In this document: positions 1 through 47,571 of the stretch, piece after piece
Position numbering within the stretch: the stretch's first letter is position 1
How the letters are laid out: each line of letters begins with the position of its first letter
The notes under the pieces: model-generated
Seen by the model: the letters and a program-made list of their open reading frames with translations, nothing else
What the model was told of the DNA's origin: nothing
Databases searched by the model: none
Made by a program: the position numbers and the translations under genes
From: a candidate division CPR2 bacterium GW2011_GWC2_39_10
GTDB lineage: Bacteria > Patescibacteriota > CPR2
Assembly (NCBI GenBank): GCA_000993275.1
Contig: LBVV01000002.1
Span: 23,194-70,764, forward strand
DNA length: 47,571 bases
Reading direction: 5' to 3'

Positions 1-413
1 GTAAGATGTCTTTCACTAAAAGTTATCTTGCCCAAACTAATACCCGTTGCCGAATCAAGCCTGCTAAACACCGGACTGGCCGTTTGACTGCCCCCTAAAG
101 CATTATTGCTAGAATCTTTTATGTCATACTTAAATGTGATTTCATTTGAATAGCTCCCTCCCCCAACGTACATAGGAATTTCATCAATAATTACCTGGTA
201 GGGGCCGGTTGTTTCTTGCCCATTAATAGGCGAAATAACTTTTGGCTCGAAATTTCCGCAACTGTTGGTCTCGGTTATTGAAAGTGTTTTATCTCCAACG
301 GATCCCAAAACATAACCGTAGGCGAATAATGAAAAAAGCATTGTTAAACAAACTATATAAGTAATTTCAACTAACAGGACCCTTTTATTATTTTTCTGTT
401 TTTTCTTTTTCAT
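1..413 (-). CDS. secreted or membrane-anchored protein, N-terminal part (cut by window edge)
   Basis: An open frame of 137 codons starts at ATG 413 and runs off the left edge. Its Shine-Dalgarno GGAGGG lies 3 bases upstream of the ATG, just after the stop of the metallopeptidase-like gene, so the two form one transcription unit. The N-terminus is Lys-rich (MKKKKQKNNKR) and is followed by one hydrophobic segment at about residues 13-36, as in a signal peptide or N-terminal anchor. The rest is Ser/Thr/Gly-rich and looks like an extracytoplasmic beta-sheet protein, with a single Cys at about residue 52. I do not recognise a family. Its neighbour also has an anchor and Ig-like repeats, so a surface role is inferred. 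Confidence 0.7.
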   Translation of the reverse strand, partial: MKKKKQKNNKRVLLVEITYIVCLTMLFSLFAYGYVLGSVGDKTLSITETNSCGNFEPKVISPINGQETTGPYQVIIDEIPMYVGGGSYSNEITFKYDIKDSSNNALGGSQTASPVFSRLDSATGISLGKITFSERHL

Positions 414-423
414 AAACCCTCCG

Positions 424-2403
424 CTAATCTTTATCCCAGTTATCGTTAATATTATTATCTTCTTTGGCTGTCGTAAAATCAATATCCATGTATCCCTTAT
501 TTCCGCTGGCGTCATAACCAAATATGGACAAGGTGTGTTGCTCTTGATCTGGACTAATCATTTTTCGTTTAATTTTAATATTTAGCTTATTGCCGTTAGC
601 GCTGCCTATCAACTTGCCGTCAAGATAGGCTTCCATTTTTGTAACCATAGTATTGTCAGTTGCCTCTGCTCGGATATAAAAACTTTTTTTGTGATGACTG
701 TGTTTTAGCGGACTTGTTACCGTTATCATGGGGGCTTGAGTGTCAATAACTCCATTTTTTGTGGTAATAGTGATTCTGGCTTCACCTTTATTATGCCTTA
801 GGTCCTCGGCAACCGCTTTAATAATATGAATACCATCAGCCAATTTTCTGGTATCCAGTAACGCAACGAACGGTCTTTTTTTATTATTATCCAATGATAC
901 GTTATCAATATAAAAGTCTACCGACCTTAGTTTAAAATTGTCCCAAGCTTTAACCTTAATTTCTGTCTTGCCCGTAATGGTATCTCCATCGTTTGGAGCT
1001 AATATGTCAATACCGGGAGGAAGCGTATCGTCCGAGTTGTCATTGTGGATAACAAAATCGACATTTTTTGAGACACAATTATCGTATATATCACATGCCT
1101 TAACACTTAAAAAATGCGGTCCGTTTTTGTAGTCCCCAGTGTTAAAATAGTATTCAAATATACCCGTTTTCGATGTGTATTTAAGGGTGCCATCGAGTGA
1201 AAGCTCTACATTTTTTATTGCCGTATTATCTGTAGCGCTAATCCGCGAAGTATAATATCCGGCAATGACTTCATTCTGAGTAGGCTTTAAGACTTGAAGT
1301 GACGGTGCGTCTTTGTCTTCCGGAAATGTTTCGCCGGTTAACTCGTAAATCCACTTTCGACTGGCAGGATCTGAAGGATACCCAACATTAGCTGCCGCGC
1401 CATGTTCCTTAAATGGAGAAAACAAGTATTTATAATCTTCAGCTAAAATTTCTTTATCACAATAATTCCAACCAGCGGAATAGTCGGGCTTTACTACTGC
1501 GCTGTTTAATGGTCGCAGTTGATAGTATTCGATGGGCAAAGGCTTATCATATAAAATTTGCTTGTCGTTTAAAATATAAAACAGTGTAAAATGATGGCCG
1601 TACTCATGCGAAAAAACGTTTTTGAAATCGTAATCAGTTTTGGCGATATAGGCATTGATGAAAATGGTGGAACCGACATTGGATATTATCCCATTGTCTA
1701 GGGTATATGATAATAAGGTTGCGCCGGTCCATGAAGCCGAGGCATCTTCAATAACAACTATGTTGTGTAAAGCGGCAATATCTCTTGGGCGCCAAAGTAA
1801 AGCTGATTTTAAATATTCTTTTATAACGGTTTCTTTGTCGCCATACTTGCCGGTGCTGTCAATAAAATTTAGCGAATCGGGTGAGTCCGGAATGGATGCG
1901 GCAATGGCGGCCGGAGTTTGGTTTAAGTAGTCTTGTTCGTAAAAAAGTATATTGCTTGTTATTTTAACGTCGGAGTAAAAGTACCATACAAGATTGCCTT
2001 TGCTGTTTATTGCGGTATTGTCCGTGCCGGTAACAGATCCGTTGGGATTATCGTTGTAAAGGGTTACATTTTCAAAAAAATTGGATGATTCAAGAGATGT
2101 TCTTATGGTGTCATATTTGCTTTGAGGGAGAGAAACAACATATGCAGAATTTAAATTCCCGATATCAATATTAGTAAAACCGGAAAGCAAGTATTTGACA
2201 TCCGAGTCTTTAATACCCGCTTTTGGTTGTGCCAGTAAACTTACTCTTCGATCGTATTTTTTGATTCCGGATGTAGAAATGGCGGTATTTAATATAAAAA
2301 AGGAAGCAATTAAAAGGCTACTAACAAAACTTAAGATGAATAAGCTTAAGATACCCTTTTTGACTCCCGAAGAGTTAGCCGGCAGCTTGATTTTTAATTT
2401 CAA
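424..2403 (-). CDS. membrane-anchored zinc-metallopeptidase-like protein with three Ig-like repeats
   Basis: The protein has 659 residues and a TTG start supported by GGGAGG about 6 bases upstream. Residues 17-42 form a hydrophobic N-terminal anchor or signal segment. An HExxH motif (HEYGH, residues 266-270) with a downstream EILAED segment (about 318-323) that could give the third zinc ligand suggests a gluzincin-type peptidase. From about residue 365 three repeats of roughly 90-100 residues follow, each opening with D-x-x-x-P and containing a 'DNT/DNF...V...DG/DN' core like bacterial Ig domains of extracellular proteins. A cell-surface protease or adhesion role is inferred. I cannot name an exact peptidase family, and the substrate is unknown. 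The gene shares a transcription unit with the truncated secreted protein at the window edge. Confidence 0.7.
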   Translation of the reverse strand: MKLKIKLPANSSGVKKGILSLFILSFVSSLLIASFFILNTAISTSGIKKYDRRVSLLAQPKAGIKDSDVKYLLSGFTNIDIGNLNSAYVVSLPQSKYDTIRTSLESSNFFENVTLYNDNPNGSVTGTDNTAINSKGNLVWYFYSDVKITSNILFYEQDYLNQTPAAIAASIPDSPDSLNFIDSTGKYGDKETVIKEYLKSALLWRPRDIAALHNIVVIEDASASWTGATLLSYTLDNGIISNVGSTIFINAYIAKTDYDFKNVFSHEYGHHFTLFYILNDKQILYDKPLPIEYYQLRPLNSAVVKPDYSAGWNYCDKEILAEDYKYLFSPFKEHGAAANVGYPSDPASRKWIYELTGETFPEDKDAPSLQVLKPTQNEVIAGYYTSRISATDNTAIKNVELSLDGTLKYTSKTGIFEYYFNTGDYKNGPHFLSVKACDIYDNCVSKNVDFVIHNDNSDDTLPPGIDILAPNDGDTITGKTEIKVKAWDNFKLRSVDFYIDNVSLDNNKKRPFVALLDTRKLADGIHIIKAVAEDLRHNKGEARITITTKNGVIDTQAPMITVTSPLKHSHHKKSFYIRAEATDNTMVTKMEAYLDGKLIGSANGNKLNIKIKRKMISPDQEQHTLSIFGYDASGNKGYMDIDFTTAKEDNNINDNWDKD

Positions 2404-2435
2404 ATTTCCCTCCCAAGATTAGTCCCGATAGTAAT

Positions 2436-2464
2436 AAGTTAATGAAATTTTAAGCTATTGTCAA
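2436..2464 (-). promoter_or_regulatory. candidate sigma-70 promoter for the metallopeptidase-like gene
   Basis: The minus strand has a perfect -35 TTGACA (2459-2464), 17 bases, then TAACTT (2436-2441), a weak -10. It lies between the secA stop and the TTG start at 2403, with a predicted leader of about 25 bases that carries the Shine-Dalgarno. Confidence 0.5.
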
Positions 2465-2474
2465 GAATCACCGG

Positions 2475-5051
2475 TTATTTGCCGCAACATTTTTTAAATT
2501 TTTTACCGCTTCCGCAAAGACAAAGATCGTTTCTTCCGACCTTTTCGCCGTGATTAAGTTTCTTTGTTTTTTGAGGCGCGTCTTTTGACCTGCCAACAGA
2601 TGACTTTTTAGCGGCTTTAGTAAGTTCCGTTTCGGTAGATTCGGCCGGCCACTCCCTTTCAATTACAACTTTATAGATGTTATAAACCACCTCGGATTTG
2701 ATGGCCGAAAGGAAGGATTGAAACATGGTGTAGGCTTCATTTTTATATTCTACCAAGGGATCTTTTTGGCCATAGCCCCTTAAACCAATGCCCTCTCTTA
2801 GCCTATCCATGGCGTCCAAGTGATCAATCCAAAGCCCATCGATCGTTCTTAAATATATAGCTTTTTCAAGAACCCTCATTAGTTCCGAGGATTGTGCGTC
2901 TTCCTTGCTTTTATAGGCCTCAAGAGCAGATTCCTTTAAGATTTCTTTGATTGAATGGGCAGATGCATTTTCAATGGTTTTCTTTAATGACTCCGGTAGT
3001 GGCAAAATACCGTTTACAGATTCAAAAATCTTTTCCTGAACTCTATCCTCGGATAAGCTTTCGTGGGCGTCAACAATTTTCTCTATTTCATCCTTAATCA
3101 TTCCCAAAATTTCCTTTTTAAGGTTTTTGGATTCTAAGATTTCCTTTCTTTTAGAATAAGTAAATTCGCGATGCTTGTTCATAACATCGTCGTATTCCAC
3201 CAGATGCTTTCTAATGTCAAAATTATGGCCCTCTACCTTTTTCTGGGCAGACTCTAAGGATTTAGTAACCATTTTGTTTTCAATGGGTTGATTGTCCGGA
3301 AGTCCAAAAGTGTCCATAATTTTAATGACTCTTTCAGATCCGAATATGCGCATTAAATCATCCTCCAAACAAACATAAAACTGAGATGATCCGGGGTCGC
3401 CCTGTCTTCCGGAGCGGCCTCTTAACTGGTTGTCAATTCTTCTGGATTCATGTCTTTCCGTGCCTATAACGGTAAGCCCTCCAAGGCTCGAAACTCCTTC
3501 TTCGAGCACAATATCAGTTCCTCTGCCGGCCATGTTGGTCGCAACCGTAACTGCTCCTTTTTTGCCGGCTTCGGAAATTATCAACGCTTCCCTTTCATGG
3601 TTTTTAGCATTAAGAAGCTCATGTTTAATACCGGATTTTAATAACAGATGCGATAAAAGCTCGTTGTCTTCGATGGAGATTGTGCCAACCAATACCGGCT
3701 GTCCTTTCTTATTCCTTGCTTTAATATCCTCAACGACGGCATTAAATTTAGCCTGTTTGTTTTTGTAGATTTTGTCGTTTAAGTCCTTTCTAATCATATT
3801 TTTATTAGTAGGAACAATAACAACATCAAGTTTGTATATTTTGGCAAACTCTTCGGCTTCAGTTGCAGCCGTACCTGTCATACCCGATAATTTATTGTAT
3901 ATTCTGAAATAATTTTGAAAAGAAATGGTGGCAAGAGTTAGGCTTTCTTGTTTAATTTCCACGCCCTCCTTTGCCTCTATGGCTTGATGAAGTCCTTCGG
4001 AATAACGTCTTCCGAACATTAAACGTCCCGTAAACTCGTCAACAATAATTATTTCTCCATCCTTAACAATGTACTCTTTATCTTTTTTATATAAAGCCTC
4101 GGCTCTTAAGGCTTGCTCGATATGATGAACTGTTTCAATGCCATGGCTTTCGTAAATATTTTCAACGCCAAGCATCTTTTCCAATTTTGATATTCCTTCA
4201 TCGGAGAGGGAAACTGCTTTCATTTTTTCGTCAATTTTATAGTCATCTTGGGGCTTTAGCTGTCTAACCATTTTCGAAAATTCATAATACTTATCGGTTG
4301 CCTGTTCTGCGGGAGCCGAAATAATAAGCGGTGTTCTTGCTTCGTCAATTAAGATTGAGTCAACTTCGTCGACTATCGCAAAATTTAATTTTCGCTGAAC
4401 CATTTGTTCGGTATTTTGCACCATATTGTCTCTTAGGTAATCAAAACCAAATTCATTATTTGTGCCATACGTAACATCGGCGAGGTAAGCTTCTTTTCTG
4501 GACACCGGACGCAGGTTTTTAGTTCGATCATCAATGGAACTTGGATCTTCATATTCTTCGTCATATAAAAAAGATTGTTCGTGAACTATGCATCCGATGG
4601 ATAGTCCTAAAACCTTAAATATGCGACCGTTCCAACCGGTGTCCCTTTTTGCCAGATAATCGTTAACGGTAACTACGTGGACGCCTTTTCCTTCCAAGCC
4701 GTTAAGGTACGAAGCTAACGTTGCTACCAAAGTTTTTCCCTCACCGGTTTTCATTTCGGCAATTTTGCCCTGATTTAAGACAATGCCGCCTATTAGCTGA
4801 ACATCGTAATGTCTTTGCCCTAGAGTTCTTTTTGAGGCTTCTCTAACCAATGCAAAAGCTTCCGGCAGTATGTCTTCTAAGCTTTCGCCTTTTTTCAGAC
4901 GTTCTTTAAAAACATCTGTTTCTTTCTTCAAATCCTCATCCGTTATTTTTTTATACTTTTCTTCCAGACTGTTAATTTTTTCAACAGTAGGCTGCAGGCG
5001 TTTTATTTCTTTTGCATTCGGGTCGCCAAATAGTGTATTTAATATGGTCAT
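2475..5051 (-). CDS. secA: preprotein translocase ATPase SecA
   Basis: SecA is the ATPase motor that pushes unfolded preproteins through SecYEG at the cytoplasmic membrane. The 858-residue protein is full length. Visible features are Walker A GEGKT (about 103-107), the DEAD-box-like [32 protein letters not shown], the helicase motif [12 protein letters not shown], and [13 protein letters not shown]. The C-terminus has the SEC-C zinc motif [13 protein letters not shown], which normally binds SecB or ribosomes. The start is preceded by AGGAG. It is the last gene of a serS-hpf-small ORF-secA run. No terminator is visible after the stop. Identification is secure. Confidence 0.98.
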
Positions 5052-5071
5052 TAAGTTTTAAACTCCTAAAA

Positions 5072-5329
5072 TTATATTTCCGCTTCGCCGGCCAATGCGT
5101 CCACCTTTAAATTGTCAGACTGGGCCATTTTGTAGCTGTTTTCGTATGCGTTTATATCTACGTAAATTGGTTCATTATTTGTTGCCGGCGGTTCCGGCAT
5201 GTTTGCAGCAGGCGGCGTTGCCGCAATATTCTCGGAAGCTATTTGTTCGATGGTAGGGGCAGGAGCGGCTTCATAAGCTTCGATTCGAGGGGTTTGTTCT
5301 TCATCGCCAAATTTTATTTCTTCGTCCAT
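5072..5329 (-). CDS. small acidic, Pro/Ala-rich, probably disordered protein
   Basis: This 85-residue ORF lies between hpf and secA. Its ATG overlaps the hpf stop (TAATG), and its Shine-Dalgarno AGGAGG lies inside the last hpf codons, so translation is probably coupled. The sequence is acidic and rich in Pro, Ala and Asn (PAPTIEQ, TPPAANMPEPPATNNEP) with no hydrophobic segment, which suggests intrinsic disorder. A short C-terminal stretch (YVDINAYENSYKMAQ) looks more ordered. I recognise no family. Its position next to hpf and secA makes a ribosome- or translocase-related role possible, but that is a guess. Confidence 0.7.
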   Translation of the reverse strand: MDEEIKFGDEEQTPRIEAYEAAPAPTIEQIASENIAATPPAANMPEPPATNNEPIYVDINAYENSYKMAQSDNLKVDALAGEAEI

Positions 5330-5679
5330 TATTTCCTCCTAGTTAAAATACCTTTTATAATTTCTCGATATTTACCGCCAGAAATTTTATCTTTTTTTTG
5401 TCTTTCCAAATTAATTTTTGCTCTTTCCATAGCAATGTCGATAGCGGAATGCATTTCATCCCTCGATTCTTTAATGATAATATCTTTACCCGGCCTATCT
5501 ATAATAATTTCCGCCGTATTAATAGAGCCTTTTCTGTGATGACCATCATCTACAGACAAAATCACCTGAACTCTATTTATTCTTGCATCATACTTGGAAA
5601 GCTTATTGGCTTTCTCTTTAACAAAATTTTCAAGAGAATCCGTTAACTCAAAGTCTTTGCCGGTAATTGAAATGTTCAT
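5329..5679 (-). CDS. hpf: ribosome hibernation promoting factor (short HPF/YfiA family)
   Basis: This 116-residue protein fits the short HPF/RaiA family, which binds in the decoding region of the 30S subunit and silences ribosomes under stress. The N-terminus MNISITGKDFELTDSLENFVKEKANKLSKY and the later 'EIIIDRPGKDIIIKE...DMHSAIDIAMERAKINLERQ' follow the family's beta-alpha-beta-beta-beta-alpha pattern. There is no C-terminal dimerisation domain, so it is not a long HPF. It starts 10 bases after the serS stop, with AGGAGG-like spacing, and overlaps the next ORF by one base. Confidence 0.93.
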   Translation of the reverse strand: MNISITGKDFELTDSLENFVKEKANKLSKYDARINRVQVILSVDDGHHRKGSINTAEIIIDRPGKDIIIKESRDEMHSAIDIAMERAKINLERQKKDKISGGKYREIIKGILTRRK

Positions 5680-5689
5680 TAACTTCCTC

Positions 5690-6961
5690 CTATCTTTTTA
5701 TAATTTTATCAAAACCCAAATACTTTACCAATGCTTCCGGCATATTAATGCTGCCGTCTTTTTGCTGATAATTTTCAAAGATTGCAATTAAAATTCTGGG
5801 TGAAGCGATCATGGTGTTGTTTAGAGCATATGGGTGAACCAGTTTTCCCTCCCTTGTTTTATATCTAATGTTTAGCCTTCTTGTCTGCCAGTCGGTAAAA
5901 TTTGAATCGGAATGGGTTTCCCCGTAAGCATTTCTTGCGGGCATCCACGTTTCTAAGTCATACATGGCATATTTACCGGCTCCCATGTCGCCGGTTGCAA
6001 TGGATAATACTCTATGCGTCAACTGAAGCTCCGTAAGCATTTCTTCGGCTGTTTCCCTAAGTTGTTCCAGCCATTTCATAGACTCGCCCAAATCAGCCGT
6101 GCAAAGAATGACTTGCTCTACTTTCATAAATTCATGAAGCCGATAAGCGCCTCTCGTATCTTTTCCATAACTACCCACTTCCGATCTGTAACATTGCGAG
6201 AAACCGCATAACTTAATTGGTAACTCTGCCTCATCCAAAATTTTGTTGGCATTGTATGCAAGTAAAGACGGCTCAGCCGTACCTACAAGGTACAGAGGGT
6301 CTTTTAAACACTCATCTTTATCCGTTCCCGCATTTGCCACCTGGTATGTTTCCGTTTTGGCAAAAGGAAACTGACCACTTCCGGTTAAGGCAAATTCTCT
6401 AACTAAGGTTGGCGGTATCATTAACGTAAAACCTTTTCGTTTTAGTTTGTCCAAGGCCATCCACATAAGAGCCATTTGCAGAAGAACAGCTTCATTTTTT
6501 AAATAATATCCCCTAAAGCCGGAAACATTTGTTCCCTCAAGAAAATCGATTAGATCCAAGTTTTTAGCAAGTTCAATATGATCTAAAATGGGAAAGTCAA
6601 ATTTAGGAAGTTCTCCCCATTTCGATACTTCTTTGTTGGCAGATTCGTCACCAACGGGACTGTCAGGCGAAGGGATATTGGGGACTCTAAGCATTAAATC
6701 CTCAAACTGATCCTGAATTTTTCTTAGTTCGCCCTCTTTCTTGGTTAATTCCTCTTTTATTTTCTTTATCTTTTCAATTTCTTCTTTAGACGGTCTTTTA
6801 TCGGATTTTTTTTCGGACCTTAAATTATCTACTTCTTTTATTAGCTCAACTCTTTTCATATCGAGTTCAAGAAGTGCATCAATATCTACGTCCATCTCTT
6901 TAAGGTTGACGGCCTTTTTAACCAAATCCCTATTTTCACGAATAAATTTAATGTCTAGCAT
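5690..6961 (-). CDS. serS: seryl-tRNA synthetase
   Basis: A 423-residue class II synthetase that charges tRNA-Ser. The N-terminal coiled-coil tRNA-binding arm (about residues 30-105, Lys/Glu-rich) is followed by the catalytic core. Motif 2 appears as CYRSEVGSYGKDTRGAYRLHEFMKVEQV and motif 3 as ALNNTMIASPRILIAIFENYQ. The start MLDIKFIRENRDLVKKAV is typical, and AAGGG lies 7-8 bases upstream. It is the first gene of the run serS-hpf-small ORF-secA. The 78-base gap upstream has an AT-rich TATTAT element but no clear -35, so no promoter is called. Confidence 0.97.
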   Translation of the reverse strand: MLDIKFIRENRDLVKKAVNLKEMDVDIDALLELDMKRVELIKEVDNLRSEKKSDKRPSKEEIEKIKKIKEELTKKEGELRKIQDQFEDLMLRVPNIPSPDSPVGDESANKEVSKWGELPKFDFPILDHIELAKNLDLIDFLEGTNVSGFRGYYLKNEAVLLQMALMWMALDKLKRKGFTLMIPPTLVREFALTGSGQFPFAKTETYQVANAGTDKDECLKDPLYLVGTAEPSLLAYNANKILDEAELPIKLCGFSQCYRSEVGSYGKDTRGAYRLHEFMKVEQVILCTADLGESMKWLEQLRETAEEMLTELQLTHRVLSIATGDMGAGKYAMYDLETWMPARNAYGETHSDSNFTDWQTRRLNIRYKTREGKLVHPYALNNTMIASPRILIAIFENYQQKDGSINMPEALVKYLGFDKIIKR

Positions 6962-7039
6962 AAAAATTTCCCTTTCATAAACATAATATCAAAAAATAGG
7001 TTTAATATAAAGGTTAATTGAGAGATTTTGAGATAATTA

Positions 7040-8584
7040 CTATTTTATGGCTTCAAATATTCTATATAAGACAAATTCTTTTTCTAGTGAACCTAAAAAC
7101 CAACCAGCTTTGGGACCAAAATTTTTTCCCAAAAATATGACGTATATAGCACTAAAGGCTTCTTTCGGATCAATATTTGTAACTTTTTTCGTGTCGTGTA
7201 TAATTTCATGAATTTCATGGCCATTCCATTCGCCTTTGTTCAATTTTTGAGCCAAACTACTAAGAAAATTTTTCTGTTCAGATGATAGTGATATGTCTTG
7301 AGGCATACTTTTACTTACTTCAAATTTAAACTGTTCCGGAGCAAAATTTGTCAGCCATTTTTCGGCATAGGCTATCCTTCTCTTTATTTCATTTTTTTCA
7401 TTGGTATCAAGAGGAGTGCCTTTTTCAGCTTCCGCTTCTTTGTAGACATCAACTCTTGGTAATTGGATTGAATATGCCAATTTGGCAAATCTTGGTCTAT
7501 AGCCGGTGAAAGGTTTCCCTTCTGTCTGGGAATATTCAGCCACTTTTGCAAGGTCCGGATGTGTTTGTGGATCTTTATAAGCCAAGATTGCCTTGTCATA
7601 CTCATCAAAAAGATTAGGAATTGTTACTCCGGAAGGATTAAACTCTATCGTTCTTTTGGGGTTTCTAATCATCATAAAGCGGGTAATTTCGGGAGGAAGA
7701 AGCTCCGCAATATCTTTAGCATTTGCACCAAGACCTTTTGATCCACTCATTTTCTTGCCATCAAGCAAAAAGAATTCATATGGGATATCGTATGGTGGTT
7801 GATAATTAAAAATTTCTCTAGCAATATGATTGCCTACGTCTCTTGTTCCCGTTGCCGCTGAATGGTCTTTACCTGCACCCTCAATTGTAATGCCAATCGT
7901 CATCCATTTAGCCGGCCATTCAACTTTATAGGGCATCTTGCCTGTTCCGCCAAAAGGAGAAATTTTCCCTTTGTAAGAACATCCCGTCGCCCAATCAACC
8001 ATTTCTGGCTCACAAACAAAGGTAACTTCTTCTCCGTCCCATTCAATAGTTTTTGTGGTACCGATTTTCCCACATTTAGGACAGACAGGATGAAACGGAT
8101 ACCAATCATGGCCCTTATCTGACCTTCCAATTTTTTTATAGATATCTCTAATTTTTTCTACATTATCGAGAGCCAACTTAATTGCTTTATCCATCTTGCC
8201 AGACACATAAAGTTCATAGGCTGAAATCATTTTCGGCTTTGCGCCCACAATCTGCATTGTTTTCATAAAATCCTGGGCGAAAAAATCTGCCAGACTTTTT
8301 CCTTTTATTTCTGATGGTATCGAGCGCATGGGCATGCCCATGTAGGGAAGATATTTTTCAGCATCTAAATAAATCGGCAGCCCATCCATTGGATCAAAAT
8401 CATCGATAATAAAAGTGAAATTGGACTTGATTTTATGCGCATCAAGTGCTTTTTTCACGGCATCGTGAATAATTAATCCTCTTAGAGAGCCAATATGAGC
8501 ATAGCCGGATGCGGTCCACCCATCATCAATCCATTGGAACCCCTTATTCTTTACATCTTCAGCTATTTGATCTGCCCAAAACAT
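7040..8584 (-). CDS. lysS: lysyl-tRNA synthetase, class I (archaeal type)
   Basis: A 514-residue class I LysRS that charges tRNA-Lys. It is unrelated in fold to the class II LysRS of most bacteria. The HIGH-type motif is HIGSLRG (about residues 30-36) and the KMSKS-type motif is KMSGSKG (about 277-283). A zinc-finger insertion has CPKCG and a later C..C (CEP...GCSYKG). The C-terminal helical anticodon-binding part is present. No class II lysS is in the window. AGAGGA lies 6 bases before the ATG. The gene sits 18 bases after the greA terminator-like hairpin and has no obvious promoter of its own, so it may depend on read-through. Confidence 0.95.
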   Translation of the reverse strand: MFWADQIAEDVKNKGFQWIDDGWTASGYAHIGSLRGLIIHDAVKKALDAHKIKSNFTFIIDDFDPMDGLPIYLDAEKYLPYMGMPMRSIPSEIKGKSLADFFAQDFMKTMQIVGAKPKMISAYELYVSGKMDKAIKLALDNVEKIRDIYKKIGRSDKGHDWYPFHPVCPKCGKIGTTKTIEWDGEEVTFVCEPEMVDWATGCSYKGKISPFGGTGKMPYKVEWPAKWMTIGITIEGAGKDHSAATGTRDVGNHIAREIFNYQPPYDIPYEFFLLDGKKMSGSKGLGANAKDIAELLPPEITRFMMIRNPKRTIEFNPSGVTIPNLFDEYDKAILAYKDPQTHPDLAKVAEYSQTEGKPFTGYRPRFAKLAYSIQLPRVDVYKEAEAEKGTPLDTNEKNEIKRRIAYAEKWLTNFAPEQFKFEVSKSMPQDISLSSEQKNFLSSLAQKLNKGEWNGHEIHEIIHDTKKVTNIDPKEAFSAIYVIFLGKNFGPKAGWFLGSLEKEFVLYRIFEAIK

Positions 8585-8602
8585 TTGATCCTCTTCTTAA
8601 AA

Positions 8603-8618
8603 CCCCGCAAATGCGGGG
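8603..8618 (-). terminator. hairpin after greA (intrinsic terminator or attenuator before lysS)
   Basis: The perfect 6-bp stem CCCCGC/GCGGGG has a 4-base loop. On the minus strand it is followed by only TTTT and then the lysS Shine-Dalgarno. The short T tract suggests a leaky terminator that partly separates greA from lysS. Confidence 0.65.
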
Positions 8619-8624
8619 CTTGAA

Positions 8625-9086
8625 TTACTCTATATTAGTTATTCTATAACGAATTACTCCGGCCGGAACTGTTACTTCTATTTCCTCGCCAGTTTTCTTG
8701 CCTATTAAAGCTTTGCCAATTGGTGATTCATAGGAAATCATACCGTTAACGGGATCGGCTTCATGAGCGCCGACAATTTTAAACCTTTCTGCGCCGCCCT
8801 CAACCTCAACATGGACAGTACTTCCAATGTCCACGGAACCGGTATTGCTATTCTTTTCCTTAATGATAGCACTCTTAATTATGAATTCCAATTCGGCAAT
8901 TTTGCCTTCCGTAAATGCCTGTTGATTTTTGGCTGCCTCGTATTCGGAATTTTCGGATAAATCTCCAAATTCCTTTGCCTCTTTAATCCTAATGGCAACC
9001 TCATGTCTTGTTTCTTCTTTTAATTTTTTTAACTCAGCTTTTAATTTTTCCAAGCCTTCTTTGGTTAGGATAATTTTCTTTTGCAT
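8625..9086 (-). CDS. greA: transcription elongation factor GreA
   Basis: GreA enters the RNA polymerase secondary channel and stimulates cleavage of backtracked transcripts. With the ATG at 9086 the protein has 153 residues, close to the family norm. The N-terminal coiled coil carries the acidic tip (DLSENSEYEAAK), and the C-terminal FKBP-like domain ends with 'ESPIGKALIGKKTGEEIEV'. I chose 9086 over an in-frame start at 9104 because AGGTG lies 7 bases before it. A strong promoter and a hairpin follow lie upstream and downstream respectively, so it is largely monocistronic. Confidence 0.96.
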   Translation of the reverse strand: MQKKIILTKEGLEKLKAELKKLKEETRHEVAIRIKEAKEFGDLSENSEYEAAKNQQAFTEGKIAELEFIIKSAIIKEKNSNTGSVDIGSTVHVEVEGGAERFKIVGAHEADPVNGMISYESPIGKALIGKKTGEEIEVTVPAGVIRYRITNIE

Positions 9087-9173
9087 TTTTATCACCTCTA
9101 ACATTATAAGTAAATAATAAGAAAACGAGCCCTAAAGCTCACTTTATATACAATTATATGTAACTTGTTTTAA

Positions 9174-9202
9174 ATTATATCAGTCAAAAAACCAACGGTC
9201 AA
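9174..9202 (-). promoter_or_regulatory. sigma-70 promoter of greA
   Basis: The minus strand has TTGACC (9197-9202), a 17-base spacer, and a perfect TATAAT (9174-9179). The predicted transcript starts near 9167 and leaves a leader of about 80 bases that contains a small GAGC/GCTC hairpin at 9128-9141. Confidence 0.8.
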
Positions 9203-9231
9203 GTAAAAATTGTTTTAAATTAAATGTTATT

Positions 9232-11184
9232 TTACTTCATTCTATTAGCAAAGTAATATTTATATATTTCCTTAGCTACCGGAGCCGCAAACTCGGATCC
9301 TTCGCCGGCTCCTTCCACCAAAACGATTATACTAATTTCAGGGTCCGGATATGGACCGAAACTGGCAAACCAGGCATGTTTGTATTTATTGTCCGGACCA
9401 AACTGCGCCGTACCTGTTTTGCCGGCAACAGGTTCAGGAAGGTCACCCAAAAGCCTTCCCGATCCGGAGGTAATTGCTTGCCTCATCCCTTCTTTAATAA
9501 TATCTATATTGTCCTTAGAGATAAAATTTGACGTTTCAATTTTTGGGTCTATTTTTTTATAAACAGTTTTATTGTCGGCATCTAAAACGGAATTTAAAAT
9601 TTGTGGCTGGTAAAGTGTTCCACCATTGGCAATGGCGGAAATAGATTTTGCCATCTGGATGGGAGTGACCAGCAAATCGCCCTGCCCTATACCAAAATGA
9701 TAGGTGTCACCCAAAAACCAGTCTTCCTTCAGTACTTGTTTTTTCCAATCGGGATCCGGTATGTGTCCATTTGATTCAGAGGGAAGGTCAATGTTGGTAG
9801 CCTTGCCAAGCCCAAATTTTTCGAGATAGATTTTCATTTTTTCCGGCCCCATTCCTTGAATATTCCCCAATCCGCCGCTAATTGCATAAAAGAAAGTATT
9901 TACTGAATCAGCAATCGCCTTGGTTACATTAGTTGCGCCGTGTCCTCCGGTTTTCCAATCTGCAAAATTCCACTGACCTACGCTTATCCCGCCGGTCGAT
10001 AGTACGGTTGTGTATTTATCAATAATTCTTTCCTGCAATGCTGCTGCGGCAAAAAGCGGCTTGATAATAGATCCTGAAGGATATTCTCCGGACAATGCTC
10101 TGGGTAGCAAGGGGTTATCTGTATTATCAATCAATTTTTTATAATCTTCCTCTGAAATACCTTTAGAGAATAGATTTCCGTCGTAAGACGGTAAATTTAC
10201 CAAAGAAAGAACTTGGCCATTATTTGGATTCATTATGATGACGGCGCCCTTTTTTACATTGGCTTTATCCATTGAAGCTTGTAATGCTTCAGCAGCTTTT
10301 TGCTCTAGGCCGTAATCAATGTTTAAGATTAAATTTTTCCCGGGCGTTGGGTCGGTCTGCCCGTATAGTTTAATAATTTTTCCCGAAGCATCAACCTCAT
10401 TCTTCTTGCCTCCGTCCTTGCCCTTTAAGTAAGCTTCATATTCCTGTTCTAATCCGGTTTTGCCAATATAATCGGTTAAGTGATATCCCTTGTCTTTATT
10501 GTCTTTAAGTTCATTTTCTGAAATCCTCCCCACATACCCTAGCGTATGACTAAGCAAGGTTTTATCCACGTAATCCCTAATCGGATTAACCGATACGAAT
10601 ACGCCCGGAAGCTCATTAATTTTGCTTTCCAGCAGCAAAGATGTGTCCCTGTCAATTGACTTTTGAATTAAAACCGGCTGGTTGGGGTCTAAATCCTTTT
10701 TTTGAGTGAGATTTTTTATATCGGCTGAGGATTGTCCGATGATTTTCGCTAATTTTTCAAAAACCGTGTTTTGGTCTGCCTCTTTTTCGGGTAGGTCGCC
10801 GGGGATTACGGATACTTCCCAATTACCAATATTTTTAGCCAAAACTATCTTTCTTCGATCGTAAATCACCCCCCTTTCGGCCCTAATCAAGGTTTCTCGA
10901 ATTCTATTACCCTCTGCCTTTTTAATGCTTTCCGTGCCATTAATTATTTGAACAACATATAGTCGCATAACCAGCAAAAGTAAGAATACCGAGAATATGA
11001 CCTTTAAATTTGCCAATGGCTTGTCGGATCTTTCTTCTTCGTAGCTGCCTGCTTCTTCGTCTGCCGGTAAAATTCCATAAATCCATCGCTCGGATCTTTG
11101 AAACAAAGATCCGCTAATTTTCCATTTGGCCGGCTGTTTGCCTACTCCCTTATTTACGGCAAATAAATCTCTTTTTTTATTCAT
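9232..11184 (-). CDS. mrdA: penicillin-binding protein 2, cell-elongation transpeptidase
   Basis: A 650-residue class B PBP, the monofunctional D,D-transpeptidase of the rod complex. One transmembrane helix lies at about residues 58-80, after an unusually long, charged cytoplasmic N-terminus. The PBP dimerisation domain follows (RGVIYDRR..LAKN). The transpeptidase motifs are SxxK as SIIK (372-375), SxN as SVN (about 427-429) and KTGTAQ near residue 580. It is the last gene of mreB-mreC-mreD-mrdA and overlaps mreD by 8 bases. The rodA partner lies elsewhere in the window (27832-28929). No terminator is visible after the stop. Confidence 0.96.
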   Translation of the reverse strand: MNKKRDLFAVNKGVGKQPAKWKISGSLFQRSERWIYGILPADEEAGSYEEERSDKPLANLKVIFSVFLLLLVMRLYVVQIINGTESIKKAEGNRIRETLIRAERGVIYDRRKIVLAKNIGNWEVSVIPGDLPEKEADQNTVFEKLAKIIGQSSADIKNLTQKKDLDPNQPVLIQKSIDRDTSLLLESKINELPGVFVSVNPIRDYVDKTLLSHTLGYVGRISENELKDNKDKGYHLTDYIGKTGLEQEYEAYLKGKDGGKKNEVDASGKIIKLYGQTDPTPGKNLILNIDYGLEQKAAEALQASMDKANVKKGAVIIMNPNNGQVLSLVNLPSYDGNLFSKGISEEDYKKLIDNTDNPLLPRALSGEYPSGSIIKPLFAAAALQERIIDKYTTVLSTGGISVGQWNFADWKTGGHGATNVTKAIADSVNTFFYAISGGLGNIQGMGPEKMKIYLEKFGLGKATNIDLPSESNGHIPDPDWKKQVLKEDWFLGDTYHFGIGQGDLLVTPIQMAKSISAIANGGTLYQPQILNSVLDADNKTVYKKIDPKIETSNFISKDNIDIIKEGMRQAITSGSGRLLGDLPEPVAGKTGTAQFGPDNKYKHAWFASFGPYPDPEISIIVLVEGAGEGSEFAAPVAKEIYKYYFANRMK

Positions 11185-11671
11185 AAATTGGATTATTTTT
11201 ACTAAGTGAATTAAATATTGGGTAAAAAATGAGAGCGGCTGAGATTGATGCTGCGATTCTTAAAAACAAGCTACTTACCATTGGTATAATTACATGGGCA
11301 GTAGAGCCTCCCAAAGAAGCAACGATTAGTGATTCAACGATAATTAAAAATAAGCATGAAAGAGCTGTGGAAAATAAGACTAATGAAAAACTTTTTGCCG
11401 TTCCAATATATTTTTTAATAAAATCAATTGAAATTGCCGTAAAAATGTAAAAAGCTAAGTAAGTACCAAAAGCATTAATTGACAAGGTGTCTAAGATAAA
11501 CCCTATAATAAAAGCGCAGATAACCGAAATTTTTAAGTCTGTGTAAGCAGCCAAAAAAACAAAAAAAACTAAAATTAAATTGGGAATAAAATGCAAATAT
11601 TTAAAACCCTCCAAGACCGACAATTGAAGCAAAATTATTATTGGTAAAAAAATGGTGATTATATATTTCAT
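11177..11671 (-). CDS. mreD: rod-shape-determining membrane protein MreD
   Basis: A 164-residue protein with about five transmembrane segments. It matches MreD by length, hydrophobicity and position between mreC and the PBP2 gene. Short family-like patterns include 'FIPNLILVFFVFLAAYTDLK' and 'GFILDTLSINAFGTYLAFYIF'. MreD is thought to link MreC and MreB to the synthetic machinery in the membrane. It starts one base after the mreC stop. Assignment rests on context as well as sequence. Confidence 0.88.
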   Translation of the reverse strand: MKYIITIFLPIIILLQLSVLEGFKYLHFIPNLILVFFVFLAAYTDLKISVICAFIIGFILDTLSINAFGTYLAFYIFTAISIDFIKKYIGTAKSFSLVLFSTALSCLFLIIVESLIVASLGGSTAHVIIPMVSSLFLRIAASISAALIFYPIFNSLSKNNPIYE

Positions 11672-11672
11672 A

Positions 11673-12455
11673 TTAGTGAAGTATTAAAACCTGTCTTAAA
11701 TTCTTTAAATTAGCGGCCGGTCTGACACGTGCCTGCTGGTAAATCCCGTTATCACGACTATTTACTTCGTCTATGGTGCCGATAATGAGGCCCCTGGGCA
11801 ATTCTCCGCCAAGACCGGAGGTAATTACGATGTCGCCCTTTGAGATTTTTTCTCCTTGCGGAACATTATCCAGCAGCAAACCAAAACCGATCTGACCCTT
11901 TATAAGTCCTGTGGACGATGTAGCCTGGACAGCCGCCGGAATAATTGAATCCGGATCGATTGCCAAAAGAACCTTTGAAGATGTCTCTCCCGTTTCCGAA
12001 ATGCGTCCAATTATATACCCTTCCGAAATTACCGGATTTCCGTTTTTAACATTATCCTTGGTGCCTCGGTTTATCATTATCGCTTGCCTAGAATTGGAAG
12101 GATCATAGAATATTACTTCACCAGAAACATAATTGGCTTTAGTTGTCTGCGTAAATTTGAGTAATTTTCTTAAATTATCATTTTCTTTCTTGGCTTCTTC
12201 CATTGTCGAGATTTCGCTCATAAGTACCGATATTTTATTTTCTAGTTTTTGGTTGTCTTTTTGCAAATTGCCAATTGTTGATACGGCGGTTGAGTAATTT
12301 TTAAAATTCTCACCAATACCGGAAAAAAAGATTCCAATGGGTGAAAAAACGGCTTTTATGACTCTTTCCGGGCCCTTGGTGAAACCGGAGTAATGCAAAA
12401 CAAGAAGCAATCCGAAACAACTGATAGTAGTTATTATTATTTTTCTTTTGTTCAT
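11673..12455 (-). CDS. mreC: rod-shape-determining protein MreC
   Basis: A 260-residue bitopic protein: a short cytoplasmic tail, a transmembrane helix at about residues 6-22, a periplasmic or external coiled coil (about 60-100), then the double beta-barrel MreC domain (ANYVSGEVIFYDPSN, GNPVISEGYIIGRISE, GDIVITSGLGGELPRGL). It scaffolds PBP2 and RodA along MreB filaments. It starts 3 bases after the mreB stop. Confidence 0.95.
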   Translation of the reverse strand: MNKRKIIITTISCFGLLLVLHYSGFTKGPERVIKAVFSPIGIFFSGIGENFKNYSTAVSTIGNLQKDNQKLENKISVLMSEISTMEEAKKENDNLRKLLKFTQTTKANYVSGEVIFYDPSNSRQAIMINRGTKDNVKNGNPVISEGYIIGRISETGETSSKVLLAIDPDSIIPAAVQATSSTGLIKGQIGFGLLLDNVPQGEKISKGDIVITSGLGGELPRGLIIGTIDEVNSRDNGIYQQARVRPAANLKNLRQVLILH

Positions 12456-12458
12456 TTT

Positions 12459-13508
12459 TTACCTTGGAGCCTTATAATTTGTTGGGACTAACACACCCCT
12501 TAGGGAATCAAGATCTTCTAAGATCAACCCCGTTCCTCTCACAACGCAAGTTAAAGGATCGTTTGCCATATGGACGGGCATTTTAGTCGTTAAAGTAACA
12601 AGCTGATCCAAGCCCTTAAGAAGTGCTCCTCCGCCCGCTAAAAATATGCCTTGCTCCATGATGTCGGCAACAAGTTCAGGCGGCGTTTCTTCGATCGTAA
12701 TTTTAATAGAGTCAATTAAAATATTGACTGATTTTGCGAGAGCCTGACGGATTTGATCACTGTCAACAGGTATGGCCTTCGGCAAGCCGGTCACCAAGTC
12801 TCGACCTCTCATTACCGCCTCCAACTTTTTATCTAAAGGATAGGCTGATCCGATAGCTATCTTGATGTCTTCAGCAGTACGCTCCCCAAGCAACAGGTTG
12901 AATTCATCTCTTGCATACTGAATAATATCTTCGTTGAGTTCATCGCCCGCGATTCTGATGGATCTTGCGGCGACTACTCCGCCAAGCGAAATAACAGCCA
13001 CTTCCGTTGTGCCTCCACCAATATCTACTACCATTGTTCCGGCAGCCTCCTGAATAGGAAGCCTGGCACCAATAGCCGCTGCCATCGGTTCCTCTACAAG
13101 ATAGGCTTCTCTGGCCCCGGCATTTTTAGCTGCGTCCTCAACCGCTCTTTTTTCAACCTCGGTAACTCCGGAGGGAATGCCCACAACAACTCTGGGCCTG
13201 GGGAATAGGGCAAAGCTTTCCTTGTGAACTTTATCAATAAAGTACTTAAGCATAATTTCGGTAACTTCAAAGTCCGAAACCACTCCGTCAACTAGCGGTC
13301 TTGAGGCCACAATATTGGCCGGAGTTCTTCCAACCATTTTTTTTGCCTCTTCACCAATGGCTAAAATTTGCTTCGTTTTAATGTTTAAGGCCACAACTGA
13401 CGGCTCGTTTACAACAATGCCTTTTCCTTTTACGTAAACAAGGGTATTTGCCGTACCCAAGTCAATTCCTATATCATGTGAAAAATAACCAAATAATCTA
13501 TTTAGCAT
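12459..13508 (-). CDS. mreB: actin-like cell-shape protein MreB
   Basis: A 349-residue bacterial actin that forms membrane-associated filaments directing lateral wall synthesis. It shows phosphate-1 DLGTANTLVYVKGKG (about 17-31), phosphate-2 MVVDIGGGTTEVAVISL, and the adenosine motif FLAGGGALLKGL. An amphipathic N-terminus (MLNRLFGYFSHDIG) is also present. It opens the mre operon. The promoter is so close to the ATG that the mRNA should have only about 4 leader bases; there is no Shine-Dalgarno. Confidence 0.98.
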   Translation of the reverse strand: MLNRLFGYFSHDIGIDLGTANTLVYVKGKGIVVNEPSVVALNIKTKQILAIGEEAKKMVGRTPANIVASRPLVDGVVSDFEVTEIMLKYFIDKVHKESFALFPRPRVVVGIPSGVTEVEKRAVEDAAKNAGAREAYLVEEPMAAAIGARLPIQEAAGTMVVDIGGGTTEVAVISLGGVVAARSIRIAGDELNEDIIQYARDEFNLLLGERTAEDIKIAIGSAYPLDKKLEAVMRGRDLVTGLPKAIPVDSDQIRQALAKSVNILIDSIKITIEETPPELVADIMEQGIFLAGGGALLKGLDQLVTLTTKMPVHMANDPLTCVVRGTGLILEDLDSLRGVLVPTNYKAPR

Positions 13509-13518
13509 AAGTATTAAA

Positions 13519-13547
13519 AGTTTAGCACGATTTAAGCGAACTCACAA
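13519..13547 (-). promoter_or_regulatory. promoter of the mreBCD-mrdA operon (near-leaderless)
   Basis: The minus strand has TTGTGA (13542-13547), a 17-base spacer ending in TGC (extended -10), and TAAACT (13519-13524). The predicted start at about 13512 leaves about 4 bases before the mreB ATG at 13508. Confidence 0.65.
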
Positions 13548-13566
13548 TAAGATAAAGAGATTAAGA

Positions 13567-14802
13567 CTAGGGGCGTTTTAAGTGACTTATCAAATCTTTT
13601 TCATTAATAATTAAGGATTCGGATTCTAGTCGTTCTTTTACTTCGATATTACCCGTTCTTTCAAGTTTTTGACTGATTATTAGTCTTATGGGAATCCCAA
13701 TTAAGTCGGCGTCTTTAAATTTGGTTCCGGCAGTTTCATCCCTGTCGTCTAAAAGCACATCAAAGCCTGCATTTTTAAGCGTTTCATAAATTTTATTACT
13801 CTTTTCGTCGGCAGAAAGAGAAAGAAGATGAATATCAAATGGCGCAACTTCTTTCGGCCATATGATACCGTTTTCGTCATGATTAATTTCAACGATCGTA
13901 CCCAAAAGGCGACTGATACCTATTCCATAGCAGCCCATTTGTACCAAATGCTCTTTTCCGGCTTTGTCTGTAAAGGTTAAGTTAAAGGCATCGCTAAATT
14001 TTGTTTTAAGTTTAAAAATATTACCTACCTCTATCGCCTTAACTTCCTTTAGTTCTTCGTTTCCACACTTGGGACAATTCTTTTGCTCTTCAATTATTTC
14101 CTTATTAACGGCGATCTTGCATTTAGAACATAAATAAATAATGTCTTCACCGGCCGGTGTTTCGGTTTGAAACTCGTGCGAATATTTAGAAAAAGAACCG
14201 CCCGAGGCAAAGGTAAGATAGGTTTTACTTCCTATTCCTGCTCGCTTGTAAATATTATTGTAAACATTGATCATAGCGTCGTAATAATCGTCTAAATCTT
14301 TCTCTGTCGCGTTAAAAGAATAAAGATCCTTCATCAAAAATTCCCTTCCCCTTAGAACGCCGGATTTTGCCCTCATTTCGTCACGAAATTTAACCTGAAT
14401 TTGGTAAAGATTTTTAGGAAGATCTTTATATGAATGTATAAATTGTTTGGCAAGAGGAACCACTACTTCTTCGTGGGTGGGACCTAATGCCAATTCTATT
14501 TTAGTGTAATGGCTTTTAAACTTGTATAGGTCATCCATGGTATCCCAACGTCCGGTAACTTCCCAATTTTCTTTAGGATGAAGTGCAGGCATTAAAATTT
14601 CCTGACCGCCAATCTTTTCCATTTCCTCCCTAATTATATTTTCAATTTTCTTTAGGACTCTAAGACCAAGCGGCAAATAGGTATAAACACCGGACATAAG
14701 CTGGCTAATAAAACCGCCTTTAACTAAAAGTCGGTGATTAATACTGTCCGATTCAGCGGAAACATCTTTTCTGGTTTTAGAAAATAAACTGCTTTGTTTC
14801 AT
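13567..14802 (-). CDS. proS: prolyl-tRNA synthetase, short form without the INS editing domain
   Basis: A class II synthetase that charges tRNA-Pro. At about 411 residues it is far shorter than the usual bacterial form of about 570. Motif 2 (FRDEMRAKSGVLRGREFLMKDLYSF) and motif 3 (GCYGIGISRLLGTIVE) are intact. Where bacterial enzymes carry the roughly 180-residue INS editing domain, this one has only a small four-Cys element (CSKC...CPKC, about residues 226-246). I prefer ATG 14802, directly after the rseP stop with AAGTGG before it; a GTG at 14811 is also in frame. It is the last gene of the rpsB operon. Confidence 0.95.
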   Translation of the reverse strand: MKQSSLFSKTRKDVSAESDSINHRLLVKGGFISQLMSGVYTYLPLGLRVLKKIENIIREEMEKIGGQEILMPALHPKENWEVTGRWDTMDDLYKFKSHYTKIELALGPTHEEVVVPLAKQFIHSYKDLPKNLYQIQVKFRDEMRAKSGVLRGREFLMKDLYSFNATEKDLDDYYDAMINVYNNIYKRAGIGSKTYLTFASGGSFSKYSHEFQTETPAGEDIIYLCSKCKIAVNKEIIEEQKNCPKCGNEELKEVKAIEVGNIFKLKTKFSDAFNLTFTDKAGKEHLVQMGCYGIGISRLLGTIVEINHDENGIIWPKEVAPFDIHLLSLSADEKSNKIYETLKNAGFDVLLDDRDETAGTKFKDADLIGIPIRLIISQKLERTGNIEVKERLESESLIINEKDLISHLKRP

Positions 14803-14804
14803 AA

Positions 14805-15908
14805 TTACCACTTAATAATATCAAAACGTATTAAATCTTTCCAAGTAATAATAATCATCAATAAAATTAAAAGCGAAAATCCAACAAGAGCTGCTGTATT
14901 TTTGGCTTTTTCGTCAAGCTTTCTTTTTGTAATCTTTTCAAGACCTAGAATAAAAATGTGCCCTCCATCCAAAGCCGGGATGGGAAGTAAATTCATAATC
15001 GCGAGGGTTAAACTGATTATGGCCGTAAACTGCATTAAATAGTCAAAGCCCATGTAGGCAATTGCGCCGGTAGCCTTATAAATTCCAACCGGACCGGTTA
15101 CGTTTTCGGCGACACTAAAACTGGTAAATAGTTGTTCGAAAAATTGATAAAAACCAACAATTGTTAATTTTCCAAGATCCCATGACCAAATTATGGCATC
15201 AACAGGAGCTAAGTAAAAAGGCGCTCTAATGGTACCGCTATCTTCTAAATAAACGCCAATTTTATATATCTTATCGTCCCTCTCAGGAATAATTCTAAAT
15301 TCTTTGGTTTGGCCGTCTTTTTGTAGCACGATGTCTATGGGCTGACCCACCTTCTCATTAACCATCCCTGCAAAAACCAATGAATTCCCGGCCTTTTTTC
15401 CATTAACGGATTTGACCTCCCAACCTCCTTCAATGCCTGCCTTTTGGGCAGGAGAACTTTCCGCAACGCCCTGAATTAAAACTTTCTGGTTATCAATTAT
15501 ACCCGGCAAGTTATAGTTCTGAGGAATTAACGGTTTAAAACCAACGATAAAAATTCCGGTTAAAATGACAATTGCCAAAATAAAGTTCATGGTTACGCCG
15601 GCAATAAGGATTGAAAATTTTTGTAAAGGAGTCTTTGACGCAAAACTTTTCGGGTTATTTGTGTCCTCGCCACCTTCTTCTCCATAGATTTTGACATAAC
15701 CCCCAATTGGAAAGAGTTTAATTGCGTATTTCGTTTCTCCTTTTTTCCATCCAAACAATTTTGGGCCGAATCCGAAACCGAATTCATCAATACGGCAGCC
15801 TGCCCGTCTTGCCATAAAAAAATGGCCGAACTCATGAACAAACACGATTAGACCGAAAACAAAAATAAAACTTAAAATATTAATAAAATTATACAGATAT
15901 TCACCCAC
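14805..15908 (-). CDS. rseP: membrane-embedded site-2 zinc protease RseP (M50)
   Basis: A 367-residue intramembrane protease that cuts membrane-spanning regulators or signal-peptide remnants. HEFGH (residues 25-29) in the first transmembrane helix and LDGGH near the C-terminus (about 315-319) form the zinc site. One PDZ domain lies at about residues 125-200 (GVAESSPAQKAGIEGGWEVKSVNG). Three to four transmembrane helices are visible. The GTG start overlaps the preceding stop (TAGTG), with AGGAG 6-7 bases upstream. It sits between the prenyl synthase and proS, a usual bacterial neighbourhood. Confidence 0.96.
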   Translation of the reverse strand: MGEYLYNFINILSFIFVFGLIVFVHEFGHFFMARRAGCRIDEFGFGFGPKLFGWKKGETKYAIKLFPIGGYVKIYGEEGGEDTNNPKSFASKTPLQKFSILIAGVTMNFILAIVILTGIFIVGFKPLIPQNYNLPGIIDNQKVLIQGVAESSPAQKAGIEGGWEVKSVNGKKAGNSLVFAGMVNEKVGQPIDIVLQKDGQTKEFRIIPERDDKIYKIGVYLEDSGTIRAPFYLAPVDAIIWSWDLGKLTIVGFYQFFEQLFTSFSVAENVTGPVGIYKATGAIAYMGFDYLMQFTAIISLTLAIMNLLPIPALDGGHIFILGLEKITKRKLDEKAKNTAALVGFSLLILLMIIITWKDLIRFDIIKW

Positions 15909-16993
15909 TAGAAACTCCTTTTAATCATAAAATCTGCCCACGATTTTAGTAAATCCTTATAAACACTATCTGCTATATTATTCAATTCCAGAAGGGCTAA
16001 GTCAATATGTTTTTTGGCAAGGTCAAGAGTATGCTTTATTCCCCCGAGATCCGTCAAAAGCTTTACCATTTTATCAATATCGGCTCTCTCAAGGCTTCTT
16101 TTGCCAAGGGTGGTCAGTATGGTCTTTTTTTGAGCTGCTGTGGCGTTATTGTAGGCGAACCAAACAATTGTAGTTCTTTTCCCCTCTTTAATATCGGATC
16201 CGTAAGGCTTGCCAATCTTTTTTTCGTTTCCGGTTATTCCCAATATGTCATCTTGCAGCTGAAAAGCAACACCGCAATGATAAGCAAATTGCGATAACGA
16301 TTTAATTTGCGGGTTATTTTCGTCTATGGTTTCTAGCCCCAGCATAGCTCCGGCTTTGGCGGAAAATGAATAAAGGGCGCCAGTTTTACCGGCAGACATA
16401 TTTAAAATATCGGCTTCGGTTATATCCGAAATTGGTTTTTTTGACAACTGAACATCAATAGTTTCACCCTCAACTAGCTCTACATTCATTTCAAGTTCCA
16501 TCATATCGATAAGCTTTATAACTAAAGCGGGCTCGAATTCGTGTTCGGAATATAGCTTGGTGAAAAGTGAAATTGCAAAAGAGTGCTGGATATCCCCAAC
16601 CAAAATTGCCAAATTGCGGCCGTATTCCTGGGCATCCGCTTTACTGTAACCGCGCCCAAGAGCTATTTTTTGAAAATGGACGTGAACCGTATCGCCGCCT
16701 CTTCTTAGGTTGTCATTATCAATAATGTCGTCATGAACCAATGTCCAGGTGTGGAATACCTCGACTGCGGCCGCTGCAGGCAGTACGCTATCCGGGTTGC
16801 CGCCAACTGCGCCGCAACTGAAAGACAAAATACCGGGCCTTAATGATTTGGCACTTCTAAGCAGATACAAATAAACCCCATCCCTTATATCTTCAGGTTT
16901 AAATTTTGCCATAAAGTTTTGTGATGAAATGTATTCTTTGATTTTAGTATTAATTACTTTAAGTTCTTGGGTAAATTTTTCGGTAGTATTCAC
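15908..16993 (-). CDS. polyprenyl diphosphate synthase (trans-isoprenyl transferase family)
   Basis: A 361-residue all-alpha trans-prenyl transferase that elongates allylic diphosphates with isopentenyl diphosphate. The first Asp-rich motif is DDIID (residues 88-92), followed by RRGG (97-100). The second Asp motif is QLQDDILGI, followed by GKPYGSDIKEGKRT. Chain length cannot be read reliably from sequence; farnesyl- or geranylgeranyl-type is likely. It lies directly after uppS (4-base overlap) and could supply the allylic primer that UppS extends to undecaprenyl diphosphate. Confidence 0.9.
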   Translation of the reverse strand: MNTTEKFTQELKVINTKIKEYISSQNFMAKFKPEDIRDGVYLYLLRSAKSLRPGILSFSCGAVGGNPDSVLPAAAAVEVFHTWTLVHDDIIDNDNLRRGGDTVHVHFQKIALGRGYSKADAQEYGRNLAILVGDIQHSFAISLFTKLYSEHEFEPALVIKLIDMMELEMNVELVEGETIDVQLSKKPISDITEADILNMSAGKTGALYSFSAKAGAMLGLETIDENNPQIKSLSQFAYHCGVAFQLQDDILGITGNEKKIGKPYGSDIKEGKRTTIVWFAYNNATAAQKKTILTTLGKRSLERADIDKMVKLLTDLGGIKHTLDLAKKHIDLALLELNNIADSVYKDLLKSWADFMIKRSF

Positions 16994-17667
16994 TTTCCAA
17001 ATCTCCTTTCGCGCTCAGCAAATTCTTTCAACACCTCCCTAAGATTTGACGGTTTGAAATCCGGCCACAAGACATCTGTAAACAAAAACTCGGAATAAGC
17101 CGCTTGCCATAATAGAAAATTGCTTAATCTGTTTTCGCCGCCGGTTCTAATAATTAAATCCGGATCTATTTGGCCGCCGGTGTCTAAATTAGCGCCTAAT
17201 GATAGGATATCAATTTTTTCCCCTTTTGCCAAAATTTTATTTACAGATCGAACTATTTCGTCTCTTCCGCCATAACTTAAGGCGACATTAAGAATCATTT
17301 TTTTGTTACCGGCTGTTAAATCAACTCCTGCTCGTAATTTTTTTGCTATGTTCTTGGGAAAAGCGCTTAAGTCCCCAATAACTTTAAAAGAGATATCATT
17401 AGCATTCAATTCTTCTATCAGCTGCTCTATGTAGGTAGTCATGATTGACAATAAATCCAGAACCTGATTTCTGGGCCTTAACCAGTTTTCGGTTGAAAAA
17501 GCGTAAATCGTTAGAATTTTTATGTCCAAAGAGGGTGAAACTTTAACAATCTCTTTTAATGCATGGTATCCCGCCTCATGACCTCTTTTTATTGGAACAT
17601 TATTTTTTTTTGCCCATCTTCGGTTGCCGTCCATAATAATAGCAACATGGTCCGATTTTTTTTGCAC
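16990..17667 (-). CDS. uppS: undecaprenyl diphosphate synthase (cis-prenyl transferase)
   Basis: A 225-residue cis-prenyl transferase making the C55 lipid carrier for cell-wall synthesis. The catalytic Asp sits in IIMDGNRRWAK (D13), followed by GHEAGYHAL, 'YAFSTENWLRP' and the C-terminal 'DLIIRTGGENRLSNFLLWQAAYSE'. All family signatures are present. It lies 13 bases downstream of frr and overlaps the prenyl synthase by 4 bases. Confidence 0.97.
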   Translation of the reverse strand: MQKKSDHVAIIMDGNRRWAKKNNVPIKRGHEAGYHALKEIVKVSPSLDIKILTIYAFSTENWLRPRNQVLDLLSIMTTYIEQLIEELNANDISFKVIGDLSAFPKNIAKKLRAGVDLTAGNKKMILNVALSYGGRDEIVRSVNKILAKGEKIDILSLGANLDTGGQIDPDLIIRTGGENRLSNFLLWQAAYSEFLFTDVLWPDFKPSNLREVLKEFAERERRFGK

Positions 17668-17680
17668 TGCCGTCCCCTTA

Positions 17681-18235
17681 TTAAACTTCCATCATTTCTT
17701 GTTGCTTTGAAGCAACGATTTTGTCAATTGCTTCGTTATATTTGGAAACGGTTTTATTGACCTTATCATCTGCTTTATAGGCTTCATCTTCGGTGATAAC
17801 CCCGTCATTCTTGGATTTTTTAATTTCCGAAACAAGTTCGTGCCTTAAATTTCTTAAAGAAACCTTGGCTTCCTCGCCTTTTTCCTTAACGACTTTAGTT
17901 AATTCTTTTCTTCTTTCTTCGGTTAGCGATGGAATATTAATTCGTAAATGATCGCCCATGTTGGTGGGATTTAAATTAAGTCCGGATACGCTAATTGATT
18001 TTTCGATTGCCGCTATAATACCCGGGTCCCATGGCGAAATCATAATGGATTTTGCATCGGGTATCGAAATGCTGGCTACACCCTTTAATTTCATTGAATT
18101 GCCATAAGCCTCTACGTCTATATCTTCAACAAGAGCGGCGTTTGCCCTACCAGTTCTAAGGCCGCTAAGTTCGTTTTCCAAATATTCTACAGCTTTCATC
18201 AGAGAGCTTTCAAATTTCTTTATATGTTCATCCAT
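17681..18235 (-). CDS. frr: ribosome recycling factor
   Basis: A 184-residue tRNA-mimicking protein that, with EF-G, splits post-termination ribosomes. The pattern 'LSGLRTGRANAALVEDIDVEAYG', 'SISIPDAKSIMISPWDP' and 'RINIPSLTEERRKELTKVVKEKGEEAKVSLRNLRHE' is the standard RRF fold. It starts 8 bases after tsf. The usual pyrH gene between tsf and frr is missing. Confidence 0.97.
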   Translation of the reverse strand: MDEHIKKFESSLMKAVEYLENELSGLRTGRANAALVEDIDVEAYGNSMKLKGVASISIPDAKSIMISPWDPGIIAAIEKSISVSGLNLNPTNMGDHLRINIPSLTEERRKELTKVVKEKGEEAKVSLRNLRHELVSEIKKSKNDGVITEDEAYKADDKVNKTVSKYNEAIDKIVASKQQEMMEV

Positions 18236-18243
18236 ATTCCCTC

Positions 18244-18834
18244 CTAATCACCTATTTGATATCTAGTAAATCTTCGAATCTGAACGTTCTCTCCAAGTTT
18301 TGCAATTACTTCAGTTGTTAAATCATTGATGGTTTTAGAATCATCTCTAACATAAAGTTGATCCATTAAAACGTTTTCTAAGTAAAATTTTTCAATCTTT
18401 CCGTTAATAATTTTTTCCAAAATTTCAGCTGGCTTATTTTGGTCTTTAAGCTGTTCTGTAAAAATTTCTTTTTCTTTGTCCAAGACGTCTTTAGGGACAT
18501 CTTCCCTTACCAGGTAGGTAGGGCAAGCGGCCGCAATGTGCATGGCAACATTATGAACAAAATCTTTGAAATTATCGTTTCGGGCAACAAAATCAGTCTC
18601 TGAATTTACTTCAATTAAGACCCCGATTTTATCACCATGAATATAGGAACCAATAATACCTTCTCTAGTTTCTCTTTCGGCTTTTTTTGCAGCCTTAGCC
18701 TGGCCCTTTTTCCTTAATACATCTTTTGCTTTTTCAAAATCCCCGCTTGTTTCTTCCAGGGCTTTTTTTGCATCCATCATTGGAGCACCTGTCAGCATTC
18801 TTAATTTCTGAACATCTTTTGCGCTTATGGGCAT
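18244..18834 (-). CDS. tsf: translation elongation factor Ts (short form)
   Basis: EF-Ts recycles EF-Tu by exchanging GDP. The N-terminal UBA-like domain (VQKLRMLTGAPMMDAKKALEE) and the TDFVARN motif that contacts EF-Tu are present. At 196 residues it is the short one-core-domain form, also seen in Thermus and many small genomes, rather than the roughly 280-residue E. coli form. It sits 18 bases after rpsB in the same operon. Confidence 0.97.
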   Translation of the reverse strand: MPISAKDVQKLRMLTGAPMMDAKKALEETSGDFEKAKDVLRKKGQAKAAKKAERETREGIIGSYIHGDKIGVLIEVNSETDFVARNDNFKDFVHNVAMHIAAACPTYLVREDVPKDVLDKEKEIFTEQLKDQNKPAEILEKIINGKIEKFYLENVLMDQLYVRDDSKTINDLTTEVIAKLGENVQIRRFTRYQIGD

Positions 18835-18852
18835 ATAAACTCCTACTTTTAT

Positions 18853-19557
18853 TTAAGACACTTCTTCTTTTATTGCAGCTGCCGAGCCTTCTTTAATTGC
18901 ATCTGCGAATGCGCCCGCAAGGTATTGAATAGCCTTAACCGCATCATCATTGCCCGGTATCGGGAAATCAATTGGATCCGGATCCGCATTAGTGTCAACG
19001 ATGCCAAAAACAGGCAAATTTAATTTCTTGGCTTCCTTAACCGCCAGATCTTCTCTGTGGGTATCTATAATGAATACCGCATCCGGAACCTTTTTTAAAT
19101 CTTTAATCCCCCCGAGATAACCCGATAATTTTTCCAATTCTTTTTCTTTTGCCGCTCTATCTTTTTTAGATAGTTGATCGAACTCACCATCTATTTTTTG
19201 CCGTTCCAATTCTTTTAACCTGCCGATTCTTTTTGAAATAGTTTGAAAGTTGGTCATCAGCCCGCCCAGCCATCTATTGTTTATATAGGGCATGTTACAA
19301 TTATTTGCCGCTTCTTCAACAATCGACTTTGCTTGTTTCTTCGTGCCGACAAATAGAATAATTTTGCCTTCGTTCGCAAATTCTTGAGCAGCCTTAAGCG
19401 CGGCGTCAAGATCCGTTTTAGTTTTTGTCAAATCAAAAATATGAACCCCATTTCTTTCCGTATAGATGTACGGCGACATCTTTGGGTTCCATCTAAATGC
19501 TTGGTGGCCAAAATGTACGCCGGCTTCAAGCATATCCTTTAATGATGTTTCTACCAT
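18853..19557 (-). CDS. rpsB: 30S ribosomal protein uS2
   Basis: A 234-residue uS2 with the expected MLEAGVHFGHQAFRWNPKMSPYIY start, 'NNRWLGGLMTNFQTI' and 'FPIPGNDDAVKAIQYL'. It is the first gene of the long operon rpsB-tsf-frr-uppS-prenyl synthase-rseP-proS. It is preceded by a good promoter and a structured leader of about 90 bases that may be the site of S2 autoregulation. Confidence 0.98.
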   Translation of the reverse strand: MVETSLKDMLEAGVHFGHQAFRWNPKMSPYIYTERNGVHIFDLTKTKTDLDAALKAAQEFANEGKIILFVGTKKQAKSIVEEAANNCNMPYINNRWLGGLMTNFQTISKRIGRLKELERQKIDGEFDQLSKKDRAAKEKELEKLSGYLGGIKDLKKVPDAVFIIDTHREDLAVKEAKKLNLPVFGIVDTNADPDPIDFPIPGNDDAVKAIQYLAGAFADAIKEGSAAAIKEEVS

Positions 19558-19576
19558 TTTAATTCCTTTCTTCCGC

Positions 19577-19629
19577 CATATAGCAAGTGCTTAGCCCATA
19601 TAAATGGGAGGAACCAAATGAGCTATATG
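19577..19629 (-). promoter_or_regulatory. structured 5' leader of rpsB, candidate S2 autoregulatory element
   Basis: In the rpsB leader the 8-bp arms CATATAGC and GCTATATG (19622-19629 and 19577-19584) can pair around an internal CCCAT/ATGGG hairpin (19595-19608). The closing arm lies about 20 bases upstream of the rpsB start. S2-responsive rpsB leaders are known in other bacteria; that this is one is inference from shape and position. Confidence 0.4.
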
Positions 19630-19654
19630 TGTGTTATTAATAAAGTCATGAAAT

Positions 19655-19683
19655 ATAATAACATATTCGGGCCTAGTATTCAA
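19655..19683 (-). promoter_or_regulatory. promoter of the rpsB operon
   Basis: The minus strand has TTGAAT (19678-19683), a 17-base spacer, and TATTAT (19655-19660). The transcript should start near 19648, giving a leader of about 90 bases before the rpsB ATG. Confidence 0.65.
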
Positions 19684-19716
19684 CCAATTATTTTAAAGAA
19701 AGTTAACAAAAAGTAC

Positions 19717-19745
19717 TTGATAAATGCTTATCGAAATGGTATCAT
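19717..19745 (+). promoter_or_regulatory. promoter of rpmE (near-leaderless)
   Basis: The plus strand has TTGATA (19717-19722), a 17-base spacer, and TATCAT (19740-19745). The predicted start at about 19752 leaves only about 3 bases before the rpmE ATG at 19755, with no Shine-Dalgarno. Confidence 0.6.
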
Positions 19746-19754
19746 TTATAAGCT

Positions 19755-20039
19755 ATGAAAAAAGAAATACATCCAAATTATGGAAAATCTATTGTCGAAT
19801 GCGCCTGTGGCAACAAATGGGAAACTAAATCTACCATTTCTAGCATTAAGGTTGAACTATGTGCGTCTTGTCATCCTTTTTTTACGGGTAAGCAAAAATT
19901 GATTGATACTGCCGGCAGGGTTGATAAATTTAGGGCAAGAGTTACGGCCGCTGAAGGCTCGAAGGACCAGGTAATCTCCAAAAAAGTCAAGATAGCGGAA
20001 AGATCGGCCAAAAATAAGGAAGAAAAAGACACCAAATAA
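19755..20039 (+). CDS. rpmE: 50S ribosomal protein bL31, zinc-type
   Basis: A 94-residue bL31 with '[10 protein letters not shown]...[43 protein letters not shown]'. The Cys residues (CACG and CASC) mark the zinc-binding form. The tail after about residue 68 is Lys/Glu-rich and longer than in E. coli (70 residues). It is one of the few plus-strand genes, divergent from rpsB and followed by a hairpin and then prfA. Confidence 0.96.
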
Positions 20040-20055
20040 GTACTAAAGAAAATAG

Positions 20056-20080
20056 GCGCTAAAAAAGCGCTTATTTAATT
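20056..20080 (+). terminator. hairpin between rpmE and prfA
   Basis: The stem GCGCT/AGCGC (20056-20070) has a 5-base A loop and is followed by TTATTTAATTT. The short stem suggests a weak or partial terminator, letting some transcripts continue into prfA. Confidence 0.5.
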
Positions 20081-20093
20081 TGTGAGTAAAATT

Positions 20094-21167
20094 ATGGAAC
20101 AAAAAATTAATCAAATTAAAAAAGAATACAATGAACTAACATCCAAGTTAGCGGACCCTGATATTTTAAGCGATATAGATGAATATCAAGAGCTAGCCAA
20201 AAGACAATCCGAATTAAAATCGCTCTTCGATAAGTTTGAGACGCTAGAGTTACTTAAAAAAAATATTGATAGTTCAAAAGAACTGATTGCCGAGGAAACT
20301 GATACGGAGCTAATTTCAATGGCCGAAGAAGAGATTAGAGAAGCCGAATATCGAATTACCGAAATTAATAAAGCTATAGAGCTAGAATTACTGCCTAGAG
20401 ATCCGGATGACGGTAAGCCGGCTATTGTAGAAATACGCGGCGGCGCCGGTGGCGAGGAATCTGCTTTATTTGCGGCCGAATTATTTCGAATGTACTCAAA
20501 ATATGCGGAAAATAAGGGCTGGAAAATCGAGATTATAAGCATAAACGAAACAGAAATAGGCGGACTTAAAGAAAGTATATTTAAAATTAAAGGCCGAGAT
20601 GCTTTTCGTTATTTAAAATATGAAAGCGGTGTTCATCGAGTTCAAAGAGTTCCCAAAACAGAGTCCGGCGGACGAATTCACACTTCAACGGCAACTGTTG
20701 CCGTTTTGCCTGAAGCAAGCGAAGTTGATATTAAAATTGATCCAAATGAAATTAAAGTTGACGTGTATCGTGCTGGCGGTCATGGCGGCCAGAGTGTAAA
20801 TACTACCGATTCGGCTGTGAGGCTTACTCATATTCCAACCGGGCTGGTGGTTATATGTCAGGATGAACGCTCGCAACTAAAAAACCGTGATAAGGCCATG
20901 TCGGTTCTTCGAACCCGTTTGGTGGCTTTAAGAGAAGAAGAGGCGGCGAAAAAACGAGGCGCAGAGCGCAAAAGCCAAATTGGCTCCGGTGACAGATCGG
21001 AAAAAATTAGAACATACAATTTTCCCCAGGATAGAGTTACGGATCATCGAATAAATTACACCACCCATAATTTAGACAACATTCTAGCTGGCGATATAGA
21101 CGAGCTTACTTCAGCCCTAATAGAAGCCGATCAAAAAGCAGCGTTAGAGAGTTTATCGAACCAGTAA
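20094..21167 (+). CDS. prfA: peptide chain release factor 1
   Basis: RF1 reads UAA and UAG and triggers peptide release. The GGQ motif sits in '[26 protein letters not shown]', and the codon-recognition region and C-terminal domain ([23 protein letters not shown]) are intact. The anticodon-like PxT is of RF1 type by overall sequence. I favour ATG 20094 (357 residues); a GTG at 20082 is also in frame and neither has a strong Shine-Dalgarno. The usual prmC methyltransferase gene does not follow; the next gene, htrA, is convergent only 3 bases away. Confidence 0.96.
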
Positions 21168-21170
21168 TTA

Positions 21171-22343
21171 CTATTTAATTTCCCCAAGTTTAACAATAAC
21201 CCCAATTTCTTTATTATCTCGAAGAACAGTTAGTGTAATATTGTCACCGGCATTATATTTTTGAATCAATTGAGTCAAGCTGTGATTACTGTTAATTTTA
21301 TCATTGTTTATTTTGGTAATTATGTCACCCTCTTTTAGGCCGGCCTTATCTGCTGATGAGCCGGATTTAATGGCCGGTGTATTGGTGCCGGAATAAATCA
21401 TCGCGCCTTCCGATACCGACAGTTTGTTTCTGGAGGCAAGGTCTTTTGTTAGGCCGATATAGGAAATTCCCAAGACCGGCCTCGAGACGTAACCATTTTT
21501 TTCAACGCTAGCCAAAGCCGTTTTTCCTACATTTATCGGAATTGCAAAACCAATGTTTTGACCGCTCTGATCAATAGCGGTATTAATTCCTATAACCTGA
21601 CCCGCTCTATTTACCAGCGGCCCGCCGGAATTACCGGGATTAATAGCTGCATCAGTTTGTAAAACATTATCTAAGGTTGAAACGCTGCCCCTTTCACTGT
21701 CGCCCACCGGCAAAGCCCTGCCGATGCCGGAAATTATACCGTCAGTTACGGTGTTTTGGTATTGCCCCAAAGCATTGCCTATGGCCACTACCGGTTCTCC
21801 TACCTGTAAAACGTCAGAATCGCCCAAATCGACTGATTTTAAACCCTTGGCATTATTTAGCTCTAAAAAAGCTATGTCATATACCGGATCAGTCGCTTTA
21901 ATTTTGGCCGTATACTCGGTGCCGTCATTTGTATATACGGTAAAATTACCGCTAACCCCTTCAACTACGTGCTTATTGGTCATCACCAGGCCGTTTGCAT
22001 TGACAATAAATCCTGTTCCCGAACTCTTTTGACTATAGGTGCCAAACAAGCTACTTTCAAGATGCTCGCCGGCAATAGAAACCACGCTTGGACTAACTTT
22101 TTTAACGATGTCGCTAACATTGGAATTGACTGTTACCTGAACGTCCTCTTTCCTTAAAACACTGCCGGCAGGTAACCCCGAAATGCCACCGTTGCCTTCA
22201 ATTTTACTAAAAGCGTATCCTCCAAGCATCCCAAAGAGTAAGCTTGTAACAATGGATACGGCCAACAAAGACTTAACTTGCTCATGATAAGCCTTTTTGT
22301 TTGCGATGGTAGCGGATTTTTTTTCTTCGGTTTCTTTGTCCAT
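21171..22343 (-). CDS. htrA: membrane-anchored HtrA/DegP-type serine protease
   Basis: A 390-residue protein with a cytoplasmic N-terminus, one transmembrane helix (about residues 27-47), a trypsin-like protease domain and one C-terminal PDZ domain. The triad is visible as H in TNKHVVEG, D in DPVYDIAFLEL, and S in INPGNSGGPLVN. It degrades misfolded envelope proteins. ATG 22343 was chosen because GGAGG lies about 8 bases upstream; the open frame extends further to 22433 but that part overlaps the upstream membrane-protein gene. It is the last gene of lytR-membrane protein-htrA. Confidence 0.95.
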   Translation of the reverse strand: MDKETEEKKSATIANKKAYHEQVKSLLAVSIVTSLLFGMLGGYAFSKIEGNGGISGLPAGSVLRKEDVQVTVNSNVSDIVKKVSPSVVSIAGEHLESSLFGTYSQKSSGTGFIVNANGLVMTNKHVVEGVSGNFTVYTNDGTEYTAKIKATDPVYDIAFLELNNAKGLKSVDLGDSDVLQVGEPVVAIGNALGQYQNTVTDGIISGIGRALPVGDSERGSVSTLDNVLQTDAAINPGNSGGPLVNRAGQVIGINTAIDQSGQNIGFAIPINVGKTALASVEKNGYVSRPVLGISYIGLTKDLASRNKLSVSEGAMIYSGTNTPAIKSGSSADKAGLKEGDIITKINNDKINSNHSLTQLIQKYNAGDNITLTVLRDNKEIGVIVKLGEIK

Positions 22344-22362
22344 TTTTACTCCCTCCTTTAAT

Positions 22363-23169
22363 TTATAATGGCAGCCAGTTAGTAGTAAATACCACAGCCA
22401 CAAATGAAAATGCCCCGATAAGCGCAAACTCAACGGTGACTTTTTTTGTCAACCTTCCTTCTATCATATAATATACCAACCCCCAAAGTACATAATAGGC
22501 GATCAAAACAAAAATTGCGCCAATAGGTATTCCGGCTCCGGCTCCCTGCTTGGGGTAATTTACAGACCAGAAAGCTGACGTTGTGGCAATTTCGGAAATA
22601 ATTAAACTTATAATAGCGTTATAAAGATGAGAATACTTATTTGGAGCCACAAGCATATGTTTGATCAAAAAATGTCCAATCAAATATAACAAAGCGACGT
22701 GAGACAAGAACAAATAGAGCAAGTTTGATATCCAATATAATGAAATATTAATAAGTAGCGACGAACACAAAAAAACCACAATAATTGACAAGGCCATTAG
22801 TAAATTTCTGTAAGTAACCGGCAGGGCCATTTTTTTATATTTAATGGCAACCAAGGAATTGTAGACCAAATTTAGGGAAAATCCAAAAAACAAAGCCATT
22901 GGTATTTGGGCAGTCAAATTTGGGAAATATGCAATAAAAAAATAGGCACTAATATTTAATAGGAACGGGAAAATTAAAAAATCCCATTTATTTTTTAGAT
23001 CAGCCCACTTAAAACCAATTATGTATTGGGTGTATGCTAAATTTAATAACGTTGATGCCGTTAAAAATATCCAGAAAGATTTCATGCTATGCCCCTTTGG
23101 ATAAACAATAGCAATTATCAAAATTAATGCCGAAAAATAACTTAAAATATAATTAATTTTTTGTTGCAT
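22363..23169 (-). CDS. polytopic membrane protein of unknown function
   Basis: A 268-residue protein with about eight hydrophobic helices and few charged loops, typical of an integral membrane protein. No catalytic or transport signature is visible. ATG 23169 was chosen (a TTG at 23184 is in frame); it overlaps the 3' end of lytR by 17 bases, so the two are probably translated together. Its place between lytR and htrA suggests an envelope function, but I recognise no family. Confidence 0.8.
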   Translation of the reverse strand: MQQKINYILSYFSALILIIAIVYPKGHSMKSFWIFLTASTLLNLAYTQYIIGFKWADLKNKWDFLIFPFLLNISAYFFIAYFPNLTAQIPMALFFGFSLNLVYNSLVAIKYKKMALPVTYRNLLMALSIIVVFLCSSLLINISLYWISNLLYLFLSHVALLYLIGHFLIKHMLVAPNKYSHLYNAIISLIISEIATTSAFWSVNYPKQGAGAGIPIGAIFVLIAYYVLWGLVYYMIEGRLTKKVTVEFALIGAFSFVAVVFTTNWLPL

Positions 23170-24523
23170 AGTCTTTTCCAACAATAATTACTATGTCATA
23201 ATCGCTGCCTGTGGCCTTCGCGGCTGTTATCCCAAAATATTTCTCTAAATTCTTGATTGATGCCGACTTTTTTCCACCCGAATAATCTATGATTCTAGTT
23301 TTAGAATAATCCTGAGAATCGGCGTTGCCGACGGAAAGATCTAAATATCCTTCATCCTCCAAATTGGTTTTTGCTGTAGTGGCCAGGCCGGCGATTGTTG
23401 TGCCATTTTCAATTAATATTGAAGCATTTTCGTCTTTATAGTTACTTTCGGGTTTTTTATTGGATAGAAGATCATATACATAATCTTGAATATCCGCGTA
23501 TTTACCAATTCCGGCAACCGGAAATACACAAGATGCATCTCCTATCATGCCGGTTGTTACTAATTTCGTGTTTTCGCCGTCAATAACAACACTGTTTATT
23601 TTGCCGCTATCCATTTTTTTCGAGATATCCATTATTCTTTTTATTTCGTTGGGTTGAAGATTGGTTCTGACATGGTCGCCCATTATTCCGATTAAATCCA
23701 ATACGGTTTTAGGATTAGACAAAGTTCCGAGTGACAAAGCTTTTTCTTTTAAGGATATCATTACTTCTTGCTGCCGCCTTGCCCTATCAAAATCTGACGT
23801 TGTTTGTCTGGATCTTGCGTATTTTAAGGCCGTATCACCATTCATTGAATAAGTCTTCCCGCCATCAAAATTGACAGTCCCTCCCGGATAATGGGGATCA
23901 TACAGATCTTCGGACGGAGTTATGGAAACACCGCCGACAGCATCGATGGCTTTTTTGAAAGCGGTAAAATCCACCTTTGCATAATAATGAATCGGAATGT
24001 CTAAAATATCGGAAACCGCATTTAGGGTAGTCTGTGGGCCGTCGCCTTTTTTATATTGCTCGCCATAAACATAAGCCGAGTTGATTTTATCCCAACCATG
24101 GTTATTTATTTTAACGTAAAAGTCGCGCGGAATAGATATAAGAAGGGCACTATTATCCCTGGTGTTTATACTTGCAACCATTATGGTGTCCGTAAGATCA
24201 GCTCCGGGCCAATCCGGATCCCCGCTACCTAGTAACAGAATGTTGGTTCGTCCGTCTCCTTCCCCCGCCAATGCTGTCGGTTTAAGATTGGCAAGAACCG
24301 TAAAAGGATTTAATCCATTACTAAAGATTTTCTCCAGTGAACTCCACACTCTCCATGAAAAAAAACTTATACCGGACAAAAAAAAGATAATCAAAAGAAT
24401 AACAATTTTCTTTTTTCTGGACCATTTTTTCTTAATCTTTTTCTTCTTATTGTTTATTCTTCCCAACTCGATCTTTTTTGCCGAATCGTTTGCCAGAATG
24501 ATTCTTTGATTTTTATTTACCAT
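23153..24523 (-). CDS. LytR-CpsA-Psr family cell-wall glycopolymer transferase
   Basis: A 456-residue LCP protein, a family that attaches glycopolymers to peptidoglycan from undecaprenyl carriers. A Lys/Arg-rich cytoplasmic tail (about 1-40) precedes a transmembrane helix (about 42-60). The LCP domain shows 'DTIMVASINTRDNSALLISIPRDFYVKI', 'INSAYVYG' and 'ALKYARSRQTTSDFDRARRQQEV', including the conserved Arg residues. A C-terminal LytR_C domain (ILIENGTTIAGLATTAKTNLEDEGY) ends the protein. It heads the lytR-membrane protein-htrA run and is divergent from lepB. Confidence 0.93.
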   Translation of the reverse strand: MVNKNQRIILANDSAKKIELGRINNKKKKIKKKWSRKKKIVILLIIFFLSGISFFSWRVWSSLEKIFSNGLNPFTVLANLKPTALAGEGDGRTNILLLGSGDPDWPGADLTDTIMVASINTRDNSALLISIPRDFYVKINNHGWDKINSAYVYGEQYKKGDGPQTTLNAVSDILDIPIHYYAKVDFTAFKKAIDAVGGVSITPSEDLYDPHYPGGTVNFDGGKTYSMNGDTALKYARSRQTTSDFDRARRQQEVMISLKEKALSLGTLSNPKTVLDLIGIMGDHVRTNLQPNEIKRIMDISKKMDSGKINSVVIDGENTKLVTTGMIGDASCVFPVAGIGKYADIQDYVYDLLSNKKPESNYKDENASILIENGTTIAGLATTAKTNLEDEGYLDLSVGNADSQDYSKTRIIDYSGGKKSASIKNLEKYFGITAAKATGSDYDIVIIVGKDYATKN

Positions 24524-24547
24524 ATCTCCATATAAATTAACTTATTC

Positions 24548-24576
24548 ATTATAAAAAAAATTTCATTGAAATCCAA
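24548..24576 (-). promoter_or_regulatory. promoter of the lytR operon
   Basis: The minus strand has TTGGAT (24571-24576), a 17-base spacer, and TATAAT (24548-24553). The predicted leader is about 18 bases and contains GGAG just before ATG 24523. It overlaps the divergent lepB promoter. Confidence 0.65.
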
Positions 24577-24594
24577 GAGTTTTATTCATATACT
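24566..24594 (+). promoter_or_regulatory. promoter of lepB (leaderless)
   Basis: The plus strand has TTGAAA (24566-24571), a 17-base spacer, and TATACT (24589-24594). The start predicted 7 bases later coincides with the A of the lepB ATG at 24601; no Shine-Dalgarno is present. The -35 boxes of the lepB and lytR promoters overlap by one base. Confidence 0.65.
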
Positions 24595-24600
24595 ATATAT

Positions 24601-25227
24601 ATGTCTAAAAACGATGGTGCTTCCATATTGCTGGAGATTTTCAAAACGGTAATAATCATAGCTGTTATAGTGGTCTCAATAAGAAACTTTGTTGTCCAGC
24701 CATTTTATGTTGTTGGCTCGTCAATGGAGCCATCTTTTCAGAGCAACGATTATCTAATTATTGACGAATTTACTTATCATATCAGACAGCCAAGACGAGG
24801 CGAAGTTATTGTATTAAAGCACCCCGAGCCGGAATGCGACGCTTTTTTAAAGCAGAATTTTTTCGCAAAGCTTTTTGCAAAAGAGCCTTGTCGAAATTAT
24901 ATTAAAAGAATCATTGGAGTTCCGGGAGACGCCGTTAAGGTAGAGGGTGGCAACGTGTACGTCAAATCTAAGGGAACCGGCGACTTTATCATGCTAAACG
25001 AAAATTATATTGATAGCCAGCTTAAAGGCCAAACGCTTGGAAATCAAGTGCGGGAACTTCAAGATGACGAATTTTATGTAATCGGTGACAACAGAGAGCC
25101 CGGCGGAAGTTCCGATTCTAGAGAATGGGGCATATTAAAAAGAGACCATATTGTTGGAAAGACGTGGCTGAGATTATTGCCCAAATATAGTCGAATTACT
25201 ACGCCTGAATATAACACCGGCAACTAG
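24601..25227 (+). CDS. lepB: signal peptidase I
   Basis: A 208-residue S26 peptidase that removes signal peptides from exported proteins. There is one N-terminal transmembrane helix (about 10-32). Catalytic Ser41 is in GSSMEPSF and the Lys general base (K102) in IKRIIGVPGD. The C-terminal box GDNREPGGSSDSREWG is also present. It is monocistronic, with a promoter whose start coincides with the ATG. Its stop codon and that of the convergent parB gene share the sequence CTAG. Confidence 0.97.
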   Translation: MSKNDGASILLEIFKTVIIIAVIVVSIRNFVVQPFYVVGSSMEPSFQSNDYLIIDEFTYHIRQPRRGEVIVLKHPEPECDAFLKQNFFAKLFAKEPCRNYIKRIIGVPGDAVKVEGGNVYVKSKGTGDFIMLNENYIDSQLKGQTLGNQVRELQDDEFYVIGDNREPGGSSDSREWGILKRDHIVGKTWLRLLPKYSRITTPEYNTGN

Positions 25228-26060
25228 TCAAAAAGATTAACAATTCGCTCTAGTTCCTCGTCGCTATAGTAATCAATAATAATTTTGCCGCCTTTTTTAG
25301 AAGGTTGAATTTTTATTTTGGAGCCCATTGCTTCCCGTAATTTATTTTCGAGATCAGAGAAGACTTTTGCTTCCTGTGCACTTTGCTTGGCAGTTATAAT
25401 CTTAGCTTTTTCTTCCACCGCTCGAACATTTAACTTCTGGCTCACTATTTGCTCGTATAGGGCAAGCTGCTTAGCCGGTTCCGGAGTGGCAAGAATTGCC
25501 CTGGCATGACCTTCGGTAATTTTACCGTCAACTAATCCCCTTTTAATTTCGATAGGCAAATTGAGCAGTCTAAGGGTGTTGGCAATAGCCGAACGGCTTC
25601 TACCCATTTTTTTTGCTACTTCTTCTTGGGTCAAATTAAAGTCATCCACCAACCTCTGATAGGCCATTGCTTCCTCTAAAGGATTTAAATCATGCCTTTG
25701 AATATTTTCTATTATGGACACTTCCAGCTTTTGTTGCTCACTATAGGTTCTTATTACAATGGGCACAGTTTTTAAACCGGCAATTTTTGCCGCCCTCAGT
25801 CTTCTCTCGCCGGCTATAAGTTCGTATTCCGTACCCTTTTTAGTAACAATTAAAGGCTGAATTACGCCATGTTCTTTTATAGAATCGGCCAATTCCTTTA
25901 AAGATTCTTCGTCGAAAGTATATCTTGGTTGATTCGGATTTGGACTAATTTTTTCTACATCAATTTCAGTAATATCCGATTGTCTAATTCCTATTGTTTC
26001 TTCAATTAACGGGCTGGTTGGTATGAGAGAATCTAATCCTCTACCTAATCTTTTTGACAT
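25224..26060 (-). CDS. parB: chromosome-partitioning protein ParB
   Basis: A 278-residue CTP-dependent DNA clamp that loads at parS. The start MSKRLGRGLDSLIP is typical. The N-terminal CTPase domain shows 'NPNQPRYTFDEESLKELADSIKEHGVIQPLIV' and GERRLRAAK. The helix-turn-helix (TQEEVAKKMGRSRSAIANTLRLLNLP) and the C-terminal dimerisation segment follow. AAGGAGG precedes the ATG. It overlaps parA by 16 bases. I found no perfect parS palindrome in this window. Confidence 0.96.
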   Translation of the reverse strand: MSKRLGRGLDSLIPTSPLIEETIGIRQSDITEIDVEKISPNPNQPRYTFDEESLKELADSIKEHGVIQPLIVTKKGTEYELIAGERRLRAAKIAGLKTVPIVIRTYSEQQKLEVSIIENIQRHDLNPLEEAMAYQRLVDDFNLTQEEVAKKMGRSRSAIANTLRLLNLPIEIKRGLVDGKITEGHARAILATPEPAKQLALYEQIVSQKLNVRAVEEKAKIITAKQSAQEAKVFSDLENKLREAMGSKIKIQPSKKGGKIIIDYYSDEELERIVNLFD

Positions 26061-26812
26061 CTCTTTATTACCTCCTTTGCTAAATTTTTATATGCGGAAG
26101 CTCCTTTGCAAAATCTGTCGTACTGAAGAATACTTTTGCCGTGACTTGGAGCTTCGGCCAATCTTATATTTCTTGGTATCACGGAGTCAAACAATTGATC
26201 CAAAAAGTGTTTCCGTACCTCTTCTTTAACCTGATGTGACAATACAGTCCTATAATCATACATTGTAAGTACAATGCCTAAAATATCAAGGTATGGATTT
26301 AAATTCATCTTCACCCTGTCAATGGTATGTAAAAGATGACCCAGGCCCTCAAGAGCATAGTACTCGCTTTGGACGGGAATAATAACCTTATCCGCCGCCA
26401 CTAAACCGTTGATAGTGAGGAGACTTAAACTTGGCGGGCAATCGATAATACAATAATCGAACTTTTCTTGAACAGATTCCAAAGCTTTTTTTAGTCTAAA
26501 TTCTCTATTTATGACGCTAACCAGTTCCACTTCAGCAGCTGCCAAAACAGGATCGGAGGGAATCATATAAACATTCTTCGATTCCATTTTTAAGACAGTA
26601 TCGTTTATGGGGACTTGGTCGGTTAAAATTTCGTATAAGCTATTTTTTTTAACTCTTTTGTCTATGCCAAAGCCACTTGACGAATTGGCCTGAGGATCGA
26701 GATCTATAAGCAAAATGCGTTTATCCATTTTGCCCATATAAGCCGCTAAATTTATTGCGGTCGTTGTTTTACCAACCCCACCTTTTTGATTTGTTAATGC
26801 AATTGTTATCAT
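26045..26812 (-). CDS. parA: chromosome-partitioning ATPase ParA/Soj
   Basis: A 255-residue deviant-Walker ATPase that works with ParB in origin segregation. Walker A' is KGGVGKTTTAINLA (residues 10-23), Walker B is YCIIDCPPSLSLL, and the A' box 'RILLIDLDPQANSSSGFG' is present. It lacks an N-terminal regulatory domain, so it is the Soj-type chromosomal form. The promoter lies so close that only about 2 leader bases are predicted. Confidence 0.96.
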   Translation of the reverse strand: MITIALTNQKGGVGKTTTAINLAAYMGKMDKRILLIDLDPQANSSSGFGIDKRVKKNSLYEILTDQVPINDTVLKMESKNVYMIPSDPVLAAAEVELVSVINREFRLKKALESVQEKFDYCIIDCPPSLSLLTINGLVAADKVIIPVQSEYYALEGLGHLLHTIDRVKMNLNPYLDILGIVLTMYDYRTVLSHQVKEEVRKHFLDQLFDSVIPRNIRLAEAPSHGKSILQYDRFCKGASAYKNLAKEVIKRCQKD

Positions 26813-26820
26813 ACAGGATA

Positions 26821-26849
26821 ATTCTATCCTAAAAACGGTTTTTCGGCAA
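26821..26849 (-). promoter_or_regulatory. promoter of parA-parB (near-leaderless)
   Basis: The minus strand has TTGCCG (26844-26849), a 17-base spacer, and TAGAAT (26821-26826). The predicted start at about 26814 is 2 bases before the parA ATG. Confidence 0.6.
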
Positions 26850-26851
26850 TT

Positions 26852-26888
26852 AAAAAAGGATCGTCATTATCCCTAAAGATCCTTTTTT
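26852..26888. terminator. terminator downstream of the small membrane protein gene
   Basis: The 11-bp stem AAAAAAGGATC/GATCCTTTTTT carries A and T tracts on both sides, so it could work in both directions. It separates the 64-residue membrane-protein gene from the parA promoter. Confidence 0.8.
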
Positions 26889-26892
26889 TAAG

Positions 26893-27087
26893 TTAATCTT
26901 CCTTTGCGGGGGTTTTTTCTGCCGTTATTTTTCTCTTTGCAAGCAACGCTAGGGGGCCGCATACGGCTGCGCCAATTAAGGCCAGGTTATTTTGCAGAAA
27001 ATGAAAATCAAATATTGTTACAAAGGCTATAACAATTATGCCCAGAAGCAAAATATTTAGAACAATCATTGTTTTATATTTAAGCAT
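26893..27087 (-). CDS. small two-helix membrane protein, unknown
   Basis: A 64-residue ORF with two hydrophobic helices (about residues 7-28 and 34-50) and a charged, Lys-rich C-terminal tail. I recognise no family. Support for a real gene comes from an extended -10 promoter (TGCTATAAT) placed exactly so that transcription starts at the ATG, and from the strong terminator 5-40 bases after its stop. No Shine-Dalgarno is present. Confidence 0.65.
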   Translation of the reverse strand: MLKYKTMIVLNILLLGIIVIAFVTIFDFHFLQNNLALIGAAVCGPLALLAKRKITAEKTPAKED

Positions 27088-27093
27088 ATGCGC

Positions 27094-27121
27094 ATTATAG
27101 CATCACACAAAAATGCGTAAA
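27094..27121 (-). promoter_or_regulatory. extended -10 promoter of the 64-residue membrane protein gene (leaderless)
   Basis: The minus strand has TGC then a perfect TATAAT (27094-27099), with a weak TTTACG (27116-27121) 16 bases upstream. The predicted start coincides with the ATG at 27087. Confidence 0.6.
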
Positions 27122-27180
27122 TCAAATTCTGCAACATTTTGTAAGAATAAACATCAAGCGCTAAACCAGTCTTACATCAA

Positions 27181-27204
27181 AAAACCGCCCATCGGGGCGG
27201 TTTT
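27181..27204 (-). terminator. terminator of rplU
   Basis: A 10-bp stem (AAAACCGCCC/GGGCGGTTTT) with a 4-base loop, followed on the minus strand by further T residues. It begins directly at the rplU stop codon. Confidence 0.85.
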
Positions 27205-27569
27205 TATATTTCTATTTTTACTATTTCCAGTTCAGTATATTTTTGCCTGTGTCCGTTTTTAGTTCTGGAATTTTTCTTTGGCTTGTACTTAAAAACGATA
27301 AGTTTTTCACCCTTAATATCGCCCTTAACCTTGGTTTTAACCTTCACTCCGCTTAAGAATGGCTTGCCAACTTTTACTTCTTTCTCATTTCCTACAAGAA
27401 GAGCGTCAAAATTTAATTCTTTGCCTTCTTCAAGCTCAATTAATTCAACCTGAATAGTCTGACCTTCTTTAACCAGATATTGTTTACTTCCACTTTCGAT
27501 AACCGCAAACGCAGCGCTCGAAGGGGTGATTTTTTTAGTTTTTGCCGATGTTTTCTCTTCACTAGCCAT
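27204..27569 (-). CDS. rplU: 50S ribosomal protein bL21
   Basis: A 121-residue bL21 whose core 'FAVIESGSKQYLVKEGQTIQVELIELEEGKELNFDALLVG' and C-terminal 'VFKYKPKKNSRTKNGHRQKYTELEI' are typical. It has a 20-residue Lys/Ser/Thr-rich N-terminal extension beyond the normal start. AAGGAA lies 6 bases before the ATG and supports the long form. The usual partner rpmA (bL27) is not adjacent; the gene has its own promoter and terminator. Confidence 0.96.
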   Translation of the reverse strand: MASEEKTSAKTKKITPSSAAFAVIESGSKQYLVKEGQTIQVELIELEEGKELNFDALLVGNEKEVKVGKPFLSGVKVKTKVKGDIKGEKLIVFKYKPKKNSRTKNGHRQKYTELEIVKIEI

Positions 27570-27595
27570 AGAATTTCCTTAAAAATAACGTCCAT

Positions 27596-27624
27596 ATAGT
27601 ACCAAATTTTCGTTGCTTAGTCAA
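27596..27624 (-). promoter_or_regulatory. promoter of rplU
   Basis: The minus strand has TTGACT (27619-27624), a 17-base spacer, and TACTAT (27596-27601). The predicted leader is about 20 bases with an AAGGAA Shine-Dalgarno. Confidence 0.65.
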
Positions 27625-27688
27625 TTATCTTTTTCGTAACTGCTCACAACCCTGCATTTTATGTTCACATATTATGTTAAACTATTTA

Positions 27689-27799
27689 TGTCATCCCAAA
27701 CTTGATTTGGGATCCACTTGTTCAGTTAAATATCGAGCTTTCTGGATTCCGGATCAAGCCTGCCTCGCTTTGCTCATCAAGGCGGGTCCGGAATGGACA
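27689..27799. repeat. interspersed palindromic repeat (TCATCC..GGAT family), interrupted copy
   Basis: A left arm (27690-27716, containing CATCCCAAACTTGATTTGGGATCC-like sequence, itself a hairpin) is followed by a right arm (27741-27798) that is its rough inverted copy. The right arm is split by about 27 bases forming a small CCTGCC/GGCGGG hairpin. The core resembles the element in the ileS leader. It fills most of the 262-base gap between the rodA stop and the rplU promoter. Confidence 0.65.
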
Positions 27800-27831
27800 A
27801 GAAAAAGGAGATTGTGAGCAATTACTTTTTT

Positions 27832-28929
27832 TTAAAAATCAATTTTTTTATGTCTGATATAAATGCTTTCCAGCAAACCGATTACAATGAGGTTGGTAAT
27901 GATTGCAGTTCCGCCGGCACTAATAAACGGCAGAGGAATACCCGTAACGGGCATAATTCTCACATTCATACCGATATTAATAAAAATATGGGAGAAAAAC
28001 ATCACCGCCGCTCCTGATGCAATAAACATGCCAAAAGTATCCCTGGAGAGTTTGGCAATGGTGATTATGCGGTACAATAAAACGGCAAACAACAAGAGTA
28101 AAATGACAGCACCCAAAAATCCCATTTCTTCCGCTAGCACGGCAAAAGCAAAGTCGGTATGCTGCATTGGCAAAAAGTTTAGGTGACTCTGAGGCCCGTA
28201 GCCCATTCCCCTGCCATAAATTTGCCCCGAACCGATTGCAATTAAAGCTTGTTCAACATTCCAGCCCTTATCTAAGGAATCGCTGTTAGAACCACCAGAA
28301 AAAGTTAGAATTCTGTTTCTCTGATAGTCGTGCAAAGTAAACCACATAAGGGGAAGCATTGCTAAGATCACCAGAAAAACCTTCACCAAAGTGGATCGTT
28401 TGATGTTAGAAACAAATAACATTCCAGCCCAAATTAGAAATAAAATAATGGCCGTTCCAAGGTCCGGCTCCATTATAACCATTACTACCGGAATAAAAAC
28501 GTAAACGGCCGAAATAAGAATATGCCTTAATTTCCACATTTCGTCATTATGTTCGGCAAAATATTTGGCAAGGCAAAGAATAGATAAAACTTTGGCTAGC
28601 TCAGAAGGTTGCAGTCTAAAAAATCCAAGATCTATCCAACGCCTTGCTCCTAATACTTCTGTTCCAAACAAATCTACCGCCAATAATAGAAGCAGCATAA
28701 TGACATAAATGAGACCGCTATATTTCTTAAATAGCCTGTAATCAACCCGCGTTAAGATAAATAAAAAAAATAGTCCGATAAAACCGAACATCAGCTGAGA
28801 TAAGGCTTTATTTTCTCCGCCGGATATGGAAAAAGTTGCGCTATAGACTGTTAATATTCCCAAACAAAACAATAGCAAGACAACAGAAAATAAAATCCAA
28901 TCAAAGTTTTTAAGATATTTTTTAATCAT
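27832..28929 (-). CDS. rodA: rod-shape peptidoglycan glycosyltransferase RodA
   Basis: A 365-residue SEDS-family enzyme with about ten transmembrane helices that polymerises lipid II with PBP2. Signatures include 'GARRWIDLGFFRLQPSELAKV', 'MEPDLGTAIILFLIWAGMLF', 'SGGSNSDSLDKGWNVEQALIAIGSGQIYGRGMGYGPQSHLNFLPMQHTDFAFAVLAEE' (with catalytic-site residues) and 'PFISAGGTAIITNLIVIGLLESI'. It is RodA rather than FtsW by overall pattern, which fits the mre-mrdA operon in the same window. It lies 33 bases after ileS, probably in the same transcript. Confidence 0.93.
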   Translation of the reverse strand: MIKKYLKNFDWILFSVVLLLFCLGILTVYSATFSISGGENKALSQLMFGFIGLFFLFILTRVDYRLFKKYSGLIYVIMLLLLLAVDLFGTEVLGARRWIDLGFFRLQPSELAKVLSILCLAKYFAEHNDEMWKLRHILISAVYVFIPVVMVIMEPDLGTAIILFLIWAGMLFVSNIKRSTLVKVFLVILAMLPLMWFTLHDYQRNRILTFSGGSNSDSLDKGWNVEQALIAIGSGQIYGRGMGYGPQSHLNFLPMQHTDFAFAVLAEEMGFLGAVILLLLFAVLLYRIITIAKLSRDTFGMFIASGAAVMFFSHIFINIGMNVRIMPVTGIPLPFISAGGTAIITNLIVIGLLESIYIRHKKIDF

Positions 28930-28962
28930 GCTTGTTTATCTTATCACGAGATCCAAAATTTT

Positions 28963-31854
28963 TTAGGTCTTTTTTATTTCTACCCAAATCTTCTCCCCGT
29001 TTATCATTAATTCTCTAGCCGTTTCCTTGTTTACGCTTTTTTTTGAGCTTTCTACTTTTGCTCCATTTACAAAAGTTGGATTTTTAACGGCCTGCGCAAG
29101 GATATCACTTTCTGTCTCAAATGAAATATCTATCTTGTCTTCAATTGAAAGACCAATCTCTTTTCTTAAAACCTGAATTTTTCTAAGAATTTCTCTAGCC
29201 AGCCCCTCAAGTTCCAACTCTGGTGTCAGCTTAATATCGAGCGACAATTCTATTGGCGGCTTGGTTTTTAGAGAAACTGTAACTTTGTCCGCAAAATCTG
29301 TGTCTGATTTCGTAAATTCCTTCACATTAAGCTCATCAAGCAGTATGGGAATTAAGTTGTCGTCTAAATTAGCTTTGCCAATTATAGCCGTTACTCTAGC
29401 AAGCGGTTGTCTCACTTTTATTTTTTTATCATCCCGTATGGAAAAGCCCATTTCTACCAGTTTACGCAAATAGCCCATTTCTTTTTCTAGTTCCTCATCA
29501 ATTTTAGAATCATCGCATTGCGGATAACCGGCAAGGTGAACGGATTCCGGCAAAAATAAGCTACTCACAGGAGCTAGGTTTCTGTATATTTCTTCCGTGA
29601 CAAAAGGCATAAGCGGTGCCAAGACCTTTGATAGCTCCAACAATACGAGATAAAGAGTATTTAATGCGTCAATATCTAAAGCCGCAAACCTTTTTCTATT
29701 TCTTCTTATGTACCAATTTGAGAGATCGCCGGCAAAATCTTGAATTTCGCGACAGACAGCTGCAATATCCAAACTCTCAAATTCCTCGGTAACTTTTTTA
29801 ACCAATAAATTAAGCCTGGAAATTATCCATTTGTCCAATAAATCTTCGGTGTTATTTTGACCTGGTTTAAAATTGGCAACGTTTGCATAAATCACAAAAA
29901 AGGAATAGGAGTTCCATAAAGTTAGTAGCAACTTCTTTACAACCTCATCAACGGCTTTTTCAGAAAAATTTAAGTCTCCCGCCCTAACAGCCGGTGAAGA
30001 CATTAGGTAAAATCTCATCGCATCGGCGCCATATTTTTCCATGATATGTGAGGGGTCGGGATAATTTTTAAGTCTTTTCGCCATTTTCTGGCCATCTTCG
30101 GCCAAAACAGTTCCGTTAACAATAACATTTTTATATGGAGATTGACCGAAAAGTGCCGTTCCTATAATCATAAGCGAATTAAACCAACCCCTGGTTTGAT
30201 CTAAGCCCTCTGCAATAAAATCAGCCGGAAAGTCTCTTTTAAATTTATCTTCATTTTCGAAAGGATAATGAATTGAGGCGTAAGGCATGCTGCCGGAATC
30301 GAACCAAACATCTAAGACTTCTCCGGTAACTCTAGAATCTCCACCGCAATCACATTTAATTTCGAGATCCATAATTTTGTGAAGATGAATATCGTCAATA
30401 TTTTTACCGGTTGCAGCATTAAGTTCTGCTACATTGCCGAAAACAACTTGCTTGTTGCATTTTTTACAAGTCCAAACCGGAATCGGCACTCCCCAAAAAC
30501 GGTTCCGCGAAATGTTCCAGTCGGGAGCTGTTTCGATAAGTTTGGCAAACCTGCCGGAGCCAATAAATTCGGGCATCCATTTAACTTTTTTATTATTTTC
30601 AAGCATCCGGCTTCTTATTTTTGAAACGTCAACGAACCAGCTGTCTATGGCTTTATATATTAATGGTGAATCGCAACGCCAGCAATAAGGATAAGGATGA
30701 ACATAATCCTCGACTTTTAATACTTTTCTCCCAAGATTATTAATTATATTCTGATTTGTATCCGTTTTAATAACGCTTTGACCGGCATAATCCGGAACGT
30801 CAATTTCAAACTCGCCCATATCATTAACCGGCATATAGAAAGCGATATTATTTTCTTTGGCAACCCTGTAGTCGTCTTCGCCAAAAGCCGGGGCAATGTG
30901 AACAATTCCGGTTCCATCTTCGGTGGTGACAAAATCTCCGAAAATGACTTCAAAAGCCCTTTTTTCTTCATTGTAGTAATCAAAGATTCGCTCGTATTTT
31001 TTGCCTATAAGATCTTTTCCGCTTAATTCCTCGATAACATTTGCGCCGATTTCGTTTTTGTAATGTTCGGCTCTTTCTTTTGCCAAAATATATTCATCGC
31101 CGTTATGGCTAATTTTTACGTATTTAATGCTTTTACCTACGGCCAAAGCCAAATTGCCAGGTAATGTCCATGGAGTCGTTGTCCAAGCCAAAAAAAACAA
31201 ATTAGGATTATCTGCGGATCTAAATTTAACTGTAATTGCTTTGTCGGTTTTATCTTTATAACCGCCCATACCAACCTCGAAGCTGGAAAGCCCGGTAGCG
31301 CATCTGGGGCAATAAGGCATAACCTTGTGCCCTTTGTATACAAGACCCTTATCCCACAAAGACTTAAACACCCACCAAACAGATTCCATATATTTTGCGT
31401 CCATTGTTATGTAGGCGTTATCCATATCTATCCAGCGGCCGGTTCTTTCAACAATTTTTTGCCATTCCTCGGCGTAACTTAAAACTTTTTCCCGGCATTT
31501 GTCGTTAAATTTATCGATGCCGTATTCCTTAATATGCAGTTTCGTTTTCATATCCAGTTCTTTTTCAACAATGTTTTCAATGGGCAGACCATGAGTATCC
31601 CAGCCCCAAATTCTTTCAACTCTGTAGCCCTGCATGGTTTTTAGGCGCGGAATAACGTCTTTGATTGTTCCGCCTATTAAATGACCATAATGCGGAGTTC
31701 CTGTAGCATAAGGAGGCCCATCATAGAAGGAATAGGTTTTGTCTTTTGGCCGCTCATTTACCGATTTCTCAAATATCTTATTTTCTTTCCAGTATTTTAA
31801 TATTTCTTTTTCCATTTCCGGAAAATTTGGTCTTGGGTTAACAGGTTCTAACAT
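28963..31854 (-). CDS. ileS: isoleucyl-tRNA synthetase
   Basis: A 963-residue class I synthetase. HIGH is HYGH within PYATGTPHYGHLIGG (about 48-62), and KMSKS appears as KMAKR. The editing (CP1) domain includes 'TTTPWTLPGNLALAVG' and 'HIAPAFGEDDYRVAKEN'. Zinc-type Cys pairs (CKKC, CDCGG) are present. The KMAKR variant and the YPDP context recall the archaeal/eukaryotic-like IleRS group, which also includes mupirocin-resistant bacterial forms. GGGAG lies about 7 bases upstream. Expression is controlled by the T-box leader upstream; rodA follows. Confidence 0.96.
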   Translation of the reverse strand: MLEPVNPRPNFPEMEKEILKYWKENKIFEKSVNERPKDKTYSFYDGPPYATGTPHYGHLIGGTIKDVIPRLKTMQGYRVERIWGWDTHGLPIENIVEKELDMKTKLHIKEYGIDKFNDKCREKVLSYAEEWQKIVERTGRWIDMDNAYITMDAKYMESVWWVFKSLWDKGLVYKGHKVMPYCPRCATGLSSFEVGMGGYKDKTDKAITVKFRSADNPNLFFLAWTTTPWTLPGNLALAVGKSIKYVKISHNGDEYILAKERAEHYKNEIGANVIEELSGKDLIGKKYERIFDYYNEEKRAFEVIFGDFVTTEDGTGIVHIAPAFGEDDYRVAKENNIAFYMPVNDMGEFEIDVPDYAGQSVIKTDTNQNIINNLGRKVLKVEDYVHPYPYCWRCDSPLIYKAIDSWFVDVSKIRSRMLENNKKVKWMPEFIGSGRFAKLIETAPDWNISRNRFWGVPIPVWTCKKCNKQVVFGNVAELNAATGKNIDDIHLHKIMDLEIKCDCGGDSRVTGEVLDVWFDSGSMPYASIHYPFENEDKFKRDFPADFIAEGLDQTRGWFNSLMIIGTALFGQSPYKNVIVNGTVLAEDGQKMAKRLKNYPDPSHIMEKYGADAMRFYLMSSPAVRAGDLNFSEKAVDEVVKKLLLTLWNSYSFFVIYANVANFKPGQNNTEDLLDKWIISRLNLLVKKVTEEFESLDIAAVCREIQDFAGDLSNWYIRRNRKRFAALDIDALNTLYLVLLELSKVLAPLMPFVTEEIYRNLAPVSSLFLPESVHLAGYPQCDDSKIDEELEKEMGYLRKLVEMGFSIRDDKKIKVRQPLARVTAIIGKANLDDNLIPILLDELNVKEFTKSDTDFADKVTVSLKTKPPIELSLDIKLTPELELEGLAREILRKIQVLRKEIGLSIEDKIDISFETESDILAQAVKNPTFVNGAKVESSKKSVNKETARELMINGEKIWVEIKKT

Positions 31855-31869
31855 AATGACTCCCTCATA

Positions 31870-31981
31870 AATTAAATCCTAAATCGTAATTTCTAAATAC
31901 TAAACAATATATAAATTCAAAGGTTTTGAACATTAGATATTTGAATTTGTTTAGTATTTGGTGCTTAGATATTAGAATTTT
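31870..31981. repeat. AT-rich palindromic intergenic repeat between the T-box terminator and ileS
   Basis: A perfect 13-bp inverted pair (AAATACTAAACAA at 31895-31907, TTGTTTAGTATTT at 31947-31959) and an inner AAATTCAA/TTGAATTT pair form a long AT hairpin, flanked by further CCTAAAT/ATTAGAAT-type sequence. Similar 'taaatactaaacaaattc' arrays are common between genes of uncultured bacteria; copy number in this genome cannot be seen here. Confidence 0.6.
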
Positions 31982-32004
31982 AATGTTCCTTTTTATATAA
32001 AAAT

Positions 32005-32028
32005 ATCCCTAAGAATTCTCTTAAGGAT
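32005..32028 (-). terminator. T-box terminator hairpin upstream of ileS
   Basis: The stem ATCCTTAAGA/TCTTAGGGAT (10 bp with one G-U) and a 4-base loop are followed by ATTTTTAT. It is mutually exclusive with the antiterminator that contains the T-box sequence. Confidence 0.8.
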
Positions 32029-32072
32029 CCGGCAATTGCCGGACGGTACCACCTTAATTCGATTAATTATTG

Positions 32073-32117
32073 TTCGAGCGAAGTCGAGAACTTCTCGATT
32101 CTCTTCGTTCACTCGAA
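32073..32117. repeat. palindromic repeat (TTCGAG..CTCGAA type) inside the T-box leader
   Basis: The arms TTCGAGCGAAGTCGAGAA (32073-32090) and its approximate inverted copy (32092-32117) form a hairpin between the ACGGG/CCCGT hairpin and the T-box sequence. Short 'cttcgacttcgctcgaagttctcg' elements of this kind are known as scattered repeats in many bacteria. Confidence 0.6.
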
Positions 32118-32186
32118 GAATAAAATAACCACACTTAATTACTGCTATAACGGGCTTACCCGTCCGGTTCTACTACGCTTATACGT

Positions 32187-32254
32187 GTCATCCTGAACTT
32201 ATTTCAGGATCTCTCCCATTTAATAATGAGATTCTGAAATAAATTCAGAATGAC
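32187..32254. repeat. 27-bp inverted repeat (TCATCCTGAAC family) forming T-box Stem II
   Basis: Two 27-base arms (32187-32213 and 32228-32254), identical at 24 of 27 positions as inverted copies, surround a 14-base loop. In the RNA 24 Watson-Crick and 2 G-U pairs form. Its core (GTCATCCTGAACTT..TTTCAGGATC) resembles the element at 27689-27716. It sits exactly where Stem II of the T-box is expected. Confidence 0.75.
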
Positions 32255-32315
32255 GGTTTTGGCGGTTCTTCCGGCAGCTCGTCCGGTGATAGCCGGACTC
32301 AAAACGCTTTACATG

Positions 32316-32344
32316 ATTTTACAATATTTTAAATAGTACTACAA
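32316..32344 (-). promoter_or_regulatory. promoter of the ileS T-box leader
   Basis: The minus strand has TTGTAG (32339-32344), a 17-base spacer, and TAAAAT (32316-32321), predicting a start near 32309, about 10 bases before Stem I. Confidence 0.55.
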
Positions 32345-32354
32345 TATTCAATTA

Positions 32355-32750
32355 TTAGAGACCGCCGCCATAATTAGTCGTTAATTTATAATCTCCGGGC
32401 GGTAAATCCAAAATTTCTGCTTTTATAGTATATTTTTTGGGCTTGCATAAAAAACATCGTTTAGAAATAGGCATTAGCCTTAATGTTTCATTGCTCTCCA
32501 TTTTTACCGATAAGGTCGAAAAGTCATAGCCTTTGGGCTCTCTAAAAATAAAAATAAATGGCAGCGTGGCACCTCTTTCGCCCAGATCGATAGTTGGAGT
32601 TAAGGCTTCCGGTCCTATCTCTTCTTTTTTAATGTCGGTTACGTTAACCCTAACATCAGTAACAGAATAATTACTATTGCCGCCAATCACCTTGACGACA
32701 TACCATAGTGCGATAACTGCCACCATCAGTAATACAATTTTTTTCTTCAT
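32355..32750 (-). CDS. small membrane-anchored or secreted protein, unknown
   Basis: A 131-residue protein with a Lys-rich start and one hydrophobic segment (residues 5-22), then a beta-rich extracytoplasmic part with 'LPFIFIFREPKGYDFSTLSV' and a CFLC pair (about residues 99-102). The ending 'ILDLPPGDYKLTTNYGGGL' resembles Ig/CarboxypepD-like beta domains, but I cannot assign a family. It has its own promoter with a predicted start exactly at the ATG, and the preceding gene ends in a terminator, so it is monocistronic. Confidence 0.7.
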   Translation of the reverse strand: MKKKIVLLMVAVIALWYVVKVIGGNSNYSVTDVRVNVTDIKKEEIGPEALTPTIDLGERGATLPFIFIFREPKGYDFSTLSVKMESNETLRLMPISKRCFLCKPKKYTIKAEILDLPPGDYKLTTNYGGGL

Positions 32751-32756
32751 ATCTTT

Positions 32757-32784
32757 AATTTACCAAAAAAAATTAGGATTGCAA
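32757..32784 (-). promoter_or_regulatory. promoter of the 131-residue protein gene (leaderless)
   Basis: The minus strand has TTGCAA (32779-32784), a 16-base spacer ending in TGG, and TAAATT (32757-32762). A start 7 bases on falls on the ATG at 32750. Confidence 0.55.
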
Positions 32785-32807
32785 CTATAATGATTTGCAA
32801 ATTAAAA

Positions 32808-32832
32808 AGGGCGAAACCCTTAAGTTTGCCCT
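32808..32832 (-). terminator. terminator after the zinc-finger-like ORF
   Basis: AGGGC...GCCCT plus inner AAAC/GTTT pairs, followed on the minus strand by TTTTTAAT. It lies 10 bases after the stop at 32842. Confidence 0.7.
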
Positions 32833-32841
32833 ATTCTTACC

Positions 32842-33267
32842 TTATGCTTGCTTGATAACGTTTTCCAACCATTTGCCATTTGCACTAAATTGCGATCTAG
32901 ATTTAAGATAATTAAAAACATTAATTGCGCTACCTTCATTCACGACAATTTCGGTACTTTTAAATGGGTCGGAAAGTCTATAATCATCATAGATATTCAG
33001 GCGATAAATGTCCACAATGTTTACCCCATATTCCAGTATATTTTTATGAGGTCCCGAGTAAGTTATATCGTTAACGATAATTTCAAATCCTATTTCCCCC
33101 CATATGCACTTGATTAATACGCCATATATGCCGCACACTTTCATTAAAGGCTCTTCGATGTTTTGTGCTTCTTCAAAGTGCTTAATTGCGCCCGCCTTGG
33201 AACGAAATTTTTCACCACAAATTTTACAGGTATGGTTAACTTCTATCGGCCACCCTTTTCTTCCCAA
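32842..33267 (-). CDS. small zinc-finger-like protein, unknown
   Basis: A 141-residue soluble protein with an N-terminal C2H2-like element: CKIC, 12 residues, then H (residues 14-30 region, 'CKICGEKFRSKAGAIKH'). The second His expected 3-5 residues later is absent, so zinc binding may use another residue. The remainder (about 45-141) is mixed alpha/beta with no recognised domain. The start is a TTG at 33267 supported by AAAGGTGG 8-9 bases upstream. It has its own promoter and terminator. Function unknown; nucleic-acid binding is only a guess from the finger. Confidence 0.65.
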   Translation of the reverse strand: MGRKGWPIEVNHTCKICGEKFRSKAGAIKHFEEAQNIEEPLMKVCGIYGVLIKCIWGEIGFEIIVNDITYSGPHKNILEYGVNIVDIYRLNIYDDYRLSDPFKSTEIVVNEGSAINVFNYLKSRSQFSANGKWLENVIKQA

Positions 33268-33276
33268 AATAAAACA

Positions 33277-33314
33277 CCACCTTTGTTAATGTTCGTCATT
33301 ATCACTACAGGTGG
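33277..33314 (-). promoter_or_regulatory. possible Shine-Dalgarno-sequestering hairpin
   Basis: In the leader of the zinc-finger-like ORF, CCACCT (33309-33314) can pair with the Shine-Dalgarno AGGTGG (33277-33282), hiding the ribosome-binding site in a 6-7 bp stem with a 26-base loop. Confidence 0.35.
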
Positions 33315-33315
33315 C

Positions 33316-33344
33316 ATTCTATCAATTGGCTTGTTTTTAGTCAA
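33316..33344 (-). promoter_or_regulatory. promoter of the zinc-finger-like ORF
   Basis: The minus strand has TTGACT (33339-33344), a 17-base spacer, and TAGAAT (33316-33321), overlapping the atpC stop. An overlapping second possibility is TTGATA (33320-33325), 16 bases, GATAAT (33298-33303). Confidence 0.6.
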
Positions 33345-33771
33345 TCCTTATATTCTTGTGAGAACGGTGCTTTCTGACCAATTTGAGCCTTGCCAAGCTT
33401 CTGGCCAGCTCAGCCTCAGCCTTAGCAAAACCTTCGGCATCATCTTCCGCCGCCATCATCAGTCTCTCGGCTCTTTTCCTTGCCTCTGCAGCTTCCTTTT
33501 CTGAAATTTCATGAAGGTGCTCGGCTCCGTCTGCGAGGACTATAACCTTTCCGCCCTCTTCAACGTGAACAAATCCGCCAAGAAGCAGGGTAATCTTTTC
33601 CTCTTTGCCGTTTTTTACAATCATCTCTCCCGGTATAATTTCACCGATTAAAGGAACATGGCCGGCCAAAACAGTAATTTCCCCTGACGCGGTTGGCAGA
33701 ATAATTTCTTCAACTTCTTCCTCAAAAATTACTCTTTCGGGCGTAGTAACTTGAATTTTAAATTTCTTCAT
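33337..33771 (-). CDS. atpC: F1 ATP synthase epsilon subunit
   Basis: A 144-residue epsilon subunit with the N-terminal beta-barrel ('FKIQVTTPERVIFEEEVEEIILPTASGEITVLAGHVPLIGEIIPGEM') and the C-terminal helical hairpin (about 88-135, Ala/Glu-rich), which can extend to inhibit ATP hydrolysis. It is the last gene of the atp operon, separated from atpD by a 77-base gap of TTCCTGG-type repeats. No terminator hairpin is visible after the stop. Confidence 0.95.
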   Translation of the reverse strand: MKKFKIQVTTPERVIFEEEVEEIILPTASGEITVLAGHVPLIGEIIPGEMIVKNGKEEKITLLLGGFVHVEEGGKVIVLADGAEHLHEISEKEAAEARKRAERLMMAAEDDAEGFAKAEAELARSLARLKLVRKHRSHKNIRID

Positions 33772-33792
33772 AATATTTTTCCTTTTTTCGTT

Positions 33793-33846
33793 TCCTAATT
33801 CCTGGTTCCTGGTTCCTGGTTTCTGTTTACTAATTCCTGGTTCCTA
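33793..33846. repeat. short direct repeats (CCTGGTT/CCTAATT units) between atpD and atpC
   Basis: The gap holds TTCCTGG three times in tandem, then TTCTGTTTACTAATTCCTGGTTCCTAAT, a second partial copy of the first block. These 7-base units form a low-complexity element of about 54 bases inside the operon. Confidence 0.7.
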
Positions 33847-33848
33847 AT

Positions 33849-35222
<1,374 letters not shown>

Positions 35223-35261
35223 TCAATTATAAATTTATTCTATGCCCTTTATTAATAAATT

Positions 35262-35376
35262 CAGATGTCAAATTCTAAATCAAATTTGGAAAATTTAAAT
35301 TTAGACCTTCAGATCTGAGATCGTTCAGACTCGAAGAGATTTGATTTGACATTTGAAATTTGTTATTTGACATTTT
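35262..35376. repeat. TTTGACATTTGAAATTTG-type palindromic repeat between atpG and atpD
   Basis: A left arm beginning ATGTCAAATTCTAAATCAAATTTG (35264-35287) is matched by an inverted right arm rich in GATTTGATTTGACATTTGAAAT (about 35338-35374). A short central segment has AGATCTGAGATCGTTCAGA-like sequence. The 173-base gap holds no ORF. The element is AT-rich and can form a long imperfect hairpin. Confidence 0.6.
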
Positions 35377-35383
35377 CCCTCTC

Positions 35384-36232
35384 CTATTCTTCCAGCGTCA
35401 TTTTACCTGCGGAAATTTCCGCAATTTCCCTGGTAATGGTTGCCTGCCTAGTTTGATTATAAGAAAGCGTTAAGTCGTCTATTAATTCAAGAGCATTTTC
35501 ACTGGCATTCTTCATAGCCATCATTCTTGCGGAATGTTCTGACGCTATTGATTCAAGCATTGACTGCCAAATTTTAATTTCCAAAAATCTTGGAATCAAA
35601 TCGTCTAATAATATGTCCTTTTCCGGTTCAAAAACAATTCTTTCCTGATTTAAAACCTTTTCCTTATTTTCAAGCGGCAACAGCTTAGTTGCAATCGGCT
35701 CTTGACTTAAAGTTGAAACGAAGTGCGTATAAACCAATTTAATTTCATAATATTTTCCGGAAGTAAAATCATCTGTAATAATTTTGCTTATTGGTAAAAT
35801 ATCCTTAAATTTTGGTTTTTCCTCAATTTTTGTAAAATCAGCGATTATATTTTTCCCCAATGCTCTAAGCGCGTCGCGCCCTTTCCTTCCGATAGTTAAA
35901 AAGTCCGTATCTTTGTCTTTTGATAAATCTATTGCCTTTCGAATTGCTTTCGAATTTAAACCGCCGCATAAACCCCTGTCGGAAGTGATGAAAACCACTA
36001 ACTGTTTTTTTGCGTTGATACCAGGCAACAAAAAAGGATGATCGGTCTCGCTTACATTAATTACCAAATTTTTAAGAATATCTTCCGCGGCCTTGCTATA
36101 ATTTCTTGATCTTGCGTTTATGGCAATAGCTTTTTGCATTTTAATAACCGAGATAAGCTCCATGGCTTTAATTATCTGCTTGGTGTTGGAAACTGATTTA
36201 ATTCTTCTTCTAACTTCTTTTGCTGAAGCCAC
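35384..36232 (-). CDS. atpG: F1 ATP synthase gamma subunit
   Basis: The 282-residue rotor shaft. The N-terminal coiled-coil helix 'KEVRRRIKSVSNTKQIIKAMELISVIKMQKA' and the C-terminal helix 'ARMMAMKNASENALELIDDLTLSYNQTRQATITREIAEISAG' are typical, as is 'ITSDRGLCGGLNS'. It overlaps the atpA stop by one base. Confidence 0.97.
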   Translation of the reverse strand: MASAKEVRRRIKSVSNTKQIIKAMELISVIKMQKAIAINARSRNYSKAAEDILKNLVINVSETDHPFLLPGINAKKQLVVFITSDRGLCGGLNSKAIRKAIDLSKDKDTDFLTIGRKGRDALRALGKNIIADFTKIEEKPKFKDILPISKIITDDFTSGKYYEIKLVYTHFVSTLSQEPIATKLLPLENKEKVLNQERIVFEPEKDILLDDLIPRFLEIKIWQSMLESIASEHSARMMAMKNASENALELIDDLTLSYNQTRQATITREIAEISAGKMTLEE

Positions 36233-37734
36233 TAAAATTCTCCTGCAACTTTTTTAAGAATATTTTTTAATTCTTTCTCCAGTTCATCGGTTAAATCACC
36301 TTCTTTGGTTAATTTTTTTACAAAATCCTTATCCCTCGCATCCAAATAATCAAATAAATTACTTTCAAACTCTTTTATCCTTCCAAGTTCAATTTCGTCT
36401 AGGTATCCATTTGTACCGGCAAAAATAATGGCAACCTGCTTTTCAACTGCAAGCGGAGCATATTGGTCCTGTTTTAATATTTCTACCAATCTTTTTCCTC
36501 TTTCAATTCGTTGTCTAGTCTCCTCATCTAAATCTGAAGCAAATTGGGCAAATGACTGTAATTCTCTAAACTGAGCAAGTTCCAGTCGTAATTTTCCCGC
36601 AACTTTTTTCATGCATTTCATTTGAGCCGCAGAACCTACTCTTGAAACTGATAAGCCAACGTTTAATGCGGGCCTAATTCCCTGATAAAATAAGTCATTT
36701 TCTAAGAAAATTTGACCGTCAGTAATAGAAATTACATTTGTGGGAATATAAGCCGAAATGTCACCGGCCTGAGTTTCTATAATGGGTAATGCCGTAATTG
36801 AACCGCCGCCGTATTTTTCGTCTCTCCTACAAGCTCTTTCCAAGAGCCTCGAATGAAGATAAAAAACGTCTCCAGGATAAGCCTCCCTGCCGGGCGGTCT
36901 TCTTAGTAGCAAAGAAACCTGCCTGTAAGACCATGCATGTTTAGACAAATCATCATAAACTATAAGGACATCTTTGCCTTGATCCATAAAGTATTCGGCG
37001 ATAGAAACTCCGGAATAAGGGGCGATATATAGATAAGGTGCCGGATCGGAAGCGCTTGCCATAACAATAATTGTATTTTTCATGGCGTCGTTCTCTTCTA
37101 AAATGGCAACCATTTTTGCCACCTTTGATCTCTTTTGACCAATTGCGACATAAACACATACCACATCTGAATCTTTTTGGTTGATTATGGTATCTATGGC
37201 GATGGCAGTCTTGCCTGTTTGTCGATCACCAATAATAAGTTCCCTTTGCCCTCTTCCAATTGGAATGACGGAATCAATTGCCTTGATGCCTGTTTGCAAA
37301 GGCGTCGAAACAGATTTTCTAGAAATTACGCTCGGTGCAATTTTTTCAACCGGATAAAATTCCTTCGATTTGTTTTCATTTTTACCATCAATATATTCTC
37401 CGAGAGGATTAACTACGCGTCCTTTTAGTTCGTCTGATACCGGAATTTCCAGGATTCGGCCTGTCGTTCTTACTTCATCGCCTTCACTTACGCTGCTAGA
37501 CTCGCCCATTATCATAATACCCACAGCATCTTCTTCAAGATTTAGCGCAATACCATAAACACCCGACTCAAATTGAACCATCTCAAAAGACATCACTTCC
37601 GACATGCCAATGGCTTTGCAAATACCGTCTCCCACAGAAGTTACTTTTCCGGTTTTATAAGTTTTAGGGTCTGTTTTAATTCCGGATAATTCTTCTTCAA
37701 GTTTTTTAATTAAATATTCTTTACTGTTGATCAT
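36232..37734 (-). CDS. atpA: F1 ATP synthase alpha subunit
   Basis: The 500-residue non-catalytic nucleotide-binding subunit. Walker A is [11 protein letters not shown] (about 169-179). '[18 protein letters not shown]', '[42 protein letters not shown]' and '[32 protein letters not shown]' are diagnostic. It lies 9 bases after atpH in the operon. Confidence 0.98.
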
Positions 37735-37743
37735 TTTTTACTC

Positions 37744-38121
37744 CTAAAGCGTTGTATTTATGATTCTTTCTTTAATTTGATTTATTCTTTCTCTGCCGCT
37801 GCCGTCTATAACCGTTTCGCCAATTTTTATGATTATACCGGCAACAATATTATTATTAACCCTAAATTTAATATTTATAGGGTCTCCGATCTTTAATGAT
37901 TTGACAATTTCATTTCTTTCCAATTCAGAAAGCTCCTTTGCGCTCGTAATCTCGATATAACCTGCATCAAACTGACTTAAGTTTCTAATGCTGCGAGCAA
38001 TAGTTTTGATTTTATTCGGGTAAGCCTTAGCAATTTTAGAAACATATCTATTGATATCGGAAGCATCTTTGCCCGCCGATTGTTTAATCAAAACTTTAGC
38101 TATTTGGGTTGATCCAATCAT
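37744..38121 (-). CDS. atpH: F1 ATP synthase delta subunit, short
   Basis: At 125 residues this is much shorter than the usual roughly 180. The C-terminal half carries the family pattern 'NNIVAGIIIKIGETVIDGSGRERINQIKERI', while the N-terminal helical bundle that caps the alpha subunits is reduced. Position between atpF and atpA supports the assignment. A single base separates its ATG from the atpF stop. No frameshift was noticed, so the short form appears genuine. Confidence 0.85.
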   Translation of the reverse strand: MIGSTQIAKVLIKQSAGKDASDINRYVSKIAKAYPNKIKTIARSIRNLSQFDAGYIEITSAKELSELERNEIVKSLKIGDPINIKFRVNNNIVAGIIIKIGETVIDGSGRERINQIKERIINTTL

Positions 38122-38625
38122 TTAAACCCTAACCTTTTTTGCTTCATTTAATGTATCTTCAATTAGTTTTAGATTAACATTCTTATAGTCCTCGTCCATG
38201 AAAGATGTTACGGATTTTGCAACTATGCCCGCTATTTCTTTCCTTACGTCTAGAAGCATTTCTGATTTTTCTTTTCGAGCCTCAACTCCCGCATTCTCAA
38301 TAATTTTTTTTGCTTTTATGTCTGCATCTTTAATCATTGATATTTTTGTTTCCTCAATCTTCTCCCTGGCTTCGCCCAAAAGTACAGTTGCTTTTTCCTT
38401 TATCTTCCTCGCAGATTCCTTTTCCATCTCTTGAATATCTTCAAGCCTTTTTTCAATTTCTTCCACATTCTCAAGCGACTTTTCGATTTTTTTTGATCTT
38501 TCGTCTAACATCTTTAATGTGGGCTTATAAAGAAATTTATAAAGTATGAAAAGAAGTAAAGAAAAATTGATGCCTTGAGCCAATAATAATTTGGGATCAA
38601 TTCCCAGGTTATGCAATGCTTCCAT
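38122..38625 (-). CDS. atpF: Fo ATP synthase b subunit
   Basis: A 167-residue peripheral-stalk protein. One N-terminal transmembrane helix (about 13-33, 'LLLAQGINFSLLLFILYKFLYKPTLKMLDERS') is followed by a long Lys/Glu-rich helix and coiled coil up to the C-terminus. It lies between atpE and atpH. Confidence 0.95.
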   Translation of the reverse strand: MEALHNLGIDPKLLLAQGINFSLLLFILYKFLYKPTLKMLDERSKKIEKSLENVEEIEKRLEDIQEMEKESARKIKEKATVLLGEAREKIEETKISMIKDADIKAKKIIENAGVEARKEKSEMLLDVRKEIAGIVAKSVTSFMDEDYKNVNLKLIEDTLNEAKKVRV

Positions 38626-38634
38626 AAATATTCC

Positions 38635-38862
<228 letters not shown>

Positions 38863-38890
38863 TTAAATTCTCCTTTTATTGATTATTAAC

Positions 38891-39640
38891 TTAATGACTT
38901 TCACTATGCACGACTGTTGCCATAGACATGAAAACTATAGATAACATTGTAAAAACAAGTGCCTGAACAGCTCCTACAAAAATCTCCATTATATAGAAAG
39001 GTAACGGAATAAAATATGGGACCAATGTTGACATAACCGCAAGCAAAACTTCTCCTGCAAAAACATTGCCAAATAATCTGAATGAATATGAAATAATCCT
39101 TGATACCTCTGATATCGTCTCAATAATTCCAACGAAAAAATTTACGGGTGACGAAAAATTAATGAATTTACCGGCATATTTTTTCACCCCGATGGCGGCA
39201 ATACCCATGACTTGGACGGCAATAACGGTAACTATAGCGATAGCAATGGTGGTATTTAAATCGGCCGTGCCGGCTCTTAAGAGCGGCACCAGAACCTGAT
39301 GACCCTCGGCGTTCGTTTCATGGAAACCAACCGACCCGAAACCCGGAAGAAGTCCCATCCAGTTGTTAAATAGAATGAAGATAAAAAAAGTGGCAACTAA
39401 AGGAAATATCTTTTTAGTGAGCTTTCTATCCTTCGTAATGCCCTCTGTTAAATTAAAGAGTGCTTCAATTATATATTCAGAAATATTTTGGAGTCCTTTC
39501 GGTATGTTCTCCATTTTTCTGGTTGCCAAAAAAGAAAGCAAAAAAAGTAGGCCAAAAACGAGCCAGGCAGCTAACATGCTGTTGGTAAACGGAATTGATC
39601 CAATATGAAATATTGATTCTGCAGAAATTGAAATATGCAC
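38891..39640 (-). CDS. atpB: Fo ATP synthase a subunit
   Basis: A 249-residue membrane stator with about six helices. The essential Arg is in 'RIISYSFRLFGNVFAGEVLL', and 'LFNNWMGLLPGF' and the C-terminal 'VGAVQALVFTMLSIVFM' are typical. The GTG start lies right after the AtpI stop, with AGGGAAG upstream. Confidence 0.96.
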   Translation of the reverse strand: MHISISAESIFHIGSIPFTNSMLAAWLVFGLLFLLSFLATRKMENIPKGLQNISEYIIEALFNLTEGITKDRKLTKKIFPLVATFFIFILFNNWMGLLPGFGSVGFHETNAEGHQVLVPLLRAGTADLNTTIAIAIVTVIAVQVMGIAAIGVKKYAGKFINFSSPVNFFVGIIETISEVSRIISYSFRLFGNVFAGEVLLAVMSTLVPYFIPLPFYIMEIFVGAVQALVFTMLSIVFMSMATVVHSESH

Positions 39641-39862
39641 TTAGTCTTCCCTTGTATATTTTTTAATCATCCTAAAAATGGAATAAGAGGATGTAAAAAG
39701 CGATAAAAAAATACCAATAAAAATGAATATCGGTTCAGTTTGCAGTTTTTTGTCCAGCCAATTCCCAACAATAACCATGCCTACAAGCGGCAAACTAATT
39801 CTCCATCCAATTTCCATAAAAATTGGAGATAACGCCAAGTTTTCCTTACTTCTTACACTCAT
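39641..39862 (-). CDS. AtpI/AtpZ-like small membrane protein of the ATP synthase operon
   Basis: A 73-residue protein with two transmembrane helices ('ISLPLVGMVIVGNWLDKKL' and 'IFIFIGIFLSLFTSSYSIFRMI'), matching the short AtpI/AtpZ family at the head of atp operons. The family helps c-ring assembly or Mg2+ supply. It is first in the operon atpI-B-E-F-H-A-G-D-C. Confidence 0.8.
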   Translation of the reverse strand: MSVRSKENLALSPIFMEIGWRISLPLVGMVIVGNWLDKKLQTEPIFIFIGIFLSLFTSSYSIFRMIKKYTRED

Positions 39863-39881
39863 TTTTAGTGACCTAACCTAA

Positions 39882-39908
39882 AAATACCATCTTGGAAAGG
39901 TGGTATTT
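39882..39908 (-). terminator. terminator-like hairpin in the atp operon leader
   Basis: The 8-bp stem AAATACCA/TGGTATTT (minus strand) with additional CTT/AAG pairing inside is followed by TT. It lies downstream of the predicted atp promoter and upstream of the first atp ATG, so it could attenuate the operon or end read-through from the cation-efflux gene. Confidence 0.55.
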
Positions 39909-39925
39909 AATTTATAACCACAACC

Positions 39926-39954
39926 AGTATAAAGGGAAATGAGGGAAAAATCAA
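39926..39954 (-). promoter_or_regulatory. promoter of the atp operon
   Basis: The minus strand has TTGATT (39949-39954), a 17-base spacer, and TATACT (39926-39931). The start is predicted near 39919, giving a leader of about 57 bases that contains the hairpin. Confidence 0.6.
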
Positions 39955-39970
39955 TGAGTTTGAAAAAAAA

Positions 39971-40979
39971 TTAATTTGACTCTAAGTCTATGTGTTTTAC
40001 CGCCGGTACTTCTTCGGCAATACATGTTTCCAAGCTGTCAATTTCTCTACCTAATGTCCTTGTTACTTCGTCCGTAAACTCTGTGCAAAACTTTACAAAA
40101 TCCTGATAACTGACAATCCCGTCAAATTCTCTTTTAAAATCTCTGGAGCTAAGTATTTTTTTTTGCTAAAACCCTGCCGTCTATTTCTATTTCCGCCTTC
40201 ACCCTATAACCATCGGTAGTTATTACGGTTGTTTTTAAATCATGAACGGATTCTATCAAAGACTGTTTTTTTAAAATTGAAAATATCTCTTTTTGCACAT
40301 GCTTCGGAACTGCTTTATTCATTAAATAATCCTTATTAATTTTAATGAGCGTTATTGCCACGAATCCGAGCAATAAACCAATAAAGATTGACCCAATCCC
40401 GTCAAAATAATAGATTCCGGTTATTTGGGCAAGCATTAAGGAAATAAAGGCAATGACGATGCCAAGTAATGCGGCCGAGTCTTCAAAAATTACCGCTAAA
40501 ACAGTTGGATCGGCCGAATTTCTTAGATGATTAATTATAGAGCCCCTTCTTTGATTAATCTTAAGTTCGCAAAAGGCGACATATAGGGTATAAGACTCGA
40601 AGATAAAAGACAAAAGAAGAATCAAAAATATCCAGGATGATAGATGCGTTGTTTCGTGATGAAGCAAAGAATTTATGCCGTGATAAATTGTTACGCCGGC
40701 ACCAAGAAAGAATATTCCGCAAGCTGAAACAAGCGCCCAAAAAAATCTTTCCTGCCTATACCCATAATTAAATTTATCATCAGCAGGCTTTTCGCCCCGC
40801 TTAATACCTACCATCAGCAAAGCTTGATTTGCGGCATCAGCAATCGAGTGGATGCCTTCTGATAGCATAACCGCTGAGCCCGAGAAGGCGAAACCCACGA
40901 GCTTTAATAGTGCAACCAAGGAATTCCCAATAACAGCCAATAAAACACTCTTAAAGCCAACCGGCCTCTTGTTTATCAC
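39971..40979 (-). pseudogene. cation diffusion facilitator (CDF) transporter with a 1-base frameshift
   Basis: The intact frame (GTG 40979, AGGAG upstream) encodes the CDF membrane domain: six helices, the helix-2 site 'LSEGIHSIADAANQ' with HxxxD, and 'EDSAALLGIVIAF' in helix 5. It stops at 40149, after a run of nine A on the minus strand (40156-40164). Removing one A continues the reading into about 60 more residues that fit the CDF C-terminal cytoplasmic domain, ending 'EEVPAVKHIDLESN' at 39971, which matches the normal family end. So either the run carries an indel (a mutation or assembly error), or slippage restores the frame. Zn2+/Fe2+-type metal export is the family function. Confidence 0.8.
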
Positions 40980-41041
40980 TTTTTAGTCTCCTTAATCAAA
41001 TTACTATGCGATTTTGAATAAGCCTTGACGTTTATTTTCAT
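40976..41041 (-). pseudogene. possible truncated DUF167/YggU remnant (21 codons)
   Basis: A 21-codon ORF starts 5 bases after the yggT stop and begins MKINVKAYSKS, like the start of YggU (DUF167) proteins, which often follow yggT. It ends at a TGA that overlaps the GTG of the CDF gene. It may be a remnant, or a short coupling ORF; no Shine-Dalgarno is seen. Confidence 0.35.
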
Positions 41042-41046
41042 CAAAT

Positions 41047-41304
41047 TTAGGTGCCAATCAAAACTGACAAAATCTCATGCAACACCTTTATTAAGAAGAA
41101 AAACACTAGAGGTGCAAAATCGACCCCACCGGTTACGGGTACAAATTTTCTTATTGGATTAAGCATGGGATCTGTTATCTGGACTACGAAATCACTTATT
41201 TTGCCTCTGGCATTTGGCAGCCATGACAAAATTGCCCTTATAAACATGATAACAATTAAGGTCGATACCAATACGTCTAAAAAATTGTGTAAAAATGGTT
41301 TCAT
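41047..41304 (-). CDS. YggT family membrane protein
   Basis: An 85-residue protein with two hydrophobic helices and the YggT pattern 'LVSTLIVIMFIRAILSWLPNARG...VVQITDPMLNPIRKFVPVTGGVDFAPLVFFFLI'. YggT proteins are integral membrane proteins of poorly known function, linked to cell division or osmotic homeostasis in several bacteria. Its ATG overlaps the preceding stop by 4 bases (ATGA). Confidence 0.88.
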   Translation of the reverse strand: MKPFLHNFLDVLVSTLIVIMFIRAILSWLPNARGKISDFVVQITDPMLNPIRKFVPVTGGVDFAPLVFFFLIKVLHEILSVLIGT

Positions 41305-41567
41305 ATAGTAAACAAGTAATACTTAACTTCTGACAATGGAGGAATCTCGCCCTTCCAGCCCTGAATAAAAAGACCTTCATTTGTTGTGACAACCACAGAG
41401 GGCGTAGAGTAAATATCGTATATTTCAGCCTTGGCAATGCCATCAACTTCTTCGGTATCAATGGATACAACATCGTAATTATCTCTTTGAAGGGTATTAT
41501 AAAAATCCTTCAAATAATTTTCCTCAATTACCGATATATCTTTTTTTGAAAATACAAGAACCTTCAT
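41301..41567 (-). CDS. thioredoxin-fold protein lacking the CxxC pair
   Basis: An 88-residue protein with a thioredoxin/glutaredoxin-like pattern: MKVLVFSK start, two early helices, 'YDVVSIDTEE', then 'YDIYSTPSVVVTTNEGLFIQGWKG' with the cis-Pro motif (TPSVVV). No Cys is present, so it cannot be a conventional thiol redox protein. It precedes yggT (ATGA overlap). Its own promoter has a perfect TATAAT placed so that transcription starts at the ATG. Function unknown. Confidence 0.75.
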   Translation of the reverse strand: MKVLVFSKKDISVIEENYLKDFYNTLQRDNYDVVSIDTEEVDGIAKAEIYDIYSTPSVVVTTNEGLFIQGWKGEIPPLSEVKYYLFTI

Positions 41568-41573
41568 AAAATA

Positions 41574-41602
41574 ATTATACCATGGTTTAGCGAGTAGTTA
41601 AA
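41574..41602 (-). promoter_or_regulatory. promoter of the thioredoxin-fold gene (leaderless)
   Basis: The minus strand has TTTAAC (41597-41602), a 17-base spacer ending in TGG (extended -10), and TATAAT (41574-41579). The predicted start is the A of ATG 41567. Confidence 0.65.
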
Positions 41603-41610
41603 CTTATTTT

Positions 41611-42303
41611 CTAATAATGTCTTATTTCAGAGCTAGCGACATTCGTTAATATTATCGCTTTTAGCTTTTCCATTTCCTCCCCAGTAAAGCTTCTCTTTGA
41701 CATATATTTTTTATCCAAAGTAATGGTCTGCCTAAAGCTTTGCAAAAACATTTTTTTGGCTCCTTTTATCATTGCTCCAATTTCCTCAATATCTTTTTTA
41801 TTATGCAATTCCGGCAAGATCGTAGATCTGAACTCATAATCAACGCGTGAGTTCATAATTAAATCGATACTATCAATAATATTTTTGCTACTCCCTTTAA
41901 TATTTGTTGTTAAATCATACTTCGTTAAGCTATTTTTTATATCCATGGCCACATAATCCACCAGTTTCCGGCCTAATAATTGTTTTAGCTTTTGCGGATT
42001 AGAGCCGTTAGTGTCTAATTTCACCAAAAACCCCAGATTTTTTATTTGCATTATAAAATCTTGCAAGTCTTTTTGCAAAAGGGGTTCTCCTCCCGAGATG
42101 ACAACCCCCTCTAGAATATGTTTCCTTTTTTCGAGATATTTTAAAACATTCGCCCCGTCCTCTAAAATTATATTTCTAGAATCAATTAGATCCGGATTAT
42201 GGCAATAGCCACAACGAAAATTACAGCCCACAGTAAATATTGAGGCCGCAATTTTGCCCGGATAATCGATAAGCGTAGTCTTTTGAAATCCCCCTATTTT
42301 CAT
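41611..42303 (-). CDS. nrdG: anaerobic ribonucleotide reductase-activating radical SAM enzyme
   Basis: A 230-residue radical SAM protein. The CxxxCxxC cluster motif is 'CNFRCGYC' near residue 30, within 'TVGCNFRCGYCHNPDLID', and 'VVISGGEPLLQKDL' follows. By homology and by its place directly after nrdD and the glycyl-radical ORF it is the activase that makes the glycyl radical. ATG 42303 lies 2 bases after the small ORF stop; a TTG at 42312 is an alternative start with GAGG just upstream. Confidence 0.93.
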   Translation of the reverse strand: MKIGGFQKTTLIDYPGKIAASIFTVGCNFRCGYCHNPDLIDSRNIILEDGANVLKYLEKRKHILEGVVISGGEPLLQKDLQDFIMQIKNLGFLVKLDTNGSNPQKLKQLLGRKLVDYVAMDIKNSLTKYDLTTNIKGSSKNIIDSIDLIMNSRVDYEFRSTILPELHNKKDIEEIGAMIKGAKKMFLQSFRQTITLDKKYMSKRSFTGEEMEKLKAIILTNVASSEIRHY

Positions 42304-42305
42304 TT

Positions 42306-42473
42306 TTAACAAACTTCCTCATTCTTGAGGCTAAAGGTAAGCATCTTTCGATCGCCATATTCGGATTGTTTGCCCTTGTTCCATTGATGAACCGGCCTTA
42401 TGTAACCGACAACTCTGGAGAAAACCTCACATGGCTGCCTTAGCGCTTCGATTTTGTTAATTTCCTCTAACAT
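42306..42473 (-). CDS. separate glycyl-radical domain of class III ribonucleotide reductase
   Basis: A 55-codon ORF with AGGAGG and a 6-base spacer before the ATG, 11 bases after the nrdD stop. The protein contains EVFSRVVGYIRPVHQWNKGK (residues 16-35) followed by QSEYGDRK, which matches the C-terminal glycyl-radical loop of NrdD proteins; Gly23 in VVGY would carry the radical. The large NrdD upstream ends right after its zinc ribbon and lacks this segment. So the radical-bearing end appears to be a separate polypeptide, like a built-in version of the PFL rescue protein YfiD/GrcA. The next gene is the activase nrdG. Confidence 0.85.
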   Translation of the reverse strand: MLEEINKIEALRQPCEVFSRVVGYIRPVHQWNKGKQSEYGDRKMLTFSLKNEEVC

Positions 42474-42484
42474 AATACCCTCCT

Positions 42485-44599
42485 TTATACTTTTACTTCA
42501 CTTTTTGTATTTAGATTTAAATTTAATTGTTCCCTGTAGCCAATTTCTTCATCACACTTTGGACAAAATTTGTGTTCACCGGCCAAATAACCGTGTTTAG
42601 GACAAATGCTGAAGGTTGGAGTAAGAGTAAAATAAGGAAGTTTATAACTTTCAGCAATTTTTTTAACAAGCTTTTTATAAGACCCAAGATCATGAATTCT
42701 TTCGCCAAGATAATTGTGAAGAACCGTTCCTCCCGTATATCGTATCTGAAATTCGTCCTGCGCATCCAATAGATCAAATATATCACTGGTATATCCAACC
42801 GGATGCCATGAGGAGTTTGTGTAATATGGCTCGGCGCCGCTTCTGAAAGCCTCTTCATTGGCAACCCTAATTTCGGGATATTTTTTCTTATCGGCCCTGG
42901 CAAATCTGTATGTGGTTCCTTCGGCCGGGGTTGCCTCCAAATTATACAAATTCCCCGTTTCATGCTGAAAATCTAATATTCTTTTATTCATGTAGTCCAT
43001 GATTTCTATAGCGAATTTCCGCGCCTCCTTGTCTCCCAGGTCTTTATCCATGAAATTAAGCATGGCTTCGTTCATGCCGTGGATACCGATTGTGGAGAAA
43101 TGATTCTGCCAGTATTTGCCAAACCTTTTAGAGACGTTGTCTAAATAAACGCGGGCATAAGGATACAGTCCCTCGATAGTAAACTTTTCCACAGTTTTTC
43201 TTTTTAAAACCAAGCTCTCATGGGAAATGGTCATCAAATATTCGAGTCTACTGAAGAATTCTTTTTTTGTTTTAGACAAAAATCCGATTCGAGCTAAATT
43301 AATTGTAACAACGCCGATACTTCCGGTAAGTGGGTTGGCGCCGAATAGTCCACCGCCTCTTTTTCGAAGCTCTTTATTATCAATTCTAAGACGACAACAC
43401 ATGCTTCTGGCATCATCGGGACTCATATCGGAATTAACAAAGTTAGAGAAATAAGGGATACCATATTTAGCCGACATCTCCCAAACCGGATCTAAAACAG
43501 GATTATCCCAATTAAAATTCTTCGTTATATTGTAAGTTGGGATCGGAAAAGTGAAAACTCTCCCCTTAGAGTCACCAGCCATCATTACTTCGGCAAATGC
43601 TCGATTCAACAAGTCCATTTCTTCTTGGTAATCCTTGTATTTTTCTTTTTGCAGCTTGCCGCCAATTATTACATTTTCTTCACCCACCAGTTTTGTGGGG
43701 GCTAGATCCATTGTTATATTAGTAAACGGCGTCTGAAACCCAACCCTGGTTGGAACATTCATGTTAAATACGAATTCCTGGAGACATTGTTTAACTTCAT
43801 TGTAAGATAGCTTGTCATATCTGATAAAAGGAGCAAGATAAGTATCAAAATTAGAAAAAGCCACAGCGCCGGCGACCTCACCTTGTAAAGTATAGAAGAA
43901 ATTAACTATTTGGCCCAAAACAACACGAAAATGCTTTGCCGGACCACTCTCAATCTTTCCCCTGACACCCCCAAAACCTCTAAGTAAAAGGTCCTTTAGG
44001 TCCCATCCGGAGCAATAGGCAGCCAATATATATAAATCATGTATATGAATATCGCCCTCGATATGAGACTTCTTGATGTTGTTGGGATACATTTTTTCGA
44101 GCCAGTATTTGGCTGTTACCGAAGAACTAATGTAGTTATTAAGTCCCTGTAGAGAATAACTCATATTACTGTTTTCTTTAACTCTCCAGTCTGTTTCGTT
44201 TAAATAATCCTCCATTAATTCTCCAACGTCGAGCATTTTTCTGATTTCTCTTGCTTCTTCTCTTTTTCTGCGATAAATAATATAGGCCTTGGCAGTTTCT
44301 TCGAATACAGAGTCAATTAAAACATGTTCAACAATGTCTTGAATTTGCTCCACATTCGGAGAAATATTTTCAAATTTTCTATTAAGAATGGAGACAACTT
44401 TTAGGGAAAGTTTATGAGCTAACTTTTCGTTTAACTCACCCGTTGCGTTTCCGGCTTTTAATATGGCTTTGTCTATCTTTGAAATATTAAATTTTTCCAA
44501 ATCGCCATTTCTCTTTACAATGTGGGTGAATGTCTTTTTCTGTAAGCTCTTCTTATCCAGATGCAAAGGCTCCTGCAGCATTTTAGAACGGTCGCTCAA
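42485..44599 (-). CDS. nrdD: anaerobic (class III) ribonucleoside-triphosphate reductase, large part
   Basis: A 704-residue protein that reduces ribonucleoside triphosphates. An N-terminal ATP-cone (about residues 24-112, 'FTHIVKRNGDLEKFNISKIDKAI') gives allosteric control. The ten-stranded barrel shows 'GDIHIHDLYILAAYCSGWDL', the 'MCCRL' Cys pair (about 400-403) and 'RGGGLFGANPLTGSIGVVTIN'. The C-terminal zinc site CPKH...CPKC is present, but the protein ends about 25 residues later without a glycyl-radical loop; that is encoded by the next ORF. I chose the TTG at 44599 because AAGGAGG lies 5 bases upstream; an ATG at 44647 would overlap the previous gene by 32 bases. Confidence 0.94.
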   Translation of the reverse strand: MSDRSKMLQEPLHLDKKSLQKKTFTHIVKRNGDLEKFNISKIDKAILKAGNATGELNEKLAHKLSLKVVSILNRKFENISPNVEQIQDIVEHVLIDSVFEETAKAYIIYRRKREEAREIRKMLDVGELMEDYLNETDWRVKENSNMSYSLQGLNNYISSSVTAKYWLEKMYPNNIKKSHIEGDIHIHDLYILAAYCSGWDLKDLLLRGFGGVRGKIESGPAKHFRVVLGQIVNFFYTLQGEVAGAVAFSNFDTYLAPFIRYDKLSYNEVKQCLQEFVFNMNVPTRVGFQTPFTNITMDLAPTKLVGEENVIIGGKLQKEKYKDYQEEMDLLNRAFAEVMMAGDSKGRVFTFPIPTYNITKNFNWDNPVLDPVWEMSAKYGIPYFSNFVNSDMSPDDARSMCCRLRIDNKELRKRGGGLFGANPLTGSIGVVTINLARIGFLSKTKKEFFSRLEYLMTISHESLVLKRKTVEKFTIEGLYPYARVYLDNVSKRFGKYWQNHFSTIGIHGMNEAMLNFMDKDLGDKEARKFAIEIMDYMNKRILDFQHETGNLYNLEATPAEGTTYRFARADKKKYPEIRVANEEAFRSGAEPYYTNSSWHPVGYTSDIFDLLDAQDEFQIRYTGGTVLHNYLGERIHDLGSYKKLVKKIAESYKLPYFTLTPTFSICPKHGYLAGEHKFCPKCDEEIGYREQLNLNLNTKSEVKV

Positions 44600-44615
44600 T
44601 TTTTCCTCCTTTTTT

Positions 44616-46220
44616 TTATCCAAGTTGTATTTTCTTTTCTTTTTCATCTAAACTTTCTTTTTTTACTATTTCATACGCTTCCACAATCTTCAAAATGTTC
44701 CCGCTGCCGCACACACAGTCGCTACTAACAACATTTTGTCCCAGTATTTCTATTATTTCTTCCAGTAAGATGCCTCTCCGCAACATAATATTAATTAAAT
44801 TTATGATGATTGTTTCGCTCGAGGAAACTTTAGCTTTACTCAGCAACACCTCCATCGGCTGCAAATCGTTAGAATAATTTATAGTTATAAAAATATCATC
44901 GTCGCTTGACTTAAGTCGAACAGTTTTGCCGTTTAAAATTAACGGCCTTTCTTTTGACTTTAATACTTCGTCGGTTTCGTTCCTCTCGCCCCCATTGGTT
45001 CTAATGGAAACAGCAGTTGTCAACTCAAACTTTAGGATTTTAATTCCCAGCCCGGATGCGAGCCTAAAAATATTCAGCATTTCATCGTGGTTTGTTTCCG
45101 GAGATATTAAAATAGCTTTCGTACTAACGAGATCTGTATATTTTTGCGACTCTCCTTGCATCCTAACCTGCCATTCCGGAGAAGCTTCGTTTCCCGTTTC
45201 CTTAATACCGGTAGAAACATTAAAATATTTAGCAATCTCAAAATTCTCACTTAAACAGGTAAGACTTGCATTCCTTAAAGGCTTTGCATTGTCGAAAATG
45301 CCTTCATTAAATAGTGGAAAAACACCCCTTTCCTTGGCAAGCTCAGAACTGGCATTTTTAGCTTCTGTATCTACAAATTTAGAAACTTCCCCAAGCAATT
45401 TAATAGCTTCTTTAGACTCATAACTAATGCCCATTTTACCTATAGCATCGCTAAACCCGCAAATGCTAAGACCAATTTTCCTAGCTTTTTTGGTTTGTCC
45501 TTCAATTTCTAAAGTTGGGTACTCGTAAATATCAATTATGTTGTCTAAGAAACGCACGGCTATGTATATAGTATGTTTTAATTCGTCAAAGTTAATAACG
45601 CCTTCGTTTATAAAATTTGACAAGTTAATAAAGCCTTCGGCAACCTCTTCCCTTTCGGTAACCAATTGATTAGATGGCAAAATTTCAGAAAGCCTAAACT
45701 TTTTTCCCAAAGGATTAAATCTTTCAACCTCGTCTTTAAACACAAAACCTTTTATTTTATTTTCCTTAGCCTTGGTGAGTAGCTCCTTTGCTAAGTCTCC
45801 TGATTTCTTTTTTTGTTCCGTACCGTCGCCATTTTTCATCAAAATAGCGTCCTTCGATCCAAGCTTCTGAAGATATTCGTCACTGATTGATAAGTAGGAA
45901 TTCGGTAAAGTATTTACATGGATGTCCTCATTCATTAATTCCACTAACTGCATATTATCATCCTCGGCATCAATTCCAAGCTCCCGATCTAAAAACTTTT
46001 TTGAGGGAAGAAAATTTAACCTGTTTATGATATTTGCGAACTCTCGTTTTATATTATCCAAATTTAGCGTGGTATTATAAAACTTTTCTTGCTTTATGGC
46101 TTTTTCAATTAAAAAATTGATGGCGTTATCAATTGCAACCGCTTCTATTTCGCTATTATACAAACAATTAAGTTTAGAATTTGAAGTATCGCTTTCTACC
46201 TTTGCATCCTCATTATTCAT
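44616..46220 (-). CDS. degenerate class II ribonucleotide reductase (NrdJ)-like protein, probably inactive
   Basis: A 534-residue intact ORF. Residues about 150-300 align by eye with the NrdJ barrel: 'EVAEGFINLSNFI', 'AVRFLDNIIDIYEYP', 'KIGLSICGFSDAIGKMGISYES', 'SELAKERGVFPLF', 'RNASLTC'. Residues about 425-500 align with the C-terminal TSCPD-type domain: 'RPLILNGKTVRL', 'IFITIN', 'INIMLRRGILLEEIIEIL'. The catalytic NPCGE motif is replaced by LPSNQ, the loop APTGTIS is replaced by LSENFEIA, and several hundred barrel residues including the first redox Cys region are missing. The C-terminal CVCGSG remains. It lies between nrdR and nrdD, 13 bases after nrdR, with GGGGAG before ATG 46220. A regulatory or structural role is inferred. 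Confidence 0.75.
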   Translation of the reverse strand: MNNEDAKVESDTSNSKLNCLYNSEIEAVAIDNAINFLIEKAIKQEKFYNTTLNLDNIKREFANIINRLNFLPSKKFLDRELGIDAEDDNMQLVELMNEDIHVNTLPNSYLSISDEYLQKLGSKDAILMKNGDGTEQKKKSGDLAKELLTKAKENKIKGFVFKDEVERFNPLGKKFRLSEILPSNQLVTEREEVAEGFINLSNFINEGVINFDELKHTIYIAVRFLDNIIDIYEYPTLEIEGQTKKARKIGLSICGFSDAIGKMGISYESKEAIKLLGEVSKFVDTEAKNASSELAKERGVFPLFNEGIFDNAKPLRNASLTCLSENFEIAKYFNVSTGIKETGNEASPEWQVRMQGESQKYTDLVSTKAILISPETNHDEMLNIFRLASGLGIKILKFELTTAVSIRTNGGERNETDEVLKSKERPLILNGKTVRLKSSDDDIFITINYSNDLQPMEVLLSKAKVSSSETIIINLINIMLRRGILLEEIIEILGQNVVSSDCVCGSGNILKIVEAYEIVKKESLDEKEKKIQLG

Positions 46221-46233
46221 TTTCACTCCCCTC

Positions 46234-46689
46234 TTATCTTTCTTTTTTCATTTTTTTGATAATCTCATGAAAGCTATTTATATCGGTAAAAGATTGGTAA
46301 ACAGACGCAAAACGGATATAACTAACATCATCCAAGCTTGACAATTCCTTAAGAACTTGCTCCCCAATCTCCATCGATAAAATTTCATTTTCTCCTCTTG
46401 CTCGTATTTTTTTCTCAATCGAACCTACCACTTCCTCAATTTCCAATTCCGGAATCTCTCGTTTTTCGCATGCCCTGTATACTCCGTTAGCGATTTTGCT
46501 TCTGGAAAATTGCTCTCTTTTGCCATCTCTTTTTATAACCATAATCACCGGCTGCTCAATTCTCTCGTATGTAGTAAACCGTGTTTGACATTTAAGACAT
46601 TCTCTTCTTCGTCTAATTAATTCCCCATCATAAAGTTCCCTCGATTCCATTACTTTTGATTCAGATTTCTTGCACTCGGGGCACTTCAT
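46234..46689 (-). CDS. nrdR: transcriptional repressor NrdR
   Basis: A 151-residue regulator that senses ATP/dATP and represses ribonucleotide reductase genes. The N-terminal zinc ribbon MKCPECKKSESKV...CLKCQTRF and an ATP-cone (about 47-137) are intact. It is the first gene of the nrd operon, and two tandem NrdR boxes lie directly upstream, so it should autoregulate the locus. AGGAGC lies 6 bases before the ATG. Confidence 0.97.
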   Translation of the reverse strand: MKCPECKKSESKVMESRELYDGELIRRRRECLKCQTRFTTYERIEQPVIMVIKRDGKREQFSRSKIANGVYRACEKREIPELEIEEVVGSIEKKIRARGENEILSMEIGEQVLKELSSLDDVSYIRFASVYQSFTDINSFHEIIKKMKKER

Positions 46690-46701
46690 TCAATTGCTCC
46701 T

Positions 46702-46750
46702 AAACTATATGTAGCGGTATATACTAGATTAAACACTATATGTAGCGTGT
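46702..46750. promoter_or_regulatory. tandem NrdR boxes upstream of nrdR
   Basis: Two copies of ACTATATGTAGCG (46704-46716 and 46735-46747) are exactly 31 bases apart, three helical turns, as in known NrdR operators. The right copy is flanked by ACAC/GTGT as in the palindromic consensus. The right box sits between the -35 and -10 of the predicted promoter, the left one just after the start. Confidence 0.85.
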
Positions 46751-46753
46751 CAA
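46726..46753 (-). promoter_or_regulatory. promoter of the nrdR operon
   Basis: The minus strand has a perfect TTGACA (46748-46753), then 16 bases containing one NrdR box, and TAATCT (46726-46731), a weak -10. Confidence 0.55.
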
Positions 46754-46793
46754 TCGTTTTTTTGTCCACAATATTTTTTGGCTTGAGATACAA

Positions 46794-46830
46794 AAAAAGT
46801 GGTAATTACACATATAATTATCCACTTTTT
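46794..46830 (-). terminator. terminator of ftsZ
   Basis: AAAAAGTGG...CCACTTTTT with inner TAATTA/TAATTA pairs (one bulge) forms a strong hairpin ending in a T tract on the minus strand, 26 bases after the ftsZ stop. Confidence 0.75.
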
Positions 46831-46856
46831 AAGATATCAACAATTTTTTAACAAGG

Positions 46857-47571
46857 TCATTCTACTCTGTGTCTAATAAACGCCGGGATGTCTAATTCTT
46901 CGTCTTTTTCTTTATCTTCCTCCGGCTTATTAAACATGGGATACGCCCTTATAGGTTCGGGCTCAATTCTCCTTGTTTCAACAAGCGGCGTAGAGGGCTT
47001 GTCAGATGTGAAGCCGGTTGCCACTACGGTTATTTTAATCTCGCCGGTAATATTTGGATCAATAACGGAGCCAAAAATTATGTTAGCATCAGGGTCTACT
47101 GCCTGGGTGATAATCTTAGCTGCTTCATCAATTTCATACATCCCAAGATCTTGTCCGCCGGCAACGTTGAACAATACCCCTCTTGCGCCATCTATGGATA
47201 ACTCTAAAAGAGGACTGTTTATGGCCATCTTGGCCGCTTCAACTGCCCTGCTTTCGCCCGTGCCCCTTCCAATGCCCATAAGAGCAGATCCCGCGTTTGA
47301 CATAATCGCCTTAACATCGGCAAAATCAACATTTATGACACCATGAACGGTAATAAGGTCAGATATGCCCTGCACTCCTTGTCTTAGAATATCGTCAACA
47401 ACATTAAAGGCATCCAGCATTGTAGTTTTTCTATCGATCATTGCCAACAGCCTGTCGTTTGGAATGGTAATTAAGGTATCCACCTTGTCTTTTAAGAGAT
47501 CCATTCCTTCTTCAGCAATTCGCATTCTTTTCTGACCTTCAAAAGAAAACGGCTTAGTGACGATAGCCACC
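46857..47571 (-). CDS. ftsZ: cell-division GTPase FtsZ, C-terminal part (cut by window edge)
   Basis: About 238 residues of FtsZ reading in from the right edge. The segment begins inside the GTPase domain (VAIVTKPFSFEGQKRM), continues through 'NDRLL' and 'DFADVKAIMSNAGSALMGIGRG' (T7/synergy region), the C-terminal domain with 'ITVVATGF', and a linker ending in the conserved tail DIPAFIR. The GTG at 47568-47570 is internal, not a start. FtsZ forms the division ring. Confidence 0.96.
   Translation of the reverse strand, partial: VAIVTKPFSFEGQKRMRIAEEGMDLLKDKVDTLITIPNDRLLAMIDRKTTMLDAFNVVDDILRQGVQGISDLITVHGVINVDFADVKAIMSNAGSALMGIGRGTGESRAVEAAKMAINSPLLELSIDGARGVLFNVAGGQDLGMYEIDEAAKIITQAVDPDANIIFGSVIDPNITGEIKITVVATGFTSDKPSTPLVETRRIEPEPIRAYPMFNKPEEDKEKDEELDIPAFIRHRVE

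Follow-up and report, generated by a model that had tools for sequence, protein, structure and literature searches.

A predicted Class III T-box leader with a candidate intrinsic terminator upstream of ileS in a CPR2 bacterium

Introduction

T-box riboswitches are divided into long-stem elements, which bear the IDTM and act on transcription, and short-stem elements, which mostly act on translation, and this split is explained by the need for fast tRNA capture. The closest described relatives of the leader analyzed here are the ileS T-boxes of Actinobacteria, which have no terminators and in which the Shine-Dalgarno (SD) site is sequestered by a hairpin (PMC1262725). Class III and IV T-boxes "mostly regulate translation initiation" (PMC10482949), and transcriptional T-boxes are described as generally requiring the IDTM, which binds the tRNA elbow (PMC7583486). 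The first two of these sources agree with the original prediction for the present locus, in which ileS T-boxes with a short Stem I were said to be best known from Actinobacteria and to be translational there.

A survey of 2008 listed T-boxes in Firmicutes, Actinobacteria, Chloroflexi, Deinococcus, and two Proteobacteria (PMC2494555). The short-stem ("class II") model of TBDB was run solely on Actinobacteria and on Rfam-type matches with a truncated Stem I (PMC7778990), which would explain why the Patescibacteria group described below was overlooked. No paper joining a T-box riboswitch with Patescibacteria or the Candidate Phyla Radiation (CPR) was found in a search that lay mostly outside the subscription literature, and short-stem T-boxes with terminators may already have been described elsewhere.

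Results

The ileS leader and its likely promoter

The analyzed window is a stretch of 47,571 nucleotides from the candidate division CPR2 bacterium GW2011_GWC2_39_10. On its minus strand, to which all features below belong, a complete T-box leader (32313-32003) lies 5' of the regulated gene ileS (28963-31854), encoding isoleucine--tRNA ligase (TIGR00392, 944.9 bits against a cut-off of 621.4). The SD sequence of ileS is GAGGGAG (31866-31860), and the distance to it from the terminator is about 140 nt. The T-box parts, all of which had been claimed to be readable, were each located in their place on this strand.

Because the promoter scan gave no minus-strand site over threshold, the likely promoter of ileS (32344-32312) is a weak call made by eye. 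It consists of TTGTAG (32344-32339), a 17-nt spacer, and the -10 element TAAAAT (about 32321-32316), with a start at about 32310. The orthologous locus in a genome of the same genus, G001, has TTGATA-N17-TATAAT at the position matching this promoter. The genes 5' of the ileS region (33337-39640) were recognized by eye, from their translations, as encoding the ATP synthase.

Architecture of the leader

Stem I with its K-turn-like base (32308-32276) reads, 5' to 3', AAAGCGUUUUGA-GUCCGG-CUAUCA-CCGGAC-GAGCU. The stem proper is the 6-bp hairpin GUCCGG/CCGGAC (32298-32281) with the 6-nt apical loop CUAUCA, and the base is formed by the C-stem AGC/GCU with UGA/GA, the K-turn being read by eye. The isoleucine specifier AUC, which the original prediction had placed in a tiny Stem I, indeed occupies this loop (32290-32288) and is complementary to the anticodon GAU of the genome's tRNA-Ile. 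In an alignment of 19 leaders, 6/6 pairs of Stem I and 2/3 of the C-stem vary on both sides. The ileS leader has nothing further of Stem I beyond the 6-bp helix and the K-turn-like base, and no IDTM; it is therefore filed as a short-stem variant and not as Class I. Class III (short Stem I) T-boxes carry the specifier in an apical loop of five or six nucleotides, and such a loop is found here. As read from its sequence, the leader is of Class III architecture.

Stem II (32274-32164) is built from the base helix CCGG/CCGG and the S-turn strands AAGAA and AGUAGA. Its two base strands, CCGGAAGAA (32274-32266) and AGUAGAACCGG (32174-32164), had been noticed in the original prediction as linkers; the sequences are present as described, but they belong to a helix that has 100% of cells paired and covaries in 4/4 pairs in the 19 leaders, flanked by the S-turn (loop E) strands GGAAGAA and AGUAGA. 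Pairs of the upper helix of Stem II are predicted in the relatives. The adjoining candidate Stem IIA/B pseudoknot region, or F-box, is ACGGGUAAGCCCGUUAUAGC (32163-32144); its IIA helix is present and nearly invariant in the 19 leaders, and the putative IIB pairing was read by eye from the sequence. The AAGUG purine element and Stem III (32138-32060) fold at -24.3 kcal/mol, and a palindrome extends Stem III to about 70 nt, versus about 11-25 in the relatives.

The antiterminator (32057-32021) reads UUAAGG-UGGUACC-G-UCCGGCAAUUGCCGGA-UCCUUAA and comprises helix A1 (UUAAGG/CCUUAA), the bulge UGGUACC (32051-32045), and helix A2 (UCCGGC/GCCGGA). Compensatory changes across the 19 leaders were observed for 5/6 pairs of A1 and 3/3 of A2 (8/9 together).

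Covariance models and covariation

The Rfam T-box model RF00230, proposed in the original prediction as a check, matches the leader at 32020-32232 with 35.4 bits (E 2.9e-6 for the 561-base stretch searched, 1.3e-6 genome-wide). This score is under the gathering score of 93, and for this reason a standard Rfam scan is silent on the leader; the cut-off is a curated value rather than a property of T-box structure, and the model is one in which a long Stem I is expected. No Rfam family reaches its gathering threshold in the window, and none does so in seven leaders of this leader's family. The Rfam T-box threshold misses nearly all of the Patescibacteria group, with genomes over the cut-off numbering 3/97. 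MicroRNA families that matched at the Stem II insert scored far under their gathering thresholds and were dismissed as fortuitous similarity to a long hairpin.

A clade covariance model was built from the 19 leaders, including that of the window, with the long apices of Stems II and III shortened in the alignment. The ileS leader is its sole match in the window (63 bits, E 1.6e-14, with its own sequence in the model), and hence the independent support comes from the other leaders. Pairs were counted on a structure written from the known T-box architecture. Compensatory change, with both sides varying, occurs in 20/25 pairs; 94.8% of the cells pair, compared with 23-54% when the partners are slid; and the covariation score is 0.547 versus 0.217 in shuffled alignments and 0.055-0.177 with slid partners. 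RNAalifold, supplied with no structure, returned helices identical to those written down. The structure is common to the paralogous valS leader of the same genome and to orthologues in other genera. The leader RNA folds far better than its shuffles (z -8.1), but this value mainly reflects the inserted palindromes and by itself counts for little; because the palindromes dominate it, the unconstrained fold of the whole leader was left out of the structural model.

The Rfam score below the gathering cut-off and the dispersed repeats, which add stable structure, are what one would expect if the region resembled a T-box by chance or were a structured repeat region of another kind. Such an origin is hardly credible in view of the covariation and the clade-model match, as well as the tRNA matches, the gene context, and the phylum-wide occurrence presented below, and we regard the ileS leader as a real T-box that is probably functional.

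Matches to tRNA and sister leaders

The tRNA-Ile(GAU) of this genome ends in A73-CCA, and its GAU can pair with the specifier AUC and its ACCA with UGGU of the bulge. The search of the same genome with RF00230 yielded two further leaders, before valS (50.9 bits) and before thrS (15.5 bits, weak). The valS leader combines GUC and UGGU, matching tRNA-Val(GAC) that ends in ACCA (A73), and the thrS leader combines ACC and UGGA, matching tRNA-Thr(GGU) that ends in UCCA (U73). Thus, the bulge base tracks the tRNA discriminator base in 3/3 cases. ARAGORN reports an additional tRNA-Ile with anticodon UAU in this genome (L092, contig C3).

The valS leader (L001, C5:300-600) has the same T-box scaffold as that of ileS, with GUC in a larger loop, the consensus promoter TTGACA-N17-TATAAT upstream, and a compact terminator. 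The thrS leaders of this genome (L003, C26:10854-11103, minus) and of G002, from a related genus (L068), combine a short Stem I, whose loop of 9 nt includes CUCACCAA (specifier ACC), with a UGGA bulge, and contain no recognizable Stem II S-turn (no AGUAGA). Loops similar to CUCACCAA also precede thrS in G066 and G053. The thrS leaders possibly represent a further short-stem architecture.

Predicted terminator and likely mode of action

The predicted intrinsic terminator (32028-31995) has the form AUCCUUAAGA-GAAU-UCUUAGGGAU (32028-32005) followed by AUUUUUAUAU, that is, AUCCUUAAGAGAAUUCUUAGGGAU-AUUUUUAUAU when read 5' to 3'. The hairpin has 10 bp and -10.6 kcal/mol, and the U-tract that follows it is interrupted. 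The 3' strand of A1 is part of the hairpin's 5' arm, UCCUUAA being common to the terminator and the antiterminator, and the two structures are mutually exclusive by sequence; at this level, the competition between them claimed in the original prediction is borne out. In the G001 orthologue, the hairpin, its loop, and the U-tract are identical, and the A2 loop and the apices of Stems II and III differ. When the 3' domain is folded by itself, the calculation favours the terminator, as expected if the switch were off by default, which is no proof of switching.

A hairpin with a U-run was counted as terminator-like when its 5' arm began at the A1 strand or close to it. Such hairpins follow 62/98 CPR leaders versus 35/187 control windows taken just upstream of T-boxes, and in about one third of the relatives no hairpin qualified. 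U-runs alone were found after 93/98 leaders and in 98/187 control windows.

The leader could alternatively be a translational T-box as in Actinobacteria, whose architecture it shares. In the charged state, the 3' strand of A1 (UCCUU) would then pair with AGGGA of the ileS SD, as it is able to do, and the hairpin would be no working terminator. However, UCCUUAA has a 10-bp partner 4 nt away that is followed by a U-tract, and the SD lies about 140 nt on, beyond a repeat element, and pairs in the unconstrained fold with Stem I, not with A1; no SD-sequestering hairpin replaces the terminator in the ileS leader. We consider translational control unlikely. Taken together, the shared UCCUUAA, the conservation in G001, the counts in the 98 leaders, and the SD distance make transcriptional attenuation the most likely mode of action of the ileS leader, and the original prediction that it should act on transcription is upheld to the extent that sequence can support it.

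Palindromic repeats in and around the leader

The ileS leader has about 290 nt, and most relatives outside its family about 145-160 nt. Its roughly twofold length is due to palindromic insertions in Stems II and III, which were absent from the original prediction, as was the repeat between the terminator and ileS. A dispersed palindromic repeat (32254-32187) makes up the apex of Stem II; it is an inverted repeat with 27-nt arms that are 89% complementary. It has about 30 full or partial (half) matches in the genome and recurs in Stem II of the valS leader (C5:361-424) and in the thrS leader. Copies are also present in G001, G002, and G013, a genome of the same class, and in G002 the repeat lies within Stem II of both the ileS and valS leaders. 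The Stem III palindrome of the ileS leader is matched in the rest of the genome just partially and over short lengths, and different palindromes lengthen Stem III in the valS leader of G001 and in both leaders of G002. A second dispersed palindromic repeat, also an inverted repeat, is situated between the terminator and ileS (31998-31866); with E values of up to 1 admitted, it has 46 matches in the genome, the better of which share 67-80% identity over 100-130 nt.

The Stem III elements of the G001 valS leader (L062) and the G002 ileS leader (L071) are long palindromes of the GTCATTGCGAG...CTCGCAATGAC type. In the latter, a second palindrome is apparently nested inside the first.

The excess length and the presence of repeats at three places might indicate decay, with the palindromes in Stems II and III having broken the sensor, so that the leader would be inert or would attenuate constitutively. 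This is quite unlikely, as all functional motifs are intact, the repeats, which form hairpins of their own, are confined to the tips of hairpins and to sequence beyond the T-box, and the core and the terminator are kept in G001 and G002 despite their own repeats at corresponding places. A modest reading of the repeat positions is that insertion is tolerated in these places, where self-complementary inserts do least harm. It is also conceivable, though doubtful, that the mobile palindromes at the Stem II and III apices of the ileS and valS T-boxes have been recruited as working parts, and that the added length would slow the polymerase on its way to the terminator, giving a T-box that has no IDTM time for tRNA capture.

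Distribution in Patescibacteria

Leaders matching the clade model were found in 161 of 379 genomes sampled across Patescibacteria, where they precede ileS, valS, aspS, and tyrS and carry fitting specifiers. Among 80 ileS loci from named records, 24 were matched by the model. Each match is 5' of ileS and in the coding orientation; most are within a few hundred bases of the gene, and one (L117) is about 1.5 kb off. All matches with informative names are from CPR, namely Magasanikbacteria, Moraniibacteriota, Gottesmanbacteria, Woesebacteria, Doudnabacteria, Microgenomates, and others, and the ileS loci of Spirochaetes, Gammaproteobacteria, Chlamydiae, and Chloroflexi among the 80 gave no match.

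In the 98 CPR leaders, the specifier is GUC before valS in 23/24 cases (counted by eye) and AUC before ileS in 49/58, most downstream gene calls resting on short N-terminal motifs. The automated specifier table wrongly labels some ValS leaders AUC at GUCAUC or GGAUAAUGUC, and these were recounted by eye. Genes of the AspRS type are preceded by GAC or AAC, and one tyrS by UAC; AAC before an AspRS-type gene can reasonably be expected where AspRS also charges tRNA-Asn. Stem I loops of the valS relatives have 7 or 10 nt. Some of the exceptions among the ileS specifiers are leaders in which Stem I is misaligned by the clade model. In another exception, the G013 ileS leader (L106, 2686-2847), the Stem I loop is GAAUGACCAG, without an Ile codon. 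The remaining T-box and the terminator of this leader are intact.

The ileS leader is thus not a single odd case but one member of a large CPR-wide group, which, as far as we found, is apparently undescribed.

Discussion

We propose, with a probability of about 0.87, that the leader is a Class III T-box that senses tRNA-Ile and attenuates the transcription of ileS. AUC in the Stem I apical loop would read the GAU anticodon of tRNA-Ile. By analogy with the ileS leaders of Nocardia and Mycobacterium, the S-turn of Stem II should hold the paired codon and anticodon in place. The ACCA end of uncharged tRNA-Ile would pair with UGGU of the bulge and stabilize the antiterminator, allowing the polymerase to enter ileS. 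With charged tRNA-Ile, the antiterminator would not be held, UCCUUAA would join the downstream hairpin, and transcription would stop in the U-tract. The tRNA binding, the sensitivity to charging, and the termination are what we infer from the sequence of the leader.

Almost nothing is known of gene regulation in these bacteria, to which the CPR-wide group contributes a widespread regulatory RNA. If short-stem T-boxes with terminators are common in Patescibacteria, the explanation of the class division by fast tRNA capture becomes testable: the ileS leader has no long Stem I or IDTM, contrary to the requirement described for transcriptional T-boxes (PMC7583486).

Comparison with known systems

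The nearest counterparts are the Class III ileS leaders of Nocardia farcinica and Mycobacterium tuberculosis, with which the CPR leader shares the short Stem I without IDTM, the specifier in a 6-nt apical loop, the Stem II S-turn, a putative IIA/B region, Stem III, the UGGN bulge, and the regulated gene itself. Unlike these leaders, it has a predicted intrinsic terminator in place of SD sequestration and belongs to a CPR host; the scaffold of its CPR relatives also serves Val, Asp, Asn, and Tyr codons; the loops of CPR valS leaders have 7 or 10 nt; and its own family carries palindromic repeats in Stems II and III. With the Class I leaders of Firmicutes (B. subtilis tyrS and S. aureus ileS; RF00230) it has in common the antiterminator/terminator logic, the bulge, and the Stem II S-turn, but the long Stem I with an apical IDTM is absent from it, and it scores far under the RF00230 gathering threshold. 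Finally, the Class II glycyl leader of B. subtilis glyQS is likewise a transcriptional switch of an aminoacyl-tRNA synthetase gene, as predicted here for ileS, but glyQS lacks Stem II and its Stem I is long, the reverse of what the CPR ileS leader shows.

Follow-up and report, generated by a model that had tools for sequence, protein, structure and literature searches.

The DNA analyzed here, referred to as the window, is a stretch of 47,571 nt from candidate division CPR2 bacterium GW2011_GWC2_39_10 (contig LBVV01000002.1); all coordinates are window positions. Its minus strand carries, in this order, nrdR, an NrdJ-like open reading frame (ORF), nrdD for the large chain of a class III ribonucleotide reductase, a 55-codon ORF, and nrdG (Table 1). 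The nrdD frame (42485-44647, minus strand) has 720 open codons and closes with TAA at 42485-42487, after the zinc ribbon and a 22-residue tail. The small ORF begins after a gap of 11 nt, in a different frame from nrdD, at an ATG with AGGAGG 5 nt ahead of it, and the ATG of nrdG (at 42303) lies 2 bases past its stop. Translation of nrdD probably starts at the TTG at 44599, behind AAGGAGG; the frame stays open to 44647, and this start is favored because in the sister species no open frame extends ahead of the position that matches residue 13.

Table 1. Features of the split reductase locus (window positions)
Feature	Coordinates	Strand	Evidence and remarks
nrdR	46234..46689	-	TIGR00244, E = 1.2e-53; order shared with relatives; first gene of the conserved cluster nrdR-(nrdJ-like)-nrdD-peptide-nrdG
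nrdD, large chain	42485..44599	-	ATP-cone, 10-stranded barrel, and zinc ribbon, without glycyl loop; PF13597, AlphaFold match to NrdD structures
ATP-cone, residues 42-131	44255..44524	-	PF03477, E = 4e-22
MCCR finger-loop motif, residues 416-419, expected thiyl-radical site	43391..43402	-	Invariant in alignments of 49 and 58 NrdDs
Zinc ribbon, C682-x2-H685-x9-C695-x2-C698 (CPKHx9CPKC)	42554..42604	-	Sequence; C/H columns invariant
DEEIGY, split-form signature right behind zinc ribbon	42536..42553	-	Motif count in split versus fused NrdDs
AGGAGG ribosome-binding site	42479..42484	-	Sequence; inside the 11-nt gap; Shine-Dalgarno-like sequence also precedes the peptide in relatives of the same class
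55-aa glycyl-radical peptide ORF	42306..42473	-	PF13597, positions 531-561 of 562; alignment of 25 sequences
Gly23 codon, expected glycyl radical	42405..42407	-	Invariant in 25 of 25 split peptides
nrdG, NrdG2-type radical SAM activase	41611..42303	-	TIGR02495, E = 4.3e-61

The Pfam NRDD model (PF13597, 562 positions) matched the large ORF over positions 1-529 (E = 5.5e-180) and the small ORF over positions 531-561 (E = 6.6e-9); the model is thus divided exactly between the two, with no part missing or duplicated. When all Pfam models were searched, the small ORF matched this one only, and the Gly_radical model of the pyruvate formate-lyase (PFL) type gave no match. The 55-aa peptide carries the motif RxxCEVFSRVVGYIRPVxQWNKGKQ, and 12 residues are invariant in an alignment of 25 peptides, including Gly23 within R(V/I)(V/M)GY(I/L/H)RP. 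One copy each of the nrdD large ORF and the peptide ORF is present in the genome, and a search elsewhere in it for a second glycyl loop or a class I or class II reductase found none except the degenerate NrdJ-like neighbor. A preliminary description of the locus had proposed that the large ORF ends cleanly after the zinc ribbon, that the radical loop is an independent 55-codon ORF with a strong Shine-Dalgarno sequence, followed by nrdG, and that the 11-base gap contains AGGAGG and a new ATG; the stop, the ORFs, and the gap were all confirmed in the sequence, the partition of the Pfam model agrees with the independent ORF, and the TTG start that the description implied is probable given the limit of the sister-species frame.

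In alignments, the large chain retains its catalytic and metal-binding residues. The protein meets the criteria for a class III NrdD in having an NRDD barrel with the MCCR/Cys finger loop, a zinc ribbon, and an NrdG encoded nearby, and fails the criterion that the glycyl loop stand at the C terminus of the same chain; because the loop is on a separate ORF, we filed the window enzyme as a two-chain variant and not as an ordinary NrdD. The MCCR class of NrdD has been described (PMC9669993), and the zinc ribbon of T. maritima NrdD has the form CxxxHx6CxxC (PMC4493059). The ribbon of the window enzyme is complete within the large chain, its metal content being predicted from the ligands. A zinc site shared between the chains through the invariant peptide Cys15 was considered and dropped; the large chain holds a complete C3H ribbon, and the same Cys is usual in fused NrdDs too. 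Modeled alone with AlphaFold (mean pLDDT, 82.6), the large chain folds as an ordinary NrdD, its last 20 residues, behind the zinc ribbon, being disordered; the top PDB matches are class III reductases without exception (TM, 0.68 to 0.75 for the best match).

The NrdJ-like (class II) protein (44616-46226, minus strand) lies between nrdR and nrdD and was found only in the family of the window (G000, G001, and G002). Compared with T. maritima NrdJ, it is without the NPCGE active-site cysteine and glutamate and without the N-terminal part of the barrel domain; its dN/dS is about 0.1, and it is a conserved pseudoenzyme, perhaps with a regulatory role. Downstream of nrdG, an 88-aa protein (41301-41567, minus strand) is weakly thioredoxin-like (E = 0.098) and has no CxxC, and in genome G030 a redoxin with CPKC is encoded between the glycyl ORF and nrdG.

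Identity of the small ORF is 85% within the same genus and 74% within the same family, and a separate short ORF is present throughout the class of the window and far across the phylum. An NrdD-type glycyl loop was found in 78 genomes of a phylum sample of 380; by our own count of the open frames listed, the loop is a separate short ORF in about 43 of these 78 (about 22 families), with the split at one position in NrdD common to them, and the remainder have mostly a fused NrdD. Split NrdDs also occur in Dojkabacteria and in archaea (Thermoplasmatota, Micrarchaeota, and Nanoarchaeota). The preliminary description had named fused NrdDs in close relatives as a finding that would refute it and had proposed a search for the 55-residue ORF beside nrdD in other Patescibacteria; the sister species, the family, and the class proved to be split, and the search returned the families counted above. 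Between the window and the sister species, dN is 0.079 and dS is 1.16 for the peptide (dN/dS, about 0.07), with 20 of 29 differences in the peptide gene on third codon positions, and dN is 0.045 and dS is 1.19 for nrdD; on this comparison, the peptide is under purifying selection. Most split genomes checked had no PF02867 class I/II catalytic subunit (G003, 7, 8, 9, 13, 33, 37, 51, 68, 75, 83, 88, 97, 108, 122, 135, and 136), several of them at 97 to 100% estimated completeness, and the control search was positive in 11 of 14 known genomes. The window genome has the degenerate NrdJ-like protein as its only candidate on the PF02867 side. For most of the split genomes checked, which lack a reductase of class I or II, the split enzyme is apparently the sole one, so it must work.

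Directly behind the zinc ribbon, the sequence of split NrdDs is CPxC-D-x-(E/A)-x-G-(Y/F/I), whereas in fused NrdDs only a few residues separate CPxC from the CEVYSRVVGY loop. The signature CPxC-D-x-E-x-G-Y was present in 40 of 47 split NrdDs and in none of 63 fused ones; among the seven split sequences without it, L055 is masked there, and three others are of the zinc-ribbon type or the divergent G030 type. D699 was the only strongly split-specific alignment column. On a tree of 109 large chains, 8 switches between split and fused forms are required, versus about 35 in shuffles, and at least 4 of the 8 are forced by well-supported branches; one row (L126) was scored as split though fused, and the tree does not show which way single changes went. 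Because the motif is shared, the data suggest a single origin of the main split type, followed by fusions or transfers, as far as can be judged from sequence. A second split type (L113 and L197), in which the peptide carries a different zinc ribbon, and a third, formed by the divergent NrdD of G030 and L075, look independent, each a putative separate origin.

The locus fits the criterion for a split reductase, since two neighboring ORFs add up to one reductase and are conserved in relatives; they are also co-located with nrdG. We consider it very probable that they encode a functional two-chain class III ribonucleotide reductase, in which the large chain supplies the regulatory ATP-cone, the catalytic barrel (including the thiyl-radical cysteine), and the zinc ribbon and the peptide supplies the glycyl radical, although no biochemistry is available. 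Such a two-chain enzyme, already named in the preliminary description as one of two readings, is well supported by the conservation of the stop, the split relatives, and the variable gaps and frames between the ORFs (see below); the sequence evidence for it is strong, and biochemical evidence is lacking for the radical itself and for complex formation. As a proxy for the two chains, an in-frame archaeal split pair (L158) was artificially joined by reading its TAA as serine. Behind a weak linker, AlphaFold placed the loop at a pLDDT of about 90, and the complete model matched NrdD structures. Because the chain was artificially joined and the alignment was dominated by fused NrdDs, this model speaks for compatibility only: the peptide could occupy the known loop position, and association of a free peptide is not demonstrated.

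In single-chain NrdD, the glycyl radical domain has to exit the barrel to reach NrdG and go back afterwards (PMC12662201, PMC11226230, and PMC4493059). With the loop on its own chain, this domain movement becomes the association and dissociation of a peptide. We infer that the peptide would dock on the zinc ribbon, with its Gly23 tip entering the barrel beside the MCCR finger loop, like the covalent loop in solved NrdDs, that NrdG would install the radical on Gly23, and that the radical would then pass to the finger-loop cysteine of the barrel. Oxygen cleaves glycyl radical enzymes at glycine. As the radical site is where oxygen cuts, a separate peptide would be a cheap replaceable part, and we infer further, with less certainty, that it may be replaced without rebuilding the 80-kDa chain. 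Whether the peptide of the window is exchanged or is a permanent subunit is undecidable from these data, and its exchange would rest on analogy only.

That analogy comes from loop proteins that stand alone, among them extra ones in some Patescibacteria that have a fused NrdD. The complete fused nrdD of G281 (L111) and that of L187 each have directly behind them a second ORF (L111:3632-3916 and L187:5128-5445), which encodes a zinc ribbon of its own together with a glycyl loop. The same ORF type lies in G331 and L197 behind an NrdD that has lost its loop, and it is plausible that the two situations form an intermediate series. A fused NrdD and an unlinked 53-aa loop peptide occur together in G386. 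Desulfobacterota (L184, L152, L185, and G384 relatives) encode a zinc-ribbon/loop protein of 118 to 158 aa that is not linked to their complete NrdD; on one contig the two genes lie 2.9 Mb apart. Of 76 relatives of one carrier genome (carrier counted), 16 have this protein. On viral contigs (L214-L293), lone NrdD-type loop ORFs of 43 to 157 aa were found in 74 of the 80 best matches, a ranking that favors short close matches and is not a census. None of the 39 viral-contig records with a lone loop that were searched held other NrdD parts, though the records may be fragments. Neighbors of the lone loops in the viral contigs examined include endolysin and DNA-repair exonuclease genes, and PHROGs knows the viral loop ORFs only as NrdD ends. 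In G316, a glycyl peptide is fused to a glutaredoxin-like domain (L114:4964-5452), which may tie the radical part to an electron donor.

The stand-alone loop proteins look like NrdD counterparts of GrcA/YfiD, the spare part of PFL. The preliminary description had drawn this analogy for the window peptide, and it is borne out in kind by loop proteins that lie beside a complete NrdD and in viral contigs without one. We regard it as evenly balanced whether they belong to a widespread family of exchangeable radical cofactors that would serve as the sole radical source in split Patescibacteria and some archaea, as repair parts in Desulfobacterota, and as phage-carried parts sustaining host deoxynucleoside triphosphate synthesis after oxygen damage. 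The replaceable-part reading, but not the two-chain enzyme, is opposed by the possibility that the peptide is an obligate permanent subunit, produced a single time for each large chain without later exchange, the result of a neutral fission kept in small genomes. This possibility falls only a little short of even: peptide and large chain adjoin in the main split group, and the split NrdJab of Pseudomonas acts as a tight 1:1 complex (PMC4520616), whereas loop proteins stand alone beside complete NrdDs in Desulfobacterota, G281, L187, and G386 and in viral contigs without NrdD. For the wider family, these stand-alone proteins make exchange with a damaged NrdD at least plausible.

Other explanations bear on the two-chain enzyme itself. 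Loop peptides can stand alone in other genomes, and the window peptide could in principle be mainly a regulator, or a spare part for another glycyl radical enzyme, and not the radical subunit of this NrdD; we consider this very unlikely, as the window NrdD has no other glycyl loop, each ORF is present once, and the peptide matches the NRDD model and not the PFL-type one. Still less credible is recoding, in which a frameshift or stop readthrough would yield one fused chain. The phenomenon is known in general, and the large-chain stop is only 11 nt from the next ATG, but at the 25 junctions examined at single-base level the peptide start lies between -35 and +201 nt from the NrdD stop, each of the three frame offsets is represented, several stops intervene in some, and every peptide has its own start, with a strong Shine-Dalgarno sequence in the class of the window. 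No conserved slippery site was seen, and an Rfam scan of the region found no element. Given this variety of gaps and frames, no shared frameshift or readthrough signal can account for the split, and the earlier argument against a simple frameshift holds. An intein or intron at the junction was also considered and rejected: the window shows neither there, and the region has no Rfam match. Least likely of all is an assembly error, a doubt that the preliminary description had itself raised about the stop, or a decaying pseudogene: the sequence is probably metagenome assembled (34 contigs), but the same stop and split recur in independent assemblies, including the single-contig G083 and G136, dN/dS is 0.04 to 0.07 for both ORFs, and the signature motif is conserved.

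With the two-chain enzyme as the preferred reading, the window locus shares the barrel, zinc ribbon, RVxGYxRP-type glycyl loop, and partner NrdG with the class III NrdDs of T4, T. maritima, P. copri, and S. thermophilus; its ATP-cone is as in P. copri and S. thermophilus and its MCCR finger loop as in the T. maritima lineage. Unlike in known NrdDs, the loop is a separate polypeptide, and the zinc ribbon is followed by D-x-E-x-G-Y and not by the loop. The glycyl radical has been thought to be built into the NrdD chain. No earlier report of a split class III enzyme was found in the open-access full texts searched (subscription papers and preprints were outside the scope).

Like GrcA/YfiD and T4 Y06I (PMC8683613), the window peptide is a small separate protein that bears the C-terminal glycyl-radical segment of a glycyl radical enzyme. 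Unlike GrcA/YfiD, its loop is of the NrdD type, and it is the only radical source, with no intact parent enzyme beside it. The window NrdD therefore fails the GrcA criterion that the parent keep its own glycyl domain, which G281/L111, L187, and the Desulfobacterota pass; the loop proteins of Desulfobacterota and viral contigs are closer to the GrcA situation than the window peptide is. Only YfiD and Y06I are validated spare parts, and others may exist (PMC8683613). As in NrdJa-NrdJb of P. aeruginosa, a reductase is divided into a catalytic and a C-terminal chain within one operon; both NrdJ chains are required in vivo, and NrdJab has been called the only split ribonucleotide reductase in a non-viral organism (PMC4520616). 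Unlike the window enzyme, NrdJab is class II and B12 dependent, and its small chain, which carries no radical, serves to re-reduce the active site.

A detached radical carrier would allow the radical subunit alone to be activated, labeled, swapped, and titrated, so that radical installation, half-site reactivity, and allosteric control of radical transfer become directly testable. The locus bears, at least at the level of sequence, on the question raised in PMC8683613 of spare parts for other glycyl radical enzymes, and it exposes a class of tiny genes in viral contigs that annotation libraries at best call NrdD pieces.

Two further departures from the ordinary NrdD gene were seen. In L144, L156, and L169 (G380-G382), NrdD is cut inside the barrel, with an N-terminal part of about 580 aa and a C-terminal part of 154 to 170 aa on different contigs. 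NrdD frames of 1,342 and 1,557 aa occur in L072 (2651-6679, reverse strand) and L076 (1840-6513), respectively; these long frames probably contain inteins elsewhere in the gene, and one of them is a split NrdD.

Follow-up and report, generated by a model that had tools for sequence, protein, structure and literature searches.

Identity and genomic context of the NrdJ-like gene

In a 47,571-nucleotide stretch of DNA from the candidate division CPR2 bacterium GW2011_GWC2_39_10 (the window, meaning this stretch at its full length), an open reading frame (ORF) resembling the class II ribonucleotide reductase (RNR) NrdJ lies between the repressor gene nrdR and the class III reductase gene nrdD. A first-pass annotation, made from the sequence alone, had described it as an intact but catalytically dead reductase paralogue and had taken this to suggest a new role, such as allosteric partner, scaffold or dNTP sensor. 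This raises the question of whether the ORF encodes a genuine NrdJ homologue devoid of catalysis, whether such a protein is maintained, and what it could do beside a class III enzyme. The features of the locus are collected in Table 1. The window genome (G000) was compared with a genome of the same genus (G001) and with one of another genus of the same family, f1 (G002).

Table 1. Features of the nrd operon, numbered from the first position of the window
Feature	Position	Strand	Remarks
NrdG-type radical SAM activase	41611..42312	-	TIGR02495, E = 4e-61
Putative detached glycyl-radical subunit of NrdD	42306..42473	-	55 aa (CEVFSRVVGYIRPVHQWNKGKQSEYGDR); own Shine-Dalgarno sequence AAAGGAGGG
NrdD large chain	42485..44599	-	ATP-cone, MCCR finger loop, Zn ribbon; no glycyl-radical loop
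NrdJ-derived pseudoenzyme	44616..46220	-	534 aa; ATG 46220, GTG 46226 possible alternative start
Degenerate TSCPD-like domain	44739..44903	-	Residues 440-494, below curated cut-off
Retained barrel-domain homology	45303..45983	-	Residues 80-306; PF02867, E = 3e-28
Site of lost NPCGE/ESCNLG motifs	45642..45680	-	Residues 181-193: LPSNQLVTEREEV
NrdR repressor	46234..46689	-	TIGR00244, E = 1e-53
NrdR-box-like site	46702..46716	.	AAACTATATGTAGCG on +
NrdR-box-like site	46733..46747	.	ACACTATATGTAGCG on +; overlaps a TTGACA

As the annotation had stated, the frame is open through all 534 codons and has a good Shine-Dalgarno sequence (GAGGGGAG); it begins just past nrdR. The long similarity to NrdJ was likewise recovered. 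Besides the barrel-domain match, the model of B12-dependent RNR (NF006417) matched the ORF with E = 3e-57, and a phmmer search of PDB sequences returned T. maritima NrdJ with E = 1e-23. These matches, far beyond chance, make the ORF a clear homologue of class II RNR. The nearest named relative is 'bacterium CG2_30_37_16' (unclassified at NCBI). A second NrdJ homologue was not found in the genome (1.1 Mb, 97% complete). Since the ORF is the only NrdJ homologue there and occupies the place where sister families keep an active nrdJ, the word paralogue is not supported in its strict sense; the description of the ORF as intact and catalytically dead stands, and it is also under selection (see below).

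The gene order ftsZ-nrdR-NrdJ-like-nrdD-gly-nrdG is identical in all three family genomes, in agreement with the placement reported for the window. The nrdD Shine-Dalgarno sequence comes directly after the stop codon of the NrdJ-like ORF. An overlap of the two genes, suggested by the longest nrdD frame (start at 44647), is only apparent: the likely start is a TTG at 44599 with AGGAGG at 44605-44610, which fits G001 better, and hence the genes do not overlap. Upstream of nrdR lie two NrdR-box-like sites 31 bp apart, and G001 and G002 have such sites there as well; judging by sequence and spacing, we infer that they are NrdR boxes. Pairs of such sites, approximately 31-33 bp apart and overlapping a TTGACA, were seen upstream of nrdR in the window and at loci L032, L033, L037 and L086, and L040 has one NrdR-like box. 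Downstream of nrdG, at 41301-41567, the window contains a small ORF of 88 aa with a weak thioredoxin-like match, kept near the same place in several relatives; its product might serve to reduce the class III enzyme.

Loss of the active site and predicted retention of the fold

In the phmmer alignment, N320, C322 and E324 of T. maritima NrdJ fall on L181, S183 and Q185 of the window protein, and C333 falls on V193; these residues and C133 follow the catalytic-site numbering of the T. maritima enzyme. The thiyl-radical cysteine with its asparagine and glutamate (N-x-C-G-E) is missing from the window protein, which has L181-P-S183-N-Q185, and from the G001 and G002 proteins too. The redox cysteine pair is also missing, the C133 region being deleted and C333 replaced by V193. 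The deletion removes approximately 70-80 residues, among them the C133 region (ACFVLP) at one end, GGGTG, and at the other end GGTRRGAN, which is specificity-site loop 2 of NrdJ; this loop (GG[TK]RRGAN) is deleted in all three genomes. APTGTIS has become LSENFEI in the window protein and LPSKEIA in that of G002. The C-terminal CxxC/zinc tail, which the enzymes of sister families have, is absent, and a profile search found no ATP-cone in the protein. The reported loss of NPCGE, APTGTIS and much of the barrel was thus borne out, and the same active-site elements are lost in each of the three family genomes. By its alignments, 44616-46220(-) is confirmed as a class II RNR homologue lacking an active site.

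The annotation had also seen a TSCPD-type C-terminal domain. A match does exist (19.6 bits, E = 0.0011), but it scores below the curated cut-off of 22.8 bits and the domain was not detected in the G001 homologue; we therefore call it degenerate. In the predicted structure this region comprises strands (430-461) and helices.

What remains is mostly structural. We took as canonical every position conserved in 90% or more of the active homologues compared, 103 in total. The window protein retains 33 of these and its G002 homologue 40, with 19 common to both, and the residues kept by the window protein are for the most part not those of the active site. Only 13 pseudoenzyme-specific residues are common to G000, G001 and G002, which leaves little for a tight conserved interface. 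The AlphaFold model of the window protein (single chain) reaches a mean pLDDT of 73.6, and some segments of its core exceed 90. Its top Foldseek match is T. maritima NrdJ (TM 0.50-0.59 by query length, E~1e-20), which is also the best match of the G002 model (TM~0.62, E~1e-26). The pseudoenzyme is therefore predicted to retain the NrdJ fold. Profile search and structure prediction, two of the checks proposed at the outset, bear out the homology and point to the NrdJ fold.

Purifying selection on the NrdJ-like protein

Between the window and G001, whose NrdJ-like proteins are 78% identical, dN/dS of the gene is 0.096 at a dS of 1.26, where synonymous change is near saturation. The neighbouring genes gave 0.127 (NrdG), 0.043 (NrdR), 0.037 (NrdD) and 0.025 (FtsZ). 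The ORF contains no stop or frameshift in three independent genomes, as against a neutral expectation for its length and composition of approximately 27 stops per lineage (minimum 14 in 300 simulations). Thus, the protein is maintained and under purifying selection. Neither a lack of NrdJ homology nor random frameshifts or absence, the outcomes named beforehand as contrary, was seen in the three family genomes.

Between genera the protein has changed fast. G000 and G002 share 26% identity in the NrdJ-like protein and 79% in NrdD, and the pseudoenzyme stem branch is very long, constraint following within the genus; a protein released from the demands of catalysis would be expected to change fast and to have a long stem. 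The three family copies form a single clade (support 86/96, a result affected by long branches), which favours, in weakened form, a single origin of the gene in the family. A contig scan for the pseudoenzyme found only the same-genus genome and none outside family f1. Within the class, to which the inspection of low-scoring NrdJ matches was confined, no other genome has one.

A putative two-gene class III reductase in the same operon

The class III enzyme next door had been noted as working-looking. NrdD is indeed encoded there, but its ORF is incomplete alone: it stops after the zinc ribbon, at model position ~529 of 562, and the missing glycyl end (SRVVGYIRPVHQWN) is encoded on a separate 55-aa ORF. 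Of the 562 positions of the NRDD model (PF13597), the large chain covers 1-529 and the small ORF 531-561. The same arrangement is present in G001 and G002. As read from these frames, the large chain without a glycyl loop and the 55-aa ORF supplying that loop would together be a two-gene class III enzyme.

Separate glycyl ORFs were found across many families of the phylum (for example L032 13206-13373 and L033 12013-12183, with further cases in L082-L099). They encode approximately 40-76 aa, mostly with RxxCEVYSRVVGYIRPVxQWN. Of 380 sampled phylum genomes, 77 have a glycyl stretch, and in approximately 40 it is carried on a short ORF, defined as an open frame below 120 aa. At all 20 loci of this kind that were fully read, the small ORF immediately follows the NrdD chain and precedes nrdG; in 19 of them the chain ends without a glycyl loop or has a masked end (G009). 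The remaining locus (G281, L101) has a fused, complete NrdD (5789-8029) and an extra 93-aa glycyl ORF (8135-8416) with CxxC pairs in front, which looks like an NrdD spare part or a stage on the way to the split. Its sister G331 (L100) has a separate glycyl ORF only, with the same kind of start. Because of this pair, we suggest that the glycyl end was duplicated and the fused one then lost. In the tree most split NrdDs group together (SH-aLRT 98 for a clade of 19 rows), and the split in G331 has an origin of its own; on this topology the split is ancestral to a large NrdD clade of the phylum. At L090 (2322-6338) the split large chain, 1338 aa, is interrupted by an intein with LAGLIDADG domains.

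No NCBIfam family for split NrdD or a two-gene class III RNR was found, and phage records gave no split glycyl ORF recognisable as a source (three weak matches). Splitting of phage nrdD by introns or inteins has been described (PMC3653736); a search of open-licence papers returned no split NrdD of the separate-glycyl-ORF type.

Sister families and the rest of the class

At the same place after nrdR, sister families have either a full nrdJ with intact NPCGE or nrdD-gly-nrdG without nrdJ. The same split NrdD without an adjoining NrdJ homologue was found in f2, f3 (genus g7), f4 (g9) and f6, and the NrdJ-like protein is therefore not needed for class III catalysis generally. The idea that a pseudoenzyme stands beside every split NrdD was rejected, with none present in these families or in f24. 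Full NrdJ and NrdD are mutually exclusive in the class, with a single exception (G015, a 64%-complete genome, on separate contigs). A class I small subunit was not found in any of the 16 genomes of the class. No genome of the class, with or without NrdJ, has the cobalamin adenosyltransferase PF01923, and its loss is hence uninformative on the loss of NrdJ. At L034 5374-13442, L035 132-8341 and L036 7415-13881, three or four diverged NrdJ genes (566-962 aa) that retain NxCGE stand in tandem; most copies are without the CxxC tail, and a TAA interrupts one L034 copy.

Possible function of the NrdJ-like protein

We tentatively favour a role as a non-catalytic partner in dNTP synthesis, working as an accessory subunit or in assembly; the prime candidates for what it binds are the NrdD large chain and the glycyl subunit. 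The predicted retention of the fold, the loss of all catalytic elements, the maintenance by selection and the co-regulation speak for a protein role that does not involve catalysis. The ORF would then be the former class II reductase of the lineage. The class III cassette (nrdD, the separate glycyl-radical gene and nrdG) would have been present first in the same NrdR-regulated operon; nrdJ would then have lost the catalytic cysteine, the redox pair, the specificity-site loop, the phosphate-binding loop and the reducing tail, and its product would have been retained despite these losses. At present it would be co-expressed and act, without catalysis, by binding another component of dNTP synthesis. 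Action by contact, like the identity of the partner, is what we infer; given the shared operon, the most straightforward guess is that the protein binds the class III enzyme. As sister families need no such protein, it would be at most accessory, and the fast divergence beyond the genus speaks against a tight class III partner. We regard as rather unlikely the specific version in which the inactive NrdJ belongs, as an accessory subunit, to a class III RNR of several parts, for instance docking or protecting the 55-aa glycyl subunit.

A job unrelated to the class III enzyme, in which the old NrdJ scaffold serves another ligand or protein or acts on NrdR, is a serious possibility. It would agree with the mostly structural nature of the 33 retained canonical positions, with the occurrence of the same NrdD elsewhere without the NrdJ-like protein, and with a long stem followed by constraint within the genus; the strict nrdR/nrdD context and the NrdR-box-like sites in all three genomes speak against it. 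The dNTP sensor or allosteric regulator proposed earlier, acting through the ancestral nucleotide sites, does not hold up well. Descent from an allosterically regulated family and a place in a dNTP operon are in its favour, but the first half-barrel part with loop 2 is deleted in all three genomes and there is no ATP-cone, so that sensing at canonical sites is disfavoured; sister families, moreover, use split NrdD alone. We consider this reading improbable. A functionless ORF, decaying or an assembly artefact, could account for the very long branches, the loss of most catalytic positions and the low identity to the G002 copy, but we rejected decay as very improbable in view of the dN/dS, the conservation and the frames intact in three independent genomes, to which the confident predicted core adds. 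That the protein is a still-active divergent RNR, or makes up a split class II enzyme together with the product of another gene, is hardly credible: split class II enzymes do exist (Pseudomonas NrdJa/NrdJb, PMC4520616), but here there is no cysteine at the thiyl position, no redox pair and no class I small subunit, and a missing half on another NrdJ fragment was rejected, none having been found in the genome.

Comparison with known systems

The pseudoenzyme resembles NrdJ of the T. maritima type (PDB 1xje/3o0n) in the homology of residues 80-306, the predicted fold, the degenerate TSCPD-like region and the place after nrdR. Unlike that enzyme, it has none of the catalytic or redox cysteines and has lost NPCGE, APTGT, the specificity-site loop and the CxxC tail at the C-terminus. 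A parallel in fate is offered by the herpesvirus RNR large-subunit homologues HCMV UL45 and MCMV M45, which are inactive and kept for another role (PMC5469499). They too are large-subunit relatives that lost catalysis and were retained otherwise, but they are viral, class I derived and act in host signalling, whereas the NrdJ-like protein is bacterial, class II derived and encoded in an nrd operon. In the literature searched, herpesviruses were the only source of RNR large subunits that had lost activity and been kept for another role; a selected bacterial class II pseudoenzyme in an nrd operon would be new. On the specific version regarded above as rather unlikely, a class III enzyme would have taken over a class II enzyme as a subunit without catalytic function.

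The split class III enzyme has wider importance than the pseudoenzyme. Between them, the large chain and the 55-aa ORF span the full NRDD model, as in class III NrdD (NF006126/TIGR02487), from which the window's enzyme differs in carrying the glycyl-radical loop on a separate gene. This gene arrangement points to an NrdD whose oxygen-sensitive glycyl radical can ride on a small, possibly exchangeable subunit. A stand-alone glycyl-radical domain is known from GrcA/YfiD, a spare part for damaged pyruvate formate-lyase, and work on YfiD has raised an exchangeable glycyl part for other glycyl radical enzymes, with experimental support only for pyruvate formate-lyase (PMC8683613). The likeness lies in the glycyl-radical domain being a protein of its own. 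Unlike that spare part, the window's 55-aa protein would serve a main enzyme without a glycyl loop, and is therefore presumably an obligatory NrdD subunit.
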